Part shown: piece by piece, positions 1 to 64,000 of the stretch
How the letters are laid out: each line of letters opens with the position of its first letter
How positions within the stretch are numbered: position 1 is the first letter of the stretch
Source of the DNA: an uncultured bacterium
GTDB lineage: Bacteria > Krumholzibacteriota > Krumholzibacteriia > LZORAL124-64-63
Direction: 5' to 3'
Assembly (NCBI GenBank): GCA_903912525.1
Contig: CAIWHK010000072.1
Coordinates: 1 to 64,000, forward strand
Length of the DNA: 64,000 bases
The notes under the pieces: model-generated
The model's input: the letters and a program-made list of their open reading frames with translations, nothing else
What the model was told of the DNA's origin: nothing
The model's database searches: none
Translations under genes and position numbers: made by a program

Positions 1-43
1 CGGCGACGGCTGCGCGGCCTGTGACCATGAACGCGCCACGCGG

Positions 44-1054
44 CTACGGCCTGATCATGTAGGAAACCGGCACCTCGATCACGGGCACCGACTTCAGGTT
101 GGTGTAGACCTTCAGCGTGCCGGTGATGCGGCCCTGGGTCGCCACGGCGCGCGGGTCGTTCTTGTCGATGGGCTTGCCCGTCAGCTTGATGTGGGTCTCC
201 TGCCTGGGGACCGTCTCGACGATCTGGAACTTGACCTCGGGCAGGTCGCACTCCGCGCGCAGCACCTTGAAGTCCAGCGGCGGGCTGGACGCGGCGATCT
301 TGACGTCCTGGTCGAAGGTCGGCTGGTAGCGGAAGTTCACGACGTCCGGCGTCGGCGACAGTTCCATGGCGACGTAGGCCCGGATGTCGATGTCGATCGT
401 CGGCCGCTCGGGCACGTTGGTCGTCAGGCGCACCATGTCCTGGTGCTGGCCGGGCTCGAGCTTCGCCGGACGCGTCACTTCCAACATGCTCTTGTGCGGG
501 TCGCCGCCGACGTTGTTGGTCACCTTGACGCCGAACAGGCCCTTCTGCGAGGCGCTGCCCGCCTGCAACTTCAGGTTCAGGTCGGGCGCCGTGAAGCTGA
601 TCTCGCGCGTGGCGACCTCGCCGAACAGGGACTTCTGGAAACCGATGCGCTCGGCAACGGGGTCGAGGATCAGCACCGCCTTGACCTCGGCCGTCAACTG
701 GAACTCGAGCTTGCCCTGATCCGGGTCGTTCGACGTGATGTGGATCAGCTTGTGCACCGTGCCCGCGAAGGTCTTGCTGTCGAAGTGGACGGTCATGTCG
801 GTCGACTCGCCCGCCTTCAGCGCCTTGACCTTCAGTTCCGGCACCGTGCAGCCACAGTCGGCACGCACGTCGTCGATGATCAGCAGGCCGGCCCCGACGT
901 TGGTGACCTTGACCGTGAAGGAACGCGACTCCATCTGCTTCATCGTGCCCAGGTTGATGGAGGTGGGCTCAAGCTTGATGGACTGGGCCGAGGCGGCGCC
1001 CGCGACAAGCAGGACGGGCAGCAGCACGAGCGAAAGCAGCGGCAAACGACGCAT
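44..1054 (-). CDS. Exported DUF1573 protein
   Basis: Encodes 336 aa. Residues 1-24 form a signal peptide (basic start, leucine/valine-rich core, ASAQ cleavage region), so the product is exported. The mature protein opens with a DUF1573 (ASH/MSP-like Ig) domain at about residues 26-125, including the hallmark D-C-G-C-T motif at 66-70 after a conserved glycine-rich strand. DUF1573 domains are common in FCB bacteria; their molecular role is unproven and is usually taken as structural or binding. The rest looks like further beta-sandwich repeats. It has no partner on its strand and is divergent from cysE with about 200 bp between the two starts. The ATG start gives a complete signal peptide. Family confidence is high; function is unknown. 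Confidence 0.85.
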   Translation of the reverse strand: MRRLPLLSLVLLPVLLVAGAASAQSIKLEPTSINLGTMKQMESRSFTVKVTNVGAGLLIIDDVRADCGCTVPELKVKALKAGESTDMTVHFDSKTFAGTVHKLIHITSNDPDQGKLEFQLTAEVKAVLILDPVAERIGFQKSLFGEVATREISFTAPDLNLKLQAGSASQKGLFGVKVTNNVGGDPHKSMLEVTRPAKLEPGQHQDMVRLTTNVPERPTIDIDIRAYVAMELSPTPDVVNFRYQPTFDQDVKIAASSPPLDFKVLRAECDLPEVKFQIVETVPRQETHIKLTGKPIDKNDPRAVATQGRITGTLKVYTNLKSVPVIEVPVSYMIRP

Positions 1055-1257
1055 GGATCTGACTCTCCACCGGTTCGGGGACGGGGCGCGGACCTGAGCA
1101 TCGGTAAACCCCGCCCGGCGCTGCCGGTTCCGGGGTTTCGCGCCCCGACAGGATGCGCCCGATCCCCGTCCGTGGCAAGGGTCTCGTGTGGAATCCCGGC
1201 GGTGCGTTTGGGCAGGGTGGGGCTTATCTTGGAACCTTCTGCCAAGGGGGAACGACC

Positions 1258-2190
1258 GTGACCGACGACGAACGCCGCGAACGCCTGCGGGATGTGGCCC
1301 GCCGGCTCGAGGACAGCTACGAGGAACTGGGCGGGCTCAGCCGGCTCGGCCGCGAGCACCTGCCCTCGCCCCGGGACATCACCGCGCTGGTCGGCGAGCT
1401 GGTCGGCCTGGTGTTCCCGGGCTTCCACGGCGCCACGGCGCCCGCGGACGCCGACGTGGGCCGGCTGCTGGGCGAGCGCCTCGAGCGCGCGGCCGGCGAC
1501 CTGGCCACGGCCCTGGCCGCGATCCTGCGGTTCTGCCACCGCCAGGGCAGCCGCTGCGAGGACCTCTGGGCGCCCGCCGGCGACGGAGCGGCCGACCCCG
1601 GGACCGGCGATGACCGCTACCTGGCCGCCGCGCGGCGCCTGACCCTGGACTACCTGGACCGGCTGCCGGACATCCGGCGCCTGGTGGCCTCCGACGTGCG
1701 CGCCGCCTTCGAGGGCGACCCCGCGGCCACCAGCTGGGAAGAAGTCGTCCTCTGCTACCCGGGCGTGTTCGCCGTGACGGTGCACCGCCTGGCCCACCCG
1801 CTGCACGGGCAGGGCCTGCCGCTGCTCCCGCGCATGATGAGCGAGTGGGCGCACAGCCGCACCGGCATCGACATCCACCCGGGGGCGGCCATCGGCGCCT
1901 CGTTCTTCATCGACCACGGCACGGGTGTGGTGATCGGCGAGACCACGCGCATCGGCGCGCGCGTGAAGATCTACCAGGGCGTGACGCTCGGCGCGCTCAG
2001 CTTCCCGCGCAATCCCGACGGCACGCTGGTCAAGGGCGGCCAGCGCCACCCGACGATCGGCGACGGCGTCACCATCTACGCCAACGCGACCATCCTGGGC
2101 GGCGAGACCATGATCGGCGACGGCGCGGTCATCGGCGGCGGCGCCTGGATCACAGAGTCGGTGGCTGCGGGGGCTAAGGTCGTGAAATAG
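1258..2190 (+). CDS. cysE: Serine O-acetyltransferase
   Basis: Makes O-acetylserine from serine and acetyl-CoA, the first step of cysteine synthesis, in the cytoplasm. The 310-aa protein has an alpha-helical N-terminal half. A left-handed beta-helix follows from about residue 200, with hexapeptide repeats (GIDIHPGAAIG, the active-site segment DHGTGVVIGE, then RHPTIGDGV and a run of IG-type turns). The longer N-terminal half resembles the EpsC-like SATs of FCB bacteria rather than the 270-aa E. coli enzyme. I chose the GTG at 1258 because AGGGGG lies just upstream; an in-frame ATG at 1153 would add 35 residues of atypical sequence. No cysteine synthase is adjacent. A hairpin follows the stop codon. 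Confidence 0.93.
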   Translation: MTDDERRERLRDVARRLEDSYEELGGLSRLGREHLPSPRDITALVGELVGLVFPGFHGATAPADADVGRLLGERLERAAGDLATALAAILRFCHRQGSRCEDLWAPAGDGAADPGTGDDRYLAAARRLTLDYLDRLPDIRRLVASDVRAAFEGDPAATSWEEVVLCYPGVFAVTVHRLAHPLHGQGLPLLPRMMSEWAHSRTGIDIHPGAAIGASFFIDHGTGVVIGETTRIGARVKIYQGVTLGALSFPRNPDGTLVKGGQRHPTIGDGVTIYANATILGGETMIGDGAVIGGGAWITESVAAGAKVVK

Positions 2191-2216
2191 GGCGCGGGAG
2201 TCCGGCTCCTGCGCCC
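2190..2216 (+). terminator. Hairpin after cysE
   Basis: An 11-bp stem (GGGCGCGGGAG pairing with CTCCTGCGCCC, one G-U wobble) with a 5-nt loop begins at the last base of the cysE stop codon. There is no strong T tract, so it may be a weak or non-canonical terminator. Confidence 0.5.
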
Positions 2217-2279
2217 TGCTTCGCGCTTGCGGCCGGGGCAGGTGCTGCCCTCGCCTAATCCATGCTCGATCTCGATGGG

Positions 2280-2297
2280 ACTTGCGCCGGCGCAAGT
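2280..2297. repeat. 18-bp palindrome, copy 1
   Basis: Perfect palindrome ACTTGCGCCGGCGCAAGT. Its 14-bp core TTGCGCCGGCGCAA occurs six times in the window, only here and in and around the HNH endonuclease gene at 11.1-11.8 kb. Confidence 0.85.
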
Positions 2298-2398
2298 GCC
2301 CGGGGGCCTCACCACCTCCCGCCGCCGCAAGGCGTTCGGGAGCGCGCGTGCCCGCTGCGACCTGTCCACCGCCGGCGACAGCCCCTTCCGCACGCGCC

Positions 2399-2551
2399 TA
2401 CCGCCCGCGACGCCCGGCAGCCTCGTTGCTGCACGAGGTGGTCCGCACCAACCTCGAGACCCGGCTGGCCGGTGCGGCCGCCCGCGATGAATACGGCCGC
2501 GGCGTGCCCCTGCACGTCGAGGCTGCGCTGCGCAAGCCGCGCGAACCTAGC
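2399..2551 (+). pseudogene. Relic of IS91-like transposase N-terminus
   Basis: Translated in the frame starting at 2282, this segment reads AYRPRRPAASLLHEVVRTN and continues through LETRLAGAAARDEYGRG to an LHVEAALRK end. That matches the start of the zinc-binding N-terminal region of IS91-type transposases (pattern YRPR-P--s-LY-vV---LETfla-a----g-GlP-fVE-E-R) as I remember it. The frame then stops; the zinc-binding cysteines and the HUH/Y1 catalytic domain are absent. It is therefore a truncated remnant, not a working transposase. The match is from memory of the family and was not searched. Confidence 0.5.
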
Positions 2552-2562
2552 TGAACCAGAAC

Positions 2563-2576
2563 TTGCGCCGGCGCAA
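2563..2576. repeat. 14-bp palindrome, copy 2
   Basis: TTGCGCCGGCGCAA, preceded by AC and followed by CT, so it matches copy 1 over 16 of 18 bases. It lies just after the transposase relic. Confidence 0.85.
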
Positions 2577-2712
2577 CTCCCAGCCGGATAACAGCCAGAC
2601 ATCAATTGTGCAATTCGCAAATTGAGATTGCGATCAGCGCACCGCACATGGTCGCTGTTGTCATTCCTGCAGGGGGTGGTGGACGAGGCCGCCGGGGCGG
2701 CACGCGTGCGCA

Positions 2713-2844
2713 GTTCATCTCACCGGCAGCCACCAACCGCTCCTGCACGAAGCCATCAGCCAGTCGTTGGCCGGCCGCACGGCGATGCTCAACCTGTGGC
2801 CGTTCTCCAGGCCCGAATTGCGCCGGTACAAGGGCGCGCCGCCG
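2713..2844 (+). pseudogene. Relic of AAA/DUF4143-type ATPase
   Basis: In the frame of the ATG at 2767, the DNA translates as VHLTGSHQPLLHEAISQSLA followed by GRTAMLNLWPFSRPELRR. This closely resembles the segment of AAA_14/DUF4143 ATPases that follows Walker B (pattern ilTGSqq-ll-e-vsqSLAGR-a-l-L-PfS--EL). No Walker A or B lies upstream and no DUF4143 domain downstream, so about 40 codons survive. The family match is from memory; a profile search would settle it. Confidence 0.5.
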
Positions 2845-3055
2845 GAGGTCCGCTTCGGCGCCGCTGCGTTCATGCATCGTTTCGGCAGTTGCCTCAGCGA
2901 GCCCGGCAGTTCCGCGGATGAAGGCGTCTGTCCGAAGCGGCCCAACTATCCTCCGATTGGCGGCTGGGCAAACCGCGTGTCCGCATGCTAGCCTGCCGGA
3001 GCGACGGTGCCCAGCCGGGCAACGCCTTGTATTCTCGCCCGGAAACGGGGATCCC

Positions 3056-3673
3056 ATGTACTGGCGACGACACCTGCTCTCGCTCGGGTGGCTGGTCGCG
3101 GCCTGCGGTACGGCCACGGCCCGCGATTGCCCCCTTACGATCGACAATCCGTGCTTCTACGACCGCGCCGAGGGCTACGTCTGGTTCGGCCGGCATTGGG
3201 ACGGTTCCACGATCTCTGTCGGCCAGACTGTGCACCTGGACTGCCCGACCCGGATCATCGGCCTGGAACTGCAGTTCCAGAAGTTCGTGGGACTGCTCGA
3301 GGGTGACCCGATCCGGATCGGGATCATGTCTGAGGACGCGACCGTTCGCTACGCGGAGGTCGTGTGCCCGATGCCGGCGTTCGAGGACTGGGCATCGGCC
3401 TATTTCGAGATCGGCGCGGCGTGCCCGCAACTCGAGCCCGGCGAATACCTGGTTGGGGCCACGACGGACGTTCCCCGTCATGGCGGCCTGGCCTACTGCA
3501 GGATCGGCGATTCCTATCCGTACGGCGAACGTAGAGTCTCAGGAAACGGATTGGCCGGTCCTTGGAGTGCCGCCCAAGATCCGCTGGACCTCCGCTTCCA
3601 CCTCTACCTCGAAGCGCCGCCCGTCGCGGTGGAGACGGTAGACTGGGGACGGTTGCGCGCCCTTTACCGCTAG
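3056..3673 (+). CDS. Small secreted protein with WGRLRALYR tail
   Basis: A 205-aa protein of unknown function. Residues 1-22 form a signal peptide (MYWRRH start, hydrophobic stretch, ACGTATA cleavage region). The mature part has seven cysteines or so (for example DCP, NPCF, LDCP, VVCP, AACP, AYCR), suggesting disulfides and an extracellular location. The C-terminus is WGRLRALYR, resembling WGEIKSLFR at the end of the unrelated secreted protein at 34939-35547. I infer a short shared sorting or anchoring signal. The ATG at 3056 gives a complete signal peptide, although the frame is open upstream. The gene sits alone among decayed mobile DNA. I do not recognise a named domain. Confidence 0.7.
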   Translation: MYWRRHLLSLGWLVAACGTATARDCPLTIDNPCFYDRAEGYVWFGRHWDGSTISVGQTVHLDCPTRIIGLELQFQKFVGLLEGDPIRIGIMSEDATVRYAEVVCPMPAFEDWASAYFEIGAACPQLEPGEYLVGATTDVPRHGGLAYCRIGDSYPYGERRVSGNGLAGPWSAAQDPLDLRFHLYLEAPPVAVETVDWGRLRALYR

Positions 3674-3708
3674 TGCGCGACGGCAGGGCTGGTCCAACGC
3701 ATCGCAGG

Positions 3709-3835
3709 GTGGACTTCCCCTGGTTTCGTAGACACCCCTCAGGTCGTTCCTGAGGCGCGCTCAAACGCCTCGGGACTGACGTTGCCGATGTGGCCATGGC
3801 GGCGGCGCTTGGATCGCCGAGTCGGTGCCTCAGGG
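3709..3835 (-). pseudogene. 3' end of an IS3-family element
   Basis: On the minus strand this translates as KRRRHGHIGNVSPEAFERAS, then GTT and a stop at 3739-3741. This fits the C-terminus of IS3-family transposase OrfB (pattern RRHs-LGyvSPe-FE). Just beyond the stop, 3710-3734 contains TGGACTTCCCCTGGTTTCG, which looks like an IS3 terminal inverted repeat (TGaacTTCCCC type). The upstream integrase core (DDE) is missing, so only the last 3' piece of the element remains, abutting gatD. Confidence 0.55.
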
Positions 3836-3874
3836 GCCAGAGTCATCAAGAAGGGCCCCGCGGCCTCGTTTCGC

Positions 3875-5266
3875 CTACTTCCAATGCGAAGAGATAAACG
3901 CCGCCACCTCCGGACTGCCCCCCTGCAGCACCAGGTACCCGTCGTGCGGCTCGCGGTCGGTGATCTCGCCGTTGACCGGCGTCAGCATCAGCCGCCGCAC
4001 CTCGTCGTGGTCCTGGCTCTGGCCCAGCGCCCAGCCCAGCTTCACGTAGGCCACCTCGGGCAGCATGTTCGCCGCCGGGATCACGCCCAGGCCCATCAGT
4101 TCGCGGCCCGTCTCGTAGACGTACATCTGCACGTAGCCCCACATCGTCTGCACCGTCATGTAGACGTGCACGCCGGCCGAGCGCGCCCGGTCCAGCGCCG
4201 GGTAGAGCGGCTTGTTGACGTGGCCGAGGCCCGTGCCCGCGATGACGATGCCCTTGTAGCCGGCGGCGATCAGCGAGTCGATGATGTCCGGCTTCATGTT
4301 CGGGTAGTAGTAGACCAGCGACACGCGGTCGTCGAAGACGGCCTTCAGGTCCACCTTGCGTTCCGTGCGGCGGCGCCGGTAGTCGTCGCGGTACGGCGTG
4401 ACGCCCGTCAGGTCGACCTTGCCCAGGGGGATGTCGCTGAGGGTGCGGAACGTCGACCGGTAGCTCGAGTGCATCTTGCGCACGCGGGTGCCGCGGTGCA
4501 GCAGGCCGTACTCGTCCGACGTGGGGCCGAACATGCAGACCATCACCTCGGCGATGTCCGAGGTGGCGGCCGTGCGCGTGGCGTTGATCAGGTTGATCGC
4601 CGCGTCGGATGACGGCCGGTCGCTGCTGCGCTGGCTGCCCACCATCACCACGGGCACCGGCAGGTCCTGCAGCATGAACGACAGCGCGGCGGCCGTGTGG
4701 TGCATGGTGTCGGTGCCGTGCCCGACGACGATGCCGGCCACGCCCTTTTCGATCTCGGCGGCGATCGCGCGCGCCGTGCCCATCCACTGCTCGGGCCCCA
4801 TGTTCTCCGAGAACACGCCGTAGAGCTTCTCGGTCTCCATGTTGCAGATGTCGGCCAGCTCGGGCACCGAGCCGTAGAGCTCGCCCGGGCTGAAGGCGGG
4901 GATCACCGCGCCAGTGCGGTAGTCCAGCCGGCTGGCGATGGTGCCGCCGGTGCCCAGCAGCTTGACGCGCGGCTTCTTCGGGTCGTGCGGGAAGGCGCGC
5001 TCGGGGATCTGGTAGTGCGCCTCCTTGCGGCCGTGCACGCTGATGCGGTGCACGGTGTCGTGGCGCACGCCGATGTTGTAGCCGGTGTCCAGCTTCAGCA
5101 CGATGTGGTCGGCGTCGGCCGTCTCGCTGCGCGGCAGGATGAGGCCCGAGAAGTCGCCGCGCTTCGTGTGCAGCGTGGCCAGGCTCCAGACCGGCGCCGA
5201 CTGCGCCTTGAGCAGGTCCAGCGTGGGGGAGCGGTAGCCCTTGAAATCGCCGGTGTCCGCGTTCAC
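3875..5266 (-). CDS. gatD: Glu-tRNA(Gln) amidotransferase subunit D (asparaginase-like)
   Basis: Glutaminase subunit of the archaeal-type GatDE complex, which converts Glu-tRNA(Gln) to Gln-tRNA(Gln). The 463-aa protein has the N-terminal GatD-specific beta-barrel (about residues 1-95) and then a type-I asparaginase domain. The asparaginase motif GTGGTIAS is at 105-112 (Thr106 the expected nucleophile) and a second motif, GHGTDTMHHT, carries the Thr-Asp pair. The length and N-terminal extension separate GatD from plain L-asparaginase (about 330 aa). The GTG start at 5266 has an AAGGAGG Shine-Dalgarno, and its first bases overlap the gatE stop (GTGA), implying translational coupling. GatDE is regarded as an archaeal system, so its presence here is unusual. 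An asparaginase-only role is unlikely given gatE next door. Confidence 0.93.
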   Translation of the reverse strand: MNADTGDFKGYRSPTLDLLKAQSAPVWSLATLHTKRGDFSGLILPRSETADADHIVLKLDTGYNIGVRHDTVHRISVHGRKEAHYQIPERAFPHDPKKPRVKLLGTGGTIASRLDYRTGAVIPAFSPGELYGSVPELADICNMETEKLYGVFSENMGPEQWMGTARAIAAEIEKGVAGIVVGHGTDTMHHTAAALSFMLQDLPVPVVMVGSQRSSDRPSSDAAINLINATRTAATSDIAEVMVCMFGPTSDEYGLLHRGTRVRKMHSSYRSTFRTLSDIPLGKVDLTGVTPYRDDYRRRRTERKVDLKAVFDDRVSLVYYYPNMKPDIIDSLIAAGYKGIVIAGTGLGHVNKPLYPALDRARSAGVHVYMTVQTMWGYVQMYVYETGRELMGLGVIPAANMLPEVAYVKLGWALGQSQDHDEVRRLMLTPVNGEITDREPHDGYLVLQGGSPEVAAFISSHWK

Positions 5267-7146
5267 GAGCGCGCCTCCTTGGGGGATCCCTCGAGCCATT
5301 CGCGCACGAGCTTGCCGGGCACGAGGCCCCGCAGCCCGGGCATGACCGCGCCCATCAGCGCCTCGGTGCGGCGGTCGCCCTCGGCGGGCCACTGGGCGCC
5401 GCCCGCGCCGCCGGCGGCCAGCGCCACGGCCAGCGCTTCGTCGAACTGCCGACGGCCGGCCTTGTCGTCGATGCGCGCGGCGACCTCCTCCTCGGCGGCC
5501 CAGAGCGCCTCGGGGATGAGCCGACCGGCCGCGAGCCCGGCGACGACCTCTTCCCACCAGGGGCCGGCCGCGCGCAGGCTGGCCGGGCGCGGCGTCGAGC
5601 GGTCCAGCAGCAGTGACGCCAGTTGCGTGGGGGTGAACGTCGCATCCTTCGGCAGCCGCGCCGCCAGGTGCTCGAACAGGTCCCAGGCGCGGTGGCGGCT
5701 GAGCCGGTGGGCCAGGTCGGCGCCCACGCCGAGCTCCTGCAGCTTCACGAGGCGCTCCCACGGGCGCAGCGGCAGCCGCGCGGCGATGCCGTCGATGCGG
5801 GCATCCTCGAGCGGGATGGGCGGCAGGTCGGTGTCCGGGTACATGCGGTCGGCGCCGGGTAGGATGCGCTCGAAGCCGTTGGTGCCGTCGTCCAGCGCCT
5901 GGCGCGTCTCGTTCGGCACGCCGGCCACAGCGTCTCGGGCGCGGATGGCGATCTCGCGCGCGGCGGTCTCCACATCGGGCCGGTTGCCCCAGACCAGGAT
6001 GAGCGGCATGTCGGCCGCGGTGCCGCAGGCCTTGCTGACGCGGCCCCACTCGGTGCTCGAGAGCGAGGGCGCCGTCTGCGTCGAGACCACCAGGTTCGGC
6101 AGCTGGTCCAGGCAGGCGATGACGCGCACGCGGTCGCTGAACTCCTGGAGGAACGACGTGTGCGGCTGCGTCTGCACCTCGAGCAGGCCCTGGAAGCCCG
6201 GCAGCGGGCAGGCGCCCACCATGGCGCCCTGGGCCACGGCCTGGGCGATGAAGCTGCAGGCGGTGCCGCGCACCTGCGTGGTGACGTCGACCAGGCGGTC
6301 CGGGATGCTGTCGGCGGTGACGCCGCGCTTGGCCAGCTCGCTGCGGATGCCCAGCAGCGAGCGCTGCCTGAGCGCCTCGTTGTGGGTCAGCCGGCCGACA
6401 TCACGCAGGCTGGGCACGCCCTTGATCTCGACGCGCGTGCCGCCGTTCACGCTGACGTTGACGTCCTGGCGGGCGGCGCCGGCGCCGGTGCGGACCATGC
6501 CGCCGCTGCGCGCGAGGAAGCGCAGGATCTGCCCGACGGCCACCGCTTCCTGCGGCGTGACCATGTCGGGATCGGTCACCGTCTCGATCAGCGGCATGCC
6601 CAGGCGGTCGGTGCGATAGACGCGGCGGTGGCCCTGGTCGCTGACCTCGCGGCAGGAGTCCTCCTCGATGCTGATCTGCCGGATGCGCACCGTGCGCGCG
6701 CCGAACGGGACGCGGCCGTCGGTGCCGATGATCGCCGTGCGCTGGAAGCCGGTGGGGATGCTGCCGTCCAGGTACTGCTTGCGGGTGATGTGCACTTCGC
6801 TGACGACGTTGCAGCCCAGCAGCATCGCCATCAGCAGGCTGCCGTCCAGGGCCACGTCGTCCATCTCGAAGGGCGGCGCATCGTCCATCTCGTATGTGCA
6901 GACCGTCTCGCGGTTCAGCAGGTAGACGATCTCCTTGTGCGTCTTGAATTCCATCAGCGCGGTGCCGTCGTACTCGCCCATCTCCGAGAGCGTCGGACGC
7001 ATGTGGCGCAGGATCTCCGCGTCGTGCGTGTCGCGGTTGTAGCGCCCGGCCGGGCAACGGCAGAACAGCTTGCGCACCGTCAGCAGCTGCTGGTGGATCT
7101 CGAGCCCGCAGCGGAAGCCGAGGGCGGCGTAGTCGTCGTCCGACAT
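5263..7146 (-). CDS. gatE: Glu-tRNA(Gln) amidotransferase subunit E
   Basis: tRNA-binding kinase/transamidase subunit of GatDE: it phosphorylates Glu-tRNA(Gln) and transfers ammonia delivered by GatD. The 627-aa protein starts with the GatB/E signature GLEIHQQL and a cysteine pair (LFCRCPAG). An AspRS-like GAD insertion follows near GVPNETRQALDDGTNGFERI, with PGADRMYPDTDLPPI next to it, and the C-terminus ends with a YqeY-like tail domain. The GAD insertion and length mark it as GatE rather than GatB (about 480 aa). I chose the ATG at 7146 because archaeal GatE proteins begin within about 10 residues of GLEIHQQ; a GTG at 7224 would add 26 residues. It is followed at once by gatD (4-bp overlap) and diverges from rex. 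Confidence 0.92.
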   Translation of the reverse strand: MSDDDYAALGFRCGLEIHQQLLTVRKLFCRCPAGRYNRDTHDAEILRHMRPTLSEMGEYDGTALMEFKTHKEIVYLLNRETVCTYEMDDAPPFEMDDVALDGSLLMAMLLGCNVVSEVHITRKQYLDGSIPTGFQRTAIIGTDGRVPFGARTVRIRQISIEEDSCREVSDQGHRRVYRTDRLGMPLIETVTDPDMVTPQEAVAVGQILRFLARSGGMVRTGAGAARQDVNVSVNGGTRVEIKGVPSLRDVGRLTHNEALRQRSLLGIRSELAKRGVTADSIPDRLVDVTTQVRGTACSFIAQAVAQGAMVGACPLPGFQGLLEVQTQPHTSFLQEFSDRVRVIACLDQLPNLVVSTQTAPSLSSTEWGRVSKACGTAADMPLILVWGNRPDVETAAREIAIRARDAVAGVPNETRQALDDGTNGFERILPGADRMYPDTDLPPIPLEDARIDGIAARLPLRPWERLVKLQELGVGADLAHRLSRHRAWDLFEHLAARLPKDATFTPTQLASLLLDRSTPRPASLRAAGPWWEEVVAGLAAGRLIPEALWAAEEEVAARIDDKAGRRQFDEALAVALAAGGAGGAQWPAEGDRRTEALMGAVMPGLRGLVPGKLVREWLEGSPKEARS

Positions 7147-7270
7147 CGTGCCGTAGGCGGGCAACGGTTGCAGCAGCCAGGGATCGGACAGTCGGTACTG
7201 GGAGGACAGGGACACGGCAGCCACCTTGCTGGGGGAGCACGACCCGGGCGGCGCGCGGGGTGGCGCCGCC

Positions 7271-7309
7271 TGTCAACCGGTTGACACCCGATTACATATC
7301 GAATATGGT
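7271..7309 (+). promoter_or_regulatory. rex promoter with palindromic operator
   Basis: A perfect 16-bp palindrome, TGTCAACCGGTTGACA (7271-7286), contains a consensus -35 (TTGACA, 7281-7286). Exactly 17 bp later comes TATGGT (7304-7309) as a -10. The palindrome over the -35 suggests repression, possibly autoregulation by Rex, but it does not match the usual Rex box (TTGTGA-N6-TCACAA). The leader to the rex TTG is about 75 nt. Confidence 0.6.
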
Positions 7310-7391
7310 GAATCGTCAAACCTGTAACAAGCCGCCGGAACGTGTTCCCCGACAAGCGTTCCGGCGACGGTCCCTTCCGCGGAGGCGGGTC

Positions 7392-8054
7392 TTGCGCAAG
7401 CTCAGGCGCCATTCCGAAGTGCCCGAGGCGACCATCCACCGGCTGCCACGCTACCTTGAGAAGCTCAAGCTGCTGCAGGCGATGGGCGTCGAGGACGTTT
7501 CCAGTCGGCAATTGGCCGAGTCCCTGGACATCAAGGCCAGCCAGCTGCGGCACGACTTCCATTACTTCGGCGGGTTCAGCCGCCCCGGGCGGCCCTACCA
7601 GGTGGGCAAGCTGGTGCCGGCGCTCGAGACCATCATCGGCGTGTCCGAGCCCCAGCCCGTGGCGATCATCGGCGCCGGCCACCTGGGCCAGGCGCTGGCC
7701 AACTACGCGAACATGGACGTGCAGGGCTTCCCGGTGCGGGGCGTGTTCGATGCCAACCCGCGCCTGGTGGGCCTGGAGATCCGCGGCCAGCCCGTGCGCG
7801 ACATGGACAGCCTCGAGGACGTGATCTCGCAGGAGGGCATCCGCATCGCCATCCTGACCGTCCCGGCGCCGTTCGCGCAGGCGGTCACCGATCGCCTGGT
7901 CAAGGCGGGCATCGTCGGCATCGTCAACTTCGCGCCGACCGACCTGAAGGTCCCCAAGACCGTCGCGGTGCGCAACGAGCGGCTGGCCGTGGGCATCATG
8001 GCGCTCAGCTTCAAGGTCAAGTGTATCCTCGAGGGTGATTGCGGGGTCGAGTAG
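7392..8054 (+). CDS. rex: Redox-sensing transcriptional repressor Rex
   Basis: DNA-binding repressor that senses the NADH/NAD+ ratio and controls fermentation and respiration genes in many bacteria. The 220-aa protein has an N-terminal winged helix with the family signature around SQLRHDFHYFGGFSRPGRPY, then an NAD(H)-binding Rossmann fold with GAGHLGQAL at about residue 94, and a typical C-terminal end (FKVKCILEG). The TTG at 7392 is my start: GGAGG at 7381-7385 precedes it by 6 nt, and the length matches Rex (about 205-225 aa). The open frame upstream is AT-rich promoter DNA. It is divergent from gatE and followed by a strong terminator. Its targets cannot be read from this window. Confidence 0.93.
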   Translation: MRKLRRHSEVPEATIHRLPRYLEKLKLLQAMGVEDVSSRQLAESLDIKASQLRHDFHYFGGFSRPGRPYQVGKLVPALETIIGVSEPQPVAIIGAGHLGQALANYANMDVQGFPVRGVFDANPRLVGLEIRGQPVRDMDSLEDVISQEGIRIAILTVPAPFAQAVTDRLVKAGIVGIVNFAPTDLKVPKTVAVRNERLAVGIMALSFKVKCILEGDCGVE

Positions 8055-8078
8055 CCAGCTTGCCCGCTCTGGAAAACC

Positions 8079-8112
8079 AAAGGGCCGGACCTTCGCGGGT
8101 CCGGCCCTTTTT
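8079..8112. terminator. Bidirectional intrinsic terminator
   Basis: A 13-bp perfect stem (AAAGGGCCGGACC with GGTCCGGCCCTTT) and a 6-nt loop, followed by TTTTT on the plus side and a T-rich run on the minus side. It lies between the convergent rex and DUF5916 genes and can serve both. Confidence 0.9.
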
Positions 8113-8137
8113 GTCGTTGTCGCCGTCGTCGCGCCGG

Positions 8138-10429
8138 TCAGATCTGCCAGAGGTACTGCAGCTTCAGGAAGTATGAGCGCGCGGACAGTCGCCAGTCTTC
8201 CATGCCGGCCTGCTCGCCCAGGAACGTGCTGTAGTTGCGCGTCGAACCTGCGTAGAAGATCGAGAACGGGTTCAGCCGGAAGGTGACCAGCGGGTCGGCG
8301 TTCCACTGGCGGCTGAAGTCGTCGTACTGCAGGACCAGGCGGGCCGACCACTCGCGCGACAGCTGCACGTTCAGGCGGGTGCGCGCGATGTAGCCCTCGA
8401 ACAGGCGCTCGCCGGTAGCCAGGTTGTCGCTGTGGATGCCCTCGTAGGTCTGCTCGACCAGCACCCGGCGCCAGGGCTTCAGGTCCAGCCAGCAGCTCTG
8501 CGAGATCTCGTCGCCCATCACCTCGTCGAAGCGGGCGATGCGGTGGCCCCAGGTCAGTTCGGCGCCGCCGGCGATCACCTCGGACGGCCGCATCTGGATG
8601 CCCAGCTCGTGGCTGGTAATCCCGTTGTAGCGGGCGCCGTGGAAGAGCTCGTTGCTGCCCATCTTCTCGAACCAAATCTGCGTCTGGGCCTGCCTGAGGT
8701 AGGCGCGCACCTGGCCCATCAGCCACTCGTCCTTGCGCACCTCGCTGCAGTCCCAGACGCGGCCGGCGATCAGGGCCGGCTCGATCCGTTCCAGCAGGCC
8801 GTGGTCGAAGTAGAACGTGTAGGCCGTCCAGCTGTCGATCTTGCGCTGGTCGTTGCGCGGTTCGAAGCCCGATTCCGCGCGGAACGTCGGCGTGCGCTCG
8901 GAGCCGCTGATCTCGCCGTTCCAGTGGCGTCCCGAGCGCTCGATCGCCGCGTAGACGGCTCGGCCGGTGAAATGCTCGCCGTCGAACGAGGCCGTGTGGC
9001 GGCCGCTGTCAAACGTGCGCCCGTCGAGCCGGGCCGTGAGCGCGGCGTTGTCCGGCTCGGTGGTTGCGCTGACCAGGGCCTGGCCGGACAGCCGCAGGTT
9101 CTCCGTCAGGGTCACTGCAGCGTCGACGCCCGCGACCGAGCCGTAGCCGCCGCCGTCGTGCCGACGTGTCGTCGCAATGGCGCCCACGTGCGACTGGCCG
9201 CCGAACGAGTGCCGCACGCGCGCCAGTGCCGACACGCTGCGGCCGCCCTCCAGCAGGGCGCTTCCCTCGGCGAAAGGCAACAGGAACGGCGTGGCGTCGT
9301 CCTGCGCCACCATGGCCGCGAAGCCGGTGGCGCCCGGCCGCCCGATCAGCTTGACCGCGAAGTCGGGCCGGTTCAGCGAGCGCGTGTAGACAGGCCGGAA
9401 GAACGTCGACCACAGGTCGCTGCCGTCCTGGAAGAACGGCCGCTTCTCGGGGTACGACAGCGCGAAAGTCGAGTTGACCTCGATCTGCCCCGCATCAGCC
9501 TCGACCTGCGAGAAGTCGGGGTTGATCGTCGCCTCGGCCGTGATCGACGGCGTGATGCCGTACGCGGCATTCAGCGACGCCTCGCCCAGCAACTTGCCGT
9601 TGGTCCACGGCCCGGCCTTGCCGTCCTCATCGGCCTCGCGCCCGCCGGCCTGCGTGGCGACGAACGCGGGCATCAGGCTCATCCCGCTGCCGGGGCGCAC
9701 GCCGTCGATGCCGGTGACCGTGCCCCACTGGCAGGGCCAGCAGTTCTCGCCGCGGTTGTAGATGCCCCACGAATACTGCGAACGCACCTGGCGGTTGCTG
9801 TTGCGCCAGAAGTCGACGCGCCACTCCTGCTGCGGCTTGTCCGGGAAGCGCAGGCTGGTCCAGGGGATGGCCATCTCGACCTGCCAGCCCTCTTCGGTGA
9901 TGCGGCCCGACGAATGGTAGACCATGTCGTAGGTGGAGTCCTCGCCGCGGCCCGCCGACCACAGCATGTCGCCCTGCACGCCGTACGGGTTGCTGGCGAT
10001 TTCGAAGGCGCAGTTCTGGTCGCCGAACGTGTCGAGCGCCAGGATGACGAAGTCGTCGTTCCAGATGCGGTCGCGCTCGCTGTACGAGGCGCGTACCTCG
10101 GCCGGGTCGTCGTAGCAGATGAATGCGGCGTAGAGGTAGTCGTCGTCGTAGGTCAGCATCGCCTCGGTCGGCACCGGCGGCTGCACCTGGTCGCCCGGCG
10201 AATGCTCGACGAAGTTGCCGGCGCGCGGGATGTCCTTCCAGCCGGCGTCGTCGAGATTGCCGTCGATGGTGATCGGCCCGGTGGCGCGGTGCGTGTTCAG
10301 GCGCGGCAGGCGTTCTGGCTGCCAGGGGCCGGTGGGGCGCGCGGCGTGGGCCGTGGTGGTGACGAACAGCAGCGTGATGAGGGCAAACGCGTACGCGGTC
10401 ACCTGTCGGGAAGTGGCGCGATGGGGCAC
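8138..10429 (-). CDS. Exported CBM9-like / DUF5916 outer-membrane barrel
   Basis: A 763-aa exported protein. Residues 1-29 form a signal peptide ending TTTAHA. A CBM9-like domain follows (about 40-240, beginning with the characteristic PITIDGNLDDAGW and YDDDYLYAAFICYD). The C-terminal part resembles DUF5916 and is rich in alternating aromatic strands, ending in a barrel-like FLKLQYLWQI. Families of this build are thought to be outer-membrane proteins that handle carbohydrates or other ligands; no substrate can be named. I chose the GTG at 10429 because GAGGAG precedes it by 9 nt and it gives a clean signal peptide. The long open frame upstream is low-complexity leader DNA. No sugar-uptake partners are adjacent. 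Confidence 0.85.
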   Translation of the reverse strand: MPHRATSRQVTAYAFALITLLFVTTTAHAARPTGPWQPERLPRLNTHRATGPITIDGNLDDAGWKDIPRAGNFVEHSPGDQVQPPVPTEAMLTYDDDYLYAAFICYDDPAEVRASYSERDRIWNDDFVILALDTFGDQNCAFEIASNPYGVQGDMLWSAGRGEDSTYDMVYHSSGRITEEGWQVEMAIPWTSLRFPDKPQQEWRVDFWRNSNRQVRSQYSWGIYNRGENCWPCQWGTVTGIDGVRPGSGMSLMPAFVATQAGGREADEDGKAGPWTNGKLLGEASLNAAYGITPSITAEATINPDFSQVEADAGQIEVNSTFALSYPEKRPFFQDGSDLWSTFFRPVYTRSLNRPDFAVKLIGRPGATGFAAMVAQDDATPFLLPFAEGSALLEGGRSVSALARVRHSFGGQSHVGAIATTRRHDGGGYGSVAGVDAAVTLTENLRLSGQALVSATTEPDNAALTARLDGRTFDSGRHTASFDGEHFTGRAVYAAIERSGRHWNGEISGSERTPTFRAESGFEPRNDQRKIDSWTAYTFYFDHGLLERIEPALIAGRVWDCSEVRKDEWLMGQVRAYLRQAQTQIWFEKMGSNELFHGARYNGITSHELGIQMRPSEVIAGGAELTWGHRIARFDEVMGDEISQSCWLDLKPWRRVLVEQTYEGIHSDNLATGERLFEGYIARTRLNVQLSREWSARLVLQYDDFSRQWNADPLVTFRLNPFSIFYAGSTRNYSTFLGEQAGMEDWRLSARSYFLKLQYLWQI

Positions 10430-10608
10430 GATGGCGGGCTCCTCGAAAATGGGGTGATCGGTGCGATACGCGCCTGCGGGGGAATGGGTTGCGGGGGAAG
10501 TTGGGGTGGGGGAGGGCTGGGGGCAAGGGCGGCGGGAACTGGTGGGCGGCGCGACCGGCATCACGGATGCAATGAAAGGCTATTGTCAAATATAATTCAT
10601 TTATTCAC

Positions 10609-10637
10609 TTGCTGTTGGTGTTGCTTTACGCTATCTT
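10609..10637 (+). promoter_or_regulatory. Candidate promoter of the HNH gene
   Basis: TTGCTG (10609-10614), a 17-bp spacer and TATCTT (10632-10637), about 48 bp upstream of the HNH start codon. The surrounding 80 bp are markedly AT-rich compared with the rest of the window. Confidence 0.4.
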
Positions 10638-10684
10638 TTCGCCATCAATCCGCGACATCAGAACCTCTGCTGAAAGGCTGCGCC

Positions 10685-11773
10685 ATGGCCGCCATCACCC
10701 TGCCTGTATTTGCCGCCGACCAGTCCGCCAGCCACGTCCATGCGGCCCTGCGCGAGGCGCTCGCAGCCTGCGACCGGGCGCGCGAATGCGCCGTGCTCTG
10801 GTTCGCCGAGGTGCAGCGGCGGTCGCTGCATCGCGAACTCGGCTACGCGAGCCTCGAGCTGTATGCCACGCAGGCGCTCGGCTTCAGCAGCAACCGCTAC
10901 TGGCAGTTCAAGCGGCTGGCCGATGATCTCGACCGGTTGCCGGTGCTGCGAGAGGCCGTTGCCACGGGTGAGGTGGGCTGGACCAAGGCCCAGCAGGTGG
11001 CGCGCGTGGCGACGCCGGCCACCGAGAGTGCGTGGGTGGCGAAGGCGGTGGCGACCGGGCGGCGCGAGCTGGAGCGTGAGGTGCGGCAGTCGCGGCAGTT
11101 GCGCCGGCGCAAGTCGACGGGCGGCGCGGGGCAGCTGGCGCTGGTGCCGGGGGCGGCGGTCGCGCCTGAGGTCGCGCCACCCGTGACCATCTCTCTGCGC
11201 GCAGACGGCCTGCAGTTGGCGCGGTTCGAGGCGCTGGTCGAGAAGGCGCGCAAGCTGGGGACCGTGCCGCGCGATGCCGACCGGATGGACCTGGTGCTGG
11301 CGGCGCTCGAAACGATGGTCGCGGGTGGCGCGGCGCAGGCCGCCGGCCCCGCGACTCAGGCCGCCGGCCCCGCAGCACAAGTGATCGTGCACCAGTGCCC
11401 CGACTGCGCCGCTGCCCACGTCGTGACCAACCGTGGCGAACAGCCACTTGCGCCGGCGCAAGTCGAGGCGATCGCCTGTGATTCGCGCAGCCGGCGGCCG
11501 GGGCGGCCCAATCGCGCGACGATCCCGCCCTCGGTGCGTGCCACTGTCCTGACACGCGATCGGCACCGGTGTTCAACACCCGGCTGTGGAGCCGCGCACT
11601 TCCTGGAAGTGCATCATGTGGTGCCGCGTTGTGCAGGCGGGTCCAACAAGGCGGACAACCTGGTGACGTTGTGCAGCCGGTGCCATGCGTTCGCGCACGA
11701 ACACGGGCACGCGGTTGCGCCGGCGCAAGTAGGGACGGGGTGCGCGTCGGCTGGCGACCTTGACCTGGCCTGA
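10685..11773 (+). CDS. HNH endonuclease (13E12/DUF222-like)
   Basis: A 362-aa protein with the architecture of the abundant, poorly understood 13E12-type HNH proteins. A helical N-terminal domain (about 1-140, with ELGYASLELYATQALGFS and WTKAQQVARVATPAT) is followed by a variable middle and a C-terminal HNH nuclease (about 290-345). The nuclease has zinc-binding cysteines (RCSTPGC, LCSRCH) and the catalytic FLEVHHVVPRCAGGSNKADN. Three copies of a 14-18 bp palindrome are embedded in the coding sequence: one read as LRRRK and two as APAQV, that is, in different frames. A fourth lies 45 bp past the stop. The ATG at 10685 follows GAAAGG. Copies of this family spread between genomes; the cellular role is unknown. 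Confidence 0.88.
   Translation: MAAITLPVFAADQSASHVHAALREALAACDRARECAVLWFAEVQRRSLHRELGYASLELYATQALGFSSNRYWQFKRLADDLDRLPVLREAVATGEVGWTKAQQVARVATPATESAWVAKAVATGRRELEREVRQSRQLRRRKSTGGAGQLALVPGAAVAPEVAPPVTISLRADGLQLARFEALVEKARKLGTVPRDADRMDLVLAALETMVAGGAAQAAGPATQAAGPAAQVIVHQCPDCAAAHVVTNRGEQPLAPAQVEAIACDSRSRRPGRPNRATIPPSVRATVLTRDRHRCSTPGCGAAHFLEVHHVVPRCAGGSNKADNLVTLCSRCHAFAHEHGHAVAPAQVGTGCASAGDLDLA
11099..11112. repeat. 14-bp palindrome, copy 3 (inside HNH gene)
   Basis: TTGCGCCGGCGCAA within the HNH coding sequence, read in a frame that gives LRRRK. Copies 4 and 5 in the same gene are read in a different frame. Confidence 0.85.
11446..11463. repeat. 18-bp palindrome, copy 4 (inside HNH gene)
   Basis: Perfect ACTTGCGCCGGCGCAAGT within the HNH coding sequence, read as LAPAQV. 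It is identical over all 18 bases to copy 1, about 9 kb away. Confidence 0.85.
11715..11728. repeat. 14-bp palindrome, copy 5 (inside HNH gene)
   Basis: TTGCGCCGGCGCAA near the 3' end of the HNH coding sequence, read as VAPAQV. Confidence 0.85.
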
Positions 11774-11818
11774 CCAACGGATTCATGCGACCGTTCCAGC
11801 CGGGCCGCGCGCGACCAC

Positions 11819-11832
11819 TTGCGCCGGCGCAA
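11819..11832. repeat. 14-bp palindrome, copy 6
   Basis: TTGCGCCGGCGCAA between the HNH stop and the next gene, about 80 bp upstream of that gene's ATG. It is preceded by AC and so resembles copy 2. Confidence 0.85.
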
Positions 11833-11911
11833 TTCCTGATATCCAGCGCGCGCCTCAACCGCTTAGTATCCCCGGGCACGGAACGCGACCAACTGCCCGG
11901 GAGGGATCTCC

Positions 11912-13588
11912 ATGTCCGCCACGTCCAGCCGCCTGCTCACCGAACTCGAATCGATCCGCCTGACTTTCGGGCCGCAGGCCGCGCGCCGGCGCGGGCAGTT
12001 GCTGCGAGCCCTGGCGCACACAGACCTGCCGACGGCGGCCGACGTGCTGCGGCTGCACGAGATCCTCTGCTTCTGCCGGGCGTACCCCGACAACGCGCGG
12101 TTGCTGGCGCTGGTCGAGCGCCTGCTGGCCAACTTCGCCAAGCGTCCCGACCTGCAGAAGCACCGCGCGGTGCTGGCCGATTCGGGCATCGCCGGCACCG
12201 ACATCCACTACCGGTTCTTCGCGACGATGGCGCGCTGGGCAGCGGCGCAGTGGCCCGAGCGGCTCGGCATCGACTGGGACAATACGGACGCCGCGCGCGT
12301 CGAAGGGGTGCTGCCGCTGCTGGCAAGCTGGAGCGAGACGCCGGCGCTGGACGAGATCGGCCTCGAAGCACCCGAGTGGCTGGCCCGGATGAAGGGCCCG
12401 CGCGAGGGCGACGGCGCCTTCCTGGCGCGGCGCCTTGCCGAGCTGGGCCTGAACGGCTTCGCGCACGAGTACGTGTACGAGAACCTCGACGCCTGGATGG
12501 TGCTGGCGGCGGGGCCCGACGGGCCGTCGCGCACGCGCGCGCGCTACGACGGCGTCAAGCCGGTGTTCCGCGACACGGCGCCCGATGGCCGGCGGCCGAA
12601 TCTGGAAGCCGAGCTGGAACAGTGGCCGCAGTCCATCACGCGCGTCGGGCCCGCCGCCGGAAGAAAGCTGGTCGACCTGGCGCGTGAGGCGATGATCACG
12701 CGGGGGCGCGACCTTGATGCGTTCGCGTGGGCCGACTCGCGCGATGTCTCGCTGGTCGACGACGGGGACGGGCTCGTGTTCGCGTTGATCGGCGTGGTGC
12801 CCGAGCGCCGGCTGATGTTCGAGGCCGTGTACGGCTACCTCATCCTGCGCAGCGGCGTGCCGGTGGGCTACGGCGTGGTCAGCTCGCTGTTCGGGACGAT
12901 CGAGGTGGCGTTCAACCTCTTCGAGTCGTTCCGCGGCGCCGAGGCGGGGCATCTCTACGCGCGCCTGCTGGCCGGCCTGTCGGGCGTGTTCGCGGCCGAC
13001 ACCATCACAGTCTACCCGTACCAGCTGGGCGGCGACGGCAACGACGAGGGCCTGCGCACCGGCGCCTGGTGGTTCTACCAGAAGCTGGGATTCCGGTCGC
13101 GCGACAAGGCCATCCTGCGGCTGATGCGGCGCGAGCTGGCGACCATGAAACGGCGGCCCACCCACCGCACGAAACCCGCGGTGCTGAAGCAGTTGGTCGA
13201 GGGCAACGTCTACTACGACATGGTCGGCCCGCGCGAGGACATCATCGGGCGATTGGCGCTGGCCGAAGTGGGCCTGAAGGTGACGGACACCCTGGCGAAG
13301 CGGTTCGGCTCGCAGCGGCACCTGGCCGGGCCCGAGTGCGCGCGCGAGGCGCGGCTGCGGCTGGGGCTGCGGGGGCCGGGTTCGCGGCAGGCGGGCGTGA
13401 AGCTGGCGTGGGAGCGGTGGGCGCCGGTGGTGTTGCTGCTGCCGGGCCTGGACGGTTGGGCGAAGGCCGAGAAGAAGGCGCTGGCGGCCGTCATCGACGC
13501 GAAGGGCGGACCGCGCGAGAGCGACTTCGTGGCGTTGTTCGATGCGCATCCGAAGCTGCGGCGGGCGCTGGTGAAGATGGTGGGCTGA
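11912..13588 (+). CDS. Hypothetical 558-aa protein with GNAT-like segment
   Basis: I do not recognise this protein as a named family. It has no signal peptide or membrane segment and looks cytoplasmic. The N-terminal 250 residues are mainly helical. A central stretch (around residues 290-400, with LVFALIGVVPERRLMFEAVY, then GYGVVSSLFGTIEVAFNLFE and DEGLRTGAWWFYQKLGFR) has the look of a GNAT-type acyltransferase fold: it ends in a typical aromatic-Y-x-K-x-G-F segment. That reading is inference. The start at 11912 has a strong GGGAGGG site. It is convergent with fabH, with 6 bp between the stops, and one palindrome copy lies in its upstream region. Confidence 0.7.
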   Translation: MSATSSRLLTELESIRLTFGPQAARRRGQLLRALAHTDLPTAADVLRLHEILCFCRAYPDNARLLALVERLLANFAKRPDLQKHRAVLADSGIAGTDIHYRFFATMARWAAAQWPERLGIDWDNTDAARVEGVLPLLASWSETPALDEIGLEAPEWLARMKGPREGDGAFLARRLAELGLNGFAHEYVYENLDAWMVLAAGPDGPSRTRARYDGVKPVFRDTAPDGRRPNLEAELEQWPQSITRVGPAAGRKLVDLAREAMITRGRDLDAFAWADSRDVSLVDDGDGLVFALIGVVPERRLMFEAVYGYLILRSGVPVGYGVVSSLFGTIEVAFNLFESFRGAEAGHLYARLLAGLSGVFAADTITVYPYQLGGDGNDEGLRTGAWWFYQKLGFRSRDKAILRLMRRELATMKRRPTHRTKPAVLKQLVEGNVYYDMVGPREDIIGRLALAEVGLKVTDTLAKRFGSQRHLAGPECAREARLRLGLRGPGSRQAGVKLAWERWAPVVLLLPGLDGWAKAEKKALAAVIDAKGGPRESDFVALFDAHPKLRRALVKMVG

Positions 13589-13594
13589 ACGGCC

Positions 13595-14605
13595 CTACCA
13601 CTTGATCAGGTTCGCCCCCCAGGTGAACCCCGAGCCGAACGCGACCGTGACGATGAGGTCGCCGCGCTGCACGCGCCCGGCGCGCACGGCCTCGGCCAGC
13701 GCGATGGGGATCGAGGCGGCGGTCGTGTTGCCGTAGCGCGCGATGTTGCTGAACACGCGCTCGACGGGCAGGCCCAGGCGCGCGGTGACCGCGTCGGTGA
13801 TGCGCTGGTTGGCCTGGTGGGGGATCAGCAGCGCGACGTCGTCGATCGTGACGCCGCCCTTCTTGAGCACCTCGTCGATGGCCTCGCCGAAGCGCCGGGT
13901 GGCGTGCTGGAAGACCATCTTGCCGTTCATGCGCGGGTAGTGGCGACCCTCCTCGATCATGGCGGCGTTCATGCGGCCGGTGACCGTGGCGACGGGCGCC
14001 TCGGCGAACAGGTCGCGCGCGTAGCGGCCCTGGCTGTGCAGCACGCTGGCCAGGATGCCGCGGTCCTCGTCGGTGGCCTGCAGGATGGCGGCGCCGGCCC
14101 CGTCGGCGAACAGCACCGCCATGTCGCGGCCGCGGTCGGTCAAATCGAGCGCCGTCGACTGGATCTCCCCGCCGATCACCAGCACCGTCCGCGCCAGGCC
14201 CGACTGGATGAAGCCGTCGGCCGCCGCCAGGCCGTACACGAAGCCCGTGCACTGGTTGCGGATGTCCATCGCGCCCGCGGTGTTCAACTCGAGCAGGTGC
14301 TCGATGAAGACGCCGTTGCCCGGGAAGAACACGTCGGGATTCAACGTGGCGTAGATGACCTGGTCGATGGTGTCCTTGTCGATGCCTGCGGCGGCGATGG
14401 CCTCGCGCGCGGCGCGGGCGCCCATCTCGGCGCCGGAGATGAGCGTGCGGCCGTCGGCATCGCGCTCGAGCCAGCGCCGCTCGCGGATGCCGCTGCGCTC
14501 GGTGATCCATTCATCGGACGTGTCGATGATGGCGGCCAGGTCGTCGTTGGTCACGACGCGCTCGGGCACCCAGAAACCGGTGCCGGTGATGGCGGCGCGG
14601 GTCAT
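13595..14605 (-). CDS. fabH: 3-oxoacyl-ACP synthase III
   Basis: Condenses acetyl-CoA (or a branched primer) with malonyl-ACP to start fatty acid synthesis. The 336-aa protein has the full KAS III triad: Cys119 (RNQCTGF), His263 (IPHQANQR) and Asn293 (YGNTTAASIP). The C-terminus is FGSGFTWGANLIKW, typical of the family. No other fatty-acid synthesis gene is adjacent. It is second in a two-gene minus-strand unit behind the SPOR protein, 23 bp apart. A role in a specialised condensation (an OleA- or quinolone-like enzyme) is less likely given the close fit to FabH. Confidence 0.92.
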   Translation of the reverse strand: MTRAAITGTGFWVPERVVTNDDLAAIIDTSDEWITERSGIRERRWLERDADGRTLISGAEMGARAAREAIAAAGIDKDTIDQVIYATLNPDVFFPGNGVFIEHLLELNTAGAMDIRNQCTGFVYGLAAADGFIQSGLARTVLVIGGEIQSTALDLTDRGRDMAVLFADGAGAAILQATDEDRGILASVLHSQGRYARDLFAEAPVATVTGRMNAAMIEEGRHYPRMNGKMVFQHATRRFGEAIDEVLKKGGVTIDDVALLIPHQANQRITDAVTARLGLPVERVFSNIARYGNTTAASIPIALAEAVRAGRVQRGDLIVTVAFGSGFTWGANLIKW

Positions 14606-14628
14606 GCGCGGTCCGTTTCGGTTGCGGT

Positions 14629-15369
14629 TCAGCGGTGGGCCGGGATGGCCCCGGGCAGCTTCGCCTTGTTCTGGTCGATGAACGCCTGCGCATCCTCGCG
14701 CGTGGCGAAATACCCGATCTGCACGCGGAAGGTCATGCCGCCGCCGGCCTTGCCGGCGCCGCGGACGGCGGCTTCCCAGCCGAACTTCTGCAGGCGGTCG
14801 GCCTCGGCCTGCGCCTTGTCCTGGTCGCCCAGCGAGGCGGCCTGGACCAGGAAAGGTCCCTGCGCCTGCGGGGCCAGCGCCGCCGGCTTCGCGGCGGGGG
14901 CGGGGGTGGGATCGGGCTTGATGGGGTCGGGGTTGGACACCGGCGCCGGGGCGGGTTCGCCCGTGGCCGGCTTCGTGCCGCCGGTCGTCGCCGGCGGGAC
15001 CGTCTGGTCCGGCGTGCCGGTCTCGTTCAGCGGCAGGCGCGCATCGACCTCCAGTGGGGCGTTGTCGGCGTGCCCGAGGTCGCTGCCGGGGACCTGCTTC
15101 TCCGGCGTCAGCTTCATGCCTTGCGAGGCGATGTCGACCTCACCCGACCGTGGGGCATCGCCGGCCTCCGGGGCGGTGACGACCGTACGTTTCTCGCCGA
15201 GCCCGACCGGCATCTTCCCGCCGCCACTGGTGCGGAACAGGGCCACGGCCCCGGCCACGCACAGCAACGCGACCAGCCACAGGATCCGGGACATCCCGCC
15301 CTTGCCACCCTGGCCGGCGCGCCGACGGCGGCGGACGGTCGGTTTCCTCTCGGCGGAATCGGTCATCAT
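14629..15369 (-). CDS. SPOR-domain membrane protein
   Basis: A bitopic inner-membrane protein of about 246 aa: a basic N-terminus (RRRRRAGQGGKGG), one transmembrane helix (ILWLVALLCVAGAVALF), a long proline/alanine-rich periplasmic linker, and a C-terminal SPOR domain (about the last 75 residues, starting GPFLVQAASLGDQDKAQAEA). SPOR domains bind denuded peptidoglycan glycans at division sites; FtsN and DamX have this layout. The ATG at 15369 is preceded by GGAAGG, while the GTG at 15378 lies too close to that site. It precedes fabH in the same orientation. Confidence 0.88.
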   Translation of the reverse strand: MMTDSAERKPTVRRRRRAGQGGKGGMSRILWLVALLCVAGAVALFRTSGGGKMPVGLGEKRTVVTAPEAGDAPRSGEVDIASQGMKLTPEKQVPGSDLGHADNAPLEVDARLPLNETGTPDQTVPPATTGGTKPATGEPAPAPVSNPDPIKPDPTPAPAAKPAALAPQAQGPFLVQAASLGDQDKAQAEADRLQKFGWEAAVRGAGKAGGGMTFRVQIGYFATREDAQAFIDQNKAKLPGAIPAHR

Positions 15370-15526
15370 GTCGGCCACATCCTTCCAGGCATTCCGTGAC
15401 GGCTGCCCATCCGTGGCAGCCGGGTCGCCGCCCGTGCGGCAGTGGTCATTCTAGGGGCGATACCGCGCAGGATCAACCATTGTGCCGGGCCTTGCAAGGG
15501 CCGGACCACCAAGGGGCCGTGCGGCC

Positions 15527-15555
15527 TTGCCCCGGCCCCGGCCGGACGATATGCT
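15527..15555 (+). promoter_or_regulatory. Candidate promoter of gph
   Basis: TTGCCC (15527-15532), a 17-bp spacer and TATGCT (15550-15555), about 48 bp before the start codon of the phosphatase gene. Confidence 0.35.
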
Positions 15556-15602
15556 GCCGGGGTGGCGGCCGTGGTGGTCGCCCGGGCAGGGGCAGGGATC
15601 GC

Positions 15603-16328
15603 ATGGACCACACGCAGCGCCCCGTCGGGGCGTTCATTTTCGACCTGGACGGGACGCTGGTCGACTCGCGCCGCGACATCGCGGCGGCGACCAATGTCGC
15701 GCGGGCCGCAGTCGGCCTGGCGCCGCTGGACGGGAACCTGCTCTGCGGCTACGTGGGCGATGGCGTGATGCTGCTGCTGCGGCGGGCGCTGGGCCACGAC
15801 ACGGGGCCGGGCGGCGCGCCAGTCCTGCTGGATGCCGCCGACCCGAGGCTGGCCCCGGCGCATGCCGCCTACATCGAGCACTACGGCCGTCACCTGCTGG
15901 ACAACACGCGGTCCTACGAGGGCGCCGCAGCCACGCTGCGCGCCCTGGGCGACGTGCCGATGATGGTCGCGACGAACAAGCCCGGCGCGTTCAGCCGGGC
16001 GATCGTGGCGGGGCTTGGCCTGGACGGCTACTTCCGCCGCGTCGTGGGCGGCGACGAGGTGACCGCGCGAAAGCCCGACCCGGCCCACCTGCGCGCCTGT
16101 CTCGAGGGCCTGGACGTGGCGCCGCGTGACGTCGTCGTGGTCGGCGACAGCGCGAACGATATTCTGGCCGCGCGCGCGCTGGGCGCCGTGGCCGTCGGCT
16201 GCGCGTGGGGCCTGAACCCGCGCGAGGAACTGCGGGCCTTGCAGCCCGACCACCTGATCGAGTCGCTGCCCGAACTGGCGGCGCTCTACGCACCGCCGCG
16301 AGACCGCGGCCGCCGGGAGACATCATGA
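15603..16328 (+). CDS. gph: HAD phosphatase, phosphoglycolate phosphatase-like
   Basis: A 241-aa HAD-superfamily hydrolase. Motif I is FDLDGTLVDS (Asp14 nucleophile, Asp16), motif II is the serine/threonine-containing MMVATNKP, motif III is the lysine in ARKPDPAHL, and motif IV is GDSANDILAA. The cap insertion and length match phosphoglycolate phosphatase, which salvages 2-phosphoglycolate, but related HADs act on other sugar phosphates, so the substrate is inferred. The ATG at 15603 follows AGGG and gives the usual start just before motif I. Its stop overlaps the next start (ATGA), so the two genes are translationally coupled. Confidence 0.85.
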   Translation: MDHTQRPVGAFIFDLDGTLVDSRRDIAAATNVARAAVGLAPLDGNLLCGYVGDGVMLLLRRALGHDTGPGGAPVLLDAADPRLAPAHAAYIEHYGRHLLDNTRSYEGAAATLRALGDVPMMVATNKPGAFSRAIVAGLGLDGYFRRVVGGDEVTARKPDPAHLRACLEGLDVAPRDVVVVGDSANDILAARALGAVAVGCAWGLNPREELRALQPDHLIESLPELAALYAPPRDRGRRETS

Positions 16329-18058
16329 GCACGCGCATCGAGCCCCTCCATCCGTGGTCCCTGGAGCGCCTGCTCGGGCGCATCGAGCAGGAGTGGGCGC
16401 AGGAGAAGTCGATCTTCAGCCTGGCCGGCCGACGCTTCTGGCAGGCGGACCCGGACGTCGACCTGTCGGCCGTGATCGGCGGGCGCCGGGTGGCCACGCC
16501 GGTCGGGCCGGCCGCCGGGCCGCACACGCAGATGGCGCAGAATCTCGCCCTGGGCTGGCTGGCCGGGGCCCGCACGTTCGAGCTCAAGACGGTGCAGATC
16601 CTCGACGAGCTGGACATCCCGCGCCCGTGCATCGACATGGAGCACGAGGGCTACAACGTCGAGTGGAGCCAGGAACTGAAGCTCGAGCAGTCGCTCGATG
16701 AGTACGTCAAGGGCTGGCTGCTGCTGGCGGTGCTGCGGCAGTGGGAGCCGCTGCGCGGCGCGATCGGCGAGCCGGGCGACCACGCCTTCGAGCTCTCGGT
16801 CGGCTACGACCTGGCCGGCATCCGCCACGAGCGCATGGCCGCGCTCATCGACGGCCTCAGGCAGGCGGGGCCGCGCCTGGATGCGCTGCGCGCGCAGGTG
16901 GGCGGCCCGTTCGCGCACCTGAGGGATGTCGAAGCCGATCCCGTCATCGTGCGCACCGCGACGCTCAGCACGTTCCACGGCTGCCCGCCCGACGAGATCG
17001 AGGGCATCGTCGAGCACCTGATGACGCGCCACGGCCTGGACGTGACGGTGAAGCTGAACCCGACACTGCTGGGCCAGGAGGCCGTCGCGGCCATCCTGCA
17101 CGATCGCCTGGGCTACACCGACGTGCCGCTCGATGCCGCGGCTTTTGCCGGCGACCTGCAGTGGGATCGCGCGCTGCAGATGATCGACCGGCTCGAGACC
17201 TTCGCCCGCCGCGAGGGGCGCGAGTTCGGCCTGAAGCTGACCAACACGCTGGTCGTGCAGAACCACCGCGGCATCATGGCCGGCGACCGCATGTACCTGA
17301 GCGGGCCGCCGCTGCACGTGCTGGCGGTGGAGCTGCTGGCGAGGCTGGAGGCGGCGCTGCCCGGCCGCCTGAAGCTGGACTGCGCCGAGGCGGGCATCCC
17401 GGTGGCCTTCAGCGCCGGCGTCGACAAGGACAACGTGGCGGACATGGTCGGGCTGGGCCTACTGCCGGTGACCGTGTGCAGCGACCTGCTGAAGCCGGGC
17501 GGCTACGGGCGCATGGCGCAGGGCCTGCGCTCGCTGGCCAAGCGGATGAAGGCGGCGAAGGCGCGCGACCTGGGCGCCTGGCGCGCGCATGCCGACGCGC
17601 AGGCGCGGGCGGCGGGCAGCGCGAGCGCGACGGCGTTCGCGGCGGCGCGACTGGCGACGCCTGAAGGATTCGAACGCTACACCGCAGCCGCCGTCCACGA
17701 CCCGCTACGCGTGGTGGACCACGACCTCGAGATGTTCGACTGCGCCGCCTGCGGCAACTGCGTGACCGTGTGCCCGAACAACGCGTTCCTGTCGGTGCCG
17801 ACGGGCGTGAAGCCGCCGCTGAAGTCGCGCTCGCAGTACCTGGTGCTGGCCGAGCTGTGCAACGAGTGCGGCAACTGCACGACATTCTGCCCCGAGCGCG
17901 GCGCGCCGTGGCAGGTCAAGCCGCGGTTGTATACGGATGCGGCGGTGTGGGAGGCGCGGGGGCGGGAGGGGTTCCTGATGGACACGAATGAGTTGGCCGG
18001 CACCGACCCTGACCGGACGGTCCGTCTCTTTGTCGGAAAGCTTCCCTGGTTGCGTTGA
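16325..18058 (+). CDS. YgfK-like iron-sulfur oxidoreductase, N-terminal half only
   Basis: A 577-aa protein matching the first part of E. coli YgfK (putative selenate reductase, about 1030 aa) and related dihydropyrimidine/dihydroorotate dehydrogenase-like proteins. The barrel domain carries CATPVGPAAGPHTQ-type sequence (here ATPVGPAAGPHTQMAQN) and ELKTVQILDELDIPRPCID. The C-terminus has two four-cysteine ferredoxin motifs, Cys473-476-479-483 (CAACGNCVTVCP) and Cys512-515-518-522 (CNECGNCTTFCP), for two 4Fe-4S clusters. YgfK continues with a glutamate-synthase-small-subunit-like FAD/NAD(P)H module; that module is absent here. A separate electron donor is therefore expected. It overlaps gph by 4 bp. 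The real substrate is unknown. Confidence 0.8.
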   Translation: MSTRIEPLHPWSLERLLGRIEQEWAQEKSIFSLAGRRFWQADPDVDLSAVIGGRRVATPVGPAAGPHTQMAQNLALGWLAGARTFELKTVQILDELDIPRPCIDMEHEGYNVEWSQELKLEQSLDEYVKGWLLLAVLRQWEPLRGAIGEPGDHAFELSVGYDLAGIRHERMAALIDGLRQAGPRLDALRAQVGGPFAHLRDVEADPVIVRTATLSTFHGCPPDEIEGIVEHLMTRHGLDVTVKLNPTLLGQEAVAAILHDRLGYTDVPLDAAAFAGDLQWDRALQMIDRLETFARREGREFGLKLTNTLVVQNHRGIMAGDRMYLSGPPLHVLAVELLARLEAALPGRLKLDCAEAGIPVAFSAGVDKDNVADMVGLGLLPVTVCSDLLKPGGYGRMAQGLRSLAKRMKAAKARDLGAWRAHADAQARAAGSASATAFAAARLATPEGFERYTAAAVHDPLRVVDHDLEMFDCAACGNCVTVCPNNAFLSVPTGVKPPLKSRSQYLVLAELCNECGNCTTFCPERGAPWQVKPRLYTDAAVWEARGREGFLMDTNELAGTDPDRTVRLFVGKLPWLR

Positions 18059-18138
18059 CGGGAATTTCTGCTGCCGGCGTTCCCGCCGGGGCCGGCTCGT
18101 GGCCTCGGTGATTATTGATGATCAGCGATCGAAATGTT

Positions 18139-18147
18139 TGATATACT
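18139..18147 (+). promoter_or_regulatory. Candidate extended -10 promoter
   Basis: TGATATACT fits an extended -10 (TG, one base, TATACT) about 46 bp before the ATG at 18193. No good -35 precedes it, as is usual for this promoter type. Confidence 0.4.
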
Positions 18148-18192
18148 GGCATGGGAACGCCTGTTTCAATCGCGGCCATCGAGGTAACGCCA

Positions 18193-19983
18193 ATGTTGAC
18201 AAGAAATTACAAAGATAATCTCTGGGGCCCGGCAACCCGGCTGCGGGCCGTGGGATCGCTGCTTTTGCTGGCTGCCTGGGCCTCGGCGGCGAGCGCGGCT
18301 GGCACGGTCATCGGCTGGGGCTCGGTGACCAGCCCGACCAACATCCCGAATGTTGCGGCAGCTGCGGCAGGCTTCGATTTCGGCCTGGTCCTGAAGGACG
18401 ACGGATTCATCACAAGCTGGGGCAGCAACACCTACGGACAACGCAACATTCCGGTGCCCAACACGGGATTCGTGGCGATCGCCGCCGGGCTCTATCACGG
18501 CCTGGCCCTGAAGAACGACGGCAGTGTGGTCGCCTGGGGTGATACGTCCGCGGGACGCTGCGCCGTACCGTCACCGAACGCCGATTTCGCCGCGATCTCC
18601 GCCGGCGAGCGCCATTCCCTGGGACTGCTGAACGGTGGCTCCATCGTTGCCTGGGGAAGCAATGCCGACAGGCAGCTCGAATTGCCGCAGCCCAATGCGG
18701 GATTCGTCAGCATCTCCGCCGGCCGTTACCACAGCCTGGCTCTTCGCACGGATGGTTCCATCGTCGCCTGGGGACGCAATGACTACGGGCAGTGCAACGT
18801 GCCTGTGTCCAACACCGGCTTCATCGCCGTGGCGGCCGGCTACAGTTACAGCCTCGGCCTCAGGGTTGATGGTTCCGTCGTCGCGTGGGGCAAGAACGAC
18901 TACGGCCAGTGCAACGTGCCGTCTCCCAACATGGGCTTCACGGCCATTGCCGGCGGCTATGCCCACTCCCTTGGCATCCGGGCCGGCGGCAGCATCGCCG
19001 CCTGGGGCGCCAACAACTTCGGGCAGTGCACGGTGCCGGTGCCTAACGAGGGCTACACGGCGATCTCGGTGGGCTTCAACCACAGTGTGGCGGTCAAGGA
19101 TGCCGCCTTCGCCATGGCGATCTACGACACGCCCGCGGACGAAGGCGGCCACCTCGTCGCCTCCTGGCGGCGGCATCCCCTTGATCCCCTGGCCGTGACC
19201 GACTACGAAGTGCAGAAGTACGTCGGTTCGTGGACCTCGTTGGGCACGCTGGCTGCGGCCAATGCCGATACGTACAGCTTCAACATCGCGACGAATGATA
19301 TCTTCACGATCGGTCGCCCCGCGCCCGCGTCCTACTACCGACTCGTGGCACATACTTCTGTTCCCGGACTCCAGTACCCGACGCCGGTCATCTCAGCCTA
19401 CTCTGTCGACAATCTGCCGCCGGCGCCGCCGGTGGCGCACATGAGCGACGGGGCGGACTATCGGATCATCTACTGGGACGATCCCGGCCTTGCCGACTTC
19501 GGCAAGGCGTGCATCTACAGGGGTGATGAGGCGGGGTTCACGGCCGCAGAGCCGGTTGACTGTCCCGACGAACCCTTCTTCAACGAATCGCATCTGGCCT
19601 GGTTCTACTATCGCGTCGTGTTCACCGACATCCACGGGAACGTGGGCCAACCCTCGAATGAAGTCCACGGTCAGTTCCCGACGGGTGCGGCTGATGTCGT
19701 GCCGTCGGTTTTTGCGTTGGAGCAGAACTACCCGAATCCATTCAACCCGGGCACCATCATGCCGTTCGAGTTGCCGGTCGCTGCCGGCGCCAGGCTGACG
19801 ATCCATGACGCGGCGGGCCGGCTCGTCCGGGTCCTGGTGGACGGGGAGATGGCGGCGGGGAAAGCGGAAGCATACTGGAATGGCCTCGATGACGCGGGGC
19901 GCGAGGTCGGCTCGGGCGTGTACTTTGCCCGTCTTGATGCCGGGGGTCGCGTGATGACGCAGCGGATGGTCCTGTTGCGTTAG
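18193..19983 (+). CDS. Secreted seven-repeat RCC1-like protein with FlgD-type tail
   Basis: A 596-aa exported protein. The ATG at 18193 follows GAGGT and opens a signal peptide (basic, then LRAVGSLLLLAAWASAASA). Next come seven RCC1-like repeats of about 37 residues, each with an A/S-W-G turn and a GxHSLxL-like strand (for example VVAWGKNDYGQCNVP). Seven is the number needed for a closed beta-propeller. A fibronectin-like region follows, then a C-terminal FlgD-like Ig domain beginning NYPNPFNPGT and ending RMVLLR. Such tails act as, or resemble, C-terminal sorting signals in FCB bacteria. Secreted RCC1 propellers are presumed binding modules. The gene stands alone behind its own promoter. Confidence 0.88.
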   Translation: MLTRNYKDNLWGPATRLRAVGSLLLLAAWASAASAAGTVIGWGSVTSPTNIPNVAAAAAGFDFGLVLKDDGFITSWGSNTYGQRNIPVPNTGFVAIAAGLYHGLALKNDGSVVAWGDTSAGRCAVPSPNADFAAISAGERHSLGLLNGGSIVAWGSNADRQLELPQPNAGFVSISAGRYHSLALRTDGSIVAWGRNDYGQCNVPVSNTGFIAVAAGYSYSLGLRVDGSVVAWGKNDYGQCNVPSPNMGFTAIAGGYAHSLGIRAGGSIAAWGANNFGQCTVPVPNEGYTAISVGFNHSVAVKDAAFAMAIYDTPADEGGHLVASWRRHPLDPLAVTDYEVQKYVGSWTSLGTLAAANADTYSFNIATNDIFTIGRPAPASYYRLVAHTSVPGLQYPTPVISAYSVDNLPPAPPVAHMSDGADYRIIYWDDPGLADFGKACIYRGDEAGFTAAEPVDCPDEPFFNESHLAWFYYRVVFTDIHGNVGQPSNEVHGQFPTGAADVVPSVFALEQNYPNPFNPGTIMPFELPVAAGARLTIHDAAGRLVRVLVDGEMAAGKAEAYWNGLDDAGREVGSGVYFARLDAGGRVMTQRMVLLR

Positions 19984-20097
19984 CGGCAGGCCGCCTTCCG
20001 CCGGGCTGGATCGCATTCGGACGCCGCGTTATGTTGACTGTCCAGGGCATCGGTATGCTGATGCTGACTGCGCGGCCCGAACCAGGACGAATGGACC

Positions 20098-20880
20098 ATG
20101 AAGCCCAGGCCGGAAGGCAGTGAACCCGCCAAGCCAGCGCATCTGGCCACCGGTAAGCCGGCCGACGCCGGCCAGTTCGTGCTGGAGCGGCGCGCGCGCC
20201 TGGTGCGGCCGCTGCTGCCGGCAGGCGGCGGCCACCTCGTCGATTTCGGCTGCGGCAACGGCGCGCAGACGCTGCACTTCCTGGACAGCTTCACGAGCGT
20301 GACGGGCGTCGATATGGTGGCGGCCGAGTTGGCCGCGTTTGAAGCCGAATGCCGCCGCGTGAGCGCCGGCGCGCGGGTCAGGACGGTGCTGACCGGTGGC
20401 GGCGCACTGCCGTTGCCCGATGCCTGCGCCGATGTCGTCACGTCGTTCACGGTGCTCGAGCACGTCGCCGACGAGGCGCTGGCGCTGGCCGAGATGCGCC
20501 GCATCCTGAAGCCCGACGGCGTGCTGGTCATCACCGTGCCGAACCGGTGGTGGCTGTTCGAGACGCACGGCGCCGACCTGCCGCTGCTGCCCTGGAATCG
20601 CGTGCCGCTGGTCAGCTGGTGGCCGAAGCGGCTGCACGACCGCTGGGCGCGGGCCCGCATCTACCGCCGACACGAGATCCTGGCGCTGCTGCGGCGCGCC
20701 GGGTTCGAGCCCTTCGCGTGCTGTCGGCTGACCGCGCCGATGGACGTGCTGCCCGCCGGCGCGCTGCGGACGTTCGCGCGCGCCACCCTGTTCCGCCCCG
20801 ACAGCACGCCGTGGCCGTTCCTGGCGACGGAGATCCTCGTCGCGGCGCGGCTGGCGGCGCCTGCCGCGGAGAGTGCATAG
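20098..20880 (+). CDS. SAM-dependent methyltransferase
   Basis: A 260-aa class I methyltransferase of the Methyltransf_11 type. Motif I is VDFGCGNGAQTLHF (about 48-60), followed by an acidic residue after the next strand (VDMV), the motif IV region DVVTSFTVLEHVADEALALA, and ILKPDGVLVITVPNRWW. The C-terminus has a tryptophan-rich insertion and an aromatic region. The substrate is not evident; a family member acting on quinones, lipids or small molecules is possible. It is not in an operon. A repeat element overlaps its last codons. Confidence 0.85.
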   Translation: MKPRPEGSEPAKPAHLATGKPADAGQFVLERRARLVRPLLPAGGGHLVDFGCGNGAQTLHFLDSFTSVTGVDMVAAELAAFEAECRRVSAGARVRTVLTGGGALPLPDACADVVTSFTVLEHVADEALALAEMRRILKPDGVLVITVPNRWWLFETHGADLPLLPWNRVPLVSWWPKRLHDRWARARIYRRHEILALLRRAGFEPFACCRLTAPMDVLPAGALRTFARATLFRPDSTPWPFLATEILVAARLAAPAAESA

Positions 20881-20984
20881 CTTTTTCGGCCGTTGGTTGA
20901 CCTATCAACGAATTTTCCCGCCTGAAACCGCCGCTTCCCGCCCCGGAAATGGTTGATAAATCAACCATCAGCCCAAACGGTGCA
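20875..20984. repeat. 110-bp inverted-repeat element, copy 1
   Basis: Both arms contain a GGTTGA-N4-TCAAC-like palindrome: GGTTGACCTATCAAC on the left and GGTTGATAAATCAACC on the right. They are about 45 bp apart and flanked outside by GCAT and ATGC. Copy 2 at 40668-40780 has an ungapped 75-bp core about 70% identical by eye. Both copies sit at the 3' side of a plus-strand gene. Confidence 0.7.
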
Positions 20985-21043
20985 TGGGCACGCGCGGGCT
21001 GGGGTCGTTATCACGTTCGGGACCATCACAACGGGAAGAAGGC

Positions 21044-21811
21044 TTAGCGCACCAGCGCCAGCTTGCGCACCTGCTGCGCGCCATCGGCGCTCAGGCGCAG
21101 GAGGTAGGTGCCCGAGGCGACGTCGCGCCCGCGGTCGTCGCGGCCGTCCCAGAACACGTCGTGGGCGCCGGCCGTGAAGTCGCCTTCGGCGAGGGCGCGC
21201 ACGCGCGTGCCGTCGGCGGCGAACAGGTCCAGGCGCGCTGCCTGTGCGCGCGGCAGGCTGAAGCGGACCATCGTGCCCGGGTTGCAGGGGTTGGGGCGGT
21301 TGCCTTCGAGGATCGGCGCGCCGGGCAGGCCGGCGCCGGGGGCGCCGCTGTTCGACAGGACGACCGAGAAGTCGCCGGTGCGCGCGGTCGTGGTGTTGCC
21401 GAAGGCGTCGCGGCAGGTGACCAGCAGGCTCAGGTAGCCGGACTGCATCTCCGGCGCGGTCCAGGTCCAGGAGGCGTCCGTGGGCGTGGGCAGGTAGCTG
21501 AGACTCGCCAGCGGCGCGCCGGCGTCCTGCACTTCGGCCGTGAAGTCGTTCGTCGCCGTGCCCGGGTGGCTGTCGCCGGTCGTCCAGTGGAACGCCACCT
21601 GCTGGCCACCCCGCAGGATCAGGTTGGCCGGCACAGGGTCCAGCGCGAGGGCGGGCGCCGTCGTGTCGATGATGGTCGCCGGGCCGGCGCCCCAGCCGAC
21701 GGCGGCTCCGGACGGGACGGGCAGCGCCACGCACAGCACCGCGACAGCCAACGCCGCCAAGGCGAACCGGGCGCGGGGCAGGGCATGGCGGTGGCGCTGG
21801 GTGCGTTCCAC
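21044..21811 (-). CDS. Secreted protein with FlgD-type C-terminal domain
   Basis: A 255-aa exported protein. I take the GTG at 21811 as the start because it opens a compact signal peptide (RTQRHRHALPR, then FALAALAVAVLCVALPVPSG and AA). The middle is an Ig-like or bacterial cadherin-like module (residues about 50-155, with TAEVQDAGAPLASLSYLPTP). The C-terminal 85 residues are a FlgD-like Ig domain with NRPNPCNPGT (a cysteine replacing the usual F) and a final KLALVR. No enzyme motif is present. It is probably a small cell-surface or secreted binding protein. Confidence 0.75.
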   Translation of the reverse strand: MERTQRHRHALPRARFALAALAVAVLCVALPVPSGAAVGWGAGPATIIDTTAPALALDPVPANLILRGGQQVAFHWTTGDSHPGTATNDFTAEVQDAGAPLASLSYLPTPTDASWTWTAPEMQSGYLSLLVTCRDAFGNTTTARTGDFSVVLSNSGAPGAGLPGAPILEGNRPNPCNPGTMVRFSLPRAQAARLDLFAADGTRVRALAEGDFTAGAHDVFWDGRDDRGRDVASGTYLLRLSADGAQQVRKLALVR

Positions 21812-21884
21812 GTTTCCATCCGGCGCTGGGGGCTGGTCCGGGCAGCCGATGGCGGCTGCCGGGGGATTCGGCGTGACAATTATG

Positions 21885-21913
21885 ACAATACCACAAATAC
21901 CGGTATCCGGCAA
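21885..21913 (-). promoter_or_regulatory. Candidate promoter of the FlgD-tailed gene
   Basis: On the minus strand, TTGCCG, a 17-bp spacer and TATTGT lie in a locally AT-rich stretch about 75 bp before the GTG at 21811. Confidence 0.35.
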
Positions 21914-21916
21914 GGG

Positions 21917-24900
21917 TCAGGCGGGCGGCGCCCCCGGGCCCGCCAGCGTACGGACGATGTCGTCCACTTTGTAGCCTGCCTGGGCAGCGGCACCCAGGAT
22001 CAGGTCGCGGGCGTCCAGCAGGGCCGTCAAGTGCCGGGCCGCGCCCGCCGGGGACGATGCTGCCGGGGCCTGGGGCTCGCGGACCAGAGCCTCGACCACC
22101 AGTGCCTGCACGAGCGCCTCAAGGTCTTCCTTGCCCAGCCAGCGAGTCCCGTCGTGCGTGTTGACGCCGGCGGCCTGGGCCATCGCGGGGTTGGCCAGCG
22201 CCGCGGCCACCCAGTCGGAGCGGCCGTCGCCGAAGGCCCGCGCCGCATCGTCAGCAAGGGCGATGGCCGAGGCCAGTCGCGCGTCGCGCGAGGACTGGTA
22301 CTCGTGGCCCGACCAGTCGCGCAGGACGATCGCGAGGTCCTCGGCCACGAGGTCCACGTCGGCAGGCGGCACGGCGCAGCGCGGCAGGCCGCGGTCCTGG
22401 CCGGGGCAGCCCACGCAGCGCAGGATCGCCCCCAACCAGACGACTTCCAGGGCACGGCTGCCGGGTAGGGCCTGCAGCCAGGCGGTAAGGTCGGCACGCG
22501 TGCGGGCGCCGAGGGTCGCGTCGGCCGCCAGGGCAGCCAGCCTGGCCGGGAGCGCATGCAGCGCGCGCGCCCGGTCGGCCAGGCCGCGCGGCAGGTCGCG
22601 CAGGGCGGCCGGTTCGTCGGTCTCGACAGGCTCGACGGGTTTGACGGGTTTGACGGGTTTGACGAGAGGCGCCGGCGTGGCCGGGGTCACCTTCGACGCG
22701 CGCGAAGCCTTCGGCTGGGCTTCGTCGGCAGGCACCGCGTGCACCGGGATCGCCGCTGCCTCCAGCCATGACAGGACGGCGGGCGACAGCCAGCCGCGGA
22801 CCTCGGCCAGTTCGCCTTCCAGCTGCAGGCGGCGTCGCGCGCGGCCCAGGTCGGGCGTGCCGCCGCCGCGCAGCATCGCCGCCACGCGGGCCCAGCTGCC
22901 GTCGTTGTCGCGCACCAGGCGCCAGTCGACCAGTGCGCGCGCCTGGTAGCCGTTCAGCGGCGTGTGCAGGCCGGAAGCCGCCAGTTCCTCGCCCGAGCGC
23001 ACGTACTCGCGCCCGTCGAGGTGGTCGCGGAACAGGTGCCAGGCGCCCGGCGACGTGTCCAGGTCCAGCGCCTCGGCCAGCGAGCGGCGCACCAGGAACG
23101 GCTGCTCGGCGCTGCCGGTGTTGATCGCCGACGACAGGCGCATCCGCCCGCTCGTGCGCTCGATGCCGTTGTTGTAGATGATGAGCGCCTTGCCCTCGGG
23201 GCCTCGATTCGCATAGGCGAAGACGTTTTCTTCGACCCACCCGCCGTCCGACTCGAAGTCGAACAGCGCGAAGTGCTCGGCGCCCGAGAAGATGCCGCGG
23301 TGGCGCATCACGGGGAAGATGTCGCGCTCGTGGCGGCTCACCAGGTCCTCGTCCGGCTTCTCGTCCCAGTAGGCGCGCCGGTACTCCATGCCGTACTTCT
23401 CGGTGTAGCCCTCGATCTGGCCGTGGCCGATCATCGGCAGGCCCGGCAGCGTCACCATCAGCAGCATGCAGCCGAAGTACTTGTCGCCCTTGCCGAACTG
23501 CTCGATGGCGGTGCGCTCGTCCGGGTTGTTCATGAAGTTGACGAAGCGCTGCAGCACGGCGGGGCTGAACTCGAGCACGTTCTTCAGCGTCTGCCGGTAC
23601 TTCGCGTTGTCCTCAAGTTTCAGCATGTTCATGAACGCGCTGTTGTAGACGCGGTGCATGCCCAGCGTGCGGACGAAGTAGCCCTCCATCAGCCAGAAGG
23701 CCTCGGCCAGCAGCAGCGTGTCGGGCGCTTCCTGCGCCACGCGGTCGACGACCTCGCGCCAGAACTCGTGCGGCATCGCGGCGTCGAACTGCTCGCGCGT
23801 CATGCCGTGCTCGGCGCGCGAGGGGATGGCGCCCGCATCGCCCGGCGCGGGGAACCACAGGCGCTGGTAGTGCTTCTTGGCCAGCGTCATCGCCGCGTCG
23901 AAGCGGATGATCGGGAAGCGGCGCGCCACGTCGAGGATGACCTGGATGACGGCCTCGCGCACGTCCGCGCGCAGGAAGTCGAGCTGCGCCGTGTCGTTCC
24001 ACGGCATGCTGGTGCCGTCGTTGCCGTGGTAGATGTACCGCGCCTCGCCGCTGTTCTCGTCCACGCGCTGGAACACCACGGCGGCGTCCGAGCGGTTCCA
24101 GTAGCCTTCCTCGATGCGCACGCCGACGCCCGGGGCGCCGCAGAGGTCGCCGCCCGTGAATCGGTAGGCGGGATAGGGCGGCTGCGGCAGCTGCAGGAAG
24201 TACTCGGGATGTTCGACCACCCAGGTGCTGTCGATGCCCATGTGGTTGGGCACCATGTCGCTGGCCAGGCGGATGCCGCGGCGGCCGGCGCGCTCGCTCA
24301 GGTCGCGCCAGGCGTCCTCGCCGCCCAGCTCGTCAGCGATGCGGTAGTCGTGCAGCGCGTAGGCGCTGGCGGCGGCTTCGGGGTTGCCCATGTACTGCTT
24401 GATCAGGCGCGAGGCGTCCGAGCGCTCCCACAGGCCGATCAGCCACAGCCCGTTGACGCCCCAGGCGGCCAGGCGGTCGAGCTCCTGGTCGGGGATCTGG
24501 TCGAGCCGCGACAGCGGGCGGCCGTGCTGGCGGCTGAGCTGGTCCAGCCAGACGTGCACCGACTTGGCCATCAGGACAACGTTGCGCATCCAGCCGGCGT
24601 CCTGGCTGAAGGCCTCGGGCTCGGGGCGGCCGTCCTGCCAGCCGGCGTGGCCGGGGCCGAATTCCAGCACGGGGGCCGGGCCGGGGGCGCCGATGCGGTG
24701 CAGGTCGATCTCGCGCAGCACATCGAGCGCCAGCTGCAGGTTGCGCAGGAGGTCGTCCGGCAGCAGGTGGGCCCAGTGTTCGCGGATGTAGGCGAGCTGG
24801 CCGAACAGCGAATCGGGGCTGGCCAGCAGCGGCGCGCGCAGCAGGTTCATCAGCGACACGCCCTCGCTGCCGGGGGCTTCCTGCTCGGCCAGGTAGGCCT

Positions 24901-25468
24901 CCAGGATGGTCACGAAGGGCACATACGAGACGCGCTGCCGGAGCTCGTCATCGGCGAAGAGCGGGTGCGCGGGGGCCGCGGCCGGGTTGCCCACGTTCAG
25001 GAACAGCAGGAGCAGTTCGACGGTGGCCAGGTCCGCGCCGGCCAGCGAACCCGGGTGGTTCAGCAGGAAGGACGCCGGGTCGGACCGCCGGGCCCGCACA
25101 TCCAGCGGCGGGAACAGGTCGACGAAGGCGCCCAGCACGCCGTCGACGCCCTCGGGGCCCAGCCGCCGGGCGGCCCAGCGGCGCCCGCGTTCGAGGCTGC
25201 CCGGGTTGTCGGACTGGAAATAGCGCACCGCCACGAAGCGCAGGGCCTGGTTCAGGGTGCGCAGGGCCAGCAGGATCTCGGCGGGGGGCCCGTCCGGGCG
25301 CTCCTTCAGCAGCCTTTCGGCCAGCCGGCGGATCTCCCAGGCCGGGTCGGCCGGGGCGGCGGCCAGGCCGGGCGGCAGCAGGCCGTCCACGGCGTAGCGG
25401 TCCCAGGCGTCCGCCGACAGGGGGAACGCGAAGACGAAGTAGTCGGGCGACTGCGGGCCGGGTACCAT
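21917..25468 (-). CDS. Large alpha-amylase-family (GH13-like) protein
   Basis: A 1183-aa protein without a recognisable signal peptide. The centre is a GH13-like barrel: region I DMVPNHMG (Asp404), region II FDAAM with the nucleophile Asp524, region III LLAEAFW (Glu589, acid/base) and region IV FMNNPDE (Asp650). Region IV has NPD where most family members have NHD. About 380 residues precede the barrel, and about 400 follow, with a K-P-V repeat linker near 22634-22660 and a final helical domain. It probably acts on alpha-glucans (glycogen-like) in the cytoplasm; the substrate is not shown. The ATG at 25468 has AGGAAAGG upstream. Similar long proteins occur in Acidobacteria and Gemmatimonadota, as far as I recall. 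Confidence 0.85.
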   Translation of the reverse strand: MVPGPQSPDYFVFAFPLSADAWDRYAVDGLLPPGLAAAPADPAWEIRRLAERLLKERPDGPPAEILLALRTLNQALRFVAVRYFQSDNPGSLERGRRWAARRLGPEGVDGVLGAFVDLFPPLDVRARRSDPASFLLNHPGSLAGADLATVELLLLFLNVGNPAAAPAHPLFADDELRQRVSYVPFVTILEAYLAEQEAPGSEGVSLMNLLRAPLLASPDSLFGQLAYIREHWAHLLPDDLLRNLQLALDVLREIDLHRIGAPGPAPVLEFGPGHAGWQDGRPEPEAFSQDAGWMRNVVLMAKSVHVWLDQLSRQHGRPLSRLDQIPDQELDRLAAWGVNGLWLIGLWERSDASRLIKQYMGNPEAAASAYALHDYRIADELGGEDAWRDLSERAGRRGIRLASDMVPNHMGIDSTWVVEHPEYFLQLPQPPYPAYRFTGGDLCGAPGVGVRIEEGYWNRSDAAVVFQRVDENSGEARYIYHGNDGTSMPWNDTAQLDFLRADVREAVIQVILDVARRFPIIRFDAAMTLAKKHYQRLWFPAPGDAGAIPSRAEHGMTREQFDAAMPHEFWREVVDRVAQEAPDTLLLAEAFWLMEGYFVRTLGMHRVYNSAFMNMLKLEDNAKYRQTLKNVLEFSPAVLQRFVNFMNNPDERTAIEQFGKGDKYFGCMLLMVTLPGLPMIGHGQIEGYTEKYGMEYRRAYWDEKPDEDLVSRHERDIFPVMRHRGIFSGAEHFALFDFESDGGWVEENVFAYANRGPEGKALIIYNNGIERTSGRMRLSSAINTGSAEQPFLVRRSLAEALDLDTSPGAWHLFRDHLDGREYVRSGEELAASGLHTPLNGYQARALVDWRLVRDNDGSWARVAAMLRGGGTPDLGRARRRLQLEGELAEVRGWLSPAVLSWLEAAAIPVHAVPADEAQPKASRASKVTPATPAPLVKPVKPVKPVEPVETDEPAALRDLPRGLADRARALHALPARLAALAADATLGARTRADLTAWLQALPGSRALEVVWLGAILRCVGCPGQDRGLPRCAVPPADVDLVAEDLAIVLRDWSGHEYQSSRDARLASAIALADDAARAFGDGRSDWVAAALANPAMAQAAGVNTHDGTRWLGKEDLEALVQALVVEALVREPQAPAASSPAGAARHLTALLDARDLILGAAAQAGYKVDDIVRTLAGPGAPPA
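22634..22660. repeat. 9-bp in-frame tandem repeat
   Basis: GACGGGTTT repeated three times within the amylase gene, encoding a K-P-V repeat in a linker, with a degenerate fourth unit. The unit length keeps the frame. Confidence 0.8.
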
Positions 25469-25514
25469 GCGGGGGTATGCCTTTCCTGCTTGCCTCGGGC
25501 GGAGCAACCGACCC

Positions 25515-25542
25515 ATTATCCGTCCGTCCGGCGAAATGACAA
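25515..25542 (-). promoter_or_regulatory. Candidate promoter of the amylase gene
   Basis: On the minus strand, TTGTCA (5 of 6 to consensus), a 16-bp spacer and GATAAT (5 of 6) lie about 47 bp before the amylase ATG. Confidence 0.5.
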
Positions 25543-25587
25543 GTACGCACTGCGTTTTCGCGCACCCGCCCCCGGAGGAGACCGCTT

Positions 25588-27384
25588 TTGAAGAAGACCA
25601 TCCGCATCGGCAACGCCGGCGGCTACTGGGGCGACGACCTGGACGCCCTGCGCCGCCAACTGACCGGTGGCAAGCTGGACTACATCACGATGGATTTCCT
25701 GGCCGAGCTCACGATGTCGATCCTGCGCAAGCAGCAGCTCAAGAACCCCGAGCTGGGCTACGCGCGCGACTTCGTGACGCAGCTGGAGACCTGCCTGCCC
25801 ATCATCGCCGAGACGGGCGTCCGGGTGATCACCAACGCCGGCGGCGTCAACCCCGCGGGGCTGGGCCGGAAGATCCAGGCGATGGTGAAGCAGCGCGGCC
25901 TGTCGCTGAAGGTGGGCGTCGTCTACGGCGACGACATCTGTTCGCGGCTGGACGAACTGACGGCGGCCGGCGAGTCGTTCACCAACATGGAGAACAACGC
26001 GAAGTTCGGGCCCGTGAAGGACCGCGTCATCGCCGCCAACGTGTATCTGGGCGCCGAGCCGGTGGTGGCCGCGCTGGCCGAGGGCTGCGACATCGTCGTG
26101 ACCGGCCGCGTCACCGACACCGGCATCACGCTGGCGCCGATGATCCACGAGTTCGGCTGGGCCATGGACGACTGGGACCTGATGGCCGCCGGCATCGTCG
26201 CCGGGCACATCATCGAGTGCGGCGCGCAGGCCGCGGGCGGCAACCTGACCGACTGGCGCGAAGTGAAGAGCTTCCGCGACATCGGCTACCCCATCATCGA
26301 GATGGCGCCCGACGGCACGTTTACCGTCACCAAGCACAAGAAGACCGGCGGCAAGGTCTGCGCGAAGTCGGTCAAGGAGCAGCTCGTCTACGAGATGGGC
26401 GATCCTGGGCAGTACATCTCGCCCGACGGCGTCGCCTTCTTCGACACCATCCAGGTGAAGGAGCTGGGCCCCGACCGCGTGGGCGTCAGCGGCGTGCGCG
26501 GCGGCCCGGCGCCCGAGCGGTTCAAGGTTTCGATGGCGTACGAGGACGGCTGGAAGGCTGACGGCGAGGTGCTCGTCTGCGGCCCCGACGTGCGCGACAA
26601 GGCCAAGGTCATCACCGACGTGTTCTGGCGGAAGACCGGGCACACGTTTGCCAAGACGAACACCGCGCTGGTGGGCGCCGGCAGCATCTGGCCGCCGCAG
26701 CTGGCGAAGAGCGATCCCGACGAGATCTACCTGCGGTTCGGCGTCTGCGACCCCGATCCGGCGAAGATCGAGGACTTCGCCAAGGCGCTGCCGGCCCTGA
26801 TCCTGGCCGGGCCGTCGGGCATGGCCGTCTCCACGCGCGGGCGGCCGCGCGCGCAACAGGTGGTGGCGTACTGGCCGGCGCTGATCCGCCGCGACCGCGT
26901 GGCGGCCGAGGTGCGCACCTTCGCGGCCGACGGCGCCGAGACGGCGCGGCGCATCGAGTTTCCCGTGCGGGGCGAGATGGGCGAGCCCGTCACCAGCGGC
27001 ATCAAGCCGCGCGCGCTGTCGCGCAAGCCGGCGGCCGGCGCCCTGCGCACCGTGCAGTTGCGGCGCCTGTGCTATGCGCGCAGCGGCGACAAGGGCGACA
27101 CGTCGAACATCGGCGTGCTGGCGCGCTCGCCCAGAATATACGAGTGGCTGGCGGGGTACCTCACGGCGGCGCGCGTGAAGAAGTTCTTCGGGCCGATGGT
27201 CAAGGGCCCGGTCACGCGCTACCGGCTGGACAACCTGGAAGGCCTGAACTTCCTGCTCGAAGGCGCGCTCGGCGGCGGCGGCACCACCAGCCTGCTGGTG
27301 GATCCGCAGGGCAAGACGCTCAGCCAGGCGCTGCTGCAGATGGACGTCCAGGTGCCGTCATCGCTCCTGCGGGGGCTGGACTGA
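25588..27384 (+). CDS. AtuA-family (DUF1446) protein
   Basis: A 598-aa cytoplasmic protein. The N-terminal DUF1446/AtuA domain (about 1-450) begins IRIGNAGGYWGDD and holds conserved ITNAGGVNPAGL, VTGRVTDTGI and ECGAQAAGGN motifs. The C-terminal domain (about 480-590) contains YARSGDKGDTSNIGVLARSP, the typical AtuA C-terminal region. AtuA is encoded with geranyl-CoA degradation genes in Pseudomonas, but its catalytic role is unproven and no terpene genes are present here. A role in CoA-ester breakdown is plausible. The start is TTG at 25588, with GGAGGAG 7 nt upstream. It begins a short plus-strand run of genes. Confidence 0.88.
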   Translation: MKKTIRIGNAGGYWGDDLDALRRQLTGGKLDYITMDFLAELTMSILRKQQLKNPELGYARDFVTQLETCLPIIAETGVRVITNAGGVNPAGLGRKIQAMVKQRGLSLKVGVVYGDDICSRLDELTAAGESFTNMENNAKFGPVKDRVIAANVYLGAEPVVAALAEGCDIVVTGRVTDTGITLAPMIHEFGWAMDDWDLMAAGIVAGHIIECGAQAAGGNLTDWREVKSFRDIGYPIIEMAPDGTFTVTKHKKTGGKVCAKSVKEQLVYEMGDPGQYISPDGVAFFDTIQVKELGPDRVGVSGVRGGPAPERFKVSMAYEDGWKADGEVLVCGPDVRDKAKVITDVFWRKTGHTFAKTNTALVGAGSIWPPQLAKSDPDEIYLRFGVCDPDPAKIEDFAKALPALILAGPSGMAVSTRGRPRAQQVVAYWPALIRRDRVAAEVRTFAADGAETARRIEFPVRGEMGEPVTSGIKPRALSRKPAAGALRTVQLRRLCYARSGDKGDTSNIGVLARSPRIYEWLAGYLTAARVKKFFGPMVKGPVTRYRLDNLEGLNFLLEGALGGGGTTSLLVDPQGKTLSQALLQMDVQVPSSLLRGLD

Positions 27385-27391
27385 GGGGTCG

Positions 27392-28072
27392 ATGCAGCCG
27401 CAACCGTTGTTCTTCGTCGGCATTCTCGGGGTGATCCTGGTCGGGGGCGTCATCGCGTGGCGCCTGGACCAGAAGCGCCAGGAGGCGCTGCGGGCGTGGG
27501 CCTTCGCGCGCGGGTGGCGGGTGCGCCCCGGCGTCGGCGAAGGTCCTCTTCTCGAGCACCCGGCTGTGAAGCTGTTCCACCTCGGGCACTCGCGCCGGTG
27601 CAACTGCGTCATCGAGGGCGACCTGGACGGACAGCCGCTGCAGCTGTTCGACTACCGCTACGTGACGGGCCACGGCAAGAACCGCACGACGCACCAGTAC
27701 TGGGTGGCGATCCTGAACCTGCCGTTTCCCGTCCGGCCGCTGCGCATCCGGCCCGAGAACCCGTTCGACAAGGTGGGTGAGTTCCTGGGCGCCGACGACA
27801 TCGACTTCGAGTCGGCCGAGTTCAGCCGCCGCTTCTTCGTCACCGCCGACGACCGCAAGTGGGCGTACGACATCATCCATGCGCGGATGATGGAGTTCCT
27901 GCTGGCGTCGTCGGGCGGCCACTCGCTCGAATTCGGCAGCCACGAGCTCGTCGTCTTCAACCGCGGCGGCGGCAAGGCGGAGCACTACGAGGCCGCGATG
28001 GCGCTGCTGCAGGGCATCCGCGAACGGATTCCCGAGTACGTCGTCCGCCAGCAGAGGGGTGAGGAGACATGA
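27392..28072 (+). CDS. Membrane-anchored hypothetical protein
   Basis: A 226-aa protein of unknown function. One N-terminal transmembrane helix (LFFVGILGVILVGGVIAWRL) is followed by a soluble domain with strand-rich sequence (CNCVIEGDLDGQPLQLFDYR, VAILNLPF) and a C-terminal helix. The layout resembles small DUF3137-like proteins, but I cannot confirm that. It follows the AtuA-family gene by 7 bp and overlaps lemA by 4 bp (ATGA). LemA is often encoded beside DUF3137-type proteins, which supports a joint role at the membrane. Confidence 0.7.
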   Translation: MQPQPLFFVGILGVILVGGVIAWRLDQKRQEALRAWAFARGWRVRPGVGEGPLLEHPAVKLFHLGHSRRCNCVIEGDLDGQPLQLFDYRYVTGHGKNRTTHQYWVAILNLPFPVRPLRIRPENPFDKVGEFLGADDIDFESAEFSRRFFVTADDRKWAYDIIHARMMEFLLASSGGHSLEFGSHELVVFNRGGGKAEHYEAAMALLQGIRERIPEYVVRQQRGEET

Positions 28073-28629
28073 GCACCTGGGTGTACATCGTGCCGCCGGC
28101 GCTGGTCCTGCTCTGGTTCGTGCTGACCTACAACACCCTGGTTCGCGTGCGCCAGCACGTGAGCGAGTCGTGGGCCGGCATCGACACCGAGCTCAAGCGG
28201 CGCTACGACCTGATCCCCAACCTGGTCGAAGCGGTCAAGGGATACGCTTCGCACGAGCGCCAGACGTTCGAGGCCGTCACCGCCGCGCGCGAGAAGGCCG
28301 CAGCCTCGGCCGGCAGCCCGGGCGCGCAGGCGCGCGACGAGCAGGCCCTGGTCGCCAGCGTCAACAAACTGCTGGCCGTGGCCGAGTCGTATCCCGACCT
28401 CAAGGCCAGCGGCAACTTCCTGCAGCTACAGAAGGAACTGGCCAACACCGAGGACCGCATCCAGGCCGCGCGCCGCTTCTTCAACGGCAACGTGCGCGAC
28501 CTCAACACCCGCATCGCCGTGTTCCCGAGCAGCCTCGTGGCCTCGATGTTCGGCTTCAAGCCGGCCGAGTTCTTCGAGGTCGAGAGCACTGCCGTCCGCC
28601 AGGTCGTCGACGTCTCGTTCAACGGTTAG
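28069..28629 (+). CDS. lemA: LemA family protein
   Basis: A 186-aa membrane protein with one N-terminal transmembrane helix (VYIVPPALVLLWFVLTYNTL) and a long helical-bundle domain. The family signature RYDLIPNLVEAVKGYASHE comes after the WAGID segment, and VYNTRIA-like sequence appears later (here RDLNTRIAVFPSSLVASMFG). LemA proteins have an outside N-terminus and a cytoplasmic helical domain in known cases; their function is unclear. The gene overlaps its upstream neighbour and is 10 bp from the phosphomutase gene. Confidence 0.9.
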   Translation: MSTWVYIVPPALVLLWFVLTYNTLVRVRQHVSESWAGIDTELKRRYDLIPNLVEAVKGYASHERQTFEAVTAAREKAAASAGSPGAQARDEQALVASVNKLLAVAESYPDLKASGNFLQLQKELANTEDRIQAARRFFNGNVRDLNTRIAVFPSSLVASMFGFKPAEFFEVESTAVRQVVDVSFNG

Positions 28630-28639
28630 GAGAGTCCGC

Positions 28640-30601
28640 ATGCCGGCCAGCCGCCCGCTGTTCACCCCGTTCGCCACCCGTCCCGAGACCATCCGCCTGG
28701 ACGCCGCGCTGTGCGCCGAGGCCGGGCTCGAGGCCTGGGCCGCGCAGTTCAAGCTGGGCACGGCCGGCTACCGCGACCTGCTGGACCCGGCCGACTTCTT
28801 CAACCTGGGCGTGCCGTTCAACGCGCTGACCGCCGCGGTCTTCCTGGAGGCGAGGGCGCGCCTGGCCGTGCGGCGAGGACTGACGTCCCTGCACGTGGGC
28901 GGCGAGGTGCGCCCGCACACGCAGGAGTTGATCGACCTGGCCGCGCGCATCTACGCGGCGCACGGGATCAGTGTGCACCTGCGGCCGGCCGGGATGAGGA
29001 CGACGCCTATCTGGCTCTCGTCGTTCGGCGTCTTCTTCGAGGAACTGGGCGGCGGCGAGAACTTCACCGCCTCGCACAGCCAGAGCTACAAGGGCGGCTG
29101 GAAGCCGATGGACGGCGACGGCGGCCAGTTGATCGCGATGGCGCCCGAGGTCGAGCAGGGCGTGCTCGCCCTGGTGGCCGAAGCGGCGGCGGGTGGGACG
29201 GACATCCGGCTGGCGGCGGCGAACGACGCGCTGGTGCGCCGCGATTTCGACCCGGTGGACGCGTACGTCGACGTGCTGCGCCAGGTCGTGCCGGCGCCGC
29301 TGCTCGAGGCGATCGCCCCTGCCGCCGCGCGCGGGTTCCACGCCGGCTTCTGTACGGAGGGCGGCTCGATGGGGGCGACGGCGCGGCGCGTGTTCGCGGC
29401 GCTCGACATCGACTGCGCGCCGGGAGGCACCGTCTTCTTCACGCACGAGGACGAGCACAGCGACTACCACGGCATCGGCCAGCTGGACGGGCAGAACCAC
29501 GGCGTGGATCCCGGCAAGTGGCAGGTCTACAAGAACGTCGGTGCACAGGAATTGCTGCGCACGCGGCGCTGCGATGTGTTCTTCATCTGGGACCCGGACG
29601 GCGACCGCTTCAACATGGTCACCGTGGCGCCGGCGGGGCTGGCGAAGGATGCGGCGGCTGCGGGCCTGGAGGTCGACCCGCTCGACGCCGACCGCTGCCT
29701 GGTCTTCTTCAAGCCCAACCAGATCTACTTTATGCTGACCGCGCTGAAGCTGGAGGGCCTTGCGGCCGCCGGCGCGCTGGCCCGGCACGACTGGATCACC
29801 GCGACCACGTTCCCAACCAGTCGCAGCATCGGTGAGATCGCCGAGGTCAGCGGGCGCCGCGGCGGTGCCAACCTGCCTACCTACCAGGTGCCGGTGGGCT
29901 TCAAGTACTTCGCCGAGCTGGTGGGCAGCCTCGAGCAACAGACCGCCGCCGGTACGGCCAGCGCGAGCGCAACGGACGTGACCGGGCGCGTCACCGCGTT
30001 CGGCCCGCGCCCGCGCCTGCTCATCATGGCCGAGGAGAGCGGCGGCGCCGCGATGGGCTTTGCCGAGCCGGTCGCCAGCCGGCACGGCGCGCGACGCAGC
30101 CTGGCCCCGAAGGAGAAGGACGCGATGCAGATCGGCGTGCTCGCGCTGTGCCTGGGTGCGCGCCTGCATGTCGAGGGGGACAGCTTCGCGGGCTACTACC
30201 TGGCCGCGCTCGACCGCTACGACACCACGTATCGCTTCTATGAGCGGCGCGACCTGACGCTGTTCGACGAGTCGCTGAAGGGCCCGGCGCGCGAGGCGGC
30301 CAAGGCCGCCGGCAACGCCCGCAAGGACGCCACGGTCGCGTTCTTCGCGTCTCTGGAGGGGAAAGCGCCCGGCCAGGTGGCCGCGGCGTTGCAGGCCGGC
30401 CTGCCGGCGGGCGTGGCGCTGCCGCCGGTCGAGCGCGCGTTCCGCGCCGGCGACGGCACGATGATCGAGTTCGCGGGGCTGTGGTTCGAGCTGCGCGCCT
30501 CGGGCACCGACGCGGTGCTGCGCTACTACATGGAGGGGCGCGACGCGGCGACCGTCGGCGCGCTCAATGAGGCATTTACGAAGCTGGCGCTGCCGGCGTA
30601 G
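28640..30601 (+). CDS. Alpha-D-phosphohexomutase (phosphoglucomutase-like)
   Basis: A 653-aa cytoplasmic enzyme of the phosphoglucomutase/phosphomannomutase superfamily. The expected landmarks are present: an N-terminal GTAGYRDLL, the phosphoserine loop TASHSQSYKGG, the metal site DPDGDRFNM, the sugar site EESGGAAMG, and the phosphate-binding RASGTDAVLRYYMEG. The phosphoserine loop is unusual: TASHSQ replaces the common TASHNP. It is longer than most family members (about 450-580 aa). Substrate specificity (glucose, mannose or another hexose phosphate) cannot be read from the sequence. It ends the AtuA-to-lemA gene run and is convergent with the next gene, with 9 bp between the stops. Confidence 0.85.
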   Translation: MPASRPLFTPFATRPETIRLDAALCAEAGLEAWAAQFKLGTAGYRDLLDPADFFNLGVPFNALTAAVFLEARARLAVRRGLTSLHVGGEVRPHTQELIDLAARIYAAHGISVHLRPAGMRTTPIWLSSFGVFFEELGGGENFTASHSQSYKGGWKPMDGDGGQLIAMAPEVEQGVLALVAEAAAGGTDIRLAAANDALVRRDFDPVDAYVDVLRQVVPAPLLEAIAPAAARGFHAGFCTEGGSMGATARRVFAALDIDCAPGGTVFFTHEDEHSDYHGIGQLDGQNHGVDPGKWQVYKNVGAQELLRTRRCDVFFIWDPDGDRFNMVTVAPAGLAKDAAAAGLEVDPLDADRCLVFFKPNQIYFMLTALKLEGLAAAGALARHDWITATTFPTSRSIGEIAEVSGRRGGANLPTYQVPVGFKYFAELVGSLEQQTAAGTASASATDVTGRVTAFGPRPRLLIMAEESGGAAMGFAEPVASRHGARRSLAPKEKDAMQIGVLALCLGARLHVEGDSFAGYYLAALDRYDTTYRFYERRDLTLFDESLKGPAREAAKAAGNARKDATVAFFASLEGKAPGQVAAALQAGLPAGVALPPVERAFRAGDGTMIEFAGLWFELRASGTDAVLRYYMEGRDAATVGALNEAFTKLALPA

Positions 30602-30610
30602 GGCGGGGCG

Positions 30611-32593
30611 CTACCAGCGCAGTGTCCCGTAGAATTCGATGCCCGCGAACGCCGGTTCGTACTTGCAGACGCCCCCCGAGCACAGGAAGCCCGCCTGCCG
30701 TTCGCCCGCCCACAGGTTGAGCGTGGCGCCGCCGTCCAGGCGGCGCGTGGCCTGCGCGGCCAGGTACGGGCCGGGGTCCTCGCCCGGCGAACGCTGCGCG
30801 GCGTACTTGTTGTTGGTTTCCAGGACCGCGCCGAGGGTCCAGTTGCTCGTCGTCGCGCACTCCAGCTTCAGCCATTGCTGATCATAGGCGCCGAGGTCGA
30901 AGCCGACGCCGCCCCCCATCCGCACGTGCTGCTGTTCCGCCTGCAGGATCCAGCCCGGGCCCGTAGCCGGGTGCCAGGTGACCTCGGCCGCGACGGTTTG
31001 CCGCAGGCCCTCGCTGTCCTGGTAGCCGAGGGCGCCGTTCACCGCGAAATCGCCCCACTGCTCCTTCTCGAGGGAAACATACGCCATCTCGTACACCGTG
31101 CCCCCGTCATGCCGCCGCAGGCGCGAGGCGCTGCCCTTGGCGGTCACGCCGGCCGGCCCGCTCCAGGTCAGGTCCAGGTTGTGGCCCTTCTCGTCGGTCG
31201 CGTTGAGGGCGTGGGGCGCGCGGTTGAGCAGCGTCCACGTGAACTCGCCGGCCAGCGACGGCGGGCGGTTCAGCGACGTGGCGCCGTCCGCGCGCGAGAC
31301 CAGCTCGAAGTCCTCGTAGTCGCTGGCCTCCCACGAGAGCGTGACCGGTCCCTGGTACAGGTTCAGGTTGCCGTAGAGCGCCCAGCCCCGGCGCGGGTCG
31401 TCGGAGGCGGGGTCGAAATCGAACGCGTCGAGCGAGAAGCGGTTGCGGCCCGCCACCTCGACGTACCAGTCGGCGCGCCCGAGGCTCTGCCGGGCGCGCA
31501 GCGAGGCGGCCCATTCGCGGTCGACGGCCCCGGTGCCGACTTCGGCCTGGTTCGCCCACGTGAGCCCCGAGATACCGCCGGCGAGCCCGGCGCCGCTGGT
31601 CCACTCCAGGTCGGCCCCGCGCAGGTCCAGCTCTCGGGCCGACGGCGTGCCCGAGAAGGCCGTTGCCGCGAGGCCGCCATGGCGCGCGGTCGCGATGAGG
31701 CCGTCCAGGCGCGTGTCGATGCGGAGATTGCGATCCTGCCAGGCATTGAAGAGCAGGCCCCGCCCGAACAGGCCGTGGAACGTGCCCACGCGCAGGGCCA
31801 TTTCGCCCCGCGTGAGCTCGAACCAGCGGTGCGTGATCTCGTTGCGGCGTCCGCCCTCTTCGCCGGGCGATTGAGAGTCGAGCGTCAGGCCCGCGCGCAC
31901 GTTGCCCCGCTGCAGGGACAGGTCCAGCCAGTTCTCGACGATCTCGCGGCGCGTTTCGGTCGCATAGGAGTACTCGAAGCGGTCGGTGGCCGTCAGGTCG
32001 CCCGTGGTTGGCGGCGGCGCGCACGCCATCGGCGCCATCCCGGCGACGACGGGGGCGCTCACGTCGGCGGCCAGAGGCCCTTCGGGACCCAGTACCTTCT
32101 CGATGGCCAGCTCCAGGTCCGCCTCGCTGCCCATGACGTAGCCGGTCTGGCGGTACGCCTCGCGGCCCTCGCGGTCGTAGAGGATGAGGAAGGGCATCGC
32201 ATCGACGTGCAACTGGCGCTGCACCTCGCCGCCCGTGTCCAGCAGCACGACCAGGTTCTCCCAGCCGTGGGCGCGCACTGTCGGCTCGACCTTGGCGATG
32301 CTGCGCGAGTCGTCGGTGGACACCGCCAGGAACGCCACGCGGCCCTGGTAGCGGCCGGCCAGGATTTCGAGCTGCGGCAGTTCCTTCAGGCACGGCTTGC
32401 ACCAGGTGGCCCAGAACGACACGACGACCGGGCCTTGCGCCAGTTCGTCGGCGAAGGACACCCGTCGGCCGGCCGGGTCCTCGAGCGTCCAGTCGGGCGC
32501 TGCGAGCGCGGGCAGGGCAAACAGGAGCGACAGCAGCAGGACGGCCAGCCGGGTGGACGCCGGCCGTGGGCGGCGGGGCACAAGAAGAGGCAT
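30611..32593 (-). CDS. TlpA-like thioredoxin fused to an outer-membrane beta-barrel
   Basis: A 660-aa exported protein with two halves. After a signal peptide (1-32, ending ALPALAA), residues about 34-175 form a TlpA/ResA-type thioredoxin domain. It has the redox pair WCKPC (Cys65, Cys68) and a cis-proline region DAMPFLIL. The C-terminal 440 residues are strand-rich with alternating aromatic patterns and end in FYGTLRW, consistent with a DUF6029-like outer-membrane barrel. The combination would place a disulfide reductase or isomerase at the outer membrane, facing the periplasm. It is third in a minus-strand operon with an Omp28-like lipoprotein and a FlgD-tailed protein. The ATG at 32593 has GGGAG 6 nt upstream. 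Confidence 0.82.
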   Translation of the reverse strand: MPLLVPRRPRPASTRLAVLLLSLLFALPALAAPDWTLEDPAGRRVSFADELAQGPVVVSFWATWCKPCLKELPQLEILAGRYQGRVAFLAVSTDDSRSIAKVEPTVRAHGWENLVVLLDTGGEVQRQLHVDAMPFLILYDREGREAYRQTGYVMGSEADLELAIEKVLGPEGPLAADVSAPVVAGMAPMACAPPPTTGDLTATDRFEYSYATETRREIVENWLDLSLQRGNVRAGLTLDSQSPGEEGGRRNEITHRWFELTRGEMALRVGTFHGLFGRGLLFNAWQDRNLRIDTRLDGLIATARHGGLAATAFSGTPSARELDLRGADLEWTSGAGLAGGISGLTWANQAEVGTGAVDREWAASLRARQSLGRADWYVEVAGRNRFSLDAFDFDPASDDPRRGWALYGNLNLYQGPVTLSWEASDYEDFELVSRADGATSLNRPPSLAGEFTWTLLNRAPHALNATDEKGHNLDLTWSGPAGVTAKGSASRLRRHDGGTVYEMAYVSLEKEQWGDFAVNGALGYQDSEGLRQTVAAEVTWHPATGPGWILQAEQQHVRMGGGVGFDLGAYDQQWLKLECATTSNWTLGAVLETNNKYAAQRSPGEDPGPYLAAQATRRLDGGATLNLWAGERQAGFLCSGGVCKYEPAFAGIEFYGTLRW

Positions 32594-32628
32594 CGGGTCT
32601 CCCGGTGATCGGGCTGAAGGCTTCGGTC

Positions 32629-33396
32629 CTACTTCGCGAGGACCAGTTTGACAGAGGCCACGACGCCGGCGGGTCCCGCCAGTCGCGCCACATAGGTGCC
32701 GCCCGGCAGTGCACGCCCATGGTCGTCGGCGCCGTCCCAGGGGATCCCGCGCCGAGCTGCGCCTGCCTCGCCCCGCCACAGTGCGCGCACGCGGCGCCCG
32801 CTCAGGTCGAACACGTCCAGCGACAGTACGCCAGCCTGTGACTCGCCGCCGTCGAGCCGCAGCGTCGTGCGCGGGTTGAACGGGTTGGGCGCCGCAGCCA
32901 GGACCAGGCCCGCAGCCGGCGCCGGGGCCGGCGATGTCGCCGGTGATTGCACCTCGAAGCCGACCGTCTGGTGCAGCGACGGCACGTTCAGGCTCGTGAC
33001 CGTGATCCAGGTCGTCCCGTGGCCCTGGTCGACCATCGGCGTGATGTTCACGCCCACGTACGTCGATGCACCCGGCTGCACGGTGTACTGGATCTGCGTG
33101 ATGAAAGGCGGGTAGCACAAGCCGACGTCGCACATCGTGGTCACCCAGCTGGCCGGCATGCTGGACACCATCGTGATCCGGTACGTGTCCGCGACCGAGC
33201 CCGTGTTGTGGATGTCGGTGTGGAACGACGAGGTGACGTTCAGCGCGGTGCCGCGGGCGCTGTCGGCGACGACCCAGTTGAACGAGGTCTGCGCGCTTGC
33301 GGTCCCGGACCAGGTCAGCAACGTACAGGACAGCAACGCCCAGGTCAGCAGCGCGCCTGTGCGGGCGGTCTTGGAAGTGTGGCTGGCGCGAGTCAT
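32629..33396 (-). CDS. Secreted FlgD-tailed protein
   Basis: A 255-aa exported protein with a signal peptide (SKTARTGALLTWALLSCTLL, ending TASA). The mature N-terminal region (about 38-150) is an Ig-like domain of the kind seen in proteins that describe transport or binding (DSARGTALNVTSSFHTDIHN). Two cysteines (MCDVGLC) could form a disulfide. The C-terminal 80 residues are a FlgD-like Ig domain with AAPNPFNPRT, ending VKLVLAK. No catalytic motif is seen. It lies between the thioredoxin-barrel and PEGA genes in one operon, with gaps of 17 and 35 bp. The ATG at 33396 has GGAGGAAGG upstream. Confidence 0.8.
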   Translation of the reverse strand: MTRASHTSKTARTGALLTWALLSCTLLTWSGTASAQTSFNWVVADSARGTALNVTSSFHTDIHNTGSVADTYRITMVSSMPASWVTTMCDVGLCYPPFITQIQYTVQPGASTYVGVNITPMVDQGHGTTWITVTSLNVPSLHQTVGFEVQSPATSPAPAPAAGLVLAAAPNPFNPRTTLRLDGGESQAGVLSLDVFDLSGRRVRALWRGEAGAARRGIPWDGADDHGRALPGGTYVARLAGPAGVVASVKLVLAK

Positions 33397-33413
33397 GGCG
33401 GTCCTTCCTCCGG

Positions 33414-34664
33414 TCACGGGCGGTGGAACTTCACGGTGGCGGCCGTCGAGCCGGCCTGCAGTACGGTCTTGTCCGCGGTGCGCTGCACGAAAGCGATCAC
33501 CGTGACGTTCGCCGGGTCGGCGGCGCCGCGGTTGAGCGTTACGTCGAAAGTGGCGGGCGTCCCGGCGACCAGCGCGCCCAGCGCCGGCGGCGCGTCGACG
33601 CGGTCGCGAAACACGTGATGGAACTCCGACTGCCCGTTCGTGCCCGGCGGCGTTGCGTACGTCACGAGGTCCTCGTAGAGGGCCACGTAGAGCGAGCAGC
33701 CGGTCAGGTCGACGTTGCGGAGCGGTGTCAGCGACACCGTGACGGGCACCGCGGCGCCGCCCGCCGGCGAGGCGTCGACATCCACCAGGAAGCCGGGATC
33801 GACATCCCAGCGGCCGGCGACGGCCGCGACCGGGCCGACCGGGTCCAGGGCGTCCGGTTGCGCGACGCCGTCGATGAGCAACAACGGCGTCGCCATCACC
33901 CAGTAGAACGTGTAGCGCTCGGCATTTTCGGTCGGGTTGGCCAGGTACATGGGGTCGGTGGGGTTCGGCCAGCTGACGCTGTACTCGACGAACAGCGCGC
34001 GGCCCGGGCCGTAGCCGTCGCGCGCGCACAGGCTCAGGAGGTTGCCCGCCGCCTGCGCACAGGTGCCGCAGTTGACGTTGCCGAAGCTCTCGAGCATGAC
34101 CGTGCGGCGCGAACGCAGTTGCAACTGCTGCGGCGTCACCTCGGCGACGGAGCCGTCGACGACGTCGACGGCCACGCTGGCCGGCACGCACAGCCAGGTG
34201 TCCAGTTCAAGCGAGATGTGTACCGTGCCGGACTGCAGGCCGGCCACTGTCGCCGGCGTCACTTTTCCCGAGTCCGTGCCATCGACCAGGATGCGCGCTC
34301 CGGCGGGCTCGCTCGTCACCTGCACTCCGGTCTGGAAAAGCGCGAAGTCGACCGCGACGTCGTCGAGGGGGCGCAGGTCGACCGGGATCACCTCAGGGTC
34401 GGCGTGCCACTCGGCCAGGGTGACGCTCACCTGGTGCGCCTCGGCGCTCACGCCCGTGAACGTGAACGGCGTCACCTGCCCGGTCTGTTGCCCGTCGATG
34501 AGGATCACGGCACCGGCCGGCGTAGAGCGGACGGTGAGTGTGGCCGGCTCGTAGCTTGGCGCAACGCGGCCGCAGCCGACACCGAGCAGGGCGACCAGCA
34601 CCAGTGCGGGAGCAAGGAGCCGGGCCGCGCTGGGCGCGTCCGGCGGGCGGCTCACGAGAGACAC
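33414..34664 (-). CDS. PEGA-domain lipoprotein with Omp28-like thioredoxin domain
   Basis: A 416-aa exported protein. The N-terminus ends in a lipobox-like LLGVGC (Cys31), so it is probably a lipoprotein. Two PEGA domains follow (about 39-107 and 112-182, with STPAGAVILIDGQQTGQVTP and SEPAGARILVDGTDSGKVTP). Then comes a domain like Omp28: ESFGNVNCGTCAQAAGNLLS fits the thioredoxin-fold segment with a C-G-x-C pair. It is the first gene of a minus-strand operon with the FlgD-tailed and TlpA-barrel genes, and a strong promoter lies 60-95 bp upstream. The GTG start at 34664 has GGAAAGGA upstream and a fitting signal peptide. The Omp28 assignment is by motif memory. Confidence 0.75.
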   Translation of the reverse strand: MSLVSRPPDAPSAARLLAPALVLVALLGVGCGRVAPSYEPATLTVRSTPAGAVILIDGQQTGQVTPFTFTGVSAEAHQVSVTLAEWHADPEVIPVDLRPLDDVAVDFALFQTGVQVTSEPAGARILVDGTDSGKVTPATVAGLQSGTVHISLELDTWLCVPASVAVDVVDGSVAEVTPQQLQLRSRRTVMLESFGNVNCGTCAQAAGNLLSLCARDGYGPGRALFVEYSVSWPNPTDPMYLANPTENAERYTFYWVMATPLLLIDGVAQPDALDPVGPVAAVAGRWDVDPGFLVDVDASPAGGAAVPVTVSLTPLRNVDLTGCSLYVALYEDLVTYATPPGTNGQSEFHHVFRDRVDAPPALGALVAGTPATFDVTLNRGAADPANVTVIAFVQRTADKTVLQAGSTAATVKFHRP

Positions 34665-34729
34665 GCGGGCGTCCTTTCCGGGGCGGGAAGGGTGGATCCG
34701 GGGCCGTCGGGGGCGACCGGACACTTTCA

Positions 34730-34759
34730 ATTATAACCGCCACCCTGGCGGCGGGTCAA
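34730..34759 (-). promoter_or_regulatory. Strong promoter of the PEGA/thioredoxin operon
   Basis: On the minus strand: TTGACC (34759-34754), an 18-bp spacer and a perfect TATAAT (34735-34730). The spacer contains an inverted repeat (CCGCC, 5 bases, GGCGG). Transcription would start about 58 nt before the GTG at 34664. Confidence 0.7.
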
Positions 34760-34938
34760 TCCGCCCCCGCCAGGGGGGGGATTTGCCCCTGCGGGCGCCC
34801 ATCCGTAGGTTCAGCGAGCCTCCCGGGCGGACAACACGGCGGTGGCTTCCCACCGCCCGGCCGGGCCCCGGACCGGGCCCGCGCACCTGTCGGAGCAATG
34901 TCGGGGTCCCGTTCCCGCCACCTGTCGGAGTGCCCGCC

Positions 34939-35547
34939 ATGCGCAAGATCACTGTCGCCTGCCTGCTGCTTCCCCTATTGCTGCCTGCTGTCCTCGCCTC
35001 GGCCGCCGCCGACCCCAACACGCTGGGGCTGTTCTACGACGCCACCGGCACGGTCGACCAGGTCTCCATCGGCGCCAACACGATGCAGGTGCTCTACCTC
35101 GTCCTGATGAACCCGGTGAACGACGACTACGAGGGAAGCACGCGCGACGTCGGCTATGTCTCGGGCTTCGAGTGCGGGCTGGTCCCGCCGTCGGGCGACC
35201 TGGTGCTGGGCGTCGACTTCCCGGCGATGGCGGTGAACGTGGGCTCGACGTCGAACCTGATCGTGGGCTACGGCACCGCGGTGCCGGTCAGCACGAGCCG
35301 CGCCGCCACGCTGGCCAGCGTGCGCGTGCTGACCTTCGGCAACAACCGTGAGGGCTATCGCCTGGCCCAGGCCTCGCCGCCGTCGCTGCAGGGTTCGCTG
35401 GCCTTTGTCGACGCCGAGGATCCCGGCGCCAACCTGGTGGCCATGATGCCGGTCAGCGGCGCGTTCGACCGCGCCGTGTTCTGCTTCGGCGACTGGAAGC
35501 TGCGTGAACAGGCCCCGTGGGGCGAGATCAAGAGCCTTTTTCGTTGA
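34939..35547 (+). CDS. Small secreted protein with WGEIKSLFR tail
   Basis: A 202-aa exported protein of unknown function. Residues 1-23 form a signal peptide (MRKITVACLLLPLLLPAVLA then SAAA). The mature part is strand-rich with no cysteine pair motif, and the C-terminus is WGEIKSLFR, resembling the WGRLRALYR end of the secreted protein at 3056-3673. The ATG at 34939 has GGAG 8 nt upstream. A 12-bp direct repeat including this ribosome-binding region (CACCTGTCGGAG) also occurs 35 bp upstream. The last 20 bp overlap the 3' end of fadD on the other strand. Confidence 0.75.
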   Translation: MRKITVACLLLPLLLPAVLASAAADPNTLGLFYDATGTVDQVSIGANTMQVLYLVLMNPVNDDYEGSTRDVGYVSGFECGLVPPSGDLVLGVDFPAMAVNVGSTSNLIVGYGTAVPVSTSRAATLASVRVLTFGNNREGYRLAQASPPSLQGSLAFVDAEDPGANLVAMMPVSGAFDRAVFCFGDWKLREQAPWGEIKSLFR

Positions 35548-37222
35548 CCGCCCGCGACCGCAACTCTGTCCGCAGCACCTTCATCATGCTGCTCTTGGGC
35601 AGGTCGGTGACGATGTCGAAGTGCCGCGGCACCTTGTAGGCCGACATCAACTTGCGGCAATGGTCGCGCAGCTCGTCCGCACTCACCGACATGCCCGGGC
35701 GCACCACGACGTACGAGCGCACGACCTCGCCGCGCTGCGCGTCGGGCACGCCGATGGTCGCCGCCTCGAGCACGGACGGGTGCGACAGCAGCACGCCGTC
35801 CACCTCGTCGGGGTACACGTTGCAGCCGTTGACGATGATCATGTCCTTCTTGCGGCCGACGATCGCGCAGTAGCCGTCCTCGTCGATGCGCGCCAGGTCG
35901 CCCGAATAGACCCAGCCGTCGCGCAGCGTCTGCGCCGTGTCCTCCGGCCGGTTCCAGTAACCCAGCATGACCTGCGGGCCGCGCAGGCAGAGCTCGCCCT
36001 CCTCACCGGGGCCCAGTTCGCGCGTGCCGGTCTCGATGTCGACGACCTTGTGGTCGGTGCCAGGCATCGGCACGCCGACGGTGCCCGGTTTGCGCACGCC
36101 GTTGAGCGGGTTGCCGTGCGTGACAGGCGAGGTCTCGGTCATGCCGAAGCCTTCGGTGATGCGCCCGCCGGTCAGCGACTCGAAGCGATTCAGTACTTCC
36201 ACCGGCAGCGGCGCCGAGCCCGAGAAGCAGCCCTTGATGCTGGTGATGTCGAGCTTCTCGATGTTCGGGTAGTTGTTGATCGCGATGTAGAGGGCCGGCA
36301 CGGCCGGGAACATCGACACGCGGTAGCGCCGGATGCTGGCCACCAGGTCGTCGATGTCGCGCGGGTTGGGGGCCAGCACGATCTGGAAACCCGCCATCAC
36401 CGGCCAGAGCATCGCCACGGTCATGCCGAACACGTGGAAGAAGGGCAGGCAGGCGATGGTGACCTCCTTGCCATCCACGGCCTCGTGGAACCACATGCCG
36501 CACTGCTGGGCGTTCACCGAGATGTTGCGGTGGGTGAGCATGGCGCCCTTCGAAACGCCGGTCGTGCCGCCGGTGTACTGCAGCAGGGCCACGTCATCGA
36601 GCCGCGGGTACGGGCCGTGGGCGATCGGCGCGTTCTGCTTCACGAGGTCGCGGAAGAAGTGGACCCCGGGCTCGGGTTTCACGCGCACGTACTGCCCGGT
36701 CTTCTTCAGCTTGAGCGGCGCCAGGACGCTGAGCGGGAACGGGAGGTACTCGGGGATCGAAGTGACCACCACGTGCTTGACCCCGGTCTTCGCCAGGATG
36801 CCGCGCAGCTTGCCTTCCCAAAGGTAGTCGAGCGTGACCACCACCGAGACGCCGGCGTCGTTGAACTGGTATTCGAGCTCGCGCTCGACGTAGAGCGGAT
36901 TGGTGTTCACGACCTGCGCGCCCAGGCGCAGCGTCGCGAAATAGGCGATCACCATCTGCGGCAGGTTGGGCAGCCACAGCGCGACGCGGCTGTCCCTGCC
37001 GACGCCCAGACCCGCCAGGCCGGCGGCGAAGCGGTCCACCTGGTCCTGCAGCTCGGCGTAGGTCAGCGTGCGGCCCTTGAACGTGACGGCGGGCCGCTGC
37101 GCCCATTTCACGGCTGAGGCGTCCAGGAACTCGACGACCGTCTGCTCGCGGAAGACCGGCTCGGCCGGCACGCCCTGTTCGTAGTGCTTCGTCCAGGGGC
37201 GGTAGGCAGCGGCGTCGGTCAT
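35528..37222 (-). CDS. fadD: Long-chain fatty acid--CoA ligase
   Basis: Activates fatty acids to acyl-CoA using ATP and CoA, feeding beta-oxidation. The 564-aa AMP-binding enzyme has the P-loop-like LLQYTGGTTGVSKGAMLTHR, the A5 motif EGFGMTETSPV and the A7/A8 region YSGDLARIDEDGYCAIVGRK, followed by DMIIVNGCNVYPDEVD. The C-terminus is consistent with the FadD family. The ATG at 37222 has GGAGGAA upstream. It is monocistronic here, away from the fadNAE operon 4 kb downstream. Medium-chain specificity is possible. Confidence 0.9.
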   Translation of the reverse strand: MTDAAAYRPWTKHYEQGVPAEPVFREQTVVEFLDASAVKWAQRPAVTFKGRTLTYAELQDQVDRFAAGLAGLGVGRDSRVALWLPNLPQMVIAYFATLRLGAQVVNTNPLYVERELEYQFNDAGVSVVVTLDYLWEGKLRGILAKTGVKHVVVTSIPEYLPFPLSVLAPLKLKKTGQYVRVKPEPGVHFFRDLVKQNAPIAHGPYPRLDDVALLQYTGGTTGVSKGAMLTHRNISVNAQQCGMWFHEAVDGKEVTIACLPFFHVFGMTVAMLWPVMAGFQIVLAPNPRDIDDLVASIRRYRVSMFPAVPALYIAINNYPNIEKLDITSIKGCFSGSAPLPVEVLNRFESLTGGRITEGFGMTETSPVTHGNPLNGVRKPGTVGVPMPGTDHKVVDIETGTRELGPGEEGELCLRGPQVMLGYWNRPEDTAQTLRDGWVYSGDLARIDEDGYCAIVGRKKDMIIVNGCNVYPDEVDGVLLSHPSVLEAATIGVPDAQRGEVVRSYVVVRPGMSVSADELRDHCRKLMSAYKVPRHFDIVTDLPKSSMMKVLRTELRSRAVNEKGS

Positions 37223-37437
37223 GGGATTCCTCCGGGGTGGTTGGGGCGCGATCCGGCATATTGGCAGGGATGATCGGGGCTCATCAAGCGCGAAATTCCC
37301 CCTAATCGGTTGCCGGTGGGTCCTTCACTCGCTGAGCTGTGTGCCGTAACGTGCCGGCGGACATCTAGATAGCCGAACTAACTGCCCAAACCGAGAATCT
37401 CGTCCCTTTTTCTTGAAACAATCCCCTTCCTGTTTGA

Positions 37438-37459
37438 GTATATTACATTACTAATACAC
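37438..37459 (+). promoter_or_regulatory. Inverted repeat, candidate GntR operator
   Basis: The 22-bp stretch contains GTATATTA and TAATACAC arms around six central bases (CATTAC region), an imperfect inverted repeat in AT-rich DNA 40 bp before the GntR-type start. YtrA-like regulators often bind such repeats in their own promoters. A TTGAAA at 37413 could be a -35, but spacing to a -10 is unclear. Confidence 0.45.
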
Positions 37460-37497
37460 TACGTCACGCCTGAACCCGACAGCAAGGAAGCGCGGCC

Positions 37498-37896
37498 GTG
37501 ATCCACATCGACCCGCGGGACGGAACGCCCATCTACCGCCAGATCATCGATCAGGTGAAACGGATGGTGCTGACCGGCGGACTCGGACCCGGCGAGCAGA
37601 TCGAGCCGGTGGCGAGCCTCGCCGCGCGCGTGCACGTCAACCCGATGACCGTCAGCAAGGCGTACAGCGCGCTGGTGGACGCGGGGGTGCTCGAACGCAG
37701 GCGCGGGGTGGGGCTGTTCGTGGCCGCGGCCGCCGGCAGCAGCACGCGCGACGACCGCGAGGACCTGCTCGACCGTGAACTGCGCAGCGCCGCGGCGCTG
37801 CTCGTGCAGATGGACATCGACGAGGATGAAGCTGCGCGCCGCCTCCAGGCGCAGATGCGTGACTTCCGCCATGAAGAGGGGATCGATCATGAGTGA
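37498..37896 (+). CDS. GntR-family regulator (YtrA-like)
   Basis: A 132-aa transcription regulator. Residues 1-70 are a GntR winged helix (signature RQIIDQVKRMVLTGGLGPGE, then HVNPMTVSKAYSALVDAGVL). Only about 60 residues follow it, as in the YtrA subfamily, whose members usually repress an adjacent ABC-transporter operon. The GTG start at 37498 has AAGGAAG upstream. The stop overlaps the ABC ATPase start by 8 bp, so the regulator and its likely target are one transcript. The signal it senses is unknown. Confidence 0.9.
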   Translation: MIHIDPRDGTPIYRQIIDQVKRMVLTGGLGPGEQIEPVASLAARVHVNPMTVSKAYSALVDAGVLERRRGVGLFVAAAAGSSTRDDREDLLDRELRSAAALLVQMDIDEDEAARRLQAQMRDFRHEEGIDHE

Positions 37897-38794
37897 ACAG
37901 CAGCCCATCGCCCGCCTGCGCGGGGTCAGCAAGCACTATGGTTCGACGCGCGCGCTGAACGACGTCAGCCTGGACATCATGCCGGGCACCATCGTCGGCG
38001 TGCTCGGGCCCAACGGCTCGGGCAAGACGACGCTGATGGGGCACCTGCCGGGCCTGCTGCTGCCCACGAGCGGCACGGTCGAAACCTTCGGCCAGTCGGC
38101 GGCGAAACTGGACGACGCGGCGCTCGGGCGCATCGGCTACGTCAGCCAGGAGCCGCGGCTCATGGACTGGCTGACCGTGGGCGAGACCGTGGCGTTCGTG
38201 CGATCGGGCCGCGCGACCTGGGACGAGGCGCTGTGCGCGCGCCTGCTGGTCGACTTCGAACTGGACCCGGGCAAGCGGGTCTCGGCGCTGTCGCCCGGCC
38301 TCAGGCAGCGGCTGGCGATCATCCTCGCGGTGGCGCCGCGGCCCGACCTGCTGCTGCTGGACGAGCCCGCCGCCTCGCTGGACCCGGTGGCGCGCAACGA
38401 CTTCCTGCGCCTGCTGATGGAGCTGATCCAGGACGGCGGCCGCACCATCCTGATCTCGTCGCACATCCTGGCCGACGTCGAGAAGGTGGTCGACACGGTG
38501 CTGGTCATCAACGGCGGGCAGGTGCACTGCCACCAGCCGCTCGACGAGCTGCGCGAGTCGTACCACCGCGTCGACCTCGAGGCGGTGGGCGCCGACCTGC
38601 CCGACCCGCTTCCGCTGCCCGGCCTGCTGACGGTGACGGGCGACCGCCGCCGGGCAATGGCGGTCTGCGGCCACGTGGCGCGGCGCGACGTCGAGGCGGC
38701 CGCGCGGGAGCTGGGCGTCGAGGCAAAGGTGCGCGGGCTGGCGTTCGAGGAGATCTACCGGCTGATCGCGACGGCGGACGGGAGGAAGGTATGA
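37889..38794 (+). CDS. ABC transporter ATP-binding protein
   Basis: A 301-aa ABC ATPase. It has Walker A GPNGSGKTT, a Q-loop (YVSQEP), an LSPGLRQR in place of the usual LSGGQ signature, Walker B LLLLDEPAAS and the H-loop SSHILADVE. About 90 residues of extra C-terminal domain follow. In YtrA-type operons such ATPases work with one or two membrane subunits in export or in stress response. The signature motif change (LSPG) is common in this ATPase class. It starts inside the GntR gene and overlaps the membrane gene by 4 bp (ATGA). Confidence 0.9.
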   Translation: MSEQQPIARLRGVSKHYGSTRALNDVSLDIMPGTIVGVLGPNGSGKTTLMGHLPGLLLPTSGTVETFGQSAAKLDDAALGRIGYVSQEPRLMDWLTVGETVAFVRSGRATWDEALCARLLVDFELDPGKRVSALSPGLRQRLAIILAVAPRPDLLLLDEPAASLDPVARNDFLRLLMELIQDGGRTILISSHILADVEKVVDTVLVINGGQVHCHQPLDELRESYHRVDLEAVGADLPDPLPLPGLLTVTGDRRRAMAVCGHVARRDVEAAARELGVEAKVRGLAFEEIYRLIATADGRKV

Positions 38795-40212
38795 GCTCGC
38801 TGGTGTTCAACACGATGTTCATGCTGCCGCGTCCAGGGCGGCTGTTGCTGCGGATCGGGTTCATCGTCGCTCTGCCGGTCGCCGTCGTGGTGTTTTCCTA
38901 CGTAAAGGCGCCGAACCTGATCCTGGGGCTGTTCGTGTCGCTGTTCGCCGTCCTCCAGGTGTCCTCGGCGTTGACGATCACGCAGAAGGAGATCCTTGCG
39001 ACCAGCCATTCGTTCTTCCACGAGAACATACGGCGTCGGTTGCTGTGCACCCAGTTGAGCTGGGCGTTCTGCGAGGCGGCTGTCGTGGCCCTGTTCATCG
39101 TCTTCGGGTTCCCGGAAGTCGGCGTCGCGGTGACGGCTTCGGCGATCGGCGCCGTGCTGAGCGTCCACGCACTGATGGCGCTGGCCACGCTGCGCCTGAC
39201 GTGGTCCTACCAGCTTCCGTTCTGGGTCTACTACCTGTTCTACGCAATTCCCTGGCTGATGCGCGCCGAACGGTCCGGGAAATTGTCCGGCCTCTTCAGT
39301 GCGCCGCAGTACTGGTTGGCGGGTGCGGTGGTCCTGTTCTGGGTGCTGGGCCGTTACATGCTGCGGGCCCAGTTGCATCGCCGGCTGTGCGGCACGATGG
39401 TCCTCGGAGCAGGTGACCTGCTGCGCCCTTCGCGCCTGAACGAGTACCGGCGCCAGGGCGACCAGCATCGACGCCCGGGACAGGGTCCGCGTTGGCGGCA
39501 GCAACTGGTCGGGAACCTGCTTGACCGCGCCGCCGAGGCGCAACGACGGGGGCGCGTCGTCGCCACGCGTGCCTGGCAGTTGCTGACGCTGGATGCGGCC
39601 GTGAACATCACGCCGCGTGTGCGGGTGCTGCTGATGATCGCCGTGATGACTGTCGCCTTCATGGTTTTCGCCGGCTATTACGACGGGAAGCCTCGCGACG
39701 GCCGCCTGGACCGATGGTTCGCCGGCATCATGTACCAGGCCGCGGCCGGGCCGTTCTTCAGCCTGTCGGTCGTGCTGCTTGCTGCGCCGCCGGGTGCCGT
39801 TTCGCGCCGCACCGCGTTTCGCGCGGAATTGACGGCGTTGGCCTGGTCCGCCATCGTTGCGCTGTCGGTGGCGCTGGCCATCGCCGTCGCGTACCGCATC
39901 ATGGCCGCCCTGATGCCTCCGATGCAATGGGGCGGCCAGGAACTGGTGTTCACGGCGCCCCGGATGCACGGCGTGTGGCTGGCGCCGCTGCTGGGTTCGC
40001 TGGCGTGGCTGGGCGTGGCCTTGCGGCCGCGTCCACAGTGCACGCTGACCAACATGATCCTCGGTCCCGGGTTCATCATCGGGCACGGCGTGTTGAGCGC
40101 GGTGCCGTACCGCATCTCGGCGCCGGCCGTGGTGGCGGTCTTGCTGGTAGCCTTCGGCGCGGCGTATGTGATCCGGCGGCGGTGGTGGGAGCAGGCAGAC
40201 ATCGCCCTGTGA
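38791..40212 (+). CDS. ABC transporter membrane subunit, predicted
   Basis: A 473-aa polytopic membrane protein with about ten hydrophobic segments, for example IGFIVALPVAVVVFSYV, LILGLFVSLFAVLQVSSALT, VLLMIAVMTVAFMVFAG and ISAPAVVAVLLVAFGAAYVI. A charged cytoplasmic loop (about 210-270, RRQGDQHRRPGQG) separates two halves. I do not recognise a named permease family; the role as the membrane partner of the ABC ATPase is inferred from overlap and order. It ends 37 bp before the SUI1 gene. Confidence 0.75.
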   Translation: MSSLVFNTMFMLPRPGRLLLRIGFIVALPVAVVVFSYVKAPNLILGLFVSLFAVLQVSSALTITQKEILATSHSFFHENIRRRLLCTQLSWAFCEAAVVALFIVFGFPEVGVAVTASAIGAVLSVHALMALATLRLTWSYQLPFWVYYLFYAIPWLMRAERSGKLSGLFSAPQYWLAGAVVLFWVLGRYMLRAQLHRRLCGTMVLGAGDLLRPSRLNEYRRQGDQHRRPGQGPRWRQQLVGNLLDRAAEAQRRGRVVATRAWQLLTLDAAVNITPRVRVLLMIAVMTVAFMVFAGYYDGKPRDGRLDRWFAGIMYQAAAGPFFSLSVVLLAAPPGAVSRRTAFRAELTALAWSAIVALSVALAIAVAYRIMAALMPPMQWGGQELVFTAPRMHGVWLAPLLGSLAWLGVALRPRPQCTLTNMILGPGFIIGHGVLSAVPYRISAPAVVAVLLVAFGAAYVIRRRWWEQADIAL

Positions 40213-40249
40213 CGTGTTTCAGGCGAACGAACGGGAAGGACGCAGTTAC

Positions 40250-40600
40250 ATGAGCCGCGACCGCAACCTCGTCTGGAGCAGCGACGGCGCCGACCTGTGC
40301 CCCGACTGCGGCGCCGTCCGCGCCGACTGCCGCTGCCGCGCCGCCGCCCGCGCGCCCGGCGACGGTGTCGTCCGCGTCGGCCGCGAGACCAAGGGCCGCA
40401 AGGGCGCCGGTGTGACCATCGTCACGGGCGTCCCCCTGGACGAGGCCGGCCTCAAGGAGCTGGCCGGCGACCTCAAGAAGGCCTGCGGTTCGGGCGGCAC
40501 GCTCAAGGACGGGATCATCGAGATCCAGGGCGAGCACCGCGACCGGTTGGTGGCGCTGCTGGAGAAGCGCGGGTACAAGGTCAAGCGCGTCGGCGGCTGA
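40250..40600 (+). CDS. yciH: SUI1/YciH-family translation initiation factor
   Basis: A 116-aa protein. An N-terminal cysteine cluster (LCPDCGAVRADCRC) could bind zinc. The SUI1 fold follows (about 45-116, GVTIVTGVPLDEAGLKELAG, KACGSGGTLKDGIIEIQG, ending RGYKVKRVGG). Bacterial YciH proteins resemble eIF1 and may influence start-codon selection or stress translation. The ATG at 40250 has GGAAGGA upstream. It stands alone with a hairpin downstream. Confidence 0.88.
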   Translation: MSRDRNLVWSSDGADLCPDCGAVRADCRCRAAARAPGDGVVRVGRETKGRKGAGVTIVTGVPLDEAGLKELAGDLKKACGSGGTLKDGIIEIQGEHRDRLVALLEKRGYKVKRVGG

Positions 40601-40626
40601 GCGTTCGCTGGCCGCCTGACTTTGTG

Positions 40627-40662
40627 GCGAAGGCCGCGCCCCGGGTGGAGCGCGGCCTTCGC
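40627..40662. terminator. Hairpin after yciH
   Basis: A 13-bp perfect stem (GCGAAGGCCGCGC with GCGCGGCCTTCGC) and a 10-nt loop, 26 bp past the yciH stop. There is no T tract, so termination strength is uncertain. Confidence 0.6.
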
Positions 40663-40667
40663 GCATC

Positions 40668-40780
40668 GCATGTAGTCTTTCGGCGATTGCTTGATCTATC
40701 AACCAATTCTGATGCCGAATCCAGCCGTTTCGAGCCGCAGAACTGGTTGATAGGTCAACCATCCGGCCCTCTGCACATGC
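40668..40780. repeat. 113-bp inverted-repeat element, copy 2
   Basis: Arms GCTTGATCTATCAACC and GGTTGATAGGTCAACC are flanked outside by GCATGTAG and CACATGC, so the ends are also inverted. The core of 75 bp aligns without gaps to copy 1 at 20875-20984. It lies between yciH and the end of fadE. Confidence 0.7.
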
Positions 40781-40857
40781 GCGCGCCCACCCGCCGCCCG
40801 GCACCCCGCTCCCGTGACGCCCGCTGGCAGGCTCGGCGCACCGGCAGAACCGGGACC

Positions 40858-42648
40858 CTAGCCGGCCGCGTACCCTTCAGCGTCGATCGCCCGCTGCGCG
40901 ATGCGGTCATGCAGCACCGAGCGGTTGATCGCCTCGTGCTTGGCCAGCCGCCGCAGGCCCGCCAGCATCACGCGCAGCTCGTCGCCCTGGCAGGCGGCGC
41001 CCAGCACGTTGCGGCCCAGGGTGGCCACCTTCTCCATCGCGTCGTTCGTGTACAGGCGCACCATGTCCGCCATCGGCTCGGCCGCCGCCTCGCCGTCGCG
41101 GGCCGCCTTCTTCTGCGCGCGCAGCAGCGCGCTCTCGCAGGCAAAGGTCTCGATGGTGATGTCGGCGACGTCCGCCAGCACGCCCTGCTGGTCCTTCAGG
41201 CCCATCCCGAACTTCTGCGCGGCGATGCCGAGCGTCGCCAGGATGACCTTCTTCATGCCCGCCACCTGCTGGGCCTCGGCCTCCAGGAAGCCGGGCTCGT
41301 GCGGGTCGACGAACGACGGCATGCCGGTCACTTCCTCGGCCACCGCGCGGGCGGCCTGCAGGAAGGCCAGTTCGCCCTTGAGCGCCTTCTTCATGATCAT
41401 GCCCGGCACCAGCATGCGGTTGATCTCGTTGGTGCCCTCGAAGATGCGGTTGATGCGCTCGTCGCGGTAGAAGCGCTCCAGCGGGTACTCGCTGCAGAAG
41501 CCGTAGCCGCCCAGCATCTGCACGCCTTCCTCGGCGGCGTGGGCCAGGGCCTCGGAGGCGAAGACCTTGATCATCGAGCACTCGATCGAGAACTCCTCGA
41601 CCGTCGCGACGCCCTGCTTCTCGTAGTCGGGCGCCGCCTTGTCCAGCGTGGCCAGCGCGGCGTCCATCAGGCCCGCCGTGCGGTAGACCATCGACTCGGC
41701 CACGAAGATGTGGGCGTTCACGTCGGCGATCTTGCGGCGGATCAGCCCGAAGCTGCACAGCGGCTGCCCGAACTGGTGGCGCTGCTTGGTGTACGGCACG
41801 GCGTGCTTCATCGTCATCTTGGCGCCGCCCATCGTGCTGGCGCCCAGCTTGAAGCGGCCCACGTTCAGGATGTTGAAGGCGATGTGGTGGCCCTTGCCGA
41901 TCTCGCCCAGCACGTTGCCCGCCGGCACCTTCACGTCCTCGAGGATGATGGGGCAGGTGCTCGAGCCCTTGATGCCCATCTTGTGTTCCTCGGGCCCGAT
42001 CGTCACGCCGGGCGACTTGAGGTCGATGATGAACCCGGTGAACTTGTCGCCGTCGATCTTGGCGAACAAGATGCAGATGTCTGCGTAGGCCGCGTTGGTG
42101 ATGAACTGCTTCGAGCCGTTCAGCACGTAGTGCGCGCCGTCGGGCGTCAGGCGCGCCGTCGTGGCCGCCGCCAGCGCGTCCGAACCGCTGCCGGTCTCGG
42201 TCAGCGCGTAGCAGCTGAGCAGTTCGCCCGTGGCCAGCTTCGGCAGGTACTCGGCCTTCTGCTCGGGGGTGCCGTAGTAGACGATGGGCAGCGTGCCGAT
42301 GCCCGCCTGCGCGCCGTGCGTGACGGCGAAGCTGCCGCCCCAGGCGACACCCTCCGAGACGATCATGATCGTCGCCTTGTCGCCGCCCAGGCCGCCGTAG
42401 GCCTCGGGGATGTCGGCCATGAGCAGGCCCATCGGACCGGCGGCCTTGAGCATGTCGCGGCCGAGCGCCGTGTTGCCCTTCATCTCGAACTCGTCGCGCA
42501 CCGGCGCGATGTACCGCTCGACGAAGTCCGAGACCGTGGCGGCGAACATGCGCTGGTTCTCGTCGAAGTCCTCGGGCGTGAAGCACGCCGCGGGCGCGGT
42601 CTCGCTCAGGATGAACTCGCCGCCGGTGGGGTAGGTCCTGGTCGTCAT
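40858..42648 (-). CDS. fadE: Acyl-CoA dehydrogenase
   Basis: First oxidative step of beta-oxidation. The 596-aa FAD enzyme has the substrate/FAD loops CYALTETGSGSDA and GSKQFITNA and the catalytic base in RIFEGTNEINRML (Glu). A C-terminal extension of about 170 residues follows, as in VLCAD and Bacillus subtilis FadE (594 aa). It is third in the fadN-fadA-fadE unit: 53 bp follow fadA, and an AAGGAG site precedes the ATG at 42648. Electrons go to ETF, whose genes are not in the window. Control is probably by the divergent TetR protein. Confidence 0.93.
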   Translation of the reverse strand: MTTRTYPTGGEFILSETAPAACFTPEDFDENQRMFAATVSDFVERYIAPVRDEFEMKGNTALGRDMLKAAGPMGLLMADIPEAYGGLGGDKATIMIVSEGVAWGGSFAVTHGAQAGIGTLPIVYYGTPEQKAEYLPKLATGELLSCYALTETGSGSDALAAATTARLTPDGAHYVLNGSKQFITNAAYADICILFAKIDGDKFTGFIIDLKSPGVTIGPEEHKMGIKGSSTCPIILEDVKVPAGNVLGEIGKGHHIAFNILNVGRFKLGASTMGGAKMTMKHAVPYTKQRHQFGQPLCSFGLIRRKIADVNAHIFVAESMVYRTAGLMDAALATLDKAAPDYEKQGVATVEEFSIECSMIKVFASEALAHAAEEGVQMLGGYGFCSEYPLERFYRDERINRIFEGTNEINRMLVPGMIMKKALKGELAFLQAARAVAEEVTGMPSFVDPHEPGFLEAEAQQVAGMKKVILATLGIAAQKFGMGLKDQQGVLADVADITIETFACESALLRAQKKAARDGEAAAEPMADMVRLYTNDAMEKVATLGRNVLGAACQGDELRVMLAGLRRLAKHEAINRSVLHDRIAQRAIDAEGYAAG

Positions 42649-42701
42649 GTCCGTTGCTCCTTGTCGGTCCGGCGCGCGCCGGCACGTTTGGCTGCCGGTG
42701 G

Positions 42702-43886
42702 CTAGATCGCTTCGAATACGCCCGCGGCGCCCATGCCGGTGCCGATGCACATCGTCACCAAAGCATAGCGTCCATTGCGGCGCTTCAGTTCATGCAGGGC
42801 CGAGGCCAGCAGCTTGGCGCCGGTGCAGCCCAGGGGATGGCCCAGCGCGATGGCGCCGCCGTTGGGGTTCAGGCGCGGGTCGTCGAAGGCCAGGCCCAGG
42901 CCCTTGCAGACGGCCAGGCTCTGGGCCGCGAACGCCTCGTTCAGTTCGATGACGTCGACCTGGTCCAGCGTGATGCCGGCCTGCGCCAGCGCGCGCGGCA
43001 CGGCCTCGACCGGGCCGATGCCCATGTAGGCGGGGTCGACGCCCGCCACCGCATAGCCGGCGAAGCGGGCCAGCGGCACGGCGCCGATCGACGCCGCGAA
43101 CTCGGCCGTGCCCAGCAGGGCGGCCGCCGCGCCGTCGCTCATCTGGCTGGCGTTGCCGGCGGTCACGGTGCCGCCCACCTTGAACGCGGGCTTCAGCTTC
43201 GCCAGCGCCTCGACCGTCGTGTCGGCGCGGGGGCCCTCGTCGACCTTGAACTCGACGTCCTTCTGCGCGGGGCGGCCCTTCGCGTCACGGCCCGGCAGCG
43301 CGGCCATGACGGGGACGATCTCGTCGGTAAAGCGGCCGGCCATGATCGCCTCGACCGCCTTGCGGTGGCTGTGGTAGGCGAACGTGTCCTGTTCTTCCCG
43401 CGTGATGCCGTCGCGCACCACCAGGTTCTCGGCCGTGATGCCCATGTTCGTCAGGTACTCGGGGTGCTCGCGGGCCATCACCGGGCTCGGCAGGTAGCGC
43501 AGGCCGCCCATCGGCACCATCGTCATGGTCTCGACGCCGCCGGCGATGACGGCCTCGGCCTGCCCGCAGGCGATCTTCAGCGCGGCGTAGTTGACCGACT
43601 CGAGGCCCGACGAGCAGAACCGGTTGATGGTCATGCCCGGCACCGTGACCGGCAGGCCGGCCATCAGCGCGATGTTGCGGCCGACGTTCATGCCCTGCTC
43701 GCCCTCGGGCATGGCGCAGCCCATGATCACGTCGCCCAGCCGCGCCGGGTCCAGCCCCGGGTACATCGCGACCAGCTGCCTGACCACCGCGGCCCCGAGG
43801 TCGTCGGGGCGCGTGTGGCGCAGGGTTCCCTTGAGCGCGCGGCCGACCGCGGTGCGGCGCGCGGAGATGACGAGGACGTCCTTCAT
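42702..43886 (-). CDS. fadA: Acetyl-CoA C-acyltransferase (thiolase)
   Basis: Last step of beta-oxidation: cleaves 3-ketoacyl-CoA with CoA. The 394-aa thiolase has the acyl-enzyme cysteine ([11 protein letters not shown]), ELNEAFAAQ, the histidine in [15 protein letters not shown], and the proton-donor cysteine in [10 protein letters not shown]. The ATG at 43886 has AAGGAG upstream. It lies between fadN and fadE with gaps of 65 and 53 bp, the same order as Bacillus fadNAE, and probably forms a multienzyme partner of FadN. Confidence 0.94.
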
Positions 43887-43951
43887 CGGTACTCCTTGCA
43901 AGTTCTCAGCGGCATCCAGTTTGACAGCGGCATCCAGGCCCGCAGGGGCTT

Positions 43952-46351
43952 CTAGTTCCGCAATGGTTTGCCGGACTTCATGAGGCTCTCCATGCGCGCG
44001 AGCGACTTCGGCTCGCTGATCAATCGCATGAACGCCTCGCGCTCCAGCGCGAGCATCTCCTGCTCGGTGATCGTCGACCCGGGCGGCACCGCGCCGCCGC
44101 TCAGCACGCCGGCCAGGGCCATCCCCAGCTTGCGGTCGTGCGCGGAGGCGTAGCCGCCCTGCTCCATGTTGTAGAGGACGGACTCGGCCAGCGCGATGCC
44201 GGCGGTGCCCATCACGGGGATCGCGGTGCGCTCGGCCGGCGGCTGGAAGCCGTTGCGCGCCATCGCCAGCGCGATCTCCTTGGCGTCCATCGCCACGTGG
44301 TCGCGGTGCATGGACCACGAGTCGCCCGGGCGCAGGAAGCCGATGGCGCGCGCCTCGTCGGCGCTGGTGGCCACCGTGGCGGTGCCGATGGTCTCGAAGG
44401 TGCGCCGGAACGCGGGCTGCAGGTCGCGCGGGTCGGTCAGGCGCTCGAGGTTGCGCGTGTACAGGCGCAGGCAGCCGCCGCCGGCGGGGATGACGCCGGC
44501 GCCCAGTTCGACCATGCCGATGTAGGTCTCGGCCGCGGCGCGCGTCGCGTTGCCGCCCATCGTGATCTCGCAACCGCCGCCGAGGGCCAGGCCCGCCGGC
44601 GCCGTCACCACGGGCACGCCGCAGTGCTCGAGCCGGCCGCAGGCGCCCTGGAAGGCACGTACGATCAGGTCGATGTCGTCCCAGTTGCCCTCGGCCGCTT
44701 CCATCATCAGCATCATCAGGTTGGCGCCGGCCGAGAAGTTCTCCGCCGGGTTGGCCACGACCAGGGCCTGCCAGTTCTTCTCCGCCTCGCTGCAGGCGGT
44801 CATGATCATGTTCACGTGGTCCTGCCCGATGGCGTTCATCTTGGAGTGGAACTCCAGGCACAGGACGCCGTCGCCCAGGTCCAGCAGGCTGGCGCCCGGG
44901 TTGCGGCGCACCTCGCGGCCCGTGCGGCGCAGGATCTCGAAGTCGAACGAGCGCTCGTCGCCCGGCACCGGCGCGAAGCCGCCGGCCGCCGCGGTGGGGC
45001 TGCAGCGCACGCCGTCCACCTCGCGGTAGAGGCTGTCGGCGCCGCTCGCGTAGAGGGCGTCGACCCAGGCGGGCAGCGGCAGGCTGTCCTTCCGCAGGCG
45101 CTCGGTGACGGCGCGGAAGCCGAGGATGTCCCAGGTCTCGAACGGGCCCAGCTTCCAGTTGAAGCCCCAGCACACGGCCTGGTCGATCTGGGCGGCGCTG
45201 TCGCAGATCTCGCCGACCCGCATCGCGCTGTAGGAGAAGCTGGCGGCGAGCATCTTCCAGATGGCCTGGCCGGCCTTGCCCTGGCCGAAGGCCAGCTGGC
45301 GCAAGCGCGTCGGCAGGTCGTCGATCGACTTGGCGGCCTCGGTCTCGGGGAACTTCGCCTTCACCTGGTCGCGGTATTCGAGCGTGTCGAGGTCCAGCGC
45401 GAACAGCTTCTTCTCCGGGCCCTTCACCATGCGGAAGAAGCCGCCGCCGCTCTTGCGGCCCAGGAGGCCGCGTTCGACCATGCGCCGCACGAACTCGGGC
45501 GCGCGGAAGACCTCGCGCGCCTCGTCGTCGGGAATCAGCGGGTAGATGTTGTCGGCCACGTGCAGGAAGGTGTCCAGGCCGACGAGGTCCGCCAGCTGGA
45601 ACGTGGCGGTCTTGGGGCGGCCGATGGCCGGGCCGGTCAGGGCGTCGACCTCCTCGATCGTCAGCCCCAGCTCCTGCATGACGCCAAACGTGGCCATCAT
45701 CGCGTGCACGCCGACGCGGTTGGCGATGAAGTTCGGCGTGTCGCGGGCGATGACGACGCCCTTGCCGAGGCGGTCGCGCGCGAACGCACAGACATCGTCC
45801 AGCACCGTCTTGTCGGTGTCGGCGGTCGGGATGACCTCGAACAGCTTCATGTAGCGCGGCGGGTTGAAAAAGTGCGTGCCCAGGAAGCGGGGCTTGAGAT
45901 CCGCCGGCAGCACCTCGCTCATCGCGGCCAGCGACAGGCCCGAGGTGTTGCTGGTCAGCAGGGCGTCGGCCTTCACATGGGGGGCGACCGCCGCGAGGAC
46001 CTTCAGCTTGATCGGCAGGTCTTCCTTCACGACCTCGATGATCCAGTCGGCGCGGCTGACCTTCGGCAGGTCGTCCTCGAGGTTGCCCGTCGTGATGAGG
46101 GCGGCGCGCTCGCTGCTGAACAGGGGCGAGGGGCGGCTCTTGACCATGGCCGCGACGGCGTCGGCGGCGATGCGGCCGCGCACCTTCGGGTGGTCGAGCG
46201 CGAGCCCGGCCGCCTTCTCGGCGTCGCTGAGTTCGCGCGGGGCGATGTCCAGCACCAGCGACGGGATGCCGGCGTTGGCGAAGTGGGCGGCGATGGCGCT
46301 GCCCATGACGCCGGAGCCCAGGACGGCGACAAAATTGACCTGCCTGCGCAT
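43952..46351 (-). CDS. fadN: 3-hydroxyacyl-CoA dehydrogenase / enoyl-CoA hydratase
   Basis: A 799-aa bifunctional beta-oxidation enzyme of the FadN type. The dehydrogenase comes first (Rossmann motif VLGSGVMGSAIAAHFANAG at about 9-27, then THFFNPPRYMKLFEVIP with the catalytic His). The crotonase/hydratase domain comes last (about 500-720, oxyanion-hole region GLALGGGCEITMGG and ELGAGVIPAGGG). This domain order is the reverse of E. coli FadB and fits Bacillus subtilis FadN. It begins the fadN-fadA-fadE unit, behind a strong promoter and a candidate FadR operator. The glutamates expected of the hydratase were not checked individually. Confidence 0.93.
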   Translation of the reverse strand: MRRQVNFVAVLGSGVMGSAIAAHFANAGIPSLVLDIAPRELSDAEKAAGLALDHPKVRGRIAADAVAAMVKSRPSPLFSSERAALITTGNLEDDLPKVSRADWIIEVVKEDLPIKLKVLAAVAPHVKADALLTSNTSGLSLAAMSEVLPADLKPRFLGTHFFNPPRYMKLFEVIPTADTDKTVLDDVCAFARDRLGKGVVIARDTPNFIANRVGVHAMMATFGVMQELGLTIEEVDALTGPAIGRPKTATFQLADLVGLDTFLHVADNIYPLIPDDEAREVFRAPEFVRRMVERGLLGRKSGGGFFRMVKGPEKKLFALDLDTLEYRDQVKAKFPETEAAKSIDDLPTRLRQLAFGQGKAGQAIWKMLAASFSYSAMRVGEICDSAAQIDQAVCWGFNWKLGPFETWDILGFRAVTERLRKDSLPLPAWVDALYASGADSLYREVDGVRCSPTAAAGGFAPVPGDERSFDFEILRRTGREVRRNPGASLLDLGDGVLCLEFHSKMNAIGQDHVNMIMTACSEAEKNWQALVVANPAENFSAGANLMMLMMEAAEGNWDDIDLIVRAFQGACGRLEHCGVPVVTAPAGLALGGGCEITMGGNATRAAAETYIGMVELGAGVIPAGGGCLRLYTRNLERLTDPRDLQPAFRRTFETIGTATVATSADEARAIGFLRPGDSWSMHRDHVAMDAKEIALAMARNGFQPPAERTAIPVMGTAGIALAESVLYNMEQGGYASAHDRKLGMALAGVLSGGAVPPGSTITEQEMLALEREAFMRLISEPKSLARMESLMKSGKPLRN

Positions 46352-46406
46352 GATCCTGCCTTTCCGGCGGCAGCCCCTTCCGGTCTTCCGGGCCGCCGCA
46401 GGGAAA

Positions 46407-46425
46407 TTAATGAATGACCATTCAG
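46407..46425. promoter_or_regulatory. TetR (FadR-like) operator 1
   Basis: TTAATGAATGACCATTCAG contains the inverted repeat TGAATG-AC-CATTCA. It lies 55 bp upstream of fadN and downstream of the predicted -10. The Bacillus FadR site is TGAATGA-N4-TCATTCA, which is very similar. A near-identical site overlaps the TetR gene start. Confidence 0.7.
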
Positions 46426-46435
46426 TCAGAACCTG

Positions 46436-46464
46436 ACTCTAACAGGGGGCTTTCCCCCTGTCAA
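46436..46464 (-). promoter_or_regulatory. fadN promoter
   Basis: On the minus strand, a perfect TTGACA (46464-46459), a 17-bp spacer and TAGAGT (46441-46436). The spacer is a perfect hairpin sequence (GGGGG, AAAG, CCCCC). Operator 1 begins about 10 bp downstream of the -10, so a bound repressor would block initiation or elongation. Confidence 0.65.
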
Positions 46465-46568
46465 CAAGCCCGGGTGCCACGCAAATGATTCCCTCACGCA
46501 GCTCGATGTGGTAGTTTGTTGGCCTGGGCGACGATCCCGGCGGCGGTGTCCCCGCCGGACCGGCAACT

Positions 46569-46587
46569 TTAATGAACGGCTGTTCAG
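46569..46587. promoter_or_regulatory. TetR (FadR-like) operator 2
   Basis: TTAATGAACGGCTGTTCAG, a match to operator 1 at 15 of 19 positions with the same inverted-repeat layout (TGAAC, 4 bases, GTTCA). It lies just before the likely TetR start, consistent with autoregulation. Confidence 0.65.
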
Positions 46588-46592
46588 CTCCG

Positions 46593-47186
46593 ATGCCCCG
46601 CCAGCCCACAGGTCGCAAGAAGGAAGCCATCCTCGACGCTGCCGTCGTCGAGATCGCCGCGCACGGCTACCATGGCACCACCGTGGCGATGATCGCGCGG
46701 CGGGCAGGCGTCGCCGACGGCACCATCTACCTGTACTTCCAGAATAAGGAAGAGGTGCTGGTCTCGCTGTTCGACCGCGCGATGGACCGCTTCACGGCGC
46801 TGGGCGCGGGCGAACTGGCGCGGCTGGAAGATCCGGCCGCGCGCCTGACGCGCATCATCGAACTGCACCTGGAACTGGTGGGCGGCGATCGCGACCTGGC
46901 GATCATCACGCAGGTCGAGCTGCGCCACAGCGTCCACTTCCTGGACCAGCTTTCGCGCGCCAAGGTGGGCCAGTACCTGCAAGTCATCGGCGGCGTCATC
47001 GGCGAGGGGCAGCAGGCCGGCCTGTGGCGGCGCGACCTGGAGGCGGGGCTGCTGGCCAAGGCCGTCTTCGGCATCCTCGACGAGATGGCCACCGACTGGG
47101 TGCTCTCGCGCCGCAACACCCGTCTGGCCGCCCGCGCCGACGCCGTGACGCTCATCGTCATGGGCGCGCTGCGCCCGGCCGACTGA
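46593..47186 (+). CDS. fadR: TetR-family regulator of the fad operon
   Basis: A 197-aa TetR-type repressor. The N-terminal helix-turn-helix is AHGYHGTTVAMIARRAGVAD then GTIYLYFQNKEEVL; the ligand-binding domain follows. It is divergent from fadNAE, as the TetR-type FadR would be, and a near-identical pair of operators lies in the shared upstream region. I infer that it represses fatty-acid degradation and is released by long-chain acyl-CoA, as in Bacillus FadR. The ATG at 46593 is chosen because an earlier ATG at 46572 lies inside operator 2; neither has a clear ribosome site. The name rests on context. Confidence 0.8.
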   Translation: MPRQPTGRKKEAILDAAVVEIAAHGYHGTTVAMIARRAGVADGTIYLYFQNKEEVLVSLFDRAMDRFTALGAGELARLEDPAARLTRIIELHLELVGGDRDLAIITQVELRHSVHFLDQLSRAKVGQYLQVIGGVIGEGQQAGLWRRDLEAGLLAKAVFGILDEMATDWVLSRRNTRLAARADAVTLIVMGALRPAD

Positions 47187-47229
47187 TCCCGCCTGCCGCC
47201 GGACCCCGGCGCCGCCTCTATCGTCCCAG

Positions 47230-47283
47230 CCCACCCGCTCAACCCGGTCCCACCCGCTCAACCCGTTCCCACCCGCTCAACCC
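47230..47283. repeat. 19-bp tandem repeat
   Basis: CCCACCCGCTCAACCCGGT repeated 2.8 times (units at 47230, 47249 and 47268). The minus strand is G-rich, with many GGG runs and quadruplex potential. It lies in the gap between the TetR gene and the large secreted-protein gene. Confidence 0.85.
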
Positions 47284-47403
47284 ATGGCACGCGTCTTGTA
47301 AATCCAGACTGTTCCGGGGGGCTGATTCCTCCCGGACCCGCATCGCCCACCACGGGGCCCGAACGCCCTAAGTGGGGACCGGATCAAGCCAAGGAGCGCT
47401 GCC

Positions 47404-50079
47404 GTGCGGTTTTCGCGACATTTGGCCAGCCCATCGGCCCTGGGCCGACTCGGGGCGGTATTGACAGTTTTCTGGGCAGGGGTGGCCCTTGCCGGGTCCT
47501 TCGTCCAGGTCCAGGTGCTGCTGCCGGGTGAGACAGCGGCGCCAGGCACCATCAGCGGCAAGACGGGTACGCCCGATGCCCAGGTGACGGGGGTGCCGTT
47601 CGACGTGGTCGTGCGCGCCTGCGACTCGGGCTGGTATACGGTCGGTTCCGCCAGTGATGTCATCCGCCTGACCTCGACCGCGGGCTCGGCCGTGTTGCCG
47701 GCACCCTCGGTGCTCATCGGCGGCACGGCGACGTTCCAGGTCATCCTGCCGTCGAGCGGCACCGCGCGCTTTACGGCGCAGGACCAGACCAACCTGACGA
47801 TTCCTCTCGGCAGCTCGACGAACATGAGTGCGGTCGCGCTGTCGGGCTTCCGCTTCCAGGACGCGGCCCCGCATGAGCGCGCGGCCGGTGTCGCGTTCGC
47901 GACGTCGCTGACGGCCATCGATGCGAGCGGCAACGTGGTGCTCGGCTACCACGGGCCGGTCGCGCTCGAGCAGCTGACCAGCCAGGGTCTTGGCCGCGTC
48001 GAGCCGGCGACAATCAACCTCGCGAGCGGCGTCTGGAGCGGCACCCTGACCGTATTCCGCGCCGATACCGCCAACCAGCCCGCCGGCGCCGTGCGGGTGC
48101 ACGCGCACCTGCCGGGCGATCCCGGCCGCAGCGGCACTTGCGACCCCTTCATCGTCAATGCGGGCGCATTCAGTCGCCTGCAGCTTCTGGTCCCGGGCAT
48201 GACCGCGGTGCCGGGCAGCATCACCGGCTACGAGGGAGGTCCCGGCAGTCAGTCGGCGATGGCCACGTTCCAGGTCTCCGCGCGCGCCACCGACCTGTGG
48301 TGGAACCCTGTTTCCTCGTCGCACCAGGTGCGGCTGGTCTCCAGCGATTCGTGGGCGACCACGCCGCTGACGATGACGCTCGTGTCCGGATTCGCGCAGG
48401 CCAGCGTGGCTTTGGCCACGACCGGCGGCCAGACGCTGACCGCGTACGACCTCAATGACCCGACCATCACGACGATGGTCAGCCCGGTCATCCCGGTCAC
48501 CGCGGCGGCGGCCAGCCACTTCCAGTTCTCGACATTGCCGTCGGGCGCCACCGCCGGCCAGTCGCTCACGATGACCATCCGCGCTGTCGATGCGGGCGGT
48601 ACGACGATCACGACCTTCGACGGCAACGCGCGCCTGAGCGCGACGACCGGCGTGGCCACGATGAGCCCCGAGCAGGTCACGTTCACCGACGGCGTGTGGA
48701 CCGGTCCGGTGACGCTGTTCGGCGCCGCCGCCGGCACGACCGTCACTTGCCAGGATTACGCGACGCCGCCGCACCAGGGCACCAGCGCCGCGGTCAACGT
48801 CGGCCCGGGCGCCTGGACCGGCCTGCAGGTGCTGCTGCCCGGTCAGGTCGCGGTGCCGGGAACGACGATCGGCATCACCGGTGAGCCCGAGCCGCAGAGC
48901 GCCGGGCAGGCGCTGGCGATCAGCGTGCGCGCGGTCGACGACTGGTACAACCTCGTGCCGGGCGCGACGGGCGCCCTGCAACTGACGGGCACCGACCCGA
49001 GCCTGGCGATCGGCGGGACGCCGGCGCTGGCCGGCGGCGCGGCGACCGTTACCATCACCCCGTACCTGGCGGGTGGGCAGGCCGTGGCCTGCGCCGTGCC
49101 GTCGGCGCCCGCGGTCGACGCCGGGCAGAGCGACGAGTTCCTCGTCTCGGCCGGTCCGTTCACGAAGCTGCTGCTGACGCTGCCGGGCCAGGCACCGCTG
49201 CCGGGCGCCGGCGAGGGGCGCAGCGGCGCGGCCGACGACCAGTCCATCACCTTCGGGTTCGCCGCGGTAGTGCGCGCGACCGACGACTGGTTCAACCCCC
49301 TGACGTCGGCAAGCGACCTCATCCAGCTGGCCTGCTCCGATCCGCTGGCGCAGGTGGGCGGACCGCTGTCGATGGTGAACGGGACGGCGACCTTCACCGT
49401 CCGCCTGTCGGCGGGCGGCTACCAGATGCTGACGGCATCCAACCTCACGCGCCCGGCGATGGCTGCCAGTGCGACGCAGGTGCGCGCCATCTCCAGCGGG
49501 CTGCACCTGACGGCCGCCATCGCGCAGGAATCGACCCAGGCCGGCTCGCCGTTCACGCTCGAGGTGACCGCGCGCAACGACGCCGGCAGCGTCATCCAGG
49601 AATGCAACGCGCAGGTCACCGTCGTCGCCGTCGGCGCGCACGACCAGTCGCCGGCGCGCGGCACGCTCAGCTCGACCACGTTCCAGCTGCTGCAGGGCCG
49701 GCGCACGGTCAACCTCTCGTATACGTTCGCCGAGGACGTCGTGCTGCGCATCAGCGACGACGCGGGCTCGACGCCCGCCGTCACCGGCGCGCTGCAGGTC
49801 GTGCCCGGCGACCCGGCCGTGCTGGAACTGGCCGGCGATCCGGCCTGGGCGCGTCCCGGTCACACCATCGACCTGATGGCGCGCCTGACCGATGCCTGGG
49901 GCAACGGCATCCCGCACCAGAGCGTGACGTTCGCGGTCGCCGCCGGCGACAGCGGCATGCTCGCTCCCGGCCAGGGCAAGGCCGTCTCTGTGGCCACCGG
50001 TACCGGCGGCCTGGCCGCGGCGCAGTACCAGGCGCCGGGCTTCGCCCAGCAGTTCACCGTGACGGCGGCGTGCGGCTGA
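47404..50079 (+). CDS. Large secreted repeat protein, stopped before its FlgD-like tail
   Basis: Encodes 891 aa up to an in-frame TGA. A signal peptide (ending WAGVALAG) opens the protein. Four related Ig-like modules follow, each starting with a LLPG-x4-PG motif (near residues 38, 260, 475 and 590) and containing a VRA-D--WNP-like strand. Two intercalated modules have FQF/FRF starts. The last region before the TGA is another Ig-like domain (PAVLELAGDPAWARPGHTID). In the same frame the reading continues past the TGA into a typical FlgD-like tail with NYPNPFHPGEGPTTIAW. The GTG start at 47404 follows AAGGAGC. It is probably a cell-surface adhesin or filament protein; it starts the 47.4-58.4 kb cluster. 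Confidence 0.82.
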   Translation: MRFSRHLASPSALGRLGAVLTVFWAGVALAGSFVQVQVLLPGETAAPGTISGKTGTPDAQVTGVPFDVVVRACDSGWYTVGSASDVIRLTSTAGSAVLPAPSVLIGGTATFQVILPSSGTARFTAQDQTNLTIPLGSSTNMSAVALSGFRFQDAAPHERAAGVAFATSLTAIDASGNVVLGYHGPVALEQLTSQGLGRVEPATINLASGVWSGTLTVFRADTANQPAGAVRVHAHLPGDPGRSGTCDPFIVNAGAFSRLQLLVPGMTAVPGSITGYEGGPGSQSAMATFQVSARATDLWWNPVSSSHQVRLVSSDSWATTPLTMTLVSGFAQASVALATTGGQTLTAYDLNDPTITTMVSPVIPVTAAAASHFQFSTLPSGATAGQSLTMTIRAVDAGGTTITTFDGNARLSATTGVATMSPEQVTFTDGVWTGPVTLFGAAAGTTVTCQDYATPPHQGTSAAVNVGPGAWTGLQVLLPGQVAVPGTTIGITGEPEPQSAGQALAISVRAVDDWYNLVPGATGALQLTGTDPSLAIGGTPALAGGAATVTITPYLAGGQAVACAVPSAPAVDAGQSDEFLVSAGPFTKLLLTLPGQAPLPGAGEGRSGAADDQSITFGFAAVVRATDDWFNPLTSASDLIQLACSDPLAQVGGPLSMVNGTATFTVRLSAGGYQMLTASNLTRPAMAASATQVRAISSGLHLTAAIAQESTQAGSPFTLEVTARNDAGSVIQECNAQVTVVAVGAHDQSPARGTLSSTTFQLLQGRRTVNLSYTFAEDVVLRISDDAGSTPAVTGALQVVPGDPAVLELAGDPAWARPGHTIDLMARLTDAWGNGIPHQSVTFAVAAGDSGMLAPGQGKAVSVATGTGGLAAAQYQAPGFAQQFTVTAACG

Positions 50080-50439
50080 CTCAGCGCCGGCTGCGATGTC
50101 GTCACGGCCGAGATCGATCCCGCGGCCGCGGCGGGCACCCTGACCAACTACCCGAACCCGTTCCACCCCGGTGAAGGCCCGACGACCATCGCCTGGAAGC
50201 TGGACGCGGCGTCGGAAGTGCGGCTGCGCATCTACACGATCAGCGGTGGGCTGGTCCTGGACCGGCGCTTCGACGCCGGCGGCCCCGGCGGCAGCGTCGG
50301 TAACAACGAATTCAACTGGGACGGGAAGAACGGCGATGGCGTGGACGTCGCCAGCGGCGGCTACGTGCTGCGCGTCGAGGCGCAGGGCTCAGGAACCACC
50401 CAACATGTCATGCGCCGCAAAGTCGGCGTGGTCTGGTAG
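50080..50439 (+). other. Same-frame FlgD-like tail beyond the TGA
   Basis: Reading on from the TGA at 50077-50079 gives 119 codons with normal GC3-rich usage and no other stop until 50439 (TAG). They encode TLTNYPNPFHPGEGPTTIAW, then EVRLRIYTISGGLVLDRRF and the end KVGVVW, a standard FlgD-like tail. There is no plausible start codon with a ribosome site between the TGA and the tail, so without readthrough the tail is not made. The TGA is followed by C (TGAC), a weak termination context in E. coli. Causes could be a point mutation, a sequencing error, or programmed readthrough; selenocysteine is possible but least supported. Confidence 0.75.
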
Positions 50440-50452
50440 GCCGGGAGGCACC

Positions 50453-51739
50453 ATGAACACGAGCAGGCACACACCGGAACGCAGGCGGCGCCCGTCGTCG
50501 CGGGCCCGGACGCTGGCCGGGATGCTGGCGCTGGCGGCGATGCTCTGGGACGCCGGCCCCGCGTCGGCCGGCGACGGCACCGAGGGGCTGCCAGGCGACT
50601 GGCTCAACCGCTTCGGCAGCGCGCGCGGCGCGGCGATCGGCGGTGCGCGGATGGCACTGGCCGATGAACCGCTGTCCGCCCTGGCCAACCCGGCCGCTGC
50701 GGCGTGGCTCGAGCGCGGCGCCGTGCAGGTGGGCACCACCAGGTTGTTCGAGGAGACCTCGATCAACAGCTTCGGCATCGCATTGCCGGCCACCGGTCGG
50801 CCGTCGCTGGCGTTCAACGTGCTTAGCCTCAGCTCGGGCGGGTTCGAACGCACGGGTGCGCTCTCGGACGAGTCGCTGGGCACCTTCAAGGAAGGTAACC
50901 TGGCCCTCGGCCTGGCTGTGGCGCAGCCGCTGGGCGACCGTCTGGCCGCCGGCGCGCAGGTCAAGCTGGTGCGCCAGTCGCTGGACGAGTTCAACGGCAG
51001 CGGCCTCGGCTTCGACCTCGGCGTCATCGGTCGGCTGCCCCACGGGCTGCAACTGGGCGCCTCGGCAGTGAACCTGGGTGGCCCGACGATCTCGATGCGC
51101 ATGCGCGACGAGACCTACCTGCGCGAACTGCGCGGGGGCGCGGCCATTCCCGTCAACGGCGGCAACGGCATGCTGGCGATGGATATCGTCCAGCGCGACG
51201 GCGCCGCCCCGCAGTTCCACGTGGGCGGTCGCTTCCGCCTGCAATCGCTGGAACTGGGCGTCGGCTACGACGTCGACAACTTCGCCGCCGGCTTCAGCTA
51301 TCGCCTGCCCAACGGCCTGCAGCTGGACTACGCGATGAGCGACCACGAAATGGGCCTCGTGCACCGGGTCGGACTGGTCTGGCGCTTCGGCGGCTTCAGC
51401 GCCGAAGCCAAGGCCTCGCCGGCCGTGTTCTCGCCGACCGGTGGCGAGCCGCTCACGCGCTTCGCCCTGAAGGCGCACACGCGCGCGGACGCCGCCGCGT
51501 GGCACCTGGACATCACGAACAATTCGGGCGTCCTCGTGCGCACGTTCGCCGGCAAGGGCCAGCCGCCCGCCGACATCGTGTGGGACGGCAAGGACTCGGC
51601 GGGCCGCCCGCTGCCCGACGGCGACTACACCTACCGCCTGCGCGTCGACGAGCGCGGCGGCACGACGCTTCAGGCCCGGCCCGGCATGGTGGAAATCGCC
51701 AGCGGCGGGATGCTCGGAATGATCGGGGTGGCGCGATGA
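50453..51739 (+). CDS. PorV-like outer-membrane barrel with FlgD-like tail
   Basis: A 428-aa exported protein. After a signal peptide (about 1-40), the sequence RFGSARGAAIGGARMALADE followed by SALANPAAAAW matches the N-terminal signature of PorV/PorQ-type barrels (pattern G-ga-R--aMGgA--A-a-d-sA-y-NPA). The barrel runs to about residue 310. The C-terminal part (about 330-428) is a FlgD-like Ig domain (IVWDGKDSAGRPLPDGDYTY then RLRVDERGGTTLQ). A FlgD-like tail on a PorV-like barrel is unusual in my memory. PorV is the outer-membrane shuttle of type IX secretion. It overlaps the TPR gene by 4 bp (ATGA) and has GGGAGG before its ATG. Confidence 0.78.
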   Translation: MNTSRHTPERRRRPSSRARTLAGMLALAAMLWDAGPASAGDGTEGLPGDWLNRFGSARGAAIGGARMALADEPLSALANPAAAAWLERGAVQVGTTRLFEETSINSFGIALPATGRPSLAFNVLSLSSGGFERTGALSDESLGTFKEGNLALGLAVAQPLGDRLAAGAQVKLVRQSLDEFNGSGLGFDLGVIGRLPHGLQLGASAVNLGGPTISMRMRDETYLRELRGGAAIPVNGGNGMLAMDIVQRDGAAPQFHVGGRFRLQSLELGVGYDVDNFAAGFSYRLPNGLQLDYAMSDHEMGLVHRVGLVWRFGGFSAEAKASPAVFSPTGGEPLTRFALKAHTRADAAAWHLDITNNSGVLVRTFAGKGQPPADIVWDGKDSAGRPLPDGDYTYRLRVDERGGTTLQARPGMVEIASGGMLGMIGVAR

Positions 51740-54700
51740 AGGCTCGTCAGGCCAGACCCGTTTCTACCGTCCGCATGGCGGCGGCGTTCCCGGCGATCAT
51801 GATCCTGGCGCTGGCCGCCGTGCCGGCGGTTGCCGGCGAAACTACGCCTGCCGCCACCATGGCGCCCGGCCTGCGCTACGAGGTGGCGGCCAGGGCGGCG
51901 TCCACCGGCGACCTCGCCCCGCTGCGTGTGCTGCAGGAGGCGATCGGCGACGGCAATCCGGACGGCATGTCGCCCGGAGCGGCGCTGCTGCTGCGCGGCA
52001 ACCTCGCCGACGCGCTGGGCGACCACCGGGGCGCAGTGAAGCTGTACCAGCAGGGAGCAAACAAGCAAGCCGGAGCCGACTGGAAGGAAGCCGCGAGCTT
52101 CCTGGCCACCCAGGCCCTCGAGGCCGCCGGTGATGACGCCGCGGCGCTCAAGGCGTGGGCGCGCTGGCAGCAGGATCATCCCAATGGGCGCCTGGCCACC
52201 GAGGCCGGCCTGCGCCTGGCCTGGCTGCAGCTGCGCGCCGGCCACGACGCCGAGGCTTCCGTCACGGTCGCGTCGCTGGTGCAGGCGCACCCCTGGCTGC
52301 AGACAGACGCGGCGTGGCAGCGCGCGCAGGCGATGGTCGACTACCGGGCCGGCAGGCACGCCGAAGCCCTGGCCCGGCTGGGAGAGGAGCCCGAGGGACC
52401 CGGTTCGCTGTACCTGAAGGGCCTGTGCGAGGCGGCGCTGGGTCAACCGCTGCCGGCGGCCGCATCGTTCAAGGCGGTGGCTGCGCGCTATCCGCAGTCG
52501 CCGCTGCGCGACGCGGCGCTGTTCGCCAAGGCCAATACGTTCCTGGCCGGCGGCGCCTGGCGCAGCGCGGCCGAGGATTTCGCCGCCGTCGTGGCAACGG
52601 CCGCGGACGTCGACCTGGTGGCCGAGGCCACGGTGCGGCAGGCGGCGGCCAGCCACCTGGACGGCGACTCGCCGAAGGCCGTGGCGCTTCTGCGCGACCT
52701 CACGGGACGGCAGCGGGGCAGCGAGGTCGCTTCGCGTGCGCAGTTCCTGCTGGGCGACGTGCTGGCTGCGACCGGTGACCACGCCGGGGCCATCACAGAA
52801 CTGACTATGCTGCTGGCCGACTACTTCGACCGCGACGTGGCCGCGCGCGCGCAGTACCGCATTGCGCGCAGCTATGCAGCGCTCGGGCAGGTCGACGACG
52901 CGACGACGGCCTGTCTGGCGGTCGTGTCGGGCTACCCGCAGTCGACGCAGGCACCCGCGGCGGCCTATCTGGCCGGCTGCGGCCTGCTCGCGGCCGGACG
53001 TCCCGACGAAGCCGCGCCGTATTTCCAACTGGTCCTCGACCGCTACGGCAAGGACGCCGGCGGCGGCGGTGCGGCGGTCTTTGCGGATGCCGAACATTAC
53101 GAACTGGTCGAGGCCGCGCTGTGCATGCTGCAGGTCTCGTGGCGGCAGACCGGCGACACGGGTCGCCTGAGCGGCGCAGCGCACGCGCTGCTGCACCGCC
53201 TGCCGGCAAGCCGTTCGCCGTGGCGGGCGTGGGCCCTGCTGATCGACGCCGACGCGCAGGCCGGCCAGGGCCTGTACGCCGATGCGCGCGCCAGCCTCGA
53301 GTTGCTGCAGGTCGAGTTCCCCGACCACGCTGCGCAGCCGGCCGCAGGCCAGTTGCTCGCCTGGACCTACGCGCAGGAAGGCGACCAGGACCGCGCCGTG
53401 GCCGCCAGCGAGGCCCTGCTGGCCCGCGACACCGGCGGCGGCGACCGCGACCTGTACAATCAGGCGCTGCTGAACATCGCGCACGTGCGCTTCAACCAGG
53501 GCCGGCATGCCGAGGCGCTGCCCGTGTACGAGGAGTTCCTCAGCCGCAACGCGCAGCACCCCGAGCGCCAACTCGTGCTGTTCCAGGCCGGGCTGTGCTA
53601 CCTGCGCCTCGACCGCGCCGGCGATGCCGCCGACCGGTGGGAAGCGGCCATCGCGCTGGACCCGGGGAACGACCTGGCCGAGAAGGCTTGGACGCGCGCC
53701 GGCGACCTCTATTTCCAGGCCGAGCGTTACGACGACGCGCGGCGCTGCTACCGCGGGCTCCTGGAGAACTTCGGGGCGAGCGACGGCGCCGAGCTCGGCC
53801 GCCTGCGCCTGGCGCAGTGCGATTACAACGCCGGTCGCGACCAGGACGCCGTCGCGGGGTTCGGGCAGTTCGTCGAGAAGTACCCGCGCTCATCGCTGCG
53901 GGCCGACGCCGAGCACGGGTTGGAGCAGGCGCTCTACCGTCTGGGCCAGGCCGACGACGGCGTGGCGCAGCTGGCCGACCTGGTCGAGCACCATCCCGAC
54001 AGCAGGTTCGCGGCCGACGCGCAGTTCCGCATCGCCAGCCGGCTGTATGAAAACAAGGAATTCGAGAAGGCGGCCGACCAGTTCCGTCTGGTCGTCAGCC
54101 GCTGGCCCGCGTATTCGGCGGCCGACCGGGCCCAGTACCTGATGGCCGAATCGTACGCCGAGGCCGGCAAGACCGACGAGGCGAAACAGGGCTATGAGCA
54201 GTTCCTGGGCTTCTTCGGCAAGAGCGAATTGAACGTATCGGCGCGCTTCCGCCTGGGCATGAACCGCTTCGAGGCCCGCGACTATCGCGCGGCCGCCGTC
54301 AGCTTCGGCGAGGTCGTGGCGGCGGCGCCCGGTGGCGACACGGGGAAGGCGGCGCTCTACAACCTGGCGCTGTGCGAGCGATTGGGCGGCCGGCCGGCCG
54401 TGGCTGCGGACAAGCTGCTCGACTACCGCAAGCAGTACCCGAACGACGAGCGCGCAGCTGCCGTGGCTTTCCAGCTCGGGGACATGCACGAACAGGCGGG
54501 CCGTCTGCCGCAGGCCGTGGCCGAACTGACCGCAGCCGCGGGGGCGCCCAGCGAGGAGCCGCTGCGCACCGAGGTGCAGTACCGGCTCGGCGCCTGCCGC
54601 GAGAAGCTGGCCGACCAGAAGGGCGCGCTCACGGCGTACCGGCAGGCGGCGCAGTGCGCGGACCCGGACAATGCCTTCCGGCTGTCGGCGCTGGCCCGCT

Positions 54701-54840
54701 CGGCGGTGCTCAGCGAGGACGCCGGCGACCTGGCCGCGGCCCTGGCGGCCTACCGCGACCTGATGAAGAACGCAGCTGATCCTCAACTGGTGGCCGCGGC
54801 GACCGACCGCGCGGCGCAACTGGCGACGGTGGTGCGCTAG
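51736..54840 (+). CDS. 1034-aa periplasmic TPR protein
   Basis: A signal peptide (MKARQARPVSTVRMAAAFPA then IMILALAAVPAVAG) precedes about 950 residues of tetratricopeptide-type helices (for example LLLRGNLADALGDHRGAVKL, LFQAGLCYLRLDRAGDAADR, AEAGKTDEAKQGYEQFLGFF). TPR superhelices act as protein-binding scaffolds. The periplasmic location suits a role between the outer-membrane barrel before it and the ExbB/ExbD/TonB complex after it. In Tol-Pal systems a smaller TPR protein (YbgF/CpoB) has a similar place. It overlaps the upstream gene by 4 bp and ends 39 bp before exbB. No enzymatic motif is seen. Confidence 0.85.
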   Translation: MKARQARPVSTVRMAAAFPAIMILALAAVPAVAGETTPAATMAPGLRYEVAARAASTGDLAPLRVLQEAIGDGNPDGMSPGAALLLRGNLADALGDHRGAVKLYQQGANKQAGADWKEAASFLATQALEAAGDDAAALKAWARWQQDHPNGRLATEAGLRLAWLQLRAGHDAEASVTVASLVQAHPWLQTDAAWQRAQAMVDYRAGRHAEALARLGEEPEGPGSLYLKGLCEAALGQPLPAAASFKAVAARYPQSPLRDAALFAKANTFLAGGAWRSAAEDFAAVVATAADVDLVAEATVRQAAASHLDGDSPKAVALLRDLTGRQRGSEVASRAQFLLGDVLAATGDHAGAITELTMLLADYFDRDVAARAQYRIARSYAALGQVDDATTACLAVVSGYPQSTQAPAAAYLAGCGLLAAGRPDEAAPYFQLVLDRYGKDAGGGGAAVFADAEHYELVEAALCMLQVSWRQTGDTGRLSGAAHALLHRLPASRSPWRAWALLIDADAQAGQGLYADARASLELLQVEFPDHAAQPAAGQLLAWTYAQEGDQDRAVAASEALLARDTGGGDRDLYNQALLNIAHVRFNQGRHAEALPVYEEFLSRNAQHPERQLVLFQAGLCYLRLDRAGDAADRWEAAIALDPGNDLAEKAWTRAGDLYFQAERYDDARRCYRGLLENFGASDGAELGRLRLAQCDYNAGRDQDAVAGFGQFVEKYPRSSLRADAEHGLEQALYRLGQADDGVAQLADLVEHHPDSRFAADAQFRIASRLYENKEFEKAADQFRLVVSRWPAYSAADRAQYLMAESYAEAGKTDEAKQGYEQFLGFFGKSELNVSARFRLGMNRFEARDYRAAAVSFGEVVAAAPGGDTGKAALYNLALCERLGGRPAVAADKLLDYRKQYPNDERAAAVAFQLGDMHEQAGRLPQAVAELTAAAGAPSEEPLRTEVQYRLGACREKLADQKGALTAYRQAAQCADPDNAFRLSALARSAVLSEDAGDLAAALAAYRDLMKNAADPQLVAAATDRAAQLATVVR

Positions 54841-54879
54841 CGCGGGCGGGATGGTCCGTCCACAACGCAAGGAGTACGG

Positions 54880-55593
54880 ATGTTCGTCGACTTCGACTGG
54901 GGCGCCGCCCTGGTGCAGAGCCCGATCCTGGGTGTGCTGATCCTGTGCAGCGTGTTGACGCTGGGCTTCGCGATCGAACGCAGCATGTATTACCACCGTC
55001 GCGGAGGCGACACCGGCGCCGTCGTGCGCCGGGCGATGGGCGCCGTGCAGCGCGGCCGCCTCGACGAGGCGGTGGAACACCTGCAGGAACTGAAGCATCC
55101 CCTGGGCGAGGTCGCCATCGGAACGCTGGCGGGATTCAGCCGCGCGCCGCAGGAGGCCGAGGAGATCATGCACGTGATGCTCAACCAGCAGAAGCTGCTG
55201 CTCGAGCGCAATACGGGCCTGCTCGGCACCATGGCGGCCGTCACGCCGTTGATCGGACTGCTCGGCACCGTGTGGGGCATCATGCGCGCCTTCCAGGCGA
55301 TGAGCAAGGCCGCCACTGCCGGGCCGTCGATCGTCGCAGCCGGCGTCGCCGAGGCACTTGTGACGACGGCCGCCGGCCTGGTTGTCGCGGTGCCCGCGGT
55401 TATCCTCTACAACTACCTCAATCGCCGCCAGACGACGATGCTGGCGGAAGCCGAGAACCACACGCGCATGCTGTGCGTGGCGGCGCGTTCGGCGGTGGCC
55501 CAGGTCGAGGCCCAGGAAGCGGCCGCGGGGAGTGGCGCCGTGCATGCCGTGCGCCGCAGCGCGTCCCAGGCCCGCGTGACGGTGCCGGTGTAA
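54880..55593 (+). CDS. exbB: ExbB/TolQ-type proton channel subunit
   Basis: A 237-aa inner-membrane protein of the MotA/TolQ/ExbB family with three membrane helices: near residues 10-30, and two in the ExbB core region (about 110-185). The conserved pair is LLGTMAAVTPLIGLLGTVWG, then AEALVTTAAGLVVAVPAVIL. With ExbD it forms the proton-driven motor that energises TonB. The stop TAA and the exbD ATG share one base (TAATG). It follows the TPR gene directly and so belongs to the envelope cluster rather than to a nearby iron-uptake locus, of which there is none. Confidence 0.93.
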   Translation: MFVDFDWGAALVQSPILGVLILCSVLTLGFAIERSMYYHRRGGDTGAVVRRAMGAVQRGRLDEAVEHLQELKHPLGEVAIGTLAGFSRAPQEAEEIMHVMLNQQKLLLERNTGLLGTMAAVTPLIGLLGTVWGIMRAFQAMSKAATAGPSIVAAGVAEALVTTAAGLVVAVPAVILYNYLNRRQTTMLAEAENHTRMLCVAARSAVAQVEAQEAAAGSGAVHAVRRSASQARVTVPV

Positions 55594-56009
55594 TGAAGAC
55601 GAGGCGCGACCAGGGCGCGGCCGAAGGCCCGCTTTGCGAGATCAACACCACGCCGCTGATCGACGTGTCGCTGGTGCTCGTGGTGATCCTGATGGTCGCC
55701 TCGCCCCTGGCGTTCGAGTCGAGCTTCGGCGTCCGCAAGGGTGCGCCGCTGGCGCAGGCGGCGGTCGTCGATGATGTGCCCGACCGCGTCGAGTTGGCCA
55801 TCACCGGCGAGAACCGGGTCGAGGTGAACGGCCGTGCCGTCGCCGTCGACCAACTGGCCGGCGCCCTGCAACCGCTGCTGGCCGCGGACGGGCGCAAGCG
55901 GGATGTGGCCGTCTCGTGCGCGGACCTGGTCAGTCATGGGGTCTTCGTACGCGTGCTGGACATCGCGAAACTGAACGGCGCGGCGGACATCGCCGTCGCG
56001 GAGAAGTGA
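55593..56009 (+). CDS. exbD: ExbD/TolR-type protein 1
   Basis: A 138-aa protein with one transmembrane helix. The signature INTTPLIDVSLVLVVILMVA includes the membrane aspartate (Asp in PLIDVSLV) used for proton flow. The periplasmic C-terminal domain is of ExbD type. It overlaps exbB by one base and is followed, after 1 bp, by a second exbD. Two different ExbD-like subunits in tandem are common in FCB bacteria. Confidence 0.92.
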   Translation: MKTRRDQGAAEGPLCEINTTPLIDVSLVLVVILMVASPLAFESSFGVRKGAPLAQAAVVDDVPDRVELAITGENRVEVNGRAVAVDQLAGALQPLLAADGRKRDVAVSCADLVSHGVFVRVLDIAKLNGAADIAVAEK

Positions 56010-56010
56010 C

Positions 56011-56436
56011 ATGAAGCACCGGCAAACACCACCGGCGCCGCCGGCGCGGATCAACGTGACGCCGATCATCGACGTCGCGCTGGTCCTGGTCATCATCCTG
56101 CTGGTGACCGCGCCGATGATGTCGATGTCGCAGCTGCCGGTGGACCTGCCGGGCGCGCATGCGCGCGACACCGAACGCCCGCAGTTCATCAGCCTGACGA
56201 TGACCGCCGACGGGCAGCTGGCGCTGGACGACAAGGCGGTCGGCGGACTGGGCGAAGTGGCTCCGCGCCTGCGCGAGCGCCTGGCCGGGATCCCCGACAA
56301 GGATCGCCTGGTCGTGGTCCGGGCCGACGCGTCGCTGACCCATGCGGCCGTACGGCGGCTGCTGGACGCCGCGCGCGAGGGTGGCGCCGTCAACCTGGGC
56401 ATCGCCACCGCCCAGATCACGGACGTGAAGCCATGA
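56011..56436 (+). CDS. exbD: ExbD/TolR-type protein 2
   Basis: A 141-aa ExbD-like protein: one transmembrane helix with INVTPIIDVALVLVIILLVT and the membrane aspartate, then a periplasmic domain ending AREGGAVNLGIATAQITDVK. It overlaps tonB by 4 bp (ATGA). It differs from the first ExbD mainly in the periplasmic part, so the two probably form a hetero-oligomer. Confidence 0.92.
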   Translation: MKHRQTPPAPPARINVTPIIDVALVLVIILLVTAPMMSMSQLPVDLPGAHARDTERPQFISLTMTADGQLALDDKAVGGLGEVAPRLRERLAGIPDKDRLVVVRADASLTHAAVRRLLDAAREGGAVNLGIATAQITDVKP

Positions 56437-57407
56437 ACGCGTTGGCGATGAGTTCCGAGTTCCGGTCCATGCGCACGCGGGCGCAGCGGGCGATCGCGGT
56501 CAGCGTCGCTCTGCACGCACTGTTGCTGCTGATGCTGGTGCGCCTGCACGGGCCGACCGTCAAGGACGCGCGCGTCATCGAGGTGTCGTGGCTGGAGCCG
56601 GTGGCGCCGGCCGCGCCGGTCGCGTTGCCGGTTCCCGTCGTGCGCCCCGAGACGCCGCCCCCGGTCGTACGCCGGGCAGAGCCCGCGCCGCGCCCCCTGA
56701 AGGCGAAGCGTCCCGCGGCGGACCCCGCCGCACCGCGCGTCGCCGCACAGGCGGCCGACCGGCAGGCCAAGCTCGACCGTCTTGCGGCGACGCGGGCGAC
56801 CGTCTCGCATGAACTCAACGTGGCCCCGGCGTCGTCCGCCACGCGGCAACTGCTGGCCGGCGCGCCGACCGGCGGATCGGATATCGCGCGCATGGCCATG
56901 GCGACGATGGCGCCGGTGGCGGAGAAGGGCCGACCGGTGGCCCTCGAACGCGGCCCCGAGGTCCGGGGTGCGGCGCTGGCGCTCACCCGCGGGCCGGCGA
57001 TCGTCGGCGGCGGGTTGCCGCTGGCGGCCGAGGCTGCGGCGGGTGGAGGCAGCGGGGGCGCTTCGGCGGCGCGCGAAGCGGCGCAGCCGGCGGCGACAAC
57101 GGTCGATCGCGCCGACATCCAACTCGAGGGCGCGGCAGCCGATCGCGCGGTGGTGGCGCAGGTGCTGCCGCAGTACCCCGACTGGGCGCGCAAACAGGCG
57201 GTCGAGGCCGTCGTGAAGCTGCAGTTCACCGTCCTGCCGGACGGGCGCGTGCGCGAGGACGTGCAGGTGACCCGCACCGGCGGCTTCCACGATTTCGACG
57301 AGCAGGCGGCGTCGGCGCTGCGTCGGTGGCGGTTCGCGCCGCTGGCCGGCGGCGACGCGGCCGGGCAATCGGGTTCGATCACCTTCCGCTTCCGCCTGCG
57401 CGGCTGA
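56433..57407 (+). CDS. tonB: TonB-type energy transducer
   Basis: A 324-aa protein with one N-terminal transmembrane helix (RAIAVSVALHALLLLMLVRL; the His is typical of TonB). A proline-rich linker (PVVRPETPPPVVRRAEPAPR) and a longer alanine-rich region follow. The C-terminal TonB domain (about 235-324) has QYPDWARKQAVEAVVKLQFT, LPDGRVREDVQV and ALRRWRFAPLAGGDAAGQSG. It would carry energy from ExbB/ExbD across the periplasm to an outer-membrane partner. No TonB-dependent receptor is encoded here, so the partner is unknown; the PorV-like barrel is a candidate. Confidence 0.92.
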   Translation: MNALAMSSEFRSMRTRAQRAIAVSVALHALLLLMLVRLHGPTVKDARVIEVSWLEPVAPAAPVALPVPVVRPETPPPVVRRAEPAPRPLKAKRPAADPAAPRVAAQAADRQAKLDRLAATRATVSHELNVAPASSATRQLLAGAPTGGSDIARMAMATMAPVAEKGRPVALERGPEVRGAALALTRGPAIVGGGLPLAAEAAAGGGSGGASAAREAAQPAATTVDRADIQLEGAAADRAVVAQVLPQYPDWARKQAVEAVVKLQFTVLPDGRVREDVQVTRTGGFHDFDEQAASALRRWRFAPLAGGDAAGQSGSITFRFRLRG

Positions 57408-57432
57408 GTCGGCGCAAGGCGGGGAGGACGAC

Positions 57433-58395
57433 ATGGAAACGAAGCGTACATTCGTCTGCATCCTGACGGGGCTCGGCATCTGCCTGGTGGTCGCCCTGCC
57501 GGCGGCGGCCGCCGGGAAGGCGCCGTTCACGGTGGCCTCCGTCAGCCCCTCGACGACGCCGCCGGCGCCTATCGGCCTGCCGGCGCAGGGCGGAGGCTCG
57601 CTCGGCAGCCTGACCGTCGAGGGCGCCAGCCAGGTGCGCATCCACTTCGAGCGGCCGCAACTGAAACTCGACCTCGACCCGATGGCTGCCCCGGGGCTCG
57701 AGACCGAATCGACGCTGGCGATCGTCGAACGCAAGCGACCTGACCTGATGCTGCCTCTGCTGGAGGACTCGGCGCTCGAGCGCGCGGTGCGCACGCCGCA
57801 TCCGTGGGTGACCGGATTCGCGGTGGGCACGCTGGCGAGGCTGCGCCAGGACGTCAAGGGCATCGCGGGCTGGCAGTTGGAGATCATCGACGCGCGCGGC
57901 ACCGTCGCGCGCCGCCAGGCAGGCGAGGGCACGCCCCCCGGCGAGATCACCTGGGACGGGCTGGGTGACGACGGTTCGCCGGCGCCGTGCGGCCTGGCCT
58001 ACGCGCCGGTGCTGACCGCCCGCGACAAGGCCGGCAACACGAGGCGCTTCGTCGGCGCCAGCTTCTCGTTGCCGGCCTATCGCGTCGAGGCGGCGACCGG
58101 ACCCTGTCTACTGTTCTCCGCCGAGCAGTGGCGGGCCGACGGTGGTCGTGGCGTGTCGCCGCTGCTGGTCGAGGCTGCCACCGTCCTGAACCTGCATACC
58201 GATCCCGACCGCCCCCTGGTGGTCACGGCCTCGGCGCCGACCGCGGATGAAGCGGAGTCGATCGGTCGCGAAGTGATCGAGGCGCTGGCGCCGCTGGTCG
58301 GCGGCGGCGACAAGCGCCTGGAACTCGATGCCCGCGTGGTGCCCGGTGCGCCCGCCGGCGGCACCGTCCAGGTGGCGCCGCGCGTATCCACCTGA
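57433..58395 (+). CDS. Exported protein with FlgD-like and OmpA-like parts
   Basis: A 320-aa protein with a signal peptide (TFVCILTGLGICLVVALPAA). After a proline-rich stretch there is a FlgD-like Ig module at about 145-200 (WQLEIIDARGTVARRQAG, then EITWDGLGDDGSPAP). The last 100 residues resemble an OmpA-type fold (LLFSAEQWRADGGRGVSPLL, then VEAATVLNLHTDPDRPLVVT). The residues OmpA uses to bind peptidoglycan are not evident (TASAPTADEA stands where HTD usually lies). By analogy it may be the Pal-like member of the cluster, but without the usual peptidoglycan contacts. It ends the co-directional cluster, followed by a hairpin. Confidence 0.72.
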   Translation: METKRTFVCILTGLGICLVVALPAAAAGKAPFTVASVSPSTTPPAPIGLPAQGGGSLGSLTVEGASQVRIHFERPQLKLDLDPMAAPGLETESTLAIVERKRPDLMLPLLEDSALERAVRTPHPWVTGFAVGTLARLRQDVKGIAGWQLEIIDARGTVARRQAGEGTPPGEITWDGLGDDGSPAPCGLAYAPVLTARDKAGNTRRFVGASFSLPAYRVEAATGPCLLFSAEQWRADGGRGVSPLLVEAATVLNLHTDPDRPLVVTASAPTADEAESIGREVIEALAPLVGGGDKRLELDARVVPGAPAGGTVQVAPRVST

Positions 58396-58421
58396 GCGCA
58401 GCGACCCACACGGCAGCGGCG

Positions 58422-58443
58422 CGGGCGGCCAGCAGGCCGCCCG
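58422..58443 (+). terminator. Hairpin at end of the envelope cluster
   Basis: A 9-bp perfect stem (CGGGCGGCC with GGCCGCCCG) and a 4-nt AGCA loop, 27 bp past the last stop of the cluster. There is no long T tract. Confidence 0.6.
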
Positions 58444-58542
58444 TTGCCGTTCCCCCGATATTCCCTTCTGCCGCGGACCCCAGCACGTTATCATCGGGGA
58501 GTACCGGTCGGTTCCTGCCGGCCAAACCATGGGACCTGTTTC

Positions 58543-60675
58543 ATGCATACTGCCGATGGATCCGGAGAGCTTCCCGGGCGCCTGCTCGCAGGTGATTTTC
58601 CCGCCGTCGACCTGGCGGGCTGGCGTCGCGAGGTTGACCGCCTGCTGAAGGGCACCCCGTTCGACAAGGCGATGCTGACGACGCTGGCCGAGGGCTTGCG
58701 CGTCCAGCCGCTGTACACGGCGGTCGATGCTGCGGGCGGCCTGTGGGGCGCGTCACTGCCCGGGCAGGCGCCGTTCCTGCGGGGTGTGCGCACGGCCACC
58801 ACGTGGCCGGTGCCCTGGCTCGTGGCGCAGGAGCTGCCGCTCGCCGACGCCGGGCAATTCAACCGTGCGCTGCTGCACGATCTCGCGAACGGGCAGTCGG
58901 CCGTCGTCGTCAAGCTGGACGTGGCCGGTCGCCGGGGGCTCGACGCCGCGACGGCGTCCGCTCCCGAGGTGGGCCGTGACGGGACGGCGCTCGCGGGCCT
59001 CGACGACCTGCGCGGGGCCTTGGCCGGGGTCGACCTTTCGGCCTGCCCGCTCATGCTGCAGGCCGGCGCGGCGACGCTGCCCGTGGCCGCCATGGTGATG
59101 TCGCTGGCCGCCGAGCGCGGCACGACCGCGGCACGGCTTTCCGGGTCGTGGGGATGCGACCCGCTCGCGCTGGCGACGGATCCCGAGGCGCCCGCCCTGG
59201 CGGTCGACGTCATGTACGACCACGCCGCGCTGCTGTCGAAGTGGGCTGCAGCGCATGCGCCCGGCGTGCGGACGCTCGCCGTCACCGATGCCCCGTGGCA
59301 CGAAGCCGGGGCCGATGGCGTCCTGTCGCTGGGCCTGGCGCTGTCCGGGGCCATCGACACGTTGCGGCAGATGGAGACCCGCGGCCTGTCTCCCGAGGAC
59401 TGCGCGCCGCGCCTGGCTTTTCAGCTGAGCCTCGGCACCGATTTCTTCCTGGAGATCGCCCGGCTGCGGGCCCTGCGCGTGCTGTGGTCCGATGTCCTGG
59501 CCGGCGCTGGCGTCGCTCGGCCGCTTACCGCGGCCTGGGTCCATGCGCGCACCGGCGACCGCCTGCTCTCGAACCTCGATGCCCAGACCAACCTGCTGCG
59601 CACGACCACTGCCGCGATGGCGGCGGCTTGCGGCGGCGCCGACAGCCTGCACGTGACGCCGTGGGATGCGCTCTCTGCCCATCCGGGCGAAGCCGGTCGA
59701 CGGCTGGCGCGCAACCTTCACCTGGTGCTGGGACACGAGTGCCGCTTCGGGTCGGTCGCCGACCCGGCGGGCGGCGCCTGGTACGTCGAGCAGCTGACGC
59801 GCGAGGTGGGCGAAGGCGCCTGGGCGGTCATGCAGCAGATCGAACAGGCCGGCGGCCTGCCGGCCGCGCTGCGAAGCGGTTTGGTGCTCCGTCTCGTGGA
59901 TGCCGCGCACGAGCGCCGCGCCGCGCGCCTGGCCCGCGCGCAGGATGTCCGCGTGGGCGTCAATCGTTTCGCGACGAAGCCGGACCTGCAGCCGGCGCGC
60001 CCGGAAATCGACCCGGTTTGGCTGGACGAACGACGCCGCGCCGCGGCTTCGGTGCCCGTGGCCATGCACCCGGCCGACCCGCGGGGCGACGCCGGCGCGC
60101 AGTTGGCCGCCCTGGGACTGGCGGCGCTGCGCGGCGCCACGCTGGGCACGCTTACCGCCGCGCTTGGCGGCGATACCACCGGCGGCCTGTGCGCGCCGTG
60201 GCCGTCCCTGCCCGGCCGCCGCGATGCCGCACCCTTCGAGGATCTTGTCGGGCGCGTCGCGCGCCTGGCTGCGCGCGCGCCGGCGGCCGGTCGCATCCAC
60301 TGCTGCTGCCTGGGAGAAGCCGTACGCACCGCGCCGCGCCTGGATTTCGCGCGCAGCAGCCTGGCCGTCGGCGGGTTCGCCGTCGATGCCGGGGCGTTCC
60401 ATACCGAGGCCGCTTCGGCGGTGGCCGAGGCGCGCGCAGCGGGCGCCGCCGTCGTCATGCTCGTCGGGCTCGACGAAGTGTACCCGGGGCTGGGCGTCGA
60501 CGTGGCAAAGCACCTGTCCTCCGGGCAGCGACCGCCCCTGCTGATGGCGGCCGGCCGTCCGGGCGAAGCGACCGCCGCGCTGCAGGGCGTCGGCGTCACG
60601 CGCTTCCTGTACCTCGGCAGTGACCTTCTGGCCGCCCTGCACGAAATCGTTGATGCGCTGGGAGGTGACCGATGA
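58543..60675 (+). CDS. mutA: Methylmalonyl-CoA mutase small subunit
   Basis: Partner subunit of the B12-dependent mutase that interconverts methylmalonyl-CoA and succinyl-CoA. The 710-aa protein shares the mutase fold with MutB ([20 protein letters not shown] and [20 protein letters not shown] correspond to the catalytic-subunit segments). The B12-binding histidine motif D-x-H-x-x-G is absent, as expected for the small subunit. The ATG at 58543 gives the right length. The end overlaps mutB by 4 bp (ATGA). Two subunits and a MeaB gene indicate the heterodimeric form. Confidence 0.92.
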
Positions 60676-62828
60676 GCCGCCTGCCGGACTACGCGAAGCT
60701 TCCCTGCCGCCGGCCCGGCGGCGAACCGTCCCCGGCGCCGGCCGGCCGGCCCGAGCAGGAGACGCACGAGCGCATCCCGGTGCGGGCCTGGTACGCGGCC
60801 GAGGACGTCGCCGGTTGCGAGCACCTGGACTACCTGCCCGGGCTGCCGCCGTACCTGCGCGGCCCCTACGCGACGATGTACGTCACGCGCCCGTGGACCG
60901 TGCGCCAGTACGCCGGCTTCTCGACCGCCACCGAGAGCAACGCCTTCTACCGGCGCAACCTCGACGCCGGCCAGATGGGCCTGTCGGTGGCCTTCGACCT
61001 GGCGACCCATCGCGGGTACGACAGCGACCACCCGCGCGTGGAGGGCGACGTCGGCAAGGCCGGCGTGGCCATCGACTCGGTCGAGGACATGAAGGTGCTG
61101 TTCGACGGCATCCCGCTCGACCGCATGTCCGTGTCGATGACGATGAACGGCGCCGTGCTGCCGATCATGGCGTTCTACATCGTGGCCGGGCTGGAGCAGG
61201 GCGCCTTGCCCGCGCAGATGGCCGGCACGATCCAGAACGACATCCTCAAGGAGTACATGGTCCGCAACACCTACATCTACCCGCCGGCGTTCAGCATGCG
61301 GGTGATCGCGGACATCTTCGGCTACACGGCGAAGCACATGCCGAAATTCAACAGCATCTCGATCAGCGGCTACCACATGCACGAGGCCGGCGCCACGGCC
61401 GACCTGGAACTGGCCTACACGCTGGCCGACGGCCTGGAATACGTGCGCACCGGGTTGAAGACGGGCCTGGGCATCGACCAGTTCGCGCCGCGCCTGTCGT
61501 TCTTCTGGGGCGAGGGCGTCAACTACTTCATGGAGATCGCCAAGCTGCGGGCCGGGCGCGCGCTGTGGGCGAAGATGATCAAGGCGTTCGACCCGAAGGA
61601 CGAACGCTCGCTGATGCTGCGCACGCACGCGCAGACTTCGGGCTGGTCGCTGGCCGCGCAGGACCCGTTCAACAACGTCGCGCGGACGTGCGTCGAGGCG
61701 ATGGCCGCGGCGCTCGGCGGCACCCAGTCGCTGCACACGAATGCCCTGGACGAGGCCATCGCGCTGCCGACCGACTTCTCGGCGCGCATTGCCCGCAATA
61801 CCCAGCTCTACCTGCAGGCCGAGACCGGCATCTGCCGCACTGTCGACCCCTGGGGCGGGAGCTGGTATCTTGAGAGCCTGACCGATGCCCTGCTGCGCAA
61901 GGCCTGGGGGCACATGCAGGAGGTCGAGGGGCACGGCGGCATGGCCGCGGCCATCGAGCGCGGGTTGCCCAAGCTGCGCATCGAGGAGGCGGCGGCCCGC
62001 CGGCAGGCCCGGCTGGACGCCGGGCAGGACATCGTCGTCGGCGTGAACCGCTGGCGCCTGGACCGCGAGGACCCGCTCGAGATCCTCGAGGTCGACAACA
62101 CCGAGGTGCGCCGCCAGCAGGTGGCGCGGCTGGAGCAGTTGCGGCGCGAGCGTGACCCGCGCGCGGTCGAGGCGGCGCTGGCCGCGTTGACGGGCGCGGC
62201 GGCCGACGGCAGCGGTAACCTGCTCGAACTGGCGGTCGAGGCGGCGCGCGTGCGCGCGACCCTGGGCGAGATCTCGACGGCGCTCGAGACCGTGGCGGGC
62301 CGGCACCAGGCCGAGATCCGCACCATCAGCGGCGTGTACGCCGCCGCGTTCCGGAGGGAGGACGGCATCGACAGCGTGGGGGAAACCAGGAAGCTGGTCG
62401 AGGCGTTCGCCGCGCGCGAGGGCCGTCGCCCGCGCCTGCTCGTGGCCAAGATGGGCCAGGACGGGCACGACCGGGGCGCCAAGGTCGTGGCCACGGCGTT
62501 TGCCGACCTGGGCTTCGATGTCGATGTAGGGCCGCTCTTCCAGACGCCGGCCGAGACGGCGCGGCAGGCCGTCGAGAACGACGTGCACATCGTCGGGCTC
62601 AGCAGCCTGGCGGGCGGGCACAAGACGCTGCTGCCGCAGCTGGTGGCCGAACTGAAGAAGCTGGGCCGGGGAGACATCCTCGTCGTCTGCGGCGGCGTCA
62701 TCCCGGCGCAGGACTACGACTACCTGCGCGAGCAGGGCGCGGCCGCCATCTTCGGGCCCGGCACGGTGATCCCCGACGCGGCGCAGGCGCTGCTCGGCGA
62801 GATCAGTCGCCGCCTGGGGTACGTGTAG
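60672..62828 (+). CDS. mutB: Methylmalonyl-CoA mutase large (catalytic) subunit
   Basis: Catalytic B12 subunit, 718 aa. The barrel domain has [20 protein letters not shown] and [20 protein letters not shown], typical of this mutase. The C-terminal B12 domain carries [18 protein letters not shown] with the cobalt-ligand His599, then [16 protein letters not shown] and [11 protein letters not shown]. It follows mutA by overlap and precedes meaB by 1 bp, so the three are one transcript. Use in propionate and odd-chain fatty acid breakdown fits the fad genes nearby. Confidence 0.95.
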
Positions 62829-62829
62829 G

Positions 62830-63825
62830 ATGAAACGCGCCGAACTCACCACCGAACAGTATGTCGCGGGCGTCACCGGCGGCGACCGCGCCGTGCTGGC
62901 GCGCGCCATCACGCTGGTCGAGTCGAACGCGCCGGCGCACCAGGAGACGGCGCAGGCGGTCCTGGCCGCGCTGCTGCCGCGGCGCCGGCCCGCCGTGCGT
63001 GTCGGCATCACGGGCGTGCCCGGCGCGGGCAAGAGCACGCTGATCGAGACGCTCGGTTCGTGGCTCACGGCGCAGGGACGTCGCGTGGCCGTCACCGCCA
63101 TCGATCCCTCGTCGAGCCTGACCGGCGGCAGCATCCTCGGTGACAAGACGCGCATGGAGAAGCTCGCGGCCGACGACAACGCGTTCATCCGCCCGTCGCC
63201 GTCGGGCGGCACGCTGGGCGGCGTGGCGCGCAAGACCCGCGAGGCGATCGTGCTGTTCGAGGCCGCCGGCTACGACGTGATCATCGTGGAGACCGTGGGG
63301 GTCGGGCAGAGCGAGGCGCAGGTCCGCTCGATGGTCGACTTCTTCCTGCTGGTGCTGCTGGCCGGGGCCGGCGACGAGTTGCAGGGCTTCAAGCGCGGCG
63401 TCGTCGAACTGGCGGACGCCATCGCCATCAACAAGGCCGACGGCCCGGGTACGGCGGCGGCCGAGCTGGCGCGCGCCGGGTTTGAGGGCGTCCTGCCGTA
63501 CCTGCGGCCGGCCACCGAGGGCTGGCAGACCCGGGCCTTCACTTGTTCGGCGGCGACCGGCGCCGGCATCCCGGAGCTGTGGTGCGTGGTCGAGGCATTC
63601 GCGCGCGCGACGCAGGCCGGCGGCAGCTGGGTGCGGCGGCGCGGCGAGCAGGAACGGGCCTGGGTGCGCGAGCTGGTGCGCGAGGGCCTCGAGGAGAGTT
63701 TCCGCCTGCATCCGCAAGTGGCGGCCGCTTTGCCGGCCCTCGAGGACGACGTCGTGGCCGGCCGCCTGCCGGCCACCGCGGCCGCGCAGCGCCTGCTGGA
63801 CCTGTTCCGTCAGCCCGGCGCCTGA
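62830..63825 (+). CDS. meaB: Methylmalonyl-CoA mutase GTPase chaperone
   Basis: A 331-aa G3E-family GTPase that protects the mutase and gates B12 loading. It has Walker A GVPGAGKST, the switch region DPSSSLTGGSILGDKTRM, the G3 segment ETVGVGQSE and the NKAD specificity motif, with a C-terminal dimerisation extension. It starts one base after the mutB stop. Some bacteria call this gene argK or ygfD. Confidence 0.94.
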   Translation: MKRAELTTEQYVAGVTGGDRAVLARAITLVESNAPAHQETAQAVLAALLPRRRPAVRVGITGVPGAGKSTLIETLGSWLTAQGRRVAVTAIDPSSSLTGGSILGDKTRMEKLAADDNAFIRPSPSGGTLGGVARKTREAIVLFEAAGYDVIIVETVGVGQSEAQVRSMVDFFLLVLLAGAGDELQGFKRGVVELADAIAINKADGPGTAAAELARAGFEGVLPYLRPATEGWQTRAFTCSAATGAGIPELWCVVEAFARATQAGGSWVRRRGEQERAWVRELVREGLEESFRLHPQVAAALPALEDDVVAGRLPATAAAQRLLDLFRQPGA

Positions 63826-63942
63826 ACCGCCGCCCGCCCGGGGCGAAAACTGGTCCGCGGGACCGCCGTCGCCTATCATGGTGGACTCAAGCGATCAACC
63901 CCCCACGGGCGGCCGCGCCGGGCGCGGACGCCGGGAGCCGAG

Positions 63943-64000
63943 ATGACCCAGGCCAGCGGTACACAGACGGGCGCCATCCAGCCGATCTATGTCTTCGACA
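63943..64000 (+). CDS. Partial gene at window end
   Basis: An ATG at 63943 with GGGAG 5 nt upstream begins MTQASGTQTGAIQPIYVFD and runs off the window. Nineteen codons are too few to identify the product. A small perfect hairpin (GGTCC, GCG, GGACC at 63851-63863) lies between meaB and this start. A methylmalonyl-CoA epimerase or carboxylase gene would be natural here, but nothing in the sequence shows it. Confidence 0.5.
   Translation, partial: MTQASGTQTGAIQPIYVFD

Follow-up and report, generated by a model that had tools for sequence, protein, structure and literature searches.

Two genes encoding an archaeal-type Glu-tRNA(Gln) amidotransferase, gatE and gatD, lie on the minus strand of the window, by which we mean the whole 64,000-nucleotide stretch analysed here, from contig CAIWHK010000072.1 of an uncultured member of the Krumholzibacteriota. 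Both genes are intact and full length, and their features are collected in Table 1. The coordinates, the start codons and the curated models all agree with the original prediction of a complete GatE and GatD that overlap by a few bases.

Table 1. Features of the gatE–gatD locus, in window coordinates
Feature	Position	Strand	Details or evidence
gatE, Glu-tRNA(Gln) amidotransferase subunit E (kinase/amidotransferase)	5263-7146	-	627 aa, ATG start
gatD, subunit D (ammonia-releasing, asparaginase-type)	3875-5266	-	463 aa, GTG start
GTGA overlap, gatD start codon on gatE stop codon	5263-5266	-	sequence
AspRS-like (GAD) insertion, GatE residues ~281-400 (approximate borders)	5947-6306	-	1zq1_C alignment; weak AspRS fold matches
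GatE C-terminal helical/tail region, residues ~511-627, least conserved part	5266-5616	-	per-block conservation; model
GatD asparaginase-type catalytic domain, residues 99-436	3959-4972	-	Pfam PF00710, PF17763; NCBIfam TIGR00519

Against the NCBIfam equivalog models, GatE scores 460 bits with NF003107/PRK04028 (cut-off 456) and 390 bits with TIGR00134 (cut-off 319.6), and GatD scores 518 bits with TIGR02153 (cut-off 324). The GatB models all score below cut-off on the window GatE. Pfam identifies GatB_N (PF02934) in GatE, and GatD_N (PF18195), Asparaginase (PF00710) and Asparaginase_C (PF17763) in GatD. The nearest PDB entries for both subunits are the archaeal GatE/GatD structures 1zq1 and 2d6f (E-values 1e-84 to 1e-122); bacterial GatB (best E-value 4e-24) and free asparaginases (best 2e-37) are far weaker matches. 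The GatB-like core with an AspRS-type GAD insertion that had been proposed for GatE is supported by PF02934 and by an unbroken alignment with 1zq1 across the insertion, where the AlphaFold model gives weak matches to AspRS and Pfam makes no call at an E-value of 0.001. On these sequence comparisons the genes are a true GatD and GatE, and we regard their identification as secure.

In the GatDE family, GatD releases ammonia, and the glutamate carried by Glu-tRNA(Gln) is first activated and then amidated by GatE. The residues that we take to be the catalytic sites in Methanothermobacter (GatD T101, T177, D178 and K254; GatE H15, E157 and E184) correspond here to GatD T109, T185, D186 and K264, which are invariant in 32 bacterial GatD sequences, and to GatE H18, E161 and E188, which are invariant in 48 aligned bacterial GatE sequences. 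Judged by these residues, GatDE is catalytically intact. Identity to the Methanothermobacter proteins is 46.8% for GatD and 39.2% for GatE, and GatD identity across phyla is approximately 70%. Within GatE, conservation is 0.71–0.87 per 40-residue block in the core (residues 1–280) and 0.28–0.37 per block in the C-terminal tail, which in archaeal GatE touches the tRNA. Archaeal GatE profile models cover the window protein to approximately residue 510, and the tail beyond this point is divergent. The AlphaFold model of GatE, for which 48 bacterial sequences were the input, has a mean pLDDT of 84 and matches 1zq1_C in its fold (E-value 4.8e-44); the tail is present and mostly helical in this model, with pLDDT values of approximately 66–92 except for the final residues.

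A scan of GTDB genomes found at least 555 confirmed bacterial GatDE loci in many phyla. The record titles of the best 80 of these loci name Krumholzibacteriia, Ignavibacteria, other relatives of Bacteroidota/Chlorobiota, Calditrichota, Aminicenantes, other Acidobacteria, Phycisphaerae, Latescibacterota, Zixibacteria, Neomarinimicrobiota, Cloacimonetes, Gemmatimonadetes and Myxococcales. Within the Krumholzibacteriota, the GatE model is matched in 77 of 80 genomes, 61 of them above cut-off; read by score, these matches represent GatE in 66 of the 80 genomes, single-contig ones included, and GatB alone in 11. GatDE is a core gene pair of the Krumholzibacteriota, old and widespread in bacteria, where it coexists with GlnRS. 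The original prediction described GatDE as the archaeal route, and a 2022 review likewise restricts it to archaea; the bacterial loci contradict this description. We found no account of bacterial GatDE in the titles, abstracts and passages that were covered, which does not prove that none exists.

Wherever the contig extends far enough, gatE is almost always followed by a codirectional gatD. No other gene is regularly linked to the pair across the loci, and neighbouring genes were dropped as a functional clue because nothing regular lies beyond gatE–gatD. In seven loci, a codirectional gene whose N-terminus is PIN-like (PhoH-like by eye) is located approximately 1.5 kb 5′ of gatE, and a PIN-like gene is found upstream of gatE in up to nine loci in all (for example L057). 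In the window itself, an ORF at 10609–11773, located between the DUF5916 protein and a large uncharacterised protein, has a C-terminal HNH-endonuclease-like motif (by eye). Two genomes from the same family as the window genome (G113 and G117) have GatB alone and have apparently lost GatE; only one of the 46 near-complete genomes in the phylum is left without any amidotransferase.

The GC3 values of gatE and gatD are 0.96 and 0.98, and the neighbours are alike. The codon use is therefore as originally described, but neither it nor the neighbours are informative about transfer into the window genome, because GatDE is a core pair throughout the phylum.

In trees of both proteins, the bacterial sequences join archaeal GatDE and are separate from GatB and from free asparaginases, so that the trees, the equivalog scores and the structural matches agree with the initial assignment to archaeal-type GatDE rather than to GatB and asparaginase paralogues. 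In the GatD tree the bacterial clade has a support of 100/100, and its stem measures 3.6 changes per site, compared with inner branches that are mostly below 0.2. In the GatE tree the three archaeal sequences form a group of their own, on a long branch apart from every bacterial GatE. Phyla cluster only roughly in either tree. With a small archaeal sample (three GatE and two GatD sequences) and very distant outgroups, the trees do not fix the root of GatDE and fit an ancient transfer from archaea and common descent alike. Of the old or domesticated transfer that was first proposed, the age is upheld, and the single-genome oddity is not. A scan of viral contigs gave no further archaeal GatDE sequences, and plasmid records gave one archaeal gatE copy, on a megaplasmid of Natrinema thermotolerans (L119:3917-5868). 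This copy is split by a frameshift and is without annotation in its record.

Targeted searches of the window genome (4.29 Mb, 97.75% complete) covered glnS, gatA, gatB and GluRS. It encodes GlnRS, one bacterial GluRS, AspRS, LysRS and AsnRS, as well as three AsnB proteins above cut-off. There is no GatB except the match of GatE itself and no GatA above cut-off, the sole GatA-like protein being a secreted-looking amidase. The GlnRS is intact; its top model is a GlnRS/YqeY fusion, yet the protein (L002, on G000:C49) stops before the YqeY domain. The GluRS has an Arg at the position of Thermus thermophilus Arg358, where Arg is usually read as a mark of tRNAGln discrimination. In H. pylori the residue at this position is without discriminating effect (PMC3927822). 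The presence of GlnRS rules out GatDE as the only source of Gln-tRNA in this genome, and the question therefore becomes why GatDE is kept beside GlnRS.

We compared 50 GatDE-bearing bacterial genomes from other species. Above cut-off, 44 of these have GlnRS, 46 have AsnRS and 19 have GatB (31 are without it), and 24 combine full GlnRS and AsnRS with an absence of GatB. AsnB above cut-off is missing in 18 of 51 GatDE genomes. No bacterium known to a 2014 survey combined the two routes to Gln-tRNA(Gln). One genome titled Deltaproteobacteria (G014, locus L021) has GatDE, GatB and two GluRS, one with Glu at the Arg358 position, and no GlnRS; it is possibly a GatDE user without GlnRS.

The window genome has 43 tRNA genes, of which those not individually read match Leu, Ser or Tyr tRNAs in length, and two are tRNAGln genes, with anticodons UUG and CUG. 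The two isoacceptors are of different types. tRNAGln(UUG) is of the E. coli/GlnRS type, with G3-C70, A13 opposite A22 and a 5-nucleotide variable loop, while the features of tRNAGln(CUG) are those of the indirect pathway: C3-G70, U11-A24, a C13-G22 pair, a 4-nucleotide variable loop and no N47. The tRNAGln(CUG) gene is 49 bases from tRNAGlu(CUC) and approximately 2.2 kb from gltX, and this pair beside gltX was found again in G003, G006, G007 and G046; only a small number of related genomes had both isoacceptors read. In the Ignavibacteria (L177-L180) it is the UUG gene that is of the GluRS type, and the split therefore need not track the same anticodon everywhere. In a rough gene set from the window, 503 of 547 glutamine codons are CAG, so that the CUG species would bear much of the load, although tRNAGln(UUG) can read CAG too.

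Dasgupta and Basu searched both tRNAGln isoacceptors in 195 GlnRS-containing bacteria and found U1-A72, G2-C71, G3-C70 and G10 to be absolutely conserved (PMC3927822). The tRNAGln(CUG) described here departs from the G3-C70 rule. In A. ferrooxidans, GluRS1 glutamylates tRNAGln(CUG) and not tRNAGln(UUG) (PMC3927822), and its charging is confined to tRNAs whose D stem is augmented and which lack N47 (PMC9976931). When plasmid records were searched by similarity for tRNAGln(CUG), complete tRNAGln(CUG) genes came up in Sphingomonas, Collinsella and Mycobacterium, groups known to be without GlnRS and to use GatCAB; in the Collinsella match the gene again adjoins tRNAGlu(CUC). A match in Streptomyces is a tRNAArg-like gene.

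Archaeal GatDE recognises the A1-U72 pair of its tRNA (PMC9499178). Here tRNAGln has U1-A72, as does tRNAAsn, and recognition by GatDE must therefore differ from that in archaea. We also considered whether A73 might mark the tRNAGln of GatDE bacteria as archaeal-like, and abandoned this idea because A73 and G73 alternate even inside the family. The tRNAGlu of this lineage (L150:347-422 on the minus strand, L148:1501-1575, L208 and L209) begins with a G1-U72 wobble in place of G1-C72, which may help to separate it from tRNAGln with its U1-A72.

We propose that GatDE is a working Glu-tRNA(Gln) amidotransferase of long bacterial inheritance that acts chiefly on tRNAGln(CUG), with GlnRS taking tRNAGln(UUG); from the sequences, we give this an even chance of being correct. 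The single GluRS would load glutamate onto tRNAGln(CUG), as the identity elements of the tRNA suggest. GatD would then free ammonia and GatE would amidate Glu-tRNAGln(CUG), by the chemistry established for the family, and GlnRS would charge tRNAGln(UUG). Two routes to Gln-tRNA would thus operate in one cell, divided by isoacceptor. Among explanations for the retention of GatDE beside GlnRS the split is the best available, with the balance close to even; against it stand the Arg of GluRS at the Thermus Arg358 position, the small number of related genomes in which both isoacceptors were read, the GluRS-type UUG gene of the Ignavibacteria and the U1-A72 pair of tRNAGln.

The retention could also reflect error correction, in which both tRNAGln species are charged by GlnRS, and GatDE does no more than mend Glu-tRNAGln misformed by GluRS. 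This would suit the strong constraint on GatDE, the intact GlnRS and a GluRS that looks discriminating at one site, which would make Glu-tRNAGln a minor product. However, cells of the E. coli type do without such repair, and tRNAGln(CUG) lacks the G3-C70 pair that is reported to be invariant in GlnRS substrates (PMC3927822), so that good charging by GlnRS is doubtful. We consider this explanation unlikely.

It is rather improbable that GatDE has taken on a new substrate outside translation, or that it is a slowly decaying remnant. The long stem under the bacterial clade and the weakly conserved tail would suit a changed role, but the mapped catalytic residues are all invariant, GatD remains highly similar between phyla, and no gene is regularly attached to the pair; decay is therefore excluded, and nothing points to a new pathway. 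A role on Asp-tRNA(Asn), or in providing asparagine in place of GatCAB, is more improbable still. The frequent lack of GatB among GatDE genomes, the U1-A72 pair shared by tRNAAsn and the genomes without AsnB would agree with it, whereas known GatDE is specific to Glu-tRNA(Gln), and the AsnRS and three AsnB of the window genome disfavour GatDE as a stand-in for an absent asparagine route. Finally, contamination or a recent archaeal transfer into the window genome alone, which the description of GatDE as archaeal and the draft state of the assembly (72 contigs) might suggest, is refuted by the distribution across the phylum and by the separate bacterial clade in both trees, and the genes equal their neighbours in composition; the host is bacterial, as originally stated, and the contig is not archaeal.

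The restriction of GatDE to archaea has served as a premise in reasoning on LUCA and on the question of why GlnRS was never adopted by archaea (PMC9499178). The finding of GatDE as a core pair of one bacterial phylum and in many other phyla, mostly together with GlnRS, takes away this premise, and GatDE should be described no longer as an archaeal gene in one bacterium but as an old and widespread bacterial pair coexisting with GlnRS. In these bacteria, GatDE and GlnRS can be studied within the same cell. Should the isoacceptor split prove true, it shows that GlnRS can be gained without loss of the amidotransferase, and represents an intermediate state between indirect and direct glutamine charging. 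Tentatively, and with somewhat less than an even chance, we suggest a large bacterial assemblage with both Gln-tRNAGln routes in each cell, split by isoacceptor, in which the age of GatDE bears on its presence in the last common ancestor.

Compared with archaeal GatDE (Pyrococcus abyssi, 1zq1; Methanothermobacter thermautotrophicus, 2d6f), the pair described here has the same subunits, domain order, catalytic residues and GatE fold. It differs in its bacterial host with GlnRS, in the U1-A72 of tRNAGln and in the divergent GatE tail; the described archaea are without GlnRS, and this difference concerns the role of the enzyme and not its membership of the family. Bacterial GatCAB carries out the same kind of reaction, and GatB has the PF02934 amidotransferase domain in common with GatE, but the GatE described here fails the GatB models, and its genome has no GatB and only the secreted-looking amidase as a GatA-like protein. 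Bdellovibrio and Deinococcus (PMC4206432) also retain an amidotransferase beside both direct synthetases, having GlnRS, AsnRS and GatCAB; their GatCAB is explained by asparagine supply via Asp-tRNAAsn (PMC4206432), whereas the window genome has AsnB, and its amidotransferase is GatDE. The GluRS1 system of Acidithiobacillus ferrooxidans (PMC3927822, PMC9976931) resembles ours in the augmented D stem and missing N47 of tRNAGln(CUG). There, GlnRS is absent and GluRS2 takes tRNAGln(UUG), whereas here GlnRS would serve tRNAGln(UUG), and GatDE would replace GatCAB.
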